DNA of 34,995 bases, taken from NCBI GenBank assembly GCA_027486095.1, contig JAIXPT010000199.1, positions 1-34,995 on the forward strand, given 5' to 3'. Position 1 is the first letter of the stretch. Each line of letters begins with the position of its first letter. This document shows, piece after piece, positions 1-34,995 of this stretch. The translations under genes and the position numbers were made by a program. The notes under the pieces were generated by a model, which was not told where the DNA came from, made no database searches, and worked only from the letters and a program-made list of their open reading frames with translations. This stretch comes from Planctomycetaceae bacterium. Its GTDB lineage: Bacteria; Planctomycetota; Planctomycetia; Pirellulales; UBA1268.

Positions 1-235
1 CCGTCATGCCGGTGCACACCTGCTTGTACGTGGGGTTCGGCACCTGGCCGCCGAGGTAGCCGCTCGTGACGCTCTTCACGCCCTTGAGCTGGGCATACAC
101 CGCCTCAGTGCACCAGAAGCATCCACCGGCGAACGTCGCCTTCGACGCCCCCCCCGCATTCTCCGCCGCCACTCCTTGCCCAACGCCCAACGCCGTCATG
201 ATCGTTGCTCCTGCCAGAATGATCGCTCGCTGCAT
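1..235 (-). CDS. msrA: Peptide-methionine (S)-S-oxide reductase MsrA, N-terminal part (cut by window edge)
   Basis: MsrA reduces the S-epimer of methionine sulfoxide in oxidised proteins. About 78 residues are present before the window edge. The catalytic motif GGCFWC lies near residues 37-42 and is followed by a region ending GYLGG, as expected for the MsrA fold. The ATG at 235-233 is preceded by an AGGAG-like ribosome binding site about 10 bases upstream. Residues 1-24 (MQRAIILAG...GVAA) form a hydrophobic signal peptide, so the enzyme probably acts outside the cytoplasm on exported proteins. The C-terminus, including any fused MsrB domain, lies outside the window. Family assignment is secure from the active-site motif; export is inferred. 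Confidence 0.9.
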
Positions 236-409
236 GGTCCTGGTCTCCTGCGCTGAACCCACCGCGATTGTAGGGATTCTCGGTGTCCAGCACACGCCCG
301 AGGCTTGACACCGCACCCATCTGGAAGTATACATGCGTTCACCCTTTTGCCACACCAAAAGACGCCCGCACTGCGGCGGGCCGCCACGGCTACACTCAAG
401 GGGGTTTTC

Positions 410-925
410 ATGGTCGCTGTTTTGAACACATTTGCGATTTACGAGCAGTTTCGGTCGGTGCTCGGCGAAGAGCGAGCCAAGGATTTTGCGGAGACGATTG
501 GCAAAATGATTGATGACGCCAAGAATGCCGCCACCAAGGACGATGTGCGGCTCCTGCGCGAATCGGCGGAGGCCAATACATCGCGACTCGAGGCGGCCGA
601 TCTGATCGACACGATCGAACCTACGGTGGGAGAAGTGGCCGTCGATGATTTCCTCCGCGCCGACGTCGTCGCGACCGGCACCCTCGATGGCAGTCCCACC
701 TACCTCGTGGGTGAAATCTCCTACACGGCCCATGAAGACGACGTGATGCGGGCCGCACGGCGCACGGCCTGCCTGAGGAAGGCTGGTCTGCCGGCGATCG
801 GGCTGGTCGCCTGCGAGAAAATTCCTCCCCAGACGACCGAATATGCCCGCAAGGAGGGCGTTTTCGTGTGGGTGGATGGCCGCGTGGTCGCCCCTGAGAG
901 CCCGCCGCAATCACCGTTGGCCTAA
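410..925 (+). CDS. Conserved hypothetical protein, coiled-coil plus possible PD-(D/E)XK-like domain
   Basis: This is a 171-residue protein. The ATG at 410 was chosen over an upstream in-frame start at 305 because AAGGGGG lies at a good distance before it and the upstream residues look non-coding. Residues 15-65 are charged and probably helical or coiled-coil. The second half contains a strand pattern ending LVGEIS and later GLVACE and VFVWVDG. This resembles small DUF1640/DUF3782-type proteins in which a coiled coil precedes a nuclease-like fold, but I cannot assign a family firmly. Its last 15 bases overlap the end of the convergent mpg gene. Function unknown. Confidence 0.75.
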
Positions 926-1474
926 CGGGCCCAGTGATTCTGGATCGAACACGAACCGCAGCGGCTTGGCGGCCCACTCGCCGGCGTAGCCCACGCCGAT
1001 CCGGGGCGTGCGGCTGATGCTCCGCGGTGAAATCGGCTCGCCAGCCTCGAGCCACAGGCCCGCTCGGCGGACGGCCGACTGGCCGTCGAACGCCTTGTCG
1101 ATGCCGAGCCCCCGCGTCACCCGCCCCGGCCCGACGAATGCGCCGGCGCCGCGGATCAGCACCGCGGCCGGCACACCCTCGGCGCCGGTGACGACGTTCA
1201 GCATCCAGTGCATGCCGTAACACAGATAGACATACCACCGGCCCGCCGGGCCGAACATCACGGCATTCCGCTTCGTCATCCCCTTCGAGCCGTGGCAGGC
1301 GAGATCATGAGCCCCGAGATAGGCCTCCGTCTCGAAGATTGCGTGCCGCGTCACGCCGCCAGCAGCGTCCCGCACGACCAAACGCGCCCCCAGCAGGTCG
1401 CGGGCGATACGGTCTGCCGGCCGGGCGAAGAAGGCTCGAGGCAGGGGCTGGGATGAACGCGGCATATCGGGCAT
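911..1474 (-). CDS. mpg: DNA-3-methyladenine glycosylase (AAG/MPG family)
   Basis: This base-excision repair enzyme removes alkylated purines such as 3-methyladenine and hypoxanthine. The protein is 187 residues, normal for bacterial members. It contains the hallmark [15 protein letters not shown] segment, whose first glutamates include the catalytic base, then [10 protein letters not shown] and [15 protein letters not shown], and the VLIRG strand. The start is the ATG at 1474; a second ATG at 1465 is possible, and no clear ribosome binding site favours either. It is divergent from ychF with 48 bases between the starts, and its 3' end overlaps the preceding convergent gene by 15 bases. Cytoplasmic. 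Family identification is strong. Confidence 0.93.
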
Positions 1475-1522
1475 TATGTGGCGGTTTCACTGTACCCGAA
1501 TCGCGGAGCAGCCCCCACTCTC

Positions 1523-2614
1523 ATGGAAGCAGGCATCGTCGGACTGCCGAACGTCGGCAAGAGCACCCTCTTCAACGCCCTCACCCAGTCGAAGGCCGCC
1601 CAGAGCGCCAACTATCCGTTCTGCACGATCGAGCCCAACGAAGGCATGGTGAGCGTGCCCGACGGCCGCCTCGAGCGGATCACGAAACATATCCCGCCAC
1701 AGAAGGTGATCCCCGCCGCCCTCAAGCTCGTCGATATCGCCGGCATCGTGAAGGGGGCGAGCGAGGGGGAGGGCCTGGGCAACAAGTTTCTCTCCCACAT
1801 CCGTGAGGTCGATGCGATCCTCCAAGTCGTCCGCTGCTTCGACGATCCCGACGTGATCCACGTGGCGGGCAAGGTCGATCCCGTCTCCGACATGGAGACG
1901 ATCGAGATCGAGCTGATGCTCGCCGACATCCAGCATCTCGACAATCTCTTGCCCAAGGCCGAGCGGGCCGCGAAGAGCGCCGACAAAGAGGCCAAGCTCA
2001 AGGTCGAGGCCATGAAAAAGTGCCTCGCGCACCTGGGAGAGCAAAAGCCGCTGCGCACGCTCGTGCTCGATGAGGCCGAGAAGAAGGCCGTCAAGGAATT
2101 CGGCCTGCTCACGGCCAAGCCGATCCTCTACGTGGCCAACGTCGATGAGGGCGACCTTGCCGGCACAGGCCCCCTCGTGCAGGCCGTGCGGGCCGCCGCC
2201 GCGAAAGCGGGCGCCGAGGTGGTGCCCGTGTGCGCCAAGCTCGAGGCCGAGATCGCGGAACTCGATCCCGCCGACCGGGCGGAGATGCTCGCCGGGGCCG
2301 GGCTGACGGAGCCCGCCCTCGCCGCCCTCGCCCGCGCCGCCTACAAAACACTCGGCCTGCAGAGCTACTTCACGGCCGGCGAAAAGGAAGTCCGCGCCTG
2401 GACGATTCCCGTGGGAGCACTCGCCCCGCAGGCAGCCGGCGTGATCCACACCGACTTCGAAAAGGGCTTCATCCGGGCTGAAATCTATTCACTCGACGAC
2501 CTCGAGCAGTATCACACCGAGAAGGACATCCGCGCCCACGGCAAGCTCCGCGTCGAGGGCAAAGACTACCAAATGCGCGACGGCGACATCTGCCACTTCT
2601 TGGTGAACAAGTAG
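1523..2614 (+). CDS. ychF: Redox-regulated ATPase YchF (Obg family)
   Basis: YchF is a universally conserved Obg-family P-loop ATPase that associates with ribosomes and the proteasome-like machinery. The product is 363 residues, exactly typical. The ATG at 1523 gives [15 protein letters not shown], the usual N-terminus carrying the Walker A motif (residues 6-14); the GTG at 1478 would add 15 atypical residues. The switch II motif is DIAGIVKG. The G4 position reads NVDE rather than NKxD, the change that shifts specificity from GTP to ATP in this family. A C-terminal TGS domain covers roughly the last 85 residues, ending [10 protein letters not shown]. It faces the RND gene convergently across a repeat-bearing gap. 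Confidence 0.97.
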
Positions 2615-2690
2615 AGCGACTTACGCGCCCAAGCCGGCTTCGGACTCCCCATCTCCCGTCGCCGGACGTTTTCATCGCTAGGTACGTGCC

Positions 2691-2847
2691 GGCTCGTGGT
2701 TACCCCGTACCGTCTCGCCGGACGTTCGCCTCCGCCCTCCAGGCTCCGGCTCTCTCGGACCTGCCTGCGCTATGTTCAGAGCGCATTCGCTGCGCCATCC
2801 ATGGCTGCGCTGGTCAGCTACGCCGTCTCAACGGCAGGGGTAACCCC
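2691..2847 (+). repeat. 157-bp dispersed repeat, copy 1
   Basis: This is one of two copies of a 157-bp element in the window; the other is 32535-32691 in inverted orientation. The first 80 bases of the two copies differ at about seven positions by eye, the middle is more divergent, and the last 25 bases again match closely. Both ends carry a near-palindromic TTACCCC/GGGGTAACCCC core, so the element has short terminal inverted repeats. It occupies most of the 287-base gap between ychF and the convergent RND gene. No transposase or credible gene was seen in it. Confidence 0.8.
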
Positions 2848-2885
2848 GAGCCTCCTCAACGCTGGCTTTGTCGAGGGGAACCAGC

Positions 2886-2899
2886 CAGGCTGAAGCCTG
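2886..2899. terminator. Short inverted repeat next to the RND gene stop codon
   Basis: CAGGCT and AGCCTG form a perfect six-pair inverted repeat with a two-base centre, immediately downstream of the RND gene stop codon (2904-2902, minus strand). The same GACAGGC-type sequence follows the stop codons at 8442 and 29846. A terminator or mRNA-end role is inferred; there is no T-tract. Confidence 0.4.
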
Positions 2900-2901
2900 T
2901 C

Positions 2902-5900
2902 CTACGCGCGCACGGGCGTGCGGAGTTCGTCGGGGAGCCATTCATTTTCGGCGGCATCCGGGGCCACGCTGCTCGTGCCGCCGGGAATGAAGCCCTCGGC
3001 ATACTCTTCTTCGTGTTCCTCGCGGGCGCTCGTGCCGAAGAACGAGTAGAGCACCGGCACGAGGATCAAGACGAGGAGCGTCGTCATCATCAGGCCGAAG
3101 GCCAAGGCCGTGGCCATCGGAATCAAAAACTGCGCCTGAAAACTCTTCTCCAGGAGCAGCGGCATGAGGCCGCCGATCGTGGTCACGCTCGTGAGCATCA
3201 CCGGCCGAAACCGCAGGCAGCCCGACTCGCGCAGGGCGAAGCGCAGGGGATGTCCCTCCCGCACCCGCAGATTGATGAAGTCTACGAGGCAGATCGAGTC
3301 GTTCACGACGACGCCCGCGAGGGCCACGAGGCCGAACATGCTGAACAGCGTCAGCGGCATCCCCATCAGGGCGTGCCCGAACACGGCGCCGGCACATCCG
3401 AACGGGATCGCCCCGAGGATGATGAACGGCTGGAAGTACGACTTGAACTCCATCGTGAGGAGCACGAACATCGCGAACAGGGCCACGATGAATCCGACGC
3501 CGAGGCTGCGAAGCGACTCGTTCGACTGCTCCCGCTGCCCCTCCCAGCGGACCCGCACCGCCGGATACTCCTTCAAGAGATCGGGCATCAGCCGCTTCTC
3601 CATGTCGGCCGTCACGAGTGCGCTCGTGAGCGTGCTCTTGGCCACGTCGATGTCGGCCGTGACGGTGATCGATCGCTTCTGGCCGAGCCGGTTGATCTCC
3701 GAATAGCCGCGGGCCACCGTCACATCGGCGAGCTCGCCGATCGGCCGTTTCACGCCGTCGGCGCCCGTGACGCGGATCTCTTCGAGCGTGGCGAACGTGC
3801 GCCGCTCGTCGCGTGGATAGCGAACCATCAGCTTCACCTCGTGCCGGCCGCGCTGCAGCCGCATCACCTCCTCGCCGTAGTAGCTCGCGCGGATCGTGCC
3901 GGCGAGATCGGCGAGCGACACGCCGAGGGTCTCGGCCTTCGGCTTGACCTTGATCTGATACTCCCACTTCCCCGGCCGGGAATCGTCGTCGATGTCGATC
4001 ACGCCCGGATACTGCGCGAGCCACTCCTTGCACCGTTCCACCGCGGCTTCGAGCTGCTGCACCGAGCCGGGCCCGGCCTGGGCGAGCAGCTTGAACTCGA
4101 TCGTCTTCCCGCCGGGGCCGATGTTTTCCGTGCCAAAGACGAGCGACTCCGTGCCGGGAAACTCGCCCGCCCCCCGCCGCCACTCGCTAATGAACTCCTC
4201 GCTCGTAACGTTGCGAAACTCGCCTTCCACGAGCTCGAGCGCTACGGCGCCAACGTGGCTGCCGCTCATCCGCGCATCCGGGCCGACTTCCCCCTGGGCA
4301 GCCACCTGCCCGACGGCCCGATGCACCAGCTGCACGATCGGCGCGTCGGGCGGAGAAAGCCTCTTCGACACGGCGACGGCCGTCTCCTCGAGCCGCCTCG
4401 TCGCCTCCTCGGTGACGCTCGCCGGCGTGCCATCGGGAAACACGATCTTCGCGAGGAGCCGGTTGGCATCGATCTTCGGGAACAGCTGAAACGGCGTGAG
4501 CCCGCTGCGGACGATGCCGCCGGCGAGCAGCAGGATCGACACCGCCGCGGCGAGCACCGTGAGCCGGTTGTCGAGGGCCCAGTCGAGGACCGGCGCGTAG
4601 ACGTTCTTCACGAAGGCCTTGAGGCCGCGGTCGCAGGCCCGCTGCAGCCAGGCCACAGCCGGCAGGAGCACGCGCAGCGGGTAGAGCACGATCCCGAAGA
4701 TCGTGAATACCAGGTTCTTCTCGTGGGCCAGGTGGCCCGGCAGCACGAGCGTCGACTCCGCCAGCGAGCAGAGCAGCGTGCAAATGAACGCGAACGGCAT
4801 CACCGCGATGAACTTGCCCATCACCCCCGACACAAAGCAGAGCGGGAGAAACGTGATCACCGTCGTGAGCACGCTCGAGATCACGCTCGGGATCACCTCG
4901 ACGGTGCCGTCAATCGCCGCCGTCGTGAGGTTTTTGCCCATGCGCCGATGGCGGTCGATGTTGTCGCTGACCACGATCGCGTCGTCCACGACGATGCCGA
5001 TCGCCATCAGGAATGCGAACATCGAGAGCATGTTGAGCGTCTGATCGGTGGAATACATGAGCGCCCCGGTGCCGAGCATCGAAAACGGGATGCCCATCGC
5101 CACCCAGAAGGCGATCTTGAGATCGAGAAACAGGGCCAGCATCACGAACACGATCACGAGCCCCTGCAGGCCGTTCTCGATCAGCATGCGTAGGCGATCC
5201 TGGACGTCGATCGACTGGTCGGCCCACACCGCGAGGTCGTAGCCCGGCGGGAGCTTCGCATCGGCCACATACTTTTTCACCGCCGCCACCATCGCGAGCA
5301 GGTCCTCGCCCGAACTCCGGTCGATCGACACGACCATGCCGGTCCGGCCGTTAATCCGGTTCGTCGCAGCCACGTCGGCGAATTCGTCGCGGACGGTGCC
5401 CAGATCGCCCACGGTGAGCACGAGCCCGTCGGGAAGCGTCACGAGCGGAAGTTTGGCGATCTCCGCCCCCACGTACCGCTTGTTCTTGCCGCGGAGCAGG
5501 ATCTCGCCGCTCTCGGTGCGGATAGTGCCGCCGGGCAGTTCGAGGTTCTCCCGCCGGACGATCTCCGCGACCTTCTGGAGCGAGAGGCCGTATTTCCGCA
5601 GCGTGGCCTCGGAGATCTCGATATCGATCTCGTAGTCCTTGGCGCCCAGCAGATTCGCCGCCGACACGGCCGGCAGAGCCAGCAAGTCGTCGCGAATCAC
5701 CTCGGCCACGTCGCGCAGCTCGGCCTCGCTTGCAGCATCGCCGGTTGCCCCCTGCGGGCCGAGAACACCCACCTTGATGGCCGCCGTGCGGAGCGTCACC
5801 TGCTCCACCTTCGGATCCTCGGCGAGCTCCGGCATACTCGGAATCCGCTCCACCTCGGAGCGAATCTCGCCGAGCGTCTTCTGCACGTCCTTCACGCTCT

Positions 5901-6192
5901 CCTGCAGCTCGAACACGCAGAAGCCCATTCCCTCCTGGGCCACACTCGTGATCTTCTTGATGCCCGTGACGCTCCGACAGGCCTCCTCCACCTTCTGGCA
6001 GATGCCCTCCTCCACCTCTTCGGGCGTGGCCCCGGGATACGGCACCGTGACGAGCACGATCTCGAGATCAAATTCCGGAAACACCTCGCGCCGCATCGAC
6101 GCGAACGACATCGCCCCCACGAGCAGAATGGCGATCACCAGCGTGTTCATCGCCGGCATGTTGCGGACGGTCCAACTGACGATCGTTCTCAT
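2902..6192 (-). CDS. RND-family multidrug efflux permease (AcrB/MexB-like)
   Basis: This is an inner-membrane proton-driven efflux pump subunit of 1096 residues, slightly longer than the usual 1020-1060. The first transmembrane helix is near residues 14-30, followed by the periplasmic porter domain opening with VPYPGATPEEVEE. TM4 carries GIVVDDAIVV, the aspartate pair of the proton relay. The second half repeats this organisation, with GVVVNDSICLVDF in the equivalent helix and a final hydrophobic stretch before a charged tail. It starts 10 bases after the membrane-fusion gene, in the order tetR-MFP-RND. The substrate cannot be read from sequence. No outer-membrane TolC-type gene is present in the window. 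The stop codon lies against the repeat at 2886-2904. Confidence 0.95.
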   Translation of the reverse strand: MRTIVSWTVRNMPAMNTLVIAILLVGAMSFASMRREVFPEFDLEIVLVTVPYPGATPEEVEEGICQKVEEACRSVTGIKKITSVAQEGMGFCVFELQESVKDVQKTLGEIRSEVERIPSMPELAEDPKVEQVTLRTAAIKVGVLGPQGATGDAASEAELRDVAEVIRDDLLALPAVSAANLLGAKDYEIDIEISEATLRKYGLSLQKVAEIVRRENLELPGGTIRTESGEILLRGKNKRYVGAEIAKLPLVTLPDGLVLTVGDLGTVRDEFADVAATNRINGRTGMVVSIDRSSGEDLLAMVAAVKKYVADAKLPPGYDLAVWADQSIDVQDRLRMLIENGLQGLVIVFVMLALFLDLKIAFWVAMGIPFSMLGTGALMYSTDQTLNMLSMFAFLMAIGIVVDDAIVVSDNIDRHRRMGKNLTTAAIDGTVEVIPSVISSVLTTVITFLPLCFVSGVMGKFIAVMPFAFICTLLCSLAESTLVLPGHLAHEKNLVFTIFGIVLYPLRVLLPAVAWLQRACDRGLKAFVKNVYAPVLDWALDNRLTVLAAAVSILLLAGGIVRSGLTPFQLFPKIDANRLLAKIVFPDGTPASVTEEATRRLEETAVAVSKRLSPPDAPIVQLVHRAVGQVAAQGEVGPDARMSGSHVGAVALELVEGEFRNVTSEEFISEWRRGAGEFPGTESLVFGTENIGPGGKTIEFKLLAQAGPGSVQQLEAAVERCKEWLAQYPGVIDIDDDSRPGKWEYQIKVKPKAETLGVSLADLAGTIRASYYGEEVMRLQRGRHEVKLMVRYPRDERRTFATLEEIRVTGADGVKRPIGELADVTVARGYSEINRLGQKRSITVTADIDVAKSTLTSALVTADMEKRLMPDLLKEYPAVRVRWEGQREQSNESLRSLGVGFIVALFAMFVLLTMEFKSYFQPFIILGAIPFGCAGAVFGHALMGMPLTLFSMFGLVALAGVVVNDSICLVDFINLRVREGHPLRFALRESGCLRFRPVMLTSVTTIGGLMPLLLEKSFQAQFLIPMATALAFGLMMTTLLVLILVPVLYSFFGTSAREEHEEEYAEGFIPGGTSSVAPDAAENEWLPDELRTPVRA

Positions 6193-6202
6193 GGCGGCCG
6201 CC

Positions 6203-7606
6203 TCAGGTGGGGTCGTTGTTCGCAGGCTTGTCTGCGATCACGGCCGGTTCGGGACGGCTGCCGCCGGCCTCGACGACCTCCATGCCCGCCCGCGGCTGGG
6301 AAATCTGGCTCGTGATCACGCGATCGCCGGCCTGGAGGCCGGAGCTGGCGGCGTCGAACACCACCCGGCCGCCCGCAACCTGCACCGGCTGCGGCGTGAG
6401 GATCAGCAGCTTTCCCTCTCTCATCACCCACACGTCGCCGCTCGGTCGCTGGGCTTCCTCCGGAATCGACACCAGCTTCTCCGTCGTGTCCACATGCACC
6501 CGGACCTCGACGAACATGCCCCGCAAGAGCGACTGCGGCGCGCCGGCCGGCAGACTGGCGAGCGGCACGCCGTAGCGGTCGAGCGCCGTCACGCCCCGCG
6601 GGTCGGCCACCAGCACCCGACAGGGAAGCGTGCGGGTTTTCTCGTCGAGCCCCCGACCCTCCTGCCGCGAGAGCACGCCCTTCCACTCATACGCGGCGTC
6701 ACCCACCGTGAAGACCACGCTGGCCGGAGTGTCGAGCTGATCGTGAGCCGCTCGGGCGGTGTCGCCGGTGCGCCGGCCGCCCCAGACACGAGCCACGTCG
6801 TCCATCGGGAGGCTCGTGCGGACCTCGGCGGCTCGCGTGTCTTCGATCGTGACGAGGGGCGTACCCTTCGACACAAACGAATCCTGCTCGACCTGGTCTT
6901 CCACCACGATGCCATCGACGGGGGCCATGATCTGCGTGCGCGAAAGATCGAGCTTCGCTTTTTCGAGCATCGTGGAAGCGAGCGCTTCGGCCTCGGTGAG
7001 CCGGTTGCGCCGCTTCGAAAGCACCCGCTTTTGCCCTTCGAGGGCCGTGAGGGCGTTCGCGGCGGTCAGCTCCTCACGGATGGCCCGATCGTGCTCCGAC
7101 TCCGTCACGATCTTCCCCGCCTTGAGCGTTTCGAGCCTGCCAGCTTCGCGTTTGGCCAGTTCGACCTGCCGCCTGGATAGCTCCACCGACGCGGCGTTTT
7201 GCACGATCTCTTCGTCGATCTCCTCGATCGCGTGGCCGGCCTGCTTCAGCTCCCGCTCGAGCCGCTCGACGTCGAGCTGATAATCGCGGGGGTCGATCTC
7301 GATCAGCGGCGTGCCTGCCGTCACGAACTGGCCGGCGTTGCAGGCATCCGATTTCCGCAGCACCCGCCCACCCACCTCGGCGGCGAGTGTCACCTCGCGG
7401 AGCGGCACCACGACGCCGTCGGCTTCGATCGTGAGCCCACCCGTTTCGGTCCTCACCTCCGCGGTGCGCACCGGGGTGGCCACCGCGACCGCGGCCTGTT
7501 TGCGCTCGGGCGGCGGCTGACTGCCCATCAGCATGAACGCGGCGATCCCGCCACCAAGAACGACGAGCGGCACGATCCAGCCGAGCACGGCACGAACGAT
7601 CTTCAT
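6203..7606 (-). CDS. RND efflux membrane-fusion (periplasmic adaptor) protein, HlyD/AcrA family
   Basis: This adaptor links the RND permease to an outer-membrane channel. The ATG at 7606 overlaps the tetR stop codon as ATGA, so the two genes are translationally coupled; it gives 467 residues. A single N-terminal membrane anchor (residues about 5-27, starting MKIVRAVLGW) is followed by a split lipoyl domain (GVVVPLREVTLAAEVGGR), a long charged coiled coil at roughly residues 120-210, the second lipoyl half (IMAPVDGIV) and the beta-barrel and membrane-proximal domains. The 15 extra upstream residues of the longer frame are read through tetR and were excluded. Membrane-fusion identity is strong. 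Confidence 0.93.
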   Translation of the reverse strand: MKIVRAVLGWIVPLVVLGGGIAAFMLMGSQPPPERKQAAVAVATPVRTAEVRTETGGLTIEADGVVVPLREVTLAAEVGGRVLRKSDACNAGQFVTAGTPLIEIDPRDYQLDVERLERELKQAGHAIEEIDEEIVQNAASVELSRRQVELAKREAGRLETLKAGKIVTESEHDRAIREELTAANALTALEGQKRVLSKRRNRLTEAEALASTMLEKAKLDLSRTQIMAPVDGIVVEDQVEQDSFVSKGTPLVTIEDTRAAEVRTSLPMDDVARVWGGRRTGDTARAAHDQLDTPASVVFTVGDAAYEWKGVLSRQEGRGLDEKTRTLPCRVLVADPRGVTALDRYGVPLASLPAGAPQSLLRGMFVEVRVHVDTTEKLVSIPEEAQRPSGDVWVMREGKLLILTPQPVQVAGGRVVFDAASSGLQAGDRVITSQISQPRAGMEVVEAGGSRPEPAVIADKPANNDPT

Positions 7607-8307
7607 GAAAGCATTCCAGGGACTGAGGAAGAAGGCGCAGGCACGAGCCACGGCCCCTGCCCGAGGGCGGCCAGCGCGTAGCGGGTGACATGATCGGCGA
7701 GCTGGGCCGGCGTGTGGAGCGTCGCAAGTTCACCGGGCGGCACGAGCATGCCCACCACTTCGCCCGCCGCCCGATACAAAAAGCACTGGCCGATGATGCT
7801 GAGGGCGATCCGCCGCAGTTCGGGCGGCGACAGGGCCGTGCCGGCGAGTTCGTCGAGAATCGACACGAGCACGGCGAAGTGCGGCCGAATGTAGTCTTCG
7901 ACGAGCTCGCGGCAGGCGTCGGTCGGGTGCAACACCTCGCGCATCATCAGCCGCACCTGCCAGGGCGGCTGCCCGAAGCCCAGCATCCGCTCCAGCATGT
8001 TGGCCACGAAATCGTGGAGCCGCTCGGCAGCCGGCTTGCCCACGGGCCACTCGGGAAGCGGCACCTGCCTCATCCGCGCTTCGTGGGCGTGCTTCACGCT
8101 CTCGATGTAGAGCCGGCGTTTGTCGCCGAAGTAGTAGTTGACCGCGGCGACGTTGACATCGGCTGCCAGGCAAATGTCGCGGACCGTGGCAGCCTCGTAG
8201 CCGCGTTCCGCGAATTCCTGCCCGGCGGCGCGCAAAATGCGATCCCGCGGATCCTCGGAATCTCCATGGGCGGCAGCGGGGCGGGCGTGATTTCGGACGG
8301 TTGCCAT
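7603..8307 (-). CDS. TetR/AcrR-family regulator with CecR-like C-terminal domain
   Basis: This is a probable autoregulated repressor of the efflux operon that it heads. The product is 234 residues from the ATG at 8307; a TTG start at 8337 is possible but would place coding sequence over the likely operator. The N-terminal helix-turn-helix covers about residues 23-68, with RDRILRAAGQEFAERGYEAATV and the recognition segment VNVAAVNYYFGDKRRLY typical of TetR DNA-binding domains. The ligand domain with REVLHPTDA and an FLYRAAGE segment resembles the DUF1956/CecR (YbiH) class, which often controls drug-export genes. Its stop codon overlaps the adaptor start (ATGA). The regulated operon is inferred from order alone. 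Confidence 0.9.
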   Translation of the reverse strand: MATVRNHARPAAAHGDSEDPRDRILRAAGQEFAERGYEAATVRDICLAADVNVAAVNYYFGDKRRLYIESVKHAHEARMRQVPLPEWPVGKPAAERLHDFVANMLERMLGFGQPPWQVRLMMREVLHPTDACRELVEDYIRPHFAVLVSILDELAGTALSPPELRRIALSIIGQCFLYRAAGEVVGMLVPPGELATLHTPAQLADHVTRYALAALGQGPWLVPAPSSSVPGMLS

Positions 8308-8316
8308 GAAGCGAAT

Positions 8317-8337
8317 CGTTTCAAACAGGCGTTTCAA
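8317..8337. promoter_or_regulatory. Candidate operator upstream of tetR: paired CGTTTCAA boxes
   Basis: Two identical CGTTTCAA boxes lie at 8317-8324 and 8330-8337, starting 13 bases apart, 10-30 bases upstream of the tetR ATG. The first also contains the small palindrome GTTTCAAAC. Position fits an autoregulatory site for the TetR protein, but the direct rather than inverted arrangement is unusual for that family. Inferred only. Confidence 0.3.
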
Positions 8338-8417
8338 TCAACTGTATACGGGAAAAACCGCACGGCCAAGGGCGGAATAACAGCGTACGGCGACGGGGCT
8401 CCGGCGCTGGCGAAATT

Positions 8418-8439
8418 CGACAGGCCTGGAGGCCTGTCG
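8418..8439. terminator. Perfect 10-bp inverted repeat at the end of the FAD oxidoreductase gene
   Basis: CGACAGGCCT and AGGCCTGTCG are exact complements separated by GG. The hairpin begins directly after the oxidoreductase stop codon (8442-8440, minus strand). It is a REP-like or terminator-like structure in the 132-base gap before tetR. There is no strong T-tract after it in the minus direction. The rest of the gap shows no gene. Confidence 0.55.
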
Positions 8440-9732
8440 CTACGTGGAGCGGGCCGCGAGCAGGGCCTCGGCAGAGCGGCGGCCGCTCACGAGGGCTCCG
8501 TTGATCGAGGCGCTCGTGCAGTGGTCGCCGCACACAAGGAGGCCGGGGGCGAGCCGGGGATGCGGGGGACGTGTCGCCCGGGCGGCGACCGATTCGTCGG
8601 GCAAAGCCTCGGGCACATGAACGGTGGCGAGATGCCGCCAGCCACCGGTCTGCGCACCAAACCATCCGGCTGCCTGTTGCTTCACGGCGGCCACCGTGGC
8701 GGGGTCGTCGGCAACCGCATCTGGGCGGAGCGACACCGTGACGAGCGCGGCCCCTGCCGGAGCGTAGCCCGGAGCGACGTCGGATGGCACGGTGAGATTG
8801 TCGATCGGGCCAGCTACGGCGCTCACGACGAGGAGTGGTCGATCGAGCGGCGATCGCTCCGCGGCAAAAGCGACGAGCGTCGTGCCCTTCATCCGCCGCG
8901 ACCGCCACGGGCCGGTGAAGGCGGCGGGAAGCAGCCGCACGGCGGCGGGAGCCTCGACCGCCACGATCACCTCCGCAGCCGTGCGCTCGCGGCCGTCCGC
9001 CATCACGACGCGGCCGGGCGTGACCTGCCGCACCGCGGCACCGAGTTCCACCGTGCCCGGCGGCAGGCCGGCGGCAAGCTGGGCCGGAATGGCCGCCATC
9101 CCGCCGCGCGGCAGACAGGCCGTGCCGAGGGCGAACATCGCGAAGTCAAAAGTGAACACGGCCGCCGACGTGTCGAGATTGCGCTCGAGGAACACGCCGC
9201 CAAAAAAAGGCCGGAAGAAGCCGTCGATGAACCGGGCGGAAAAGCCGCGCGCCTCGAGGTCCGCGCGGGTCGAGCGATCCCCGGCCGGCCCCGCGGCGTC
9301 GGGATCGAGCAATCCGCTCCGCAGCGACCTGATCGCGGCAGACCGCAACTGCGCCGTGCGCAGGCCATCGCCGATGCCTACCGTGCCGTCGAGCAAGGAG
9401 CGAAGCGCGGCCCACGGACGCCGCCACGGATCACTCACGCCCCGCAGCCGCCCGTCCTCCGCAACGAGTGCGCCGGGCTCGAACCGGCCAAGCTCGAGCG
9501 CGGCGAGGTCGAGCTGCCGGCGGCCCTCCGGATAGGCGTCGTTGTACACCTGAAATCCGCGGTCGATCCGAAAGCCCTCGACTGCATCGGTCGCCACGCG
9601 GCCGCCGACCCGCTCCGCCGCCTCCAGCACCGTCACGCGCCGGCCGGCCCGGACGAGCTCCCGCGCGCACGCCAGCCCGGCGAGCCCCGCACCGACGATG
9701 ATGATGTCGTGTGACTGTTCAGCGTGTTTCAT
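8440..9732 (-). CDS. FAD-dependent oxidoreductase (amine oxidase / phytoene desaturase-like)
   Basis: This is a 430-residue flavoprotein. The N-terminal Rossmann motif is VGAGLAGLACARE (glycines at 14, 16 and 19), followed by an acidic end to the second strand and RVGGR, which contacts FAD in the monoamine oxidase/protoporphyrinogen oxidase/desaturase superfamily. A GFQVYNDAYPE segment and a C-terminal GLLVCGDH...ASINGALVSGR motif, where the flavin is bound again, complete the fold. No signal peptide or membrane segment was seen. The substrate is unknown; closest architecture is the desaturase-like 'NAD(P)-binding' oxidases common in Planctomycetota and Cyanobacteria. It stands alone between two repeat-bearing gaps. 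Confidence 0.88.
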   Translation of the reverse strand: MKHAEQSHDIIIVGAGLAGLACARELVRAGRRVTVLEAAERVGGRVATDAVEGFRIDRGFQVYNDAYPEGRRQLDLAALELGRFEPGALVAEDGRLRGVSDPWRRPWAALRSLLDGTVGIGDGLRTAQLRSAAIRSLRSGLLDPDAAGPAGDRSTRADLEARGFSARFIDGFFRPFFGGVFLERNLDTSAAVFTFDFAMFALGTACLPRGGMAAIPAQLAAGLPPGTVELGAAVRQVTPGRVVMADGRERTAAEVIVAVEAPAAVRLLPAAFTGPWRSRRMKGTTLVAFAAERSPLDRPLLVVSAVAGPIDNLTVPSDVAPGYAPAGAALVTVSLRPDAVADDPATVAAVKQQAAGWFGAQTGGWRHLATVHVPEALPDESVAARATRPPHPRLAPGLLVCGDHCTSASINGALVSGRRSAEALLAARST

Positions 9733-9766
9733 ACGGCGAGCAATCTACCGAGCGCGGGCCGCCTAA

Positions 9767-9794
9767 GCACCCTCTTCGCTCACGCCTCGGGCTT
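9767..9794 (+). repeat. 28-nt dispersed motif, copy 1
   Basis: This is a 28-base motif ending ACGCCTCGGGCTT. Related copies are at 9933-9960 and 32483-32510, all on the plus strand and all in intergenic DNA at gene 3' ends or between genes. Just downstream, GGTGCCCC (9797-9804) and GGGGCACC (9828-9835) form an 8-bp inverted repeat. Confidence 0.7.
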
Positions 9795-9897
9795 CCGGTG
9801 CCCCAAGAAGCCCGGAGCGGCAGCGACGGGGCACCGGGTCGCAGGTGATCCCGGGTTTCATGCTGCATGGAGAGCGGTCGCCGCATCCACGCGGAGT

Positions 9898-9917
9898 CCC
9901 CGGGCTGCCGCCCGGGG
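9898..9917. terminator. GC-rich hairpin downstream of the aldehyde dehydrogenase gene
   Basis: CCCCGGGC and GCCCGGGG pair perfectly around a four-base loop TGCC. The hairpin lies 56 bases past the stop codon of the minus-strand aldehyde dehydrogenase gene. It could stop or protect that transcript, although no T-run follows. The 240-base gap 9733-9972 holds this hairpin, two 28-nt motif copies and no gene. Confidence 0.5.
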
Positions 9918-9932
9918 CTTGTTGGCACGGGT

Positions 9933-9960
9933 GCATCCTCTCCGCTCACGCCTCGGGCTT
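9933..9960 (+). repeat. 28-nt dispersed motif, copy 2
   Basis: This copy differs from copy 1 at two or three positions and shares the block GCTCACGCCTCGGGCTT. It ends 12 bases before the aldehyde dehydrogenase stop codon. Confidence 0.7.
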
Positions 9961-9972
9961 ACCAGGGACCGG

Positions 9973-11466
9973 CTACAGGGGCCGCACGACGGACTGGCTG
10001 CGCCAGTAGTCGAACAGCGTCTCGATGGAGTTCACGCCGCCCCCCACGCCGCTTTTATGCACGCCGCCGTAGGGCACGCCCCGTGGAAACAGGTTGTGGG
10101 CGTTGATCCAACTGTTGCCCGCCACCATCGATTCCGCCACCCGGGCGGCACGGCCGAGATCGCTCGTCCACACGCTGTTGGCCAGGCCGTAGTCGGTGTC
10201 GTTGGCCATCGCGACCGCCTCGTCTTCGTTCGCGAATGTCGCGATGTAGGCGACTGGCCCGAAGATCTCCTCGCGGGCGGCGACGTTGTCGAGCGACCCC
10301 GCCAGGAGCGCGGGCTTCACGTAGAAGCCGTTCTGACCGGGCACGTCGGCGGGCCCACCCGGCAGCACGGCCTCGGCTCCCTGGGCCCGCCCCTGCTCCA
10401 GATACGAGAGCACCCGCGCCCGCTGCTTGGCGTTCACGACCGGCCCCATCTGCGTGCCATTCCCGAGCTGATAGCCCACCTGCACGCTCTGCATCCGCTT
10501 CACGCACTCGTCGGTGAACTGCTTCGCGATCGAGCGGTGCACGAGCCAGCGGGTGGCATCGCAGCAGACCTGGCCCGAGTGAAACGTGATCGCATTCACG
10601 AGCTTCTGGGCCGTCTGCGGCACATCGACGTCGTCGAACACGACCGCCGCCCCCTTCCCTCCGAGCTCCAGCTTCACCGGCACGAGGTTCCGGCCGCAGG
10701 CCTCGCCGACGAGCCGGCCCACTTCGGGCGACCCCGTGAAGCTCATCCGGCGGATGCCGGGGTGCCCGGAGAGCGCCGCGCCGGCGCCGGCTCCCGTGCC
10801 GGCGATCACGTTGATCACGCCGTCGGGGATGCCTGCCTCACGAGCCAGCCTCCCGAGATAGAGCGCCGAGAGCGGCGTGTCTTCCGCGGGCTTGATCACG
10901 ACCGTATTGCCTGCGGCAAGCGCCGGCGAGACGCCCCAGCCGATCAAGAGAAACGGAAAGTTCCACGGGAAGATGAAGCCGCAGGCGCCCCACGGATGGC
11001 GGACCGTCCAGGCTTCATGCCCCGCGACGGCGAGCGCATTGCGCCGCTGCACATGGAGGGCCATATCGGCAAAGTAGCGGAGCGTGCCGATGAAGTTTTG
11101 CACGTCTCCAGCCGCGTGGGCGAGCAGCTTGCCGGCATCGAGGGCCTCGATCTGGGCGATGATCGGCGAGTGCTTCTCGATCGCGTCGGCGAGCCGCTGC
11201 AGATGCACGCCACGCTCGTTGGGCGGCATCGTCGCCCAGCCAGATGTCTTGAAGGAGTGTGTCGCCGCCTGCACGGCGCGATCGACATCGGCGGCGGAGA
11301 GCACGTGAAACTCGGCCAGCGGCTCGCCCGTGCCCGGGTCGAGCGTTCGCATCGTCTCACCCGTCGAGCCGGCCACATCCTTGCCGCCCACCACGCTCGT
11401 GAGCGGGGATGTGCCGAGGAAGGCCTCGACTTCGGGAAGCAGGCTCGGGGCGGTGATCGTCGCCAT
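9973..11466 (-). CDS. Aldehyde dehydrogenase (NAD(P)+-dependent, betaine-aldehyde dehydrogenase-like)
   Basis: The enzyme oxidises an aldehyde to the acid. It has 497 residues, normal for the family. The ATG at 11466 follows GGAG about 10 bases upstream; the longer upstream frame looks non-coding. Signature elements are FIFPWNFPF and [11 protein letters not shown] in the coenzyme domain, FTGSPEVG, the general base in [10 protein letters not shown] (Glu267), the nucleophile in GQVCCDATR (Cys301), and [10 protein letters not shown] near the C-terminus. No signal peptide was seen. It lies 88 bases downstream of the renalase-like gene on the same strand and may be the last gene of that run. The substrate is not predictable; the sequence is ALDH2/BADH-like. 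Confidence 0.93.
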
Positions 11467-11554
11467 GGGCAAAATCTCCAGGGATGGGGCTCGAAGGGCT
11501 GCCATTTTCCGCATCCGCCGAGCATCCGTGCAAGTGCGCGAAGACGGCTTTTTA

Positions 11555-12610
11555 TTATGCCCCACCGAGGGCGCCGGCGATCCAGCGGCCGGCTGCCATG
11601 CCGCTCGACGCCGCCCCTTCGACCTTCGGCCCCGCGAAGGCATCGCCGCAGCAGACGATCGGAGGCGAGGTGGTGGCCGCTACGAACGGCACCTCGAGCA
11701 CGGTGATGGGCAGGGCGAACTTCCAGCGCTGCAGCGACTGCTCCACCACGGTGGCCGCACCGATCCACGGCGCCGCCGCCGTGCGCAGGGCCTGCATCAC
11801 GTCGTCCGGCGGGTCGTCGAATCGCGCTCGGCTGAACTCCCCCGAGGCGTGCACCGTGAGCGCCGGAACAGGCGAGATGCCCTTCTGCTGGTTGTCGGCG
11901 AGCCACGCGATCGGCCCCGCCGCACACTGCACCCCACCGGGCGCAGGCACGCGGCTCGGCTGGTCGAGCACGAGCATGAGCGCGAAGCACGGATCGTAGG
12001 CCACGGAGGCGAGCAGCCGATGGGCATCCCCGTCGATCCGCCCGGAAGCCGGCCCCATGAGCCCGCCGGCCGCGAACAGATCGAGCGTCTGCGGCACCGG
12101 TGGCGTCACCACGCAGCCACGAGCGACGATCTCGTCGCCGCCATCGAGGGGAAGCCGCACGCCCTCGGCGGTGGCGGCGATCGCGGTCACCCGGGCGTTC
12201 GTCCGGATCACCGCCTGCGCGCGGCCGAGCCGCTCGGCGAGCCATTTCGGCAGGTCGGTCATGCCCGTCGCGCCGCGGTGGCGAAGATGCCCATCGTCGG
12301 CAGGCGCTGCCGGCTGATCGACCGCTGCGGCCCGGGCGAAGCCAGTGCACCACGGAATGACGGCCCCGTGTTCTCGCGCGGCGGTCACGACCGCGCCAAA
12401 CGGCTCGCCGCGCACCGTGAAAAACTGCGCTCCGTGGTCGATGACGGCGGCGCCGAGGCGGCGAGTCGCCATTCGGCCGCCCACGCCTCGCGCCTTGTCC
12501 ACGACGACGACGCTCAGGCCCGCATCACGCAACACGTCGGCAGCGCACAGTCCTGCCATGCCGGCGCCGATGACCGCGACGTCGCACGCAGCGGGGTGGC
12601 CTGCTGTCAT
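11555..12610 (-). CDS. Renalase-like FAD/NAD(P)-binding oxidoreductase
   Basis: This is a 351-residue flavoprotein starting at the ATG at 12610, whose first base is also the last base of the upstream stop codon (TGATG). The N-terminal motif VAVIGAGMAGLCAADVL (glycines 15, 17, 20) is followed by VVVDKARGVGGRMATRR and DHGAQFFTVR, typical of the renalase / 'deoxyribodipyrimidine photolyase-associated' amine oxidase group. A C-terminal IVCCGDAFAGPKVEGAASSG segment supplies the second FAD contact. No signal peptide or membrane segment. The substrate is unknown; members oxidise aberrant NAD(P)H isomers or act on small amines. It is the fifth gene of an overlapping run that begins with the IscA-like gene. 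Confidence 0.87.
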   Translation of the reverse strand: MTAGHPAACDVAVIGAGMAGLCAADVLRDAGLSVVVVDKARGVGGRMATRRLGAAVIDHGAQFFTVRGEPFGAVVTAAREHGAVIPWCTGFARAAAVDQPAAPADDGHLRHRGATGMTDLPKWLAERLGRAQAVIRTNARVTAIAATAEGVRLPLDGGDEIVARGCVVTPPVPQTLDLFAAGGLMGPASGRIDGDAHRLLASVAYDPCFALMLVLDQPSRVPAPGGVQCAAGPIAWLADNQQKGISPVPALTVHASGEFSRARFDDPPDDVMQALRTAAAPWIGAATVVEQSLQRWKFALPITVLEVPFVAATTSPPIVCCGDAFAGPKVEGAASSGMAAGRWIAGALGGA

Positions 12611-13032
12611 CACCGCGGCCCCGGTCGCCGGCCTCGCCAGGCGGCAAGCAAGATGCCCGCGAAAGGCAGCCACCAGACCAGGTCATTCGTGACGATGTTC
12701 CAGCCAAACGCCACCGGGAATCGCCCAGAGAGCAGCGCTCCGGCGAAACCGATCGGCCCGAAAATCTTGCCGAGAAATCCCACGAGCGTAATCGGCCAGT
12801 GGCCGAGCGGATCGGAAGCCGCCGCCAGATAGCCGATGCCGTACACACCCACGATCATCCCGATGCATTGCCAGAGCTCGGGATAGTTCGGCGGCTCCAT
12901 GCCCACGACCCGGAAGCACCACACCGGCGCGAGCACGGCGAGCGCCCCCCAGACGATGTTGTAGATGCCTGCCGCCACGAGCACCTTGCTCATCCAGGGC
13001 TTGGCCGCGGCGGTGTCGGAGGGTGCGTTCAT
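12610..13032 (-). CDS. Small four-helix integral membrane protein, function unknown
   Basis: The product has 140 residues. Four hydrophobic stretches occur at about residues 17-37, 50-70, 76-97 and 108-132, each starting or ending at glycine- or tryptophan-rich turns such as GIYNIVWGAL and NDLVWWLPFAGI. No cofactor motifs and no signal peptide other than the first helix were seen. The ATG at 13032 overlaps the deacetylase stop as ATGA, and its own stop overlaps the next start as TGATG, so it is coupled on both sides. This helix pattern occurs in uncharacterised membrane proteins of Planctomycetota and Bacteroidota, but I cannot name a family. Probably real because of the tight coupling and consistent codon use. 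Confidence 0.85.
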   Translation of the reverse strand: MNAPSDTAAAKPWMSKVLVAAGIYNIVWGALAVLAPVWCFRVVGMEPPNYPELWQCIGMIVGVYGIGYLAAASDPLGHWPITLVGFLGKIFGPIGFAGALLSGRFPVAFGWNIVTNDLVWWLPFAGILLAAWRGRRPGPR

Positions 13033-13760
13033 GCCGGAGGAAAGAGTAGCCCGACGAGGTCGGTCGTACAGGGCATCCGGCTCGATGCCAGCACCTCGCC
13101 CGCGGCGCATCCGGCCATCATGCCGGCCGTTTCCGCCATCGCCCGCACCCGCGGAAACACGTGGGCCTTCTCCGGCGGAAACTGCGATGCGTAGCAGGCG
13201 ATCGCCTCGAGCTTCGTCTCCAACTGCCCGGCGATATCCACCACCAGGGGCCAGTGGCCGTGCGGCACGCTGGGCACGCCGGCAAGCAGAAAGTAGGTGA
13301 GGAACTGTGGCACCGTGTGCACCGGGAGGCCGGCGAAGGTGTCGTCCCACTTGGAGAGCCGCGAATAAAACACCGCCGCCTCGGTGAGCGCCACGGCCTG
13401 GGCGTGGTCGGGCGAGGCGAGCGGGGTCTTGTCGCCCAGGCCGAGCACGATCCGCGGCCGCCAGCGGCGGAAGATGGTCGCCAGCGCCACGCGGGCCTCG
13501 AACGAATCGAACAGCCGGCGATTCGGCAACGCGAGCGTCTCACGGTGCACCACGCCGAGCACCTTCGCGGCAGCCGCCGCCTCGGCGAGCCGCTGCTCGG
13601 GCCCGCTCGACCGGGGCGTCGGCTCGCCGTCCGTGAGATCGACGATCCCCACGCGCCGCCCCTGCGCGGCGAGCAGAGCGAGCGTGCCCCCGCAGCCGAT
13701 CTCGACGTCGTCCGGGTGGGCCCCGACGGCGATCACGTCGAGAGCTTCGGGAAGCTGCAT
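13029..13760 (-). CDS. PIG-L family zinc-dependent deacetylase (BshB1-like)
   Basis: This is a 243-residue LmbE/PIG-L-fold enzyme, a family that removes acetyl groups from N-acetylglucosamine-containing small molecules (bacillithiol, mycothiol, lipid precursors). The metal-binding motif AHPDDVE is at residues 14-20. The later SPDHAQAV segment provides the third zinc ligand. BshB1-type features include CGGTLALL and LTDGEPTP. The ATG at 13760 overlaps the CobL stop (TGATG); the longer upstream frame is read through cobL. No bshA or bshC gene is visible here, so a bacillithiol role is only a possibility. Confidence 0.9.
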   Translation of the reverse strand: MQLPEALDVIAVGAHPDDVEIGCGGTLALLAAQGRRVGIVDLTDGEPTPRSSGPEQRLAEAAAAAKVLGVVHRETLALPNRRLFDSFEARVALATIFRRWRPRIVLGLGDKTPLASPDHAQAVALTEAAVFYSRLSKWDDTFAGLPVHTVPQFLTYFLLAGVPSVPHGHWPLVVDIAGQLETKLEAIACYASQFPPEKAHVFPRVRAMAETAGMMAGCAAGEVLASSRMPCTTDLVGLLFPPA

Positions 13761-15007
13761 CACTGGCGGGCCGGCTTCGTGGCCGCGATCAGGAAACTCG
13801 GGTTGAGCGCCTCGAAGCGGATGCGGTCGAGCTGCTCGACGCCGCGGGCGATGTTCACCATCCAATACGCCGCGTCGGACGACTGCGCCCGCAGCATCGC
13901 GTGCACCGCGGCGAGATTCTCGATCGAATTGCAGGCCGTCACGAGCCGGCCGCCGGGCTGCAGCCGCTTCCAGGCCTCCGCGACGAGCATGGCCACGTCG
14001 CGGCCGCTGCCACCGACGTAGATCGCGTGGGGGTCGGGCAGATCCTGCCACGCCTCCGGAGCCTTGCCGAGCACCGCCCGCAGGTTCTTCACGCCAAATC
14101 GCTCGGCATTCGCCGTAATCAGCCGGTGATCGTCAGGATCCATCTCGATCGCATACACCCGCCCGGTGCCTGCGATCCGGGCCGCCTCCAGGCTCACCGA
14201 CCCGCTGCCGGCGCCCACGTCCCACACCACGCTCTCCGGCCGGAGCGAAAGCTCCGCAAGCGCGAGCGACCGCACCTCGGCCGGCGTGAGCAGGCCGCGC
14301 TTCGGCCGCGACTGCAGAAAGCATTCGTCCGCATTGCCGAACAGCCGCTGCCCCACCTGCCCGGGCGTGTCGGCCGTGCGGGCGCGGCGCACGAGAATCA
14401 TCACGTTCAAGGGCCCGAACGAATCCCGGGCGATGTCGCCGAGGCTTCCCTGCGTGACCCGCTCGTCGGGCGAGCCGAGATTCTCGCAGACATACGCCTG
14501 AAAGTAGTCGATCCCCTCGTCGAGCAGGGTTCGAGCGACGGCCGCAGGCGGCCACTGCTCGCTCGTGAAGAGGCCCACTGTCTCGCTCGTGCGGATCTTG
14601 TCCACGACCCGCTCGATCGACTGGCCGGCGAGGTTGGCAAGAAACGCGTCTTCCCACGATTCCTTCACGCGGGCAGACGCCAGCTGCATGCTGCTGACGT
14701 GGGGCACCACCTCGAAGCGGTCTTTCCCGAGCTTCGCGCACACGTAACGGGCGGTGCCGTAGAACAACGGATCGCCCGATGCGAGCACGACGAGCTGCCG
14801 CGGGCCGGACGCCTCGATCTTCTCGCACAGCTCCTCGAGATTGGCCGTCGTCTCGAGCCGCAGCGCGAGCGACTTGGGCAGGAGCGTGGCGCACGACTCG
14901 GGCCCGAGCAGCACGTCGGCCGCCTCGAGCACCCGCCGCGCCTGGGCGGTCATTCCCTCGACGCCGTCGTCACCGATGCCGACGATATGGACCTTCGCCG
15001 CCCCCAT
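13760..15007 (-). CDS. cobL: Precorrin-6Y C5,15-methyltransferase (decarboxylating), CbiE-CbiT fusion
   Basis: CobL uses S-adenosylmethionine to methylate C5 and C15 of precorrin-6Y and decarboxylate it in corrin synthesis. The 415 residues match the fused length. The N-terminal half is a CbiE tetrapyrrole methylase domain: VHIVGIGDDGVEGM at the start, LASGDPLFYG in the middle. The C-terminal half is a CbiT Rossmann methyltransferase domain with VVWDVGAGSGSVSLE near residue 240 and IYVGGSGRD. The start shares its A with the IscA stop (TGATG). No other corrin gene is in the window, so either the pathway genes are scattered or this copy has another substrate. Confidence 0.92.
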   Translation of the reverse strand: MGAAKVHIVGIGDDGVEGMTAQARRVLEAADVLLGPESCATLLPKSLALRLETTANLEELCEKIEASGPRQLVVLASGDPLFYGTARYVCAKLGKDRFEVVPHVSSMQLASARVKESWEDAFLANLAGQSIERVVDKIRTSETVGLFTSEQWPPAAVARTLLDEGIDYFQAYVCENLGSPDERVTQGSLGDIARDSFGPLNVMILVRRARTADTPGQVGQRLFGNADECFLQSRPKRGLLTPAEVRSLALAELSLRPESVVWDVGAGSGSVSLEAARIAGTGRVYAIEMDPDDHRLITANAERFGVKNLRAVLGKAPEAWQDLPDPHAIYVGGSGRDVAMLVAEAWKRLQPGGRLVTACNSIENLAAVHAMLRAQSSDAAYWMVNIARGVEQLDRIRFEALNPSFLIAATKPARQ

Positions 15008-15339
15008 CAGGCCTGGAACGAACTGCCGCAGCCACAGCTCTTCTTGGCGTTGGGATTGTTGAACGTGAAGCCGCGCTTGTCGATCCCCTCGTGGAAGTCG
15101 AGCGTGGTGCCGTCCAAAAACAGGTCGCTCTTCTTGTCCACGACCACGGGCACGCCATGCTGTTCCGACTTGGTGTCTACCTTCGGGTCGAACGCCGTGT
15201 CGAAGCCGAGCGAATACTGGAACCCGCTGCAGCCACCGCCGGCGACGCCTACGCGGAGCACCGTGGCCGGGTCGAGCTTTTGATCGACGATGATCTTCTT
15301 GACTTCGCTGGCGGCTTTTTCCGTGAGCATGACCGACAT
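15007..15339 (-). CDS. IscA/ErpA/HesB-family iron-sulfur cluster assembly protein
   Basis: A-type carriers receive and pass on Fe-S clusters. The protein has 110 residues, typical. The three conserved ligands are present: Cys37 in GGGCSGFQY and Cys102/Cys104 in SCGCGSSF. The ATG at 15339 has AAGGAG about 11 bases upstream; ATG 15330 is an alternative. It is the first gene of the run through CobL, the deacetylase, the membrane protein and the renalase-like enzyme. A credible sigma-70 promoter and an inverted repeat lie just upstream. Whether it is erpA, iscA or sufA cannot be told from sequence. Confidence 0.95.
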
Positions 15340-15381
15340 GGATCGAGGCTCCTTGCTGGTGGATGGCGAGGGTGCGGCTGC

Positions 15382-15443
15382 GAGACCGTATTTTTACAGT
15401 CTCACGTTCAGCAAATTATAGCCGCCACGCGTGCGCGCGGAAA
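15382..15443 (-). promoter_or_regulatory. Candidate sigma-70 promoter and inverted repeat before the IscA-like gene
   Basis: On the minus strand TATAAT (15420-15415) is preceded by TTTCCG (15443-15438) at exactly 17 bases. About a dozen bases past the -10, an 8-bp inverted repeat (GAGACTGT / ACGGTCTC, one mismatch; 15403-15396 and 15389-15382) surrounds an A-rich loop. It would lie at the start of the transcript and could be an operator or a 5' UTR hairpin. Confidence 0.5.
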
Positions 15444-15526
15444 GGCGTCTGAAACCGGCGACGAGGAAGCCGTACACGGGCCGCCGAAAACCCTGCCGAG
15501 CCGGCCGATCGAAGTTTCGCAAGCGC

Positions 15527-15734
15527 ATGCACAGCACGCCCGATCCCTACCGTGCCGCCCGATTGCTTCTGGATGCCTATCCATCTCTCCTGGGACCGGC
15601 CGCCGCTCGGCCGGCGGACGCCTGGCGGCCATTGACTGCCTGTGAACTGCGTGTGCATTCGCAAAACGGCGAGGATGGCGTGCTCGCGGAGATGCTCTCG
15701 CGGATCGGGCCGGGCTCGCGGGTATTCATTGACC
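15527..15734 (+). pseudogene. N-terminal fragment of a methyltransferase-like gene
   Basis: From the ATG at 15527 the frame encodes about 69 credible residues, ending with VHSQNGEDGVLAEML and SRIGPGSRVFI. The SQ-x-GEDG(V/I)L pattern opens a group of SAM-dependent methyltransferases related to FkbM. The expected continuation (EFGVGDG) is missing: after VFI the frame becomes arginine-rich and carries no recognisable similarity. I read this as a 5' remnant fused by deletion to the next fragment. It could instead be an expressed short protein; confidence is moderate. Confidence 0.5.
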
Positions 15735-16510
15735 CATACCGATCTTACGGGCACGAACGCCTTCTTCGTGCGCGATGGTTACGCGGCGTTGTTCCCCGAA
15801 ATCAAGGCACTGCGCATCCGCGGACCAAACCTGTCGTTGCGCAGCGAGGGACACCGACCAAGTGAACGGCAGGCCGTGTTCGCCGAGGTTCCAGAGCAGC
15901 GTGCGAACGAAGAGCCGATGGCTGATTGTGATGCCGGGGTGCAGCGTGTCGTGGCCACGGGCCTCGGCCCCCTGCTGTTTCCCGCCACAGACCGCGTCAT
16001 TGCCGCGTGCATTCGCGACACGGGCGTGTGGCAACCAGACGAACTGGACTGGTTGAAAACGCACGTCCCGCGCTGAGGCACGTGCCTCAGCATCGGAGCC
16101 AACGTGGATACTTCACCTGCTGGATGTCTCGCCTCGTCGGTCCCCGCGGCCGAGTCTTCGCCGCGGAGCCGAATCCAAGGCTCGTGCCGCTCCTCCGCGC
16201 TAACAACGACGACCATGACGCCAATGGCTGCGGTCATTGGCTGGATTCGGTCGATGTCCCGATGCGTGCGGCCGACGGAATCGTCGGTGATCGCGCGGCC
16301 GACGTCGTGTTCATCGACGCACAAGGCTGGGATCATCATGTGCTGCGTGGTCTGCGGAGCACCATCGATCGATGCCGGCCGGTCATCCTGTTCGAGTTCG
16401 TCCCGGCCTGGATTCGAGGTCTGGGGGAGGATCCCGCGATGGTGCTGGCGGAATGTGCGTCGTGGGGTTATCGCTTGGGCTCGACGGACGTCGCCGTAGA
16501 GCATCCAGCG
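15735..16510 (+). pseudogene. Decayed FkbM-family methyltransferase
   Basis: The reading frame covering 15735-16076 includes LGPLLFPATDRVIAAC and DELDWLKTHVPR, the usual lead-in to an FkbM domain. It then meets a TGA (16074-16076). Past the stop the same frame continues GTCLSIGANV, which is the SAM-binding motif. One base appears lost near 16106, after which another frame resumes with GYFTCWMSRLVGPRGRV, EPNPRLVPLLRAN and VVFIDAQGWDHHVLRG. The stretch between RAN and VDVPM is far too short, so an internal segment is deleted. The C-terminus stops matching near 16510, where it runs into the opposite-strand lipoprotein tail. Stop, frameshift and deletions together support a pseudogene. Sequencing error could explain the first two but not the deletions. 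Confidence 0.75.
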
Positions 16511-16910
16511 GCCCCCGCGGACTCTGGAGCGCGAAATCGGCGACGGTGTGCCGGCCGGCGGCCGGGCGAACCACGAGTTTTGATGTTGCGGGATCGCAAA
16601 AGATGGGCGGCACGGCCTGCTTGAAATCCGCCTCGCCATTCACACCATCGTCGCCAGGGACGAACAGGCTGATCGTGACCGTGAGCGTCGTCGTCGGCAC
16701 GTGGGCGACATAGCGGCCGGCATCATCCGTGATCGCATGGGCCGTGCGGGCGTCGCCTGCGGCCGGAAAGAAGAGCACGGTGGCTCGGCGAAGCGGTGTA
16801 CCGTCCAGCGTAACCACACCCCCCACAGTCGTAGAGGGCCCACTACAGCCGCTCGCGACAACGACCAACCACAAACACACGACGACTCGCAATGAAATCC
16901 ACCTGGACAT
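16383..16910 (-). CDS. Small lipoprotein with carboxypeptidase-regulatory-like domain; abnormal C-terminus
   Basis: The product has 175 residues. Residues 1-22 form a lipoprotein signal (hydrophobic VVVCLWLVVVASGC) with Cys22 as the predicted lipidated residue. Residues 28-127 are a single beta-sandwich: VGGVVTLDGTPLRRATVLFFP, then DDAGRYVAHVP, and VADFALQ at the end. Such small transthyretin-like lipoproteins commonly follow DUF1559 genes in Planctomycetota. After about residue 130 (near 16520) the sequence becomes proline/arginine-rich low-complexity, because the frame reads into the antisense of the FkbM remnant. The native stop was probably lost in the same deletion. It starts 18 bases after the DUF1559 stop. 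Confidence 0.8.
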   Translation of the reverse strand: MSRWISLRVVVCLWLVVVASGCSGPSTTVGGVVTLDGTPLRRATVLFFPAAGDARTAHAITDDAGRYVAHVPTTTLTVTISLFVPGDDGVNGEADFKQAVPPIFCDPATSKLVVRPAAGRHTVADFALQSPRGPLDALRRRPSSPSDNPTTHIPPAPSRDPPPDLESRPGRTRTG

Positions 16911-16928
16911 CGGCGTTCACACGAGCGT

Positions 16929-17999
16929 TCAAAAAGAATCGATCCGATCACCGCCCCGCATGGTGCTCAGCGCCCGCCATGTGCCGATGGCTATCGTATC
17001 GTCGATGAAGTGGACCGACCCATCGCACATCGCGACGTTGACGCCGCCGCGGTGCCGACTGCGGGCACTCACGGTGAGGTCGAGGTTTCCACCGCGAACC
17101 TCGCAGGGCATGTCCGTTTGGTCGTAGTTGAAATCGCAGCCGCCGGTGCCCTGAACGAGGTCCACGCCCGAATTCGGCGTGAAGCGGGTCATGAAAGCCG
17201 ATGTATAGAACCCCGGCGAGACCACGCCACGCGTGTCGGCGTCGGCCCACGAATACCCATTGCCGGGCAGGCGGCCCTGATCGTGGGGAAACACCTTGAT
17301 CTCCGCCATGAGCAGCGTTTTCGACGTCCCGTCGACGACGCTGCGAAGCTTCGTCCGGAAGGGCACGAAGTTTCCAGACACGGAGCCCTTGCCAAAGCCG
17401 AACGGCGCGACGGGATTGGGCTGCATGCTGCAGACCGCGGCCCCCGCGACCACCGCCACCGGCTGGACGGCCCGCAGGGTCCCCGAATTGACGACATAGT
17501 TCTGCCGCGCGATGCAGTTGGCCCCCGTCGCGCCGCGCGGGCAGTAGCGGGCATTGGGCTTGTCGCTCGGGCAATAGTTGACGGCCATGGGCACGCTCAG
17601 GGGGGCCGCCGTGCTCGTGCCGGCGTACAGGCCGCGCATGAACTGATCATGCACCGCCTGCTGCTCCAGATAGGGCCATGTCGCGACCACGAACGAGCGC
17701 GATGCAGTCCCGCCCGTGGCGACACAGGCCCCCGACACGAGCGCATTGTCTTCGTCACCGGGCTGCGTCGGTGGCGAGGCGCGCGTCGCCAGATACGGAA
17801 ACGCCGACATCGCCTCGTGGTGCTGCAGGAGGGCCGTTGCCCACTGCCGCAGATTGCTGGAGCAGGCCGACCTCCGGGCCGCCTCGCGGGCAGCCTGCAC
17901 GGCCGGCAGAAGCAAGCCGACGAGCGAGCCGATGATGGCGATCGTCACGAGGAGCTCGATCAGCGTGAGACCACTGCGTGAGCCGCGTCGCCGTGTCAT
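16929..17999 (-). CDS. DUF1559 domain-containing pseudopilin-like protein
   Basis: The product has 356 residues. The N-terminus is a type IV pilin/type II secretion pseudopilin leader: a basic stretch, then cleavage expected after Gly10 in [10 protein letters not shown], with Glu at +5, followed by a hydrophobic helix and [18 protein letters not shown], characteristic of DUF1559. The body contains CPSD, a NYVVNSG segment and [10 protein letters not shown]. The C-terminal H-x9-DG region appears as [18 protein letters not shown]. The ATG at 17999 overlaps the PEP-CTERM stop as ATGA, so the two are coupled. These proteins are highly expanded in Planctomycetota and are thought to be surface or secretion-system components; their function is unproven. 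Confidence 0.95.
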
Positions 18000-20383
18000 G
18001 CCCGGGTCTCTGGTGCACTCCGCCGTCGCCGCCCCACGAAACACCAAGCCGCAACGACCAGGCCACCGCCAGCCAGCACGATCGCCGTCGGCTCCGGCAC
18101 GACGACGACATACCCCAGCACCAGATTATTCCCCTGCTGACTCAGTGCCCACGATCCGGTGGCCGTGGGCGCACTTGCGAAGTTTGCCCTGGACAGCGTC
18201 CAGGTGGCCGGGTCGAACCCGCTGATACCGCCCGTGGTGGTCAGGATCGTCCAGCTACGATTCGTCTCGGAGAAGTTGGGCACGTCACCGGCCAGGTTCC
18301 CGGCCGTGAGCGACGTGATGTCGAGCAGATAGCTCCCGGTCCCGCCGGTGAGGGTGAGCCCGCCGCTGATCGAGATCTGATCGAAGGCGCTGCCCACCGT
18401 CGTGCCGGTGAAGTCGTTCGTCTCCCAGACGTAGGTGAACGAACTCCAGTTTTGCGACGTGCCGAACGGCAGGATGCCGGGGCTGTTGCCAGGCGAGAGC
18501 GTGTCGCCCAGGTTGTTGAGCGTGAGCGCGGCGTTGATCGTGCCGGTGCCGCCGAGCGTGGCCCGGCTGCCGCCGCCGTTGCCGAGCAGGCTGGGGGCGA
18601 CAGTGAGGGCCGTCGAGGAGTTCGTATCGAACGCGGCCCCGGCAGAGACGGTGATCCCGCTCGTGGCGTTCAACGATCCTGTCGGCCCGACCACGAGCCT
18701 GCCGCCCGCGACCGATGTGGCGCCAGAAAACGACGCCGAGGCACCGTTGAAGGTCAACGCCCCGAGGCCGGTTTTCACGAGGCCCGACGCGGCCGACCCC
18801 GAAAGGCCCCCGGAAAACGTCGTGTTCGCATTGCCGCTGCCGACGGTGATCGTGTTCACGCCGAGGCCAAGATTGCCCGAGCCTTTCAAGCCCGCCAGTG
18901 CGTACGTGTTGGTGCCCGCGACCGTGAAAGAGACCGCGCCCGAGCCGATGTCGAGCGTGCTGTTTTGGATCGCGTTCACGTTCGCCAACGCAAGCGTGCC
19001 GCCATCGACCCGCGTATCACCGGAGAATGTGTTGGCATTGCTCAGCGTCAGGGTGCCGCTGGCCGTCTTGATCAGGCCGCCCTGCTGCAAGCCGTTGTTC
19101 GACACCACGCCCGAGAGTGTGATGTTTTGGGCAGTGCCCGTGGAACTGGCCGCTTGAAACGTGATGCTGCCATTCGTCGTGCCCAGCTTCATGTCGGCCG
19201 ACGAGGCCCAGGTGCCATTCGCCCCGATCGTGCCACCGGCAAGGGCGATCGAGTACGTCGCGGAGCCGGTTCCGAGGAATTGAATCCCCGCCCCGCCACT
19301 GCCGGTGATAAACAGCGTGCCTCCCGTCACATCCATGCGTGCATGGCCGATCGACGAACCATTGCCGAGCGTCACCCGCCGCACTGAGGCGGTGCCCCCG
19401 GCCAGTTCGAAGGCTCCTTCGCCCGCGATAGCCGTCGTGCTTCCGAGAATCTCGAGCCGCCCATCCACACCACCACCGGTGATCGAGAGCGTCCCCCCGT
19501 TCATCCGAAACAGCCCTTGATTTGCCGTGCTCGTCGTCAGCTGGAAGCCGGCGTAGAGATTACGCGATGCAGCGATCGTTCCTTGCTCGAGTTGCAAGAG
19601 CCCACGGCCATTCGCTCGTCCAGCCGTGATGTCGGTGTTCCCACCCGGAGCGCTGAGCACCGCATTCGCGCCGTCCACCCGGAGAATGCCTGTCGCAGCA
19701 TTGCCGATGCTCGTGTTGCCTGAAAGGGTTCCTGAGTTGGCGAGGACAAGGCCAGAACTCCCAGGCGAAGCCCAATCGCCGATGCCCGCGGCGGGGGAAC
19801 CAATGAACGATCCCGACGTCAGCCGAACCGTGCCCAGTCCGGAAAAGCTGATGTTCCCGCCTGCCGTTGATGCGCCGCCTCCTCCGCCGAGCGAAAGCGT
19901 TCGTCCAGACTTGACGTTGACAGTGCCGATGCCGGTCACTGCTGCATTGATCGTCACGTCATGATTCAGGTTGGCGTTGTCCATGCGGATGCTGTTCGTC
20001 ACGGCTCCGAGGGTGAGCGTATTGCCAGCAGCGATCGTGACTGGCCCGCTGATATTCTGAAACTCGATCATCCGGAGCGAGACGTCGCCGCCCAGCGAGA
20101 GATTCGCGGCATTCGACGCACTCAGCACGCTCGTGAAGACGCCGGTGCCCGTGGAGGTCGGCGATGTCCCGCCCCAATCGAGCGCGGTGTTCATCGTCGT
20201 GGTGTTGGCCTTGGTGAGCGTTTGGGCAGATGCAGAACCGTGGAACCCGAAGACGGCGATGATTCCCATGCCGCAAGCGATGATGCGGAGGGCATGCACC
20301 GTCGGGCGCTGCCTGAGGGGCAGACCCACACGACTGTCGTCGCACTGAACGCTTTCAGTGAATAAACGATACGGAAGACGCAT
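17996..20383 (-). CDS. PEP-CTERM protein with autotransporter-type beta-helix repeats
   Basis: This is a predicted 795-residue secreted surface protein. The ATG at 20383 follows AGGGG; the longer frame upstream is rejected because it has no signal logic. An unusually long N-region precedes a hydrophobic core ([14 protein letters not shown]), with cleavage likely after ASA at residue 53. Residues 60-640 are rich in Gly/Thr/Ser/Asn and contain passenger-associated repeats such as [21 protein letters not shown] folded domain follows ([18 protein letters not shown]). The C-terminus has VPEP, a hydrophobic helix and a basic tail RRRRS: a PEP-CTERM sorting signal for exosortase. No exosortase gene is in the window. 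Its stop overlaps the DUF1559 start. Confidence 0.92.
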
Positions 20384-20675
20384 ATGCCCACCCCTGGGAT
20401 GATCCGCCGACCCGACGGCGTCTTGTGGAACGCTCACGGAACCCTTCGCGAAACGTAGTGCAGGCCCACCTCCGCCACAATGCTTGCGATGAAAATTGAT
20501 CCCAAAAACCTTAGCAGGGCCGCGACGCGACCCCGCCACCACGGGCGGTCGAATCACTTGCTAAGACTTCCGACGGCATTCCATACACTCGCCAGTTGCC
20601 GCCGCGGCCTTCGACGACGACAACACTTCTATGGGGCGTTCATCGCCTCTGCAGCCCGGGAGCCGGAGGCCAACC
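20384..20675. promoter_or_regulatory. Divergent promoter region between the PEP-CTERM and sigma-factor genes
   Basis: This 292-base gap separates two divergent starts and must hold both promoters. I found no convincing -35/-10 pair by eye on either strand. GGAACCC at about 20450, read on the plus strand, resembles an ECF -35 element, but no matching -10 lies at 16-17 bases. The 20676 start has GGAGG at 20665-20669. No gene was seen in the gap. Confidence 0.35.
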
Positions 20676-21212
20676 ATGGACGCATCGCGACTCACGCCCG
20701 CTCAGCGGCGCGAACTCGTGCAGCAGCTGTTCGTCGAGCGCGTGCCGGAGATTCGCCGCTTCGTCACGGCCACGGTCCCCGACATCGCCCGCGTGGACGC
20801 GGTGATTCAACATGCCTTCAAGGCGCTGACGGCAGACGCCGCGTTTTACGACCCTGCACAGAGTTTCACGGCGTGGCTCCATCCGAAGCTGCGGCAGGCG
20901 GTCGCCTACGTGACCCGCGACGGCGATGCGGGCAGTCAGCCATTTTCCGCGGAAGTTCTCGACAGTCTCGTGGCCAGCCGGCCCGACGGCGTCAATTCGA
21001 TGGTCGTCGGCAGATTGCTTCAGGAGTGTGTTGGCACGCTCGCTCCGCAGGCCCGCCGGATCGTCGAGCTCCGGTATCGCAACGCCATGAAACCGCGCGA
21101 AGTGGCGAGGCTCATGGGGTGGACGAACGGCAGCGTACACGTGGCCTTGAGCCGCGCCCGCGCCGTCTTGCGGGAATGCATCGACCACAAGCTTGCCGCG
21201 GTGCGGGGATAG
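20676..21212 (+). CDS. RNA polymerase ECF-subfamily sigma factor
   Basis: The product has 178 residues. The ATG at 20676 follows GGAGG about 8 bases upstream. Residues 20-75 are sigma-2-like (helical, ending FTAWLHPKLRQAVAYV). The C-terminal sigma-4 helix-turn-helix is clear: LAPQARRIVELRYRNAMKPREVARLMGWTNGSVHVALSRARAVLREC covers about residues 122-170. Planctomycetes carry many such sigma factors next to FecR-like partners. The next gene begins 16 bases downstream and encodes a membrane-anchored protein, the expected partner. Divergence from the PEP-CTERM/DUF1559 operon suggests that operon as a target. Confidence 0.9.
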   Translation: MDASRLTPAQRRELVQQLFVERVPEIRRFVTATVPDIARVDAVIQHAFKALTADAAFYDPAQSFTAWLHPKLRQAVAYVTRDGDAGSQPFSAEVLDSLVASRPDGVNSMVVGRLLQECVGTLAPQARRIVELRYRNAMKPREVARLMGWTNGSVHVALSRARAVLRECIDHKLAAVRG

Positions 21213-21228
21213 CCGGGAGGAACATGCC

Positions 21229-22245
21229 ATGAACCACATTCGCATCAACGAACTGATCGACGCTTTCTTCAATTGCGCTCTCGAGGGTGAAGATCGTGCG
21301 TCACTCGAACGCGCGCTCATGCAATCGCCCCAGGCGCGAGACCTCTTCTGGCGGAAGGCCGAGATTCACGAAGGGCTCCGGGAGTGGGGCATCAAACATT
21401 GGGATCAAATCGGTGAGCCAATCCCGGCAGGATCGCGATCACCCCGTGCCGTACGTCTGTTCCGCACAGCGGGCCGCCTGCTCCGGACTTCGACGATCCC
21501 GCTCACCCTGCTCGTCGGTTCGGTCGTGGGCATGGGCCTGGCTTGGGCCGTGGCACCGCAGGTCGGATCGACGGTAAGCCGTGCGCTCAGGTTGGCAAAC
21601 CCGGGCTTCGAAGATCGTTCCGCCGGCGCAATCGCTCCGCCGGAAGGCGTGGAGCGGCTGGAAAAACTGCCGACCGCGCCCGGCGCATGGGCCGGCGACC
21701 GGGTGCGTGTGTGCGAGGCGGAGCACGGAATCACGCCCGTCGAGGGGAGCCGCATGCTCGCCCTCGAAAGGGCGCTTCCCGGGCCGGGCGATCCGGCCGA
21801 AACGCGTGCCGACTCGTGCGACCTGTTTCAGATCATCGACTTGGCCGCGCACCGGCGCGAGATCGCGCAGGGCGGCTGCACGCTCACGGCGTCTGCGCAG
21901 CTGCTCGATGCCGACGCGCAGCGCATGGTGCCGACCGATTTCGTCGTCCGGGCCTATGTGTTTGCCGGCGACCCTGACAGGGTCTTGGCGGGATGGCCGG
22001 ACGCGCGGATCGAAGCCCTGGCCACCGGTTCCGAGCGGGTTACGTCGTGGGGCGGACACACGGCCTGGCGCACGCTCACGGCCCAGGCCAGCATCCCCAG
22101 AGATGCCACGTTCGTGGTGCTTCAGATCGACGCCACCAACATGGATCGCACGCCTGGCCGGCCGGCGGCCGTGTTCGACCGACACTATTGCGACGACGTG
22201 CGGCTCACGCTGACCGTGCCCCTCGACCGCTCGATCGGCCACTGA
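21229..22245 (+). CDS. Single-pass membrane protein, probable anti-sigma partner with extracytoplasmic domain
   Basis: The product has 338 residues. The ATG at 21229 has GGGAGG 8 bases upstream. Residues 1-60 are a cytoplasmic helical region (INELIDAFFNCALEGEDRAS, then QARDLFWRKAEIHEGLREW) similar to the N-terminal parts of planctomycete FecR-type proteins that bind ECF sigma factors. One transmembrane helix spans about 88-108. The remaining 230 residues begin LANPGFED and look like a jelly-roll carbohydrate-binding or discoidin-type domain. The classical FecR domain is absent. The position 16 bases after the sigma gene supports an anti-sigma or sensor role, which is inferred. Confidence 0.8.
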   Translation: MNHIRINELIDAFFNCALEGEDRASLERALMQSPQARDLFWRKAEIHEGLREWGIKHWDQIGEPIPAGSRSPRAVRLFRTAGRLLRTSTIPLTLLVGSVVGMGLAWAVAPQVGSTVSRALRLANPGFEDRSAGAIAPPEGVERLEKLPTAPGAWAGDRVRVCEAEHGITPVEGSRMLALERALPGPGDPAETRADSCDLFQIIDLAAHRREIAQGGCTLTASAQLLDADAQRMVPTDFVVRAYVFAGDPDRVLAGWPDARIEALATGSERVTSWGGHTAWRTLTAQASIPRDATFVVLQIDATNMDRTPGRPAAVFDRHYCDDVRLTLTVPLDRSIGH

Positions 22246-22291
22246 CGAGCTGAATTGCCTTGCATCCCCGCCAGACTCCCGGAGCCCTGCC

Positions 22292-23584
22292 ATGACGACC
22301 CGCGACGCCATCGACCGCCGCACCATACTCAGGGCTGCCGGCGCGTCTCTCACGCTGCCGTTCTTGCCTTCGCTCGCGCGGAAGGCCTTTGCAGCCGAGG
22401 CAGCACCGAGCGTGCCGAAGCGGATGATCGCGATCTCGTTTGGCTATGGCATCACGAACGAGACGTGGTTTCCCGATCCGAAGAAAACGGGCGCCGACTA
22501 CGAGCTTTCCGTCGGGCTTCAGCCCCTCGAGCGGCACAAGTCGCGAATCACGATCATCCAGGGGCTCTCGAACAAATTCTCGAACGAGGGCCACTGGGGG
22601 AGCACGTTCTATTTGACGGGCGCCAACCGCTACGCCGTGCCGGGGCAGAACTTTTCCAACTCCGTTTCAGCCGACCAGGTGGTGGCGGAAGAGTTTGGCA
22701 AGCAGACTCGCTTCACCTCGCTCCAGCTCAATAGCAAAGACAACTACGAGAGCGGTCACGGGCCCGGGCTCTCGCTGGCGTGGAACCGCCAGGGCAAGCC
22801 GATCGCCGGGATCGACACGCCGCTGGCCGTGTTTCACAAGCTCTTTGGCGACGACGAGGCGCCGCTGGAGGAGCGGCAAGGGGTGCTGGCGGAGCAGCGG
22901 AGCGTGCTCGACGCCGTGCTCGTGGAGGCCAAGGCGCTCGACGGGAAGCTCTCGGCCGACGACCGGCGGAAGCTCGACGAGTATTTCGAGTCGATCCGGG
23001 AGATCGAGACGCGGCTCGCCAAGGACGAGGCCTGGATGGCCCGGCCAAAGCCGAAGGCCGAGGTCAAGCAGCCAGCGGCGGAGCCGAACGGCATCGAAGA
23101 GACACGGCTGATGCACGATCTGATGATCGCCGCGCTTCGTACCGACTCGACGCGGGTCATCACGTACCGCCAGCCCCACTGGAATCTCATGAAGGCTCTC
23201 GACATCGACTACCACCCGCACGACGTGAGCCACTACATGCCGGGCAGCCGAATGGAGGCCTCGCAGAAGCGGGATCTCCAGATGAGCAAGCTCCTCGCGG
23301 AGTTCATCGACAAGCTCGCGGCTGTCAAAGAGCTCGACGGCTCGTCGCTGCTCGATAACGTATCGCTCTCTTTCGGCAGCAACGTCCGCTCGGTGCATTC
23401 CCTGGACAACTGCCCGACGATCCTGGCCGGCGGTGGGGCGGGCGTGAAGCACGGCCGACACGTCGTGCTCCCCGCCAAGCAGACGCCGCTCTGCAATCTC
23501 TGGCTGACGCTCATGCAGGGGCTGGGCATCGAGGTCGATGCCCACGGTGATTCCACCGGCACCCTTGGAGAACTGACCGGCTGA
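22292..23584 (+). CDS. DUF1552 domain-containing secreted protein
   Basis: The product has 430 residues. A Tat-type signal is present: Arg9-Arg10 in DRRTILRAAG, a hydrophobic stretch, and probable cleavage after AFA near residue 34. The body follows DUF1552 throughout: MIAISFGYGITNETWFP, IIQGLSN, HWGSTFYLTG and a later HDVSHY segment, ending with GTLGELTG. GGAG lies about 10 bases before the ATG. DUF1552 proteins are paired with DUF1592 cytochrome-type proteins in Planctomycetota; the pair is predicted to act extracytoplasmically, activity unknown. Here the DUF1592 partner lies 575 bases downstream, separated by a reverse-strand toxin-antitoxin pair. Confidence 0.93.
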   Translation: MTTRDAIDRRTILRAAGASLTLPFLPSLARKAFAAEAAPSVPKRMIAISFGYGITNETWFPDPKKTGADYELSVGLQPLERHKSRITIIQGLSNKFSNEGHWGSTFYLTGANRYAVPGQNFSNSVSADQVVAEEFGKQTRFTSLQLNSKDNYESGHGPGLSLAWNRQGKPIAGIDTPLAVFHKLFGDDEAPLEERQGVLAEQRSVLDAVLVEAKALDGKLSADDRRKLDEYFESIREIETRLAKDEAWMARPKPKAEVKQPAAEPNGIEETRLMHDLMIAALRTDSTRVITYRQPHWNLMKALDIDYHPHDVSHYMPGSRMEASQKRDLQMSKLLAEFIDKLAAVKELDGSSLLDNVSLSFGSNVRSVHSLDNCPTILAGGGAGVKHGRHVVLPAKQTPLCNLWLTLMQGLGIEVDAHGDSTGTLGELTG

Positions 23585-23599
23585 AGGTTCAGCGTGCAA

Positions 23600-23956
23600 T
23601 CACGACGACCTGGCCACGAGCCATTCGGCGAGTCGATGCCGAATTCGCAGCAGCCGAGCATCGGAGATGCGACCAAGAGCCCCGAGCACCAGCGAATCAT
23701 GACATACGGCAAGTCGCGTCACGCACACCACGCTGCTGATCTTCAAGCCGGACTCGGCAAAATCGTCAGCTCCTTCCGCAATGACCTCGTCAAAGCCGTC
23801 GAGCGTCTGGGTAATCCGCGACGACAGCATGCAGATCAGCCAATCGTCGTAGCCTCCGGGAAGACGACGGATGACGACTGCCGGGCGAACCTTTCCCGCC
23901 GAGGCCATCTCCGCATTCGGAAACGGCACCAGCACGACCATCCCCTCCCGAATCAT
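23600..23956 (-). CDS. MazF/PemK-family endoribonuclease toxin
   Basis: The product has 118 residues, normal for PemK/MazF ribosome-independent mRNA interferases. The N-terminus IREGMVVLVPFPN and the KVRPAVVIRR strand are family hallmarks: the first contains the substrate-binding loop and the arginine lies in the catalytic region. LICMLSSRI provides the next strand and SGLKISSVVCVTRLAV the usual central strand-turn. Its ATG overlaps the antitoxin stop (ATGA), the classical antitoxin-then-toxin arrangement. It ends 15 bases from the DUF1552 stop codon, convergent with it. Confidence 0.9.
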   Translation of the reverse strand: MIREGMVVLVPFPNAEMASAGKVRPAVVIRRLPGGYDDWLICMLSSRITQTLDGFDEVIAEGADDFAESGLKISSVVCVTRLAVCHDSLVLGALGRISDARLLRIRHRLAEWLVARSS

Positions 23957-24165
23957 GAATGCGGAGTCCTGATGTCGGCTTTCGAATACAGGTCCGGGTC
24001 GTCTTCAAGGCCGCGCATGGCTTGTGCGAGCGAAAAAGCGGTCCACGCCTCATCCTCCACGTGGCATCTTCGGGCTTTGAGAAACTCGACGAAGTCAAGC
24101 ACTTCGCGCTGGATAGCCTCCGGCAGCGTCTGCACCTCGTGGGAGATCTTCTCGGACAATGTCAT
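23953..24165 (-). CDS. Antitoxin of the MazF-type pair, DUF2281-like
   Basis: The product has 70 residues from the ATG at 24165. It starts MTLSEKISHEVQTLPEAIQREVLDFVEFLK, the pattern of DUF2281-type antitoxins (short helix then LP-x-x-x-x-EVLDFVEFL). The acidic C-terminus (LEDDPDLY) probably binds the toxin. A longer upstream frame exists but overlaps the DUF1592 coding region and is rejected. The start lies within the first codons of the divergent DUF1592 gene, so the two genes share overlapping 5' ends and probably a shared promoter interval. Confidence 0.82.
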   Translation of the reverse strand: MTLSEKISHEVQTLPEAIQREVLDFVEFLKARRCHVEDEAWTAFSLAQAMRGLEDDPDLYSKADIRTPHS

Positions 24166-26852
24166 CGAAGTACTTCCAGCGGATCGGGGGTCTGACTGTG
24201 CATCGTAATCGTACTCTGTCGGTCCTGATCGGGGGGGCGGCAACGATTGCCCTGCTTTCGTCGGGCCCTGTTGCTGCTGCGGTCCCCGCGGCTCGCATGG
24301 AGGCCGGGCATGCAGCGTTCCTGAAGACGAATTGCGGGAAGTGCCACACCGGGGCGGACACCGACAGCGGCGTGCGGCTCGACGATCTGCCGCTGGAGAT
24401 CACGACCACCGAAGCCGCGGACCGCTGGCAGAAGGTGATGAACGTGCTCAACGCCGGCGAGATGCCGCCGGAGGACACGCCGCAGCCGGAGCGGGAGGCG
24501 AAAACGGAGTTTCTGGCGGACCTCGCGCAGGAACTGGTGGTGGCCCGTAAGGTGATCGGGGAGCAGGGCACGAAGCAGATCATCCGGCGGCTCAACAAGC
24601 GCGAATACAGGAACACGATCCGCGATGTTCTCGGCGTGGAGATCGACGTGACGGAACTGCCGCAGGACGGCGGGGCCGGGTCGATGGACACGGTGGGGGC
24701 GGGCCTCGCGATGTCGAGCGACCAGTTCGAGACGTATCTGGCGCTGGGCCGCAAGGCGATCGACGAAGCGATCGCGCTCCAGAAGCGATCCCATACGAAG
24801 CCGCAGACCTACCACCGCGACAGCGAAGGCTTCGTCAACGAGCGGCAGCAGAAGATCATCAAGCAGCAGGAGGAGGCCAACGCCAAGTATGTCGCCTGGA
24901 CGCAGGCCATCGACGAGCTGGCGAAACTCCCCGAGCACGCCGACGTGGTGGCCGACATCACGAAGCGGATGGGCGGCCGGGGGGATTTCAAGTCGCAGTA
25001 CTACCGGGAATGGGATCGCCTGGTGGGGAAGCCCGACGTCAGGGAGTACGGCTACAACGACGCGGGATCACTCGACTTCTTCGGCCGCGACGCCGCGCTC
25101 AAATCGCTCCCGACGCTGCGAGACTATTACACGCGGCCGGCGACCGAGACGGGCGTCTATCTTGGCTGCCACATGGTGCACAGCACCGAGTCACACAAGA
25201 TTCCCGACGCCTGGCCGCCAGGCGAGTATGTCTACCGGTATCGAATTGCCGCCACAGACGACGCCGAGTGGCATCAGCGGTTCGTGCAGTTCGGCATCAA
25301 GGGGAAGGGTCTCGACAACTTTGATCTCATCAGCACGCACGAAGTGACGGGGACGCTCGATAACCCGCAGATCCTTGACGTCAAGGTGAGGGTCGGCAGC
25401 GGACCAGAACGGACGTTCTCGATTCGCGAGAAGCGGCGGATCAAGCGGGGTACCGACAACGACCGTTTCATGAAGTCGTTCTACGCGATTGGCCGCGGGC
25501 CGACGCCCGTGATCTGGGTCGATTGGGTGGAGATCGAGGGGCCGCTGCCGCAGGAGCGGGCAACACCCGAGCCGGTGTCGCTCGTCGCGTCAACAGAGGA
25601 CGCAAGCGGGGCCCGCGAAGTGATCGAGCGGCTGGCCGCGCGGGCATTTCGCGGCGAATCTCCCCAGGTTGAATACGTCGATCGTCTCGTCAAGCTCTTC
25701 GAGGCTCGCCGCGCAGCAGGCGATGCCTTCGAGGCGGCCTTGAGGCATCCCCTGGCGGTCGTGCTGGCATCGCCACCGTTTCTCTATCTGGCGGAGCCCG
25801 GCGTGGCGGGGCAGCCGCGGCCGCTGTCGGGCGTGGAGCTGGCGAATCGACTCTCCTACTTCCTCTGGAGTGGGCCGCCCGACGAGGAGCTGCTGGGCGA
25901 TGCGGCCCGCGGTGAATTGGCGAAGTCTGACATCCTGGCTGCGCAGGTCGATCGGATGACCGCGAGCGACCGCTTCGACGCGTTTCTCGACGGCTTCCTC
26001 CATCAGTGGCTCGACATGGAGCGGCTCGACTTCTTCGAGTTCGACGCCCAAAAACACCGCGACTTCGACGACAGCATGAAGAAGGCTGCCAGACAGGAGG
26101 TGTATCGCACGTTCGCCCACGCGCTGCGGAGTGGCGGCAGCCTGCGGGAGCTGTTGCAGAGCGACTATGTTGTCGCCGACGGCCTGTTGGCGAAGCACTA
26201 TGGGCTGGAGGGAGTCAGCGGCGACGAGTTTCGCAGGGTGTCGCTGCCGGCGGGCTCGCCGCGGGGCGGCCTGCTCGGCATGGCAGCGATCCACGCGATG
26301 GGCAGCGATGGCATAGCCTCCCATCCGATTCACCGCGGCGTGTGGGTGGCCAAGCACCTGCTCAACGACCCGCCGCCGCCAGCGCCGCCGAATGTGCCGC
26401 AGCTCTCGCGGCTGGAAGGCACACTGCTCACGACGCGGGGGCGGTTCGTGGCCCATCAGGAAGAGCCGCAGTGTGCGAGCTGTCATCGGCGATTTGATCC
26501 GCTCGGCTTCGGACTCGAAAACTTCGATGCGGCCGGCCTCTGGCGGACGACCGATGCCTACGAGAAGAAGGGCGCGGGGAAGAAAGAATGGGATATCGAC
26601 CCGGCCGGCACACTCCACGGAGGCCCGGCGTTCAAGGACTACTTCGAGCTGCGAGAGATCGTCGCTGATCGAGTCGACGCTTTCGCCACGGGCTTCACCG
26701 AGGCCCTTCTCGAATATGCCCTCGGCCGGCCGTGTGGCTTCGCGGATGACGAACTCGTGCAACGGATTGTGTCGCAGGCCCGTGGCAAGGATTGGCAGCT
26801 GCGTGAGTTTTTGCAGGCCCTCGTCGCCAGCCAGGAGTTTCAATCGAAATGA
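24159..26852 (+). CDS. DUF1592/PSD-type multi-domain cytochrome c-like protein
   Basis: The product has up to 897 residues and is secreted. The ATG at 24159 overlaps the antitoxin start; a GTG at 24198 (884 residues) gives a more ordinary signal peptide and has GGGGG nearby, so the true start may be there. Domains in order: heme-type motif CGKCH (about residue 60), DUF1587 (LNKREYRNTIRDVLGV), a middle beta region, DUF1595 (ERLAARAFRG, FLYLAEP), DUF1592 (ELANRLSYFLWSGPPDEELL), DUF1588 (HPIHRGVWVAKHLL) with a second CASCH, and DUF1585 (LLEYALGRPCGF). The CxxCH motifs could bind heme. Its stop overlaps the next start as ATGA. Confidence 0.93.
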   Translation: MSSKYFQRIGGLTVHRNRTLSVLIGGAATIALLSSGPVAAAVPAARMEAGHAAFLKTNCGKCHTGADTDSGVRLDDLPLEITTTEAADRWQKVMNVLNAGEMPPEDTPQPEREAKTEFLADLAQELVVARKVIGEQGTKQIIRRLNKREYRNTIRDVLGVEIDVTELPQDGGAGSMDTVGAGLAMSSDQFETYLALGRKAIDEAIALQKRSHTKPQTYHRDSEGFVNERQQKIIKQQEEANAKYVAWTQAIDELAKLPEHADVVADITKRMGGRGDFKSQYYREWDRLVGKPDVREYGYNDAGSLDFFGRDAALKSLPTLRDYYTRPATETGVYLGCHMVHSTESHKIPDAWPPGEYVYRYRIAATDDAEWHQRFVQFGIKGKGLDNFDLISTHEVTGTLDNPQILDVKVRVGSGPERTFSIREKRRIKRGTDNDRFMKSFYAIGRGPTPVIWVDWVEIEGPLPQERATPEPVSLVASTEDASGAREVIERLAARAFRGESPQVEYVDRLVKLFEARRAAGDAFEAALRHPLAVVLASPPFLYLAEPGVAGQPRPLSGVELANRLSYFLWSGPPDEELLGDAARGELAKSDILAAQVDRMTASDRFDAFLDGFLHQWLDMERLDFFEFDAQKHRDFDDSMKKAARQEVYRTFAHALRSGGSLRELLQSDYVVADGLLAKHYGLEGVSGDEFRRVSLPAGSPRGGLLGMAAIHAMGSDGIASHPIHRGVWVAKHLLNDPPPPAPPNVPQLSRLEGTLLTTRGRFVAHQEEPQCASCHRRFDPLGFGLENFDAAGLWRTTDAYEKKGAGKKEWDIDPAGTLHGGPAFKDYFELREIVADRVDAFATGFTEALLEYALGRPCGFADDELVQRIVSQARGKDWQLREFLQALVASQEFQSK

Positions 26853-27631
26853 TTCGGTTTCCTCTGCTCGTGTTCGTCACGCTCGCTCTGGCCACAACCG
26901 CCGCCATGCCGGCCGCCCGCGGGCAGAGCCAGGCCATCGGCACCGTGGTGTTGCAGGAAGACTTCAGCCATGGGCCGGAGCGGGCCAATCCCCAAGCGTT
27001 CGGCGGCGGGAAAACCTGGGACATCCCCGACACCTGGGAGTGGCGGGATGGCGTGGTGGCAAGTCTCTACGACCACGCGAAGCACCCGGGCAAAGCCCAC
27101 GGCAAGTCGATCGATCCGAAGTTCAAGGCCCGTGACATCCGCGTCCGCTACCGCGTGAAGTTCGAAGCCGAGGGTGCCAGGCTCGACATGATCATCAACG
27201 CTCCGCTCAAGCCCGGCAAACCGGGGAGTGTGCTCTGGCACATCGGAGACGTGGTGACCCGGGTCACGAAGCCCAATGCCCGCGACGACGTCTCGATCGG
27301 CGAGCGGGATTTCACGCGCGACACGAATCACCCGGCACTCGCCGGCAAGAAGCTCGACCCGGCGGTGCTCGAAAAGCCCGAAGGCACGTTCGGCAGCGCG
27401 TATGGCATCCCCGGTGCGGCCGCGCACGCCAGGATTGGCCTCGTCACAGACCGCTGGTACGAGTTTGTCGTCGAGGCTGTCGGCACCCGGTGGACACTCT
27501 GGATCGACGGCAAGGAAACGCTCGCCCTCGACCTCAAACGTGCCGATGTGGCGAAAGAATCGCTCAACTTCATCGCCTCTGGCCCGTTGCTCCTCGACGA
27601 CATCGTCATCGAGGCGCTTCCGAAGCCATAG
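26849..27631 (+). CDS. Secreted LamG / DUF1080-like protein
   Basis: The product has 260 residues. A signal peptide (MIRFPLLVFVTLALATTAAM...ARG) precedes a beta-sandwich-like body with VLQEDFSHGPE, IRVRYRVKFE, YEFVVEAVGTRWTLWIDGKE and a final DIVIEALPKP. This follows the concanavalin/LamG or DUF1080 (glycoside hydrolase-like) pattern found in many planctomycete secreted proteins. No catalytic residues can be assigned. Its ATG overlaps the DUF1592 stop (ATGA), so it is translated with that gene and may act on the same polymer or complex. Confidence 0.8.
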   Translation: MIRFPLLVFVTLALATTAAMPAARGQSQAIGTVVLQEDFSHGPERANPQAFGGGKTWDIPDTWEWRDGVVASLYDHAKHPGKAHGKSIDPKFKARDIRVRYRVKFEAEGARLDMIINAPLKPGKPGSVLWHIGDVVTRVTKPNARDDVSIGERDFTRDTNHPALAGKKLDPAVLEKPEGTFGSAYGIPGAAAHARIGLVTDRWYEFVVEAVGTRWTLWIDGKETLALDLKRADVAKESLNFIASGPLLLDDIVIEALPKP

Positions 27632-27757
27632 ACAGCGTCATCGGGTCGATTCAGGAACGAAGGTTTCGCCGTACGGCCCCGCGGAGCTGCCATGAAACTC
27701 TCGAGGATTGGCACCGCACGACCTCGACGGTCAAGGAGCGTGGCGGGGATCACGAGG

Positions 27758-28015
27758 CTCGGACCGCACATCGTATTCGTGCACGCCCGCAACGTGCGCG
27801 GTCATGCCGAACACTTCGTCGAGACGTGGCATGACAATGGAGCCATCGACATGCCAGCGATCTTCTGTGCGCTCGAGAACATCGGCTATGCAGGAAGCGT
27901 TCGTCCCGACCACGCGCCATCGATGGCTGGAGAGACGAACGATACTCCAGGCTACGAGATGCTCGGTCGCCTGTTTGCGGCAGGGTATCTTCGCGGCCTC
28001 ATGCAGGCCGCCTGA
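27758..28015 (+). pseudogene. C-terminal remnant of mannonate dehydratase (UxuA)
   Basis: About 85 residues carry the end of UxuA: IVFVHARNVRG, then FVETWHDNGAIDMPA, RPDHAPSMAGE and PGYEMLGRLFAAGYLRG. UxuA converts D-mannonate to 2-keto-3-deoxygluconate and is normally about 350-390 residues. Everything upstream is missing; the 126 bases 27632-27757 show no UxuA similarity and no other gene. A short ATG frame at 27692 could express this fragment, but it lacks the barrel. It ends convergently 16 bases from the cysteine desulfurase stop. Confidence 0.8.
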
Positions 28016-28031
28016 TCGGCGACCAGCCCGT

Positions 28032-29204
28032 TCATGCATTCATGACCCGTAACCGGGCCACCCCCGCCGCGATGCGTCGGGCTGCCTGGTCGATCTCCGC
28101 CTCCGTCGTGAACCGCGAGAGGCCGAAGCGGAGGCTCGCGCGGGCTTCGTCTTCGGTGAGGCCGAGCGCGAGCAGCACGTGGCTCGGCCGCGGATTCTCC
28201 GACGAGCACGCGCTGCCGGAACTGAGCGCGAGGCCGTCGGCGGAGAGCGTTGCGAGGAGCGACTGGCCGTCGATGCCGGGAATCCGCACGTTGAGATTGT
28301 TGGGGAGCCGTACGGCGGGGTCGGCGAGTGGTGGGCCGTTGAAGGCGATGCCGGGAATGTTGCGTTGCAGGAGCGCCCAGAGGCTGTCCCGCAGGCCACG
28401 CAGACGCCCAGGCTCCGTAGCGAGCTCCTCCACCGCGAGCCGAGCGGCCTCCGCCATGCCCACGATTCCGGGCACGTCGAGCGTGCCGCTCCGCATGCCG
28501 CGTTCCTGGCCGCCGCCGTAGACGAGCGGGTCGATGCGCACCACGCGTTCACGACGACGCACGTAGAGGAAGCCCGCGCCCTTCGGCCCATGAAACTTGT
28601 GCGCCGAGAAACTGGCGAGGTCCGCACCGAGCGCGTCGACGGCCACTGGCATCCGACCGAGGGCCTGTGCGCAGTCCACATGCAGCGCGGCGCCGCGTGC
28701 ATGCACCTGCGCGGCGATCGCCGGGATGTCATGCACGACGCCGACCTCGTTGTTGGCCAGCATCATCGACACGAGGCATGTGTCGGGCCGCAGGGCGGCG
28801 GCAACGGCGTCGGGGTCGATGCGGCCGGTGCCGGGCTCCACCGCGAGCCGCGTGACCGCGAAGCCCGTGCGCTCGAGGTGCTCGAGCGGATCGAGCACGG
28901 CGTGGTGCTCCGTGACGACGGTGACCACGTGCCGTCGGTCCACGGGCGCGCGGGCTGCGAAGCCGAGAATCGCGAGGTTGTTGCTCTCGGTCGCCCCGCT
29001 CGTGAACACGATCTCGCGAGCCGTGGCGCCGATGGCGGCGGCCAGCGTGTCCCGCGCCCGATCGACCGCGGCCCGGGCCTCGCGGCCCATCTCGTGAGTG
29101 GCACTGCCGGCGTTGCCGTAGTGCTCCGTGAGCCAGGGCAGCATCGCCTCGAGCACGCGGGAATCGAGGCGGGTCGTCGAGTGGTTGTCGAGGTAGATCG
29201 TCAC
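28032..29204 (-). CDS. Cysteine desulfurase (NifS/IscS class, PLP-dependent)
   Basis: The enzyme takes sulfur from cysteine for Fe-S clusters or tRNA thiolation. It has 390 residues. GTG at 29204 gives MTIYLDNHSTTRLD and overlaps the Nudix-like stop as GTGA; no ATG lies near. Features include FTSGATESNNLAILG, VTEHHAVLDPLE, the PLP lysine in SFSAHKFHGPKG, and the class I active-site loop SSGSACSS with its catalytic cysteine. No iscU or iscR is adjacent. It is third in a run with queA and a Nudix-like gene, so a role in tRNA modification as well as cluster assembly is possible. NifS or IscS cannot be told apart here. Confidence 0.93.
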   Translation of the reverse strand: MTIYLDNHSTTRLDSRVLEAMLPWLTEHYGNAGSATHEMGREARAAVDRARDTLAAAIGATAREIVFTSGATESNNLAILGFAARAPVDRRHVVTVVTEHHAVLDPLEHLERTGFAVTRLAVEPGTGRIDPDAVAAALRPDTCLVSMMLANNEVGVVHDIPAIAAQVHARGAALHVDCAQALGRMPVAVDALGADLASFSAHKFHGPKGAGFLYVRRRERVVRIDPLVYGGGQERGMRSGTLDVPGIVGMAEAARLAVEELATEPGRLRGLRDSLWALLQRNIPGIAFNGPPLADPAVRLPNNLNVRIPGIDGQSLLATLSADGLALSSGSACSSENPRPSHVLLALGLTEDEARASLRFGLSRFTTEAEIDQAARRIAAGVARLRVMNA

Positions 29205-29833
29205 ACTGCAATCGTACCGTCGTGGAGGGCGTCGAGGGCGATCTGCGACCAGGTCTCGAATCGCTCGCGTGCCGCAAGCAAGGCTGCCAGCGTGTCGAAG
29301 CCGCACTCGACGAGCTCGCTCTCCCGCGACGACACGGCGGGCAGCTCCAGCTCCAGAATGTGGACGACGCCCAGGTGCACGCTGCCGACGGCATTGGAGT
29401 CGTCGTTGATGAGCCCCACGCAGCGGGCCTGCCACGCTCCCTCGATCGCAATTTCCTCGGCCAGCTCACGCCGCATGCCGGCGTCGTACGACGTGTCGTC
29501 GCCATGGGCGCCGTCGCAGCTGGCGATATGGCCGCCGATGCCGACCGACCGCTTCGCCCGCAGCCGCGCTTCACTCTGGCCACCGCCGCGGGTGTAGGAG
29601 AAATACCGCAGGCCGCCATCAACGCCCCGATGCGCGAGCACGCAATAGGGAATCAGCTGCTTGAACGACGGATCGTCCTCGACGGAGGCCCGCGGCCGCC
29701 ACGACGTGTGCTTCGGGTCGAGCAGCACCGGCAGGTAGGCGGCCACGTCGCCGCAAAAGCCTTGAAACGCGCCGACTCGGTCGAACAACGACCGCGGCAC
29801 CACGAGCACGTCTTCTTGAGGAATGTTCGCCAT
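29201..29833 (-). CDS. Nudix-fold hydrolase-like protein
   Basis: The product has 210 residues. The Nudix signature appears across SVGIGGHI and YDAGMRRELAEEIAI (G-x5-E-x7-RE-x2-EE type), with the RRELAEEI helix carrying the metal-binding glutamates. The region around it is strand-rich (YCVLAHRG, VHLGVVHILELEL). Such proteins are annotated as 'phosphoesterase' in planctomycete genomes. The substrate is unknown. It starts 10 bases after queA and its stop overlaps the desulfurase GTG, so all three are probably one transcript. Confidence 0.8.
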   Translation of the reverse strand: MANIPQEDVLVVPRSLFDRVGAFQGFCGDVAAYLPVLLDPKHTSWRPRASVEDDPSFKQLIPYCVLAHRGVDGGLRYFSYTRGGGQSEARLRAKRSVGIGGHIASCDGAHGDDTSYDAGMRRELAEEIAIEGAWQARCVGLINDDSNAVGSVHLGVVHILELELPAVSSRESELVECGFDTLAALLAARERFETWSQIALDALHDGTIAV

Positions 29834-29843
29834 GAGGCCTGTC

Positions 29844-30893
29844 CTACACTATGAGCATGGCGTCGCCGTAGCTCAGGAATCGATACCGCTCGCGAATCGC
29901 CTCGGCGTAGGCGGCCTGGATGAGCTCCCGTGAGGCGAACGTGCTCACGAGCACGAGCAGCGTTGTCCGCGGCAGGTGGAAATTCGTCAACAGGCAGTCC
30001 ACGGCGTGAAAGGAAAACCCGGGCCGGATGAAGAGATCGGTCGGCCCCGACCAGGCCGAGACGGCGCCGGAGCGGGCGGCCGTCTCGAGCGTGCGCATCG
30101 CCGTCGTGCCCACCGCCACCACGCGGCCGCCCCGGGCCTTCGTCACGCGGATCGCTGCGGCCGTCGGCTCCGGGCAGGCGCACCATTCGGTGTGCATCGG
30201 ATGGTCGTCGAGCCGCTCCGCCGTGATCGGCCGGAACGTGTCGATGCCCACGTGGAGAGTGACGTCGGCCCGGCCGATGCCGCGGGCCGCGAGCGCCGCG
30301 AGCAGGTCGGGCGTGAAGTGAAGGCCCGCCGTCGGCGCCGCCGCCGAGCCGGCCGCCCGGGCGAAGACGGTCTGGTAGCGTTCGAGATCGCCGTGCTGCT
30401 CGTCGCCGCCGCGGATGTAGCCCGGCAGCGGCACCCGGCCGACCCGGGCGAGCACCTCCTCCGCAGGCCCCGCCACCGACGGCCGCACGAACCACGTGCC
30501 GCCGAGGCCGCGGCCGACGAGCTCGAGCGTGGCGGCCTCGGCTCCGGTACGATCGACGAGCGCCACCGACTCGCCGATCGCGGGCCGCCCGCGGGTGTGC
30601 GCGAGAATCTGCCACAGTCCTGTCGTCTCATCCACCCGCAGAAAGAGCCCTTCCCATGCGCCGCCGGTGGCCGCGCGGCGGCCGATGAGCCGGGCCGGCA
30701 CGACGCGTGTGTCGTTCACGACGACGAGATCGCCCGGCGCGAGGAGCTCGGGCAGGTCGCGGATCTGTCGGTGCTCGAGCGTGCCGGTGGCCCGATGCAC
30801 CACGAGCAGCCGTGCCGCCGCTCGGTCGGCGAGCGCCTGCTGGGCGATCAGCTCGGGGGGCAGGTCGTAGTCGTAGAGATCGGCGTCGGCCAT
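29844..30893 (-). CDS. queA: S-adenosylmethionine:tRNA ribosyltransferase-isomerase QueA
   Basis: QueA transfers and isomerises ribose from SAM onto preQ1 in tRNA to make epoxyqueuosine. The product is 349 residues, typical. Signature segments are YDLPPELIAQ near the N-terminus, LVVVNDTRVVPARLIG, GRVPLPGYI, AAPTAGLHFTPDLL, TLHVGIDTFRPI and TNFHLPRTTLLVLVSTFA. The stop codon sits within a GTAGGACAGGC sequence shared with other genes in the window. It heads the queA-Nudix-desulfurase run and is divergent from rsmH with only 38 bases between starts. Confidence 0.96.
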   Translation of the reverse strand: MADADLYDYDLPPELIAQQALADRAAARLLVVHRATGTLEHRQIRDLPELLAPGDLVVVNDTRVVPARLIGRRAATGGAWEGLFLRVDETTGLWQILAHTRGRPAIGESVALVDRTGAEAATLELVGRGLGGTWFVRPSVAGPAEEVLARVGRVPLPGYIRGGDEQHGDLERYQTVFARAAGSAAAPTAGLHFTPDLLAALAARGIGRADVTLHVGIDTFRPITAERLDDHPMHTEWCACPEPTAAAIRVTKARGGRVVAVGTTAMRTLETAARSGAVSAWSGPTDLFIRPGFSFHAVDCLLTNFHLPRTTLLVLVSTFASRELIQAAYAEAIRERYRFLSYGDAMLIV

Positions 30894-30931
30894 GCCGCCA
30901 ATGTAGCCGGCGCGCGTGGTAGAGTGAGGGC

Positions 30932-31834
30932 ATGCAGCCGCAATCGAGCGTTCATGCCCCCGTGTTGCCGGCCGAGGTGATGTCGTTCCTCGCCGTGCGT
31001 CCCGGCATGCGCGTGGTGGACGGCACCCTCGGCGGCGGCGGTCATACGCGGCTGCTTGCCGAGGCGGTGGGCCCGGATGGACTCGTGATCGCGATCGACC
31101 GCGACCCGGCCGCGATCGACCGCGGCGCCCGCGAACTCGCCGGCCTGCCGGTGCGGTTCGCCCAGGCCAACTATTGCGACCTGCCCGAGGTGCTCGATGC
31201 CCTCTCGATCGACGCGGTAGACGCCGTGCTCCTCGACATCGGCCTCTCGAGCGATCAACTCGCCGACCACGACCGCGGCTTCTCGTTCGACGCCGACGGC
31301 CCGCTCGACCTGCGGTTCGACCCGACCGAGGGCGAGCCTGCCTGGCGAATCGTGAACCGCATGAAGCCGGAGAGCCTCGCCGACATCATCTACGAGTTCG
31401 GCGAGGAGCGACACAGCCGGCGGATCGCGCGGAAGATCGCGGCTGTGCGCGAGAAGCAGCCGATCCACTCGGCCCGCGACTTCGCCCGGCTCGTCGTCTC
31501 GGCGATCCCGCGGCAGCACCCGCCGTCGCGCATCCACCCGGCCACGCGAACGTTTCAGGCCCTGCGGATCGCCGTCAACCAGGAACTGAAATCGCTCCGC
31601 ATCGCCCTCGAACGCATCCCGGAGCGGCTCGTGCCGGGAGGCCGGCTCGCGGTGATCTCGTTCCATTCGCTCGAAGACCGGCTCGTGAAACAGGCCTTTC
31701 GCAACGTGCAAGTCTGGGACTGCCTCACGCGGTCCCCCGTCGAGGCCGGCCCCGAAGAGGTCGCCAGCAACCCCCGCAGCCGCTCGGCCAAACTCCGTGT
31801 GGCCCGCCAAATTCCCGCGATTGCGGCCTCCTGA
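30932..31834 (+). CDS. rsmH: 16S rRNA (cytosine(1402)-N(4))-methyltransferase RsmH
   Basis: RsmH (MraW) N4-methylates C1402 of 16S rRNA. The product has 300 residues, typical. The start region HAPVLPAEVMSFL is followed by the SAM site DGTLGGGGHTRLL, AIDRDPAAI, LLDIGLSSDQL and the substrate region IHPATRTFQALRIAVN. ISFHSLEDRLVK and RSRSAKLRVA close the protein. In many bacteria rsmH opens the dcw division cluster and is followed by ftsL; here the next gene, 77 bases downstream, is a LysM membrane protein. Confidence 0.96.
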   Translation: MQPQSSVHAPVLPAEVMSFLAVRPGMRVVDGTLGGGGHTRLLAEAVGPDGLVIAIDRDPAAIDRGARELAGLPVRFAQANYCDLPEVLDALSIDAVDAVLLDIGLSSDQLADHDRGFSFDADGPLDLRFDPTEGEPAWRIVNRMKPESLADIIYEFGEERHSRRIARKIAAVREKQPIHSARDFARLVVSAIPRQHPPSRIHPATRTFQALRIAVNQELKSLRIALERIPERLVPGGRLAVISFHSLEDRLVKQAFRNVQVWDCLTRSPVEAGPEEVASNPRSRSAKLRVARQIPAIAAS

Positions 31835-31911
31835 CCGGTCTGGCGACAAAGCGGTCGATTCACGAGAATCCCGCCCCCTCGGGGCCCGGCGGCAGCCGGC
31901 AGCGACGCGCG

Positions 31912-32454
31912 ATGGGTCGTGAAACCACATTTCTACTGGCAGTGCTCGGCATACTCGGCGGCGCGTTCATGGGCGTGTTGTCGATGAAGCTGCTCGTGCC
32001 CCGGCCCCCCGCCGGAGCCGGCCCCGACGTCGATCCGCAGGAGGTCGTCGCCGCCTCGCACGACCTCGTGGAACCGCCCGCCCTCGAACCCCGTGTGCCG
32101 ACCGCGTCCTCCCCGGCCGTGCGCCGCGACCCGTTCGTCACGCGCTCGGCCTTCACCGCTCCCGACGCTGAAATCCCGGACGAAATCGCCCCCCCGCCCG
32201 CAGCCCCGGCATTCGCTCAGCCCGCCGCCATCGAGCCGGCTCCCGCCGCGCCGATCGCGGGCAGCTACGTGACGGCCCCAGGCGACACATGGTGGTCGAT
32301 CGCAGAGCGGGCCTACGGCGATGGTCGGCTCTACCGGGCCCTCTTCTCCTGGAACCGCCGCCTCGACCCACGCGTCTCGACGACCCCGGGCACCCGCCTC
32401 GAAATCCCACCACAGCCGAAGCTCACCGCCGCCTGGCCGAAGCTCATACCGTGA
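31912..32454 (+). CDS. Single-pass membrane protein with C-terminal LysM domain
   Basis: The product has 180 residues from the ATG at 31912 (no strong ribosome binding site seen). A single N-terminal transmembrane helix covers about residues 6-25 (LLAVLGILGGAFMGVLSM). A long proline/alanine-rich linker of about 95 residues leads to a C-terminal LysM motif: YVTAPGDTWWSIAERAYGD through GTRLEIP. LysM binds N-acetylglucosamine polymers, so the protein probably reaches from the inner membrane to peptidoglycan. Its place directly after rsmH is where ftsL lies in other phyla. It shares no visible similarity with FtsL beyond the single-pass topology. Confidence 0.82.
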   Translation: MGRETTFLLAVLGILGGAFMGVLSMKLLVPRPPAGAGPDVDPQEVVAASHDLVEPPALEPRVPTASSPAVRRDPFVTRSAFTAPDAEIPDEIAPPPAAPAFAQPAAIEPAPAAPIAGSYVTAPGDTWWSIAERAYGDGRLYRALFSWNRRLDPRVSTTPGTRLEIPPQPKLTAAWPKLIP

Positions 32455-32482
32455 GTTGATCGCTCGCCGGCTTCGGCGCGAG

Positions 32483-32510
32483 GCATCCTCTCGGCTTACG
32501 CCTCGGGCTT
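32483..32510 (+). repeat. 28-nt dispersed motif, copy 3
   Basis: This copy contains GCATCCTCTCGGCTTACG and ends CCTCGGGCTT, closely matching 9933-9960. It lies 28 bases past the LysM gene stop codon. Confidence 0.7.
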
Positions 32511-32534
32511 CCTGTTCATCGGATACGGGAGGCG

Positions 32535-32691
32535 AGGGGTTACCCCTGCCGTTGAGCCGGCGTATGCAGACAAGCGCAGGCAGGATGCCCAAGCGGAGGC
32601 GCTCCCGCCGGCGCAGGCAAATCCGAGTGAGCCGTAGCCCGGAGGGCGAAGGCGAACGTCCGGCGAGACGGTACGGGGTAACCCCGAGCCG
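32535..32691 (-). repeat. 157-bp dispersed repeat, copy 2 (inverted)
   Basis: This is the reverse complement counterpart of 2691-2847, of identical length. Both ends carry the GGGGTTACCCC/GGGGTAACCCC core. It lies in the 369-base gap between the convergent LysM and DUF1571 genes, like copy 1 between ychF and the RND gene. The rest of this gap holds the 28-nt motif, a small inverted repeat (TCGACA/TGTCGA, 32763-32777) and no gene. Confidence 0.8.
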
Positions 32692-32823
32692 GCGGGCATA
32701 AGCTGAAAACAGGCCCGGAGGGCCGGGTAACCACCAGCCGACGGACGTCGGCCAAGGCAAGTTCGACAGGATGTCGAGACTTGCCGTGAACACAGACAGG
32801 CTTGAGCGCGTCCTACGATGACG

Positions 32824-33750
32824 TTACTTGGCGCCGAACTTGTAGGCCGTGTTCTTCGGGTCGAAGTCGTCGTCGGTGAAGCCGTTGTTGATCTTCACGT
32901 TCATGTAGGTGTACTCCTCCATGAGCACCGGCTGCCCGCCCTGCTCCTGCGGCCAGTCGTAGGCCTCGTAGCGGATCGGGATCGTCAGCTCGTCGTCGAT
33001 GAAGACGCGGGCGAGGTGGAAGCGGAAGTTGCGGCGCGGCACGGGGTGCGACACCTGGATACAGGTGCAGATGCGGCCATTGACCTTGGCGTTGGGGAAG
33101 AAATTCACGTCGCATTCACCGAATTGCCTGTCGTGGTCGGCGACCTCGATGAGCCGCTTCGTCAGGTTTTCGACACCGAGCTCGGTGATCGGATAGCGGT
33201 TGCCCGCCATCGCGAGCATGCTCTGCGGCTTGAGCGACACCATGCCCACCATGGCCCGCACGCCGCTGCCGGCGTGGGCGAGCATGTTGCCGTCGTTGCG
33301 GCCATCGACATAGATCACCTCCTGGCCCTTCACGCTGTCGGGCCCGAGGAACATCAGATAGACGCTGAAGGGCTGCTGGCGGATCTTGGCGAACATGTAT
33401 TCGTGTTCGCCAAGCTTGCCGTCGATCCGCTCCCGCTTCACCACCGTGCAGGAGTAGTCGGTGATGTTGGTGCGAATGCTGGCGAGCCCCTTGCGGGCGA
33501 TCTCGAGCGCCGGCTCGAGGGGGTGGGTGGCAGCGGCAGCGGCCACGGCATCGCCGGCTCCGGCATTGCCCTGCGGCAGGCCGCCCTGAGGGACGAGGCC
33601 GGTGAACTGGCCGCCTGCCTGGGCGGGCTGTTGGCCAGCGGGCGTGGGGGCCTCACCGCGCAGCGGCATCGAGCCGATGCCCATCACCACGGCCAGCGCC
33701 ACGGTGGCGCCGCGTGTGCCAATCCAAAGCTTCCATGCCCGTCGGGCCAT
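32824..33750 (-). CDS. DUF1571 domain-containing secreted protein
   Basis: The product has 308 residues. The ATG at 33750 follows GGAGGG 8 bases upstream; the ATG at 33765 overlaps that site and is rejected. A signal peptide (TVALAVVMGIGSMPLRG) precedes a Gln/Gly/Pro-rich linker to about residue 75. The DUF1571 body then contains ITDYSCTVVKRERIDGKL, YLMFLGPDSVKGQEVIYVDG, and VFIDDELTIPIRYEAYDWP near the end. DUF1571 has the fold of lipoprotein-carrier (LolA-like) sheets; its role in Planctomycetota is unknown. It is convergent with the LysM gene and divergent from the MBL-fold gene. Confidence 0.9.
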   Translation of the reverse strand: MARRAWKLWIGTRGATVALAVVMGIGSMPLRGEAPTPAGQQPAQAGGQFTGLVPQGGLPQGNAGAGDAVAAAAATHPLEPALEIARKGLASIRTNITDYSCTVVKRERIDGKLGEHEYMFAKIRQQPFSVYLMFLGPDSVKGQEVIYVDGRNDGNMLAHAGSGVRAMVGMVSLKPQSMLAMAGNRYPITELGVENLTKRLIEVADHDRQFGECDVNFFPNAKVNGRICTCIQVSHPVPRRNFRFHLARVFIDDELTIPIRYEAYDWPQEQGGQPVLMEEYTYMNVKINNGFTDDDFDPKNTAYKFGAK

Positions 33751-34032
33751 CGCACATCCCTCCATGGATTCCGTCACCCGTTCGTTCATCGCCCCCGCCC
33801 GCAGCGGGGCATGAGCAATCGCCGACTCCCCCGAACGGCCGGCAGATTCGTTGGGACCGGAGCCGGAAGGGTTCGAAGGAGGCGGGAGCATACCGGCGTG
33901 TCGATGGGCCGGCCATGGCAGTTCACCCGGTATTTTGCCCGTTTTTCTGCCGCTGGAGGCCGCGGCTTGCCACCCCACCTCGACGAGACCATGCTCGGGC
34001 TGCTCCTGCCCGCTTCCCCGCCCGCTCGCCCC
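33751..34032. other. Intergenic gap between the divergent DUF1571 and MBL-fold genes
   Basis: This 282-base gap must contain promoters for both genes. Open frames cross it, including in-frame upstream starts for the MBL gene at 33991 and 33895, but the residues they would add are arginine/proline-rich and unlike the family. I saw no convincing promoter, hairpin or repeat. Confidence 0.4.
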
Positions 34033-34728
34033 ATGCCCCAGACACCCGCCCATGCACCGGCCGCCGATCTCCGCGTGATGTGCGTCGAGTCGGCGCCGTT
34101 CGGCGAAAACACCTACATCGTGTTCCGCCCGGGAGCGCCGGGATGCCTGGTGATCGACCCGGGCTTCGAGCCCGAGCGGGTGATCGAGGCGATTCGCACC
34201 GAGGGGCTCGAGCCTGAGGCGATCCTGCTCACGCACGGCCACTCCGATCACATCGCCGGCAACGCGGCTCTCAAGCGCGAGTGGCCCGGCCTGCCGATCC
34301 TCATCGGGGCGGGCGACGCAGCGAAGCTCCGCGACCCGGCCGGCAACCTCTCGGGCGCCTTCGGCATCGCGCTCACGAGCCCGCCCGCCGACCGGCTGCT
34401 CGCCGACCGCGAGCGGTTCGCCATGGCCGGCCTCACGATCGACGTGCACGAGATCCCCGGGCACTCGTCGGGGCACGTCGTGTTCGTGCTCGCCGGCCAC
34501 GTGCCGCCGGTCGTGTTCGCCGGCGACGTGCTCTTTCACGAGAGCATCGGCCGCACCGACTTTCCGGACGGCGATTTCGCCGCGCTCGCCCACGGCATCC
34601 GCACGCGGCTGTACCCGCTCCCCGACGAGACGGTGGTGTTTCCCGGGCACGGCCCGCCCACGACGGTCGGCCACGAGAAGCGGCACAATCCCTTCGTACC
34701 CGCCGCCGCCACGCCCGCGGCGGATTGA
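34033..34728 (+). CDS. MBL-fold metallo-hydrolase (glyoxalase II-like)
   Basis: The product has 231 residues from the ATG at 34033; the start is uncertain because no ribosome binding site is clear and ATG 33991 is also in frame. The metal-binding motif THGHSDHIAG (HxHxDH) follows VIDPGFEPERV. Later ligands are in EIPGHSSGHVVF, VFAGDVLFHESIGRTDFP and VFPGHGPPT, the order seen in glyoxalase II-type and YcbL-type hydrolases. No signal peptide. It is followed 15 bases later by a PlsC-like gene on the same strand. Probably cytoplasmic thioester hydrolase; the substrate is not determined. Confidence 0.92.
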   Translation: MPQTPAHAPAADLRVMCVESAPFGENTYIVFRPGAPGCLVIDPGFEPERVIEAIRTEGLEPEAILLTHGHSDHIAGNAALKREWPGLPILIGAGDAAKLRDPAGNLSGAFGIALTSPPADRLLADRERFAMAGLTIDVHEIPGHSSGHVVFVLAGHVPPVVFAGDVLFHESIGRTDFPDGDFAALAHGIRTRLYPLPDETVVFPGHGPPTTVGHEKRHNPFVPAAATPAAD

Positions 34729-34743
34729 CCCGCGCCGCCCTCC

Positions 34744-34995
34744 ATGTCGAAACTAGCCGTCATGCTCTCGCCCGCCGACATGCCGCCCGCACCCGCCATC
34801 GGGTCCGGCAGCGCGGACGGACCTTCGCTGGTCTGCCGTGCCGCAGGGCTCTCGCTCGCGGCGCTCGCCCGGCTCTTGAGCGGCTCGAGCGTGCGCTGGA
34901 TCGCGAGCCAGCCCGACACCTGCCAGCGGGTCTATTTCGCGAATCACACCAGCCACCTCGACGCGATCGTGATCTGGTCGTCGCTCCCCCGCACG
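34744..34995 (+). CDS. PlsC-type lysophospholipid acyltransferase, N-terminal part (cut by window edge)
   Basis: 84 residues are present. The acyltransferase block I motif appears as NHTSHLDAIVIW (the NHxxxxD pattern, with catalytic His and Asp), preceded by RVYFANHTS. These enzymes acylate 1-acyl-glycerol-3-phosphate or related lysolipids at the membrane. The first 30 residues are Ala/Pro/Ser-rich; a later ATG at 34762 is a possible start. The rest of the protein lies outside the window. Confidence 0.82.
   Translation, partial: MSKLAVMLSPADMPPAPAIGSGSADGPSLVCRAAGLSLAALARLLSGSSVRWIASQPDTCQRVYFANHTSHLDAIVIWSSLPRT

What the first reader, a model, noticed from the sequence alone, without database searches (positions are those of the whole stretch)
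31912..32454. Membrane-anchored LysM protein in the ftsL position after rsmH
In most bacteria rsmH is followed by ftsL, a small single-pass division protein. Planctomycetes lack FtsZ and have a scattered dcw cluster. Here the next gene is a single-pass protein with a long linker and a peptidoglycan-binding LysM domain. It could be a functional replacement or a division-site anchor in an FtsZ-less lineage.
Basis: partly seen in the sequence, partly recalled or inferred. Interest (0 to 1): 0.5.

Follow-up and report, generated by a model that had tools for sequence, protein, structure and literature searches.

The report
LysM membrane gene inside planctomycete division cluster
A gene for a membrane-anchored protein with a sugar-binding-type (LysM) domain sits right after rsmH in many planctomycetes; in several families it is an extra gene in front of an ftsL-like division gene rather than a substitute for it, and the window's own family has kept it although the usual wall-building enzymes were not found in its genomes.

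Summary
In detail: a 180-aa protein (31912-32454, +) with an N-terminal membrane helix, a Pro/Ala-rich linker and a C-terminal LysM domain starts 77 bp after rsmH. The pair is intact in 25 of 26 informative loci of the window's family (4 more cut by contig ends), in 48 of 80 rsmH regions of the order and 16 of 59 elsewhere in the phylum. In 14 loci of five other families the order is rsmH - LysM gene - small FtsL-like gene - FtsI, so LysM and FtsL-like genes coexist, and the LysM protein has no profile similarity to the latter. "Functional replacement of FtsL" is therefore not supported; it looks like an extra gene of the division/cell-wall cluster. Unexpectedly, no PBP transpeptidase was found in 40 genomes of the window's family, and no FtsW/RodA or full-score MraY in 20, yet the gene stays next to rsmH under purifying selection on the membrane and LysM parts. 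Best reading: a membrane-to-envelope tether that outlived the peptidoglycan polymerases. Ligand, membrane topology and a role in division are inferred, not shown; the statistical link to wall genes fails once kinship is controlled. The papers searched do not describe the gene.

The parts
30932..31834 (+). rsmH (mraW), 16S rRNA methyltransferase, first gene of the pair
   Evidence: TIGR00006 3.9e-83, PF01795 1.2e-88
31835..31911 (+). 77-bp gap between the two genes; no sigma-70-like promoter found by a crude scan
31912..32454 (+). single-pass LysM protein, 180 aa
31918..31995 (+). N-terminal helix (residues 3-28), membrane anchor; begins with the conserved RE.. motif
   Evidence: model helix H3-28; R3 E4 L8 L9 L12 L15 L27 invariant in the 42 rows of A2; motif shared with other families
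32002..32028 (+). conserved RPPxGxGxD stretch after the helix (residues 31-39), seen in this family
   Evidence: R31 P32 P33 G35 G37 D39 invariant in A2
32029..32256 (+). Pro/Ala-rich disordered linker (residues 40-115), fast evolving
   Evidence: pLDDT mostly below 70; P+A 47% of residues 40-116; high dN in all but the closest pair
32260..32409 (+). LysM domain (residues 117-166)
32413..32433 (+). extra C-terminal helix (residues 168-174)
   Evidence: conserved L171, A174, W175, L178

Best explanation
The gene is a member of the division/cell-wall (dcw) cluster found so far in part of the Planctomycetota (other phyla were not surveyed). Its likely ancestral place is between rsmH and ftsL (rsmH - lysM - ftsL - ftsI, seen in another order of the class, f21, and in families f53, f57, f65, f72). 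The product is a single-pass membrane protein. The membrane helix with its RE(T/A)K-type motif is one conserved working part, the LysM domain the other, and a long disordered linker carries LysM away from the membrane. Most likely it ties the inner membrane, or a partner held through the helix, to a glycan of the envelope during growth or budding. In the window's order ftsL and ftsI no longer follow rsmH, and in the window's family no PBP, FtsW/RodA or full-score MraY gene was detected; the tether stayed. Shown: anatomy, gene order and its conservation, coexistence with an FtsL-like gene, purifying selection, undetected PG polymerase genes. Inferred: ancestral state, periplasmic side, glycan ligand, role in division.
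For: Pair intact on one strand in 25 of 30 family loci (4 cut by contig ends, 1 convergent) and, in an overlapping named set, 51 of 57 (5 cut, 1 apart). In six loci (L186, L203, L207, L225, L227, L232) queA, and DUF1571 where found, lie inverted relative to the pair while the pair stays together. Order: 48 of 80 regions, 14 of 18 families; rest of phylum: 16 of 59 regions, 6 of 49 families, 15 of these 16 with FtsI downstream. FtsL-like ORF between LysM and FtsI in 14 of 15. One cluster (L155, f53) checked gene by gene with Pfam: LysM 1e-19, unnamed 105-aa ORF, transpeptidase 5e-65, two Mur ligases. Shared N-terminal motif (a regex written after seeing the data hits 44 of 64 LysM neighbours and 4 of 230 other membrane ORFs). 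Selection: e.g. G000-G003 membrane part dN 0.093/dS 0.86, LysM part 0.124/0.62. PG+ genomes of the order have the gene adjacent in 22 of 23 regions, PG- in 26 of 57.
Against: The PG contrast does not survive control for kinship: 3 supported independent pairs, p 1, LysM going the same way in 0.6 and the other way in 1.0 on average. Positive-inside counts do not settle topology (42 family rows: 6 richer on the N side, 31 equal, 5 on the C side), so LysM could be cytoplasmic as in Kbp (recalled). The gene is not next to rsmH in 32 of 80 order regions, among them 10 of 10 of family f7; of the 32, G060 is too short to tell, G008 has the gene convergent, and G098 and G104 have a LysM ORF 1.8-2.3 kb on. 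The post hoc motif misses 20 of 64, including 7 of 8 in f21. Several origins of the insertion are not excluded. No localisation or binding data.
Confidence: 0.45

Rival explanations
1. FtsL replacement: the LysM protein took over the FtsL role after rsmH in an FtsZ-less lineage.
For: Single-pass protein in the slot after rsmH; in the window's order no FtsI follows rsmH in the regions read (0 of 80, with 0.3 to 10 kb read downstream).
Against: LysM and an FtsL-like gene stand side by side in 14 clusters; no profile similarity to FtsL-slot sets; linker predicted disordered, not a helix; FtsI, the partner of FtsL, was not found in the family (PF00905 0 of 40).
Confidence: 0.05
2. PG-independent tether: the domain binds another envelope glycan or a protein; the ancestral PG link is gone. 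The LysM here is of the Kbp/phage-baseplate-like type, which need not bind PG (recalled).
For: Sequence and fold neighbours include Kbp and phage-baseplate LysM as well as chitin- and PG-related LysM (weak scores). No PBP, FtsW/RodA, class A transglycosylase or full-score MraY found in the family while the LysM part is under purifying selection. PG- members of the order more often keep one LysM (two LysM: 21 of 22 PG+, 9 of 26 PG-).
Against: No ligand known; the domain-count contrast rests on 2 supported independent pairs.
Confidence: 0.25
3. The family still makes a PG-like polymer by enzymes the profiles miss, and the protein binds it as a usual LysM protein.
For: PMC4432640 (sections 5 and 6 read) reports MurNAc, GlcNAc and DAP in Rhodopirellula baltica, a member of Pirellulales (placement recalled), an order that PMC12283558 (section 13 read) says lost most mur genes. 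A MurE-like ligase is kept in the two family genomes opened (L181, L182).
Against: 0 of 40 PBP, 0 of 20 FtsW/RodA and 0 of 20 full-score MraY in the family; YkuD only weak in 2 of 20.
Confidence: 0.15
4. Bystander: the gene is co-transcribed with rsmH and kept by descent; its work has nothing to do with division or the envelope.
For: rsmH itself is a ribosome gene; among the neighbours read in the window (queA, DUF1571, a cysteine-desulfurase-like ORF named by eye) there is no other dcw gene.
Against: The pair stays together when the flanks are rearranged; in 14 loci elsewhere the gene lies directly in front of an ftsL-like gene and ftsI.
Confidence: 0.1

Closest known systems
E. coli Kbp (YgaU), LysM part
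   Same: Only NCBIfam hit (PRK11198, 1.8e-5) and among the closest solved chains (7pvc E 0.026; Kbp fusions GINKO1 and HaloKbp1a lead the fold search).
   Different: Kbp is a soluble BON-LysM protein (recalled); here a membrane helix and linker, no BON match in Pfam, LysM part only, 25 bits against a cut-off of 134.
FtsL / DivIC-type division proteins
   Same: Small single-pass protein after rsmH.
   Different: LysM domain and disordered linker; coexists with an FtsL-like gene in other families; no profile match.
Membrane-anchored LysM proteins in general
   Same: Helix-linker-LysM anatomy.
   Different: Recurrent place in the dcw cluster and a shared N-terminal motif; kept where PG polymerases were not found.
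TonB/TolA-like periplasmic transducers
   Same: N-terminal helix, Pro-rich linker, C-terminal domain (resemblance only, recalled).
   Different: C-terminal domain is LysM; LysM was the only Pfam match at E up to 1; ExbB/TolQ-type partners were not looked for.

Membership tests
LysM domain family (PF01476) | Profile match over the curated cut-off | tested here: inconclusive
   19.1 bits by hmmscan (below 20.9), 21.7 bits in the genome search (over)
LysM domain family (PF01476) | beta-alpha-alpha-beta fold | tested here: met
   E117-120 H127-135 H138-151 E162-165, mostly pLDDT 96-98; leading PDB neighbours are LysM-bearing chains, but none has E below 0.001
LysM domain family (PF01476) | Binds GlcNAc-containing glycans | not testable with these tools
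   needs a binding assay
FtsL | Profile similarity to FtsL-slot proteins | tested here: not met
   hhalign 1.3% and 0.2%
FtsL | Takes the place of FtsL (the two do not occur together) | tested here: not met
   both present in 14 clusters of five families
FtsL | Position between rsmH and ftsI | tested here: inconclusive
   true in 15 loci outside the order, there followed by an FtsL-like ORF in 14; in the order no FtsI follows in 80 regions
FtsL | Complex with FtsB/FtsQ and FtsI | not testable with these tools
   needs interaction data; no PF00905 protein found in the family
Kbp (PRK11198) | Full-length match above the curated cut-off | tested here: not met
   25.2 bits against 134, LysM part only
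dcw cluster gene of Planctomycetota (proposed) | Recurrent place between rsmH and ftsI in several families | tested here: met
   16 of 59 regions outside the order, 15 with FtsI; one cluster confirmed with Pfam

The most novel reading that the evidence does not exclude
A cell-division-cluster tether that outlived its wall: in planctomycetes without detectable peptidoglycan polymerases a former dcw LysM protein still ties the membrane to whatever envelope glycan remains, and so serves budding or envelope cohesion without FtsI, FtsL or a classical wall (and, from the literature, without FtsZ). If so, its ligand would tell what the envelope polymer of these bacteria is.
Probability: 0.2. Interest if true: 0.8.

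Novelty: new variant of a known kind. Interest (0 to 1): 0.55.

Why it matters
How FtsZ-less planctomycetes divide, and whether those that lack most mur genes have peptidoglycan, are open or disputed (PMC10632474 section 11, PMC12283558 section 13, PMC4432640 sections 5 and 6). A dcw-cluster protein with a glycan-binding-type domain, present in lineages with and without the polymerase genes, is a direct handle on both: its partner may belong to the division machinery, its ligand to the remaining envelope polymer. None of the papers listed by the searches appeared to describe the gene, and 'LysM' does not occur in the main text of the eight planctomycete, PVC, dcw or PG papers searched for the word. 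Supplements were not available, and most subscription papers are not in the library.

Tried and rejected
Replacement of FtsL: rejected on coexistence and lack of profile similarity. Chance neighbours: rejected on the conservation counts. Link between PG genes and the LysM neighbour: raw Fisher p 5.4e-6 (21 of 22 against 19 of 48, family f1 and regions under 1.5 kb left out), but not testable once kinship is controlled, so not used as proof. Single origin of the insertion: the rsmH tree (98 of 138 usable sequences, quick method) puts the LysM families in three groups with support 95-96 (f21 plus the order; f53/f69/f72; f57/f65) whose deep joins are unsupported; it needs 14 changes of the label. 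One gain with losses and several gains both remain possible. Pfam names none of the eight f21 FtsL-slot proteins nor the f53 one; the LysM-free L062 one reaches only E 0.024 (FtsL_2) and 0.059 (FtsL), below the cut-offs. Their naming rests on place, helix, tail judged by eye and the hhalign match. Topology by charge: undecided. Promoters and terminators: crude scan, nothing firm. Fold search: no PDB match with E below 0.001.

Dropped before counts: 8 of 65 genome-contig loci (L240-L247: seven Acidimicrobiales, one Spirochaetia, all matched at the LysM part only) were left out of the 57; the named set overlaps the unnamed family loci. L003 repeats the window and is not counted among the 30 family loci. 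'Adjacent' means a same-strand stop-to-stop ORF starting less than 700 bp after the rsmH match, whole-ORF E under 1e-5 with a profile grown from these same loci. Two of these hits are weak (G073 3e-7; G122 2e-12 in a 1537-residue frame). Of 26 PG+ genomes 23 were examined (G044 had no rsmH hit; G067 and G084 were not fetched). L071 was a wrongly placed request without rsmH. One script stopped half-way; its LysM part was redone. The nine dN/dS pairs share genomes and are not independent, one linker dS was not computable, and parts were cut by fixed lengths. L174-L176, L179 and L180 were fetched and not used.

Full report
What is there. The reported ORF is real: 31912-32454 (+), 180 aa, ATG, 77 bp after rsmH. 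Residues 3-28 form a helix, 40-115 a disordered Pro/Ala-rich linker, 117-166 a LysM fold, followed by a short helix. The LysM score is borderline for Pfam; the NCBIfam hit is the Kbp/YgaU model, LysM part only. Upstream on the other strand lies queA (PF02547, 29844-30893); downstream on the other strand a DUF1571 gene (PF07608; its start is not fixed). I saw no other dcw gene among these neighbours; the rest of the window was not annotated. The window is a contig of a 3.77-Mb, 456-contig genome, 77% complete. Relatives in the named collection are titled Planctomycetia, Planctomycetota, Planctomycetaceae or Pirellulales bacterium, and some carry titles such as Kuenenia that look mistaken.

Conservation of the pair. 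The protein was found in 34 of 36 genomes of its own family (f1) among 59 genomes searched, the window's own included. Of 30 family loci, 25 carry rsmH upstream on the same strand (gap up to about 0.7 kb), 1 (G008, L019) has the two genes convergent, and 4 are cut by contig ends. In the overlapping named set 51 of 57 are adjacent, 5 are cut, and one (L229) is scored 2.6 kb apart, partly because only its C-terminal part matched. In six loci queA, and DUF1571 where found, lie inverted relative to the pair, and the pair is intact. I then took rsmH regions of 80 genomes of the order and 59 from the rest of the phylum (139 loci) and searched them with a LysM profile grown from the family and these loci. 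In the order 48 of 80 have a LysM ORF next to rsmH, in 14 of 18 families. Families f4, f5, f7 and f9 (16 regions, one too short to tell) have none; f15 has 3 of 12. Outside the order 16 of 59 regions have it, in 6 of 49 families: f21 (8 of 8), f53 (1), f57 (3 of 3), f65 (2 of 2), f69 (1), f72 (1).

Not a replacement of FtsL. In the 43 LysM-free regions outside the order FtsI follows in 41, after a gap, and Mur-ligase-like ORFs often come next (the ligase profile was made from one ORF of L062, later confirmed as a Mur ligase). In the 16 LysM regions 15 have FtsI downstream, and in 14 of these a small single-pass ORF lies between the LysM gene and FtsI (start sites not fixed, and in L066 the called extents overlap). 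Pfam names the FtsI of four loci (PF00905 with PF03717: L055, L069, L062, L155). The small proteins of f21 match no FtsL family in Pfam, but their profile matches that of nine FtsL-slot proteins from other families, five of them LysM-free (90.8%, E 1.2e-6). The LysM family matches neither set. So in these families the gene stands between rsmH and an ftsL-like gene. Family f53 (G175, L155) shows the fullest cluster, checked with Pfam: rsmH - LysM protein (305 aa, LysM 1e-19) - 105-aa single-pass ORF - PBP transpeptidase - two Mur ligases. In the order FtsI was seen next to rsmH in 0 of 80 regions. In one PG+ genome opened (G047) the only PBP found lies right behind MreB (PF06723 4.5e-118), so it is probably the elongation type.

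One protein family. The region at the membrane helix looks shared: RE(T/A)K(I/L) in f1, (K/R)E(T/A/V)K(I/V)GL in many families of the order, and similar in f21, f53, f57, f65 and f72. A regex made after seeing this hits 44 of 64 LysM neighbours and 4 of 230 other membrane ORFs in the same loci; it misses 7 of 8 in f21. Being post hoc it is a description, not a test. In some loci the strongest hydrophobic stretch picked may not be the right one (for example L050, L054, L057, L123).

The wall genes. PF00905 transpeptidase: 0 of 40 family genomes, 31 of them at least 90% complete and at most 5% contaminated; 25 of 118 in the order. FtsW/RodA: 26 of 118, the same 25 plus G113, none of the 20 family genomes in the sample. 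MraY above its cut-off: 25 of 118 (24 of the PBP genomes plus G113; none of the 20), while weaker relatives occur in 107 of 118. Class A transglycosylase: 0 of 118. YkuD: 52 of 118, with 2 weak hits among the 20. Mur ligase middle domains occur in 118 of 118; in the two family genomes opened the hit is a MurE-like protein below all curated cut-offs. MurA, MurB, MurC, MurD, MurF, MurG and MurJ were not searched one by one. This agrees with PMC12283558 (section 13 read), which reports loss of most mur genes in Pirellulales, Isosphaerales and Gemmatales. It sits badly with PMC4432640 (sections 5, 6 read), which reports MurNAc, GlcNAc and DAP in Rhodopirellula baltica. I therefore say 'PG polymerase genes not detected', not 'no peptidoglycan'.

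Still under selection. In nine pairs of family members (not independent) dN in the first 40 residues is 0.012-0.116 and in the last 66 residues 0.021-0.169, against dS of 0.15-0.86 and 0.22-1.15; the linker evolves fast (dN 0.37-0.84 in all but the closest pair, where it is 0.025). So the protein is kept in working order in a family where the polymerases were not found. In PG+ genomes of the order 22 of 23 regions have the gene adjacent and 21 of 22 proteins have two LysM domains (the other is cut by a contig end); in PG- genomes 26 of 57 and 9 of 26. These contrasts are suggestive only: controlled for kinship there are 3 and 2 supported independent pairs, and in the first the trend even vanishes.

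How it most likely works. A membrane helix with a conserved motif, a long flexible linker and a glycan-binding-type domain suggest a tether between the inner membrane (or a partner held by the helix) and an envelope glycan. The place in front of ftsL- and ftsI-type genes in other families suggests a job in division or wall growth. Both steps are inference. The side of the membrane is not settled by charge; a cytoplasmic LysM, as in Kbp (recalled), would change the picture.

What is known. No paper seen describes it (search listings; passages; sections read). PMC10632474 (section 11 read) reports that mraW1, mraW2, ftsQ and several other dcw genes can be deleted in Planctopirus limnophila, ftsK not. 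PMC8871954 (passages seen) assigned ftsL groups partly by place between mraW and ftsI; a gene such as this one could be caught by that rule, a caution for published ftsL counts in planctomycetes (inference).

Noticed in passing
window 32611-32694, with more up to 32765: High-copy dispersed element of about 84 bp just downstream of the LysM gene: 49 matches in the genome with 40 of 285 first-look candidates scored, the long ones 81-98% identical, several near contig ends. REP-like by its G+C-rich palindromes, but the whole does not fold clearly better than shuffles (z -1.0).
   Followed up: partly
L181 (1288-2838, -) and L182 (891-2390, +): MurE-like ligase kept in the two family genomes opened, though PBP, FtsW/RodA and full-score MraY were not found; below all curated cut-offs. 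Possibly a reused enzyme.
   Followed up: partly
118 genomes of the order: The order splits into about a fifth with PBP + FtsW/RodA + MraY and the rest without; class A transglycosylase in 0 of 118.
   Followed up: partly
L177 8723-11945 (-): In G047 the only PBP found lies right behind MreB (PF06723 4.5e-118; PF00905 1.2e-60), probably an elongation-type PBP, while no FtsI follows rsmH there.
   Followed up: partly
L022, L027, L033 (genus g8): LysM proteins of this genus may carry an N-terminal extension of roughly 110 residues or more before the helix (ORF starts uncertain).
   Followed up: no
L039 6026-6430 (-), L051 2454-2810 (+): In family f7, with no LysM gene after rsmH in 10 of 10 regions, two genomes carry a small single-pass ORF there without LysM; homology to the LysM family not shown.
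   Followed up: no
window 32824-33801 (-): DUF1571 gene (5.3e-78) downstream of the pair; matched in 39 of 57 family loci with 4 kb flanks.
   Followed up: partly
Genome contigs titles of L183, L188, L192, L199 and others: Family relatives deposited as 'Candidatus Kuenenia stuttgartiensis' or 'Planctomicrobium piriforme' look mislabelled (inference).
   Followed up: no
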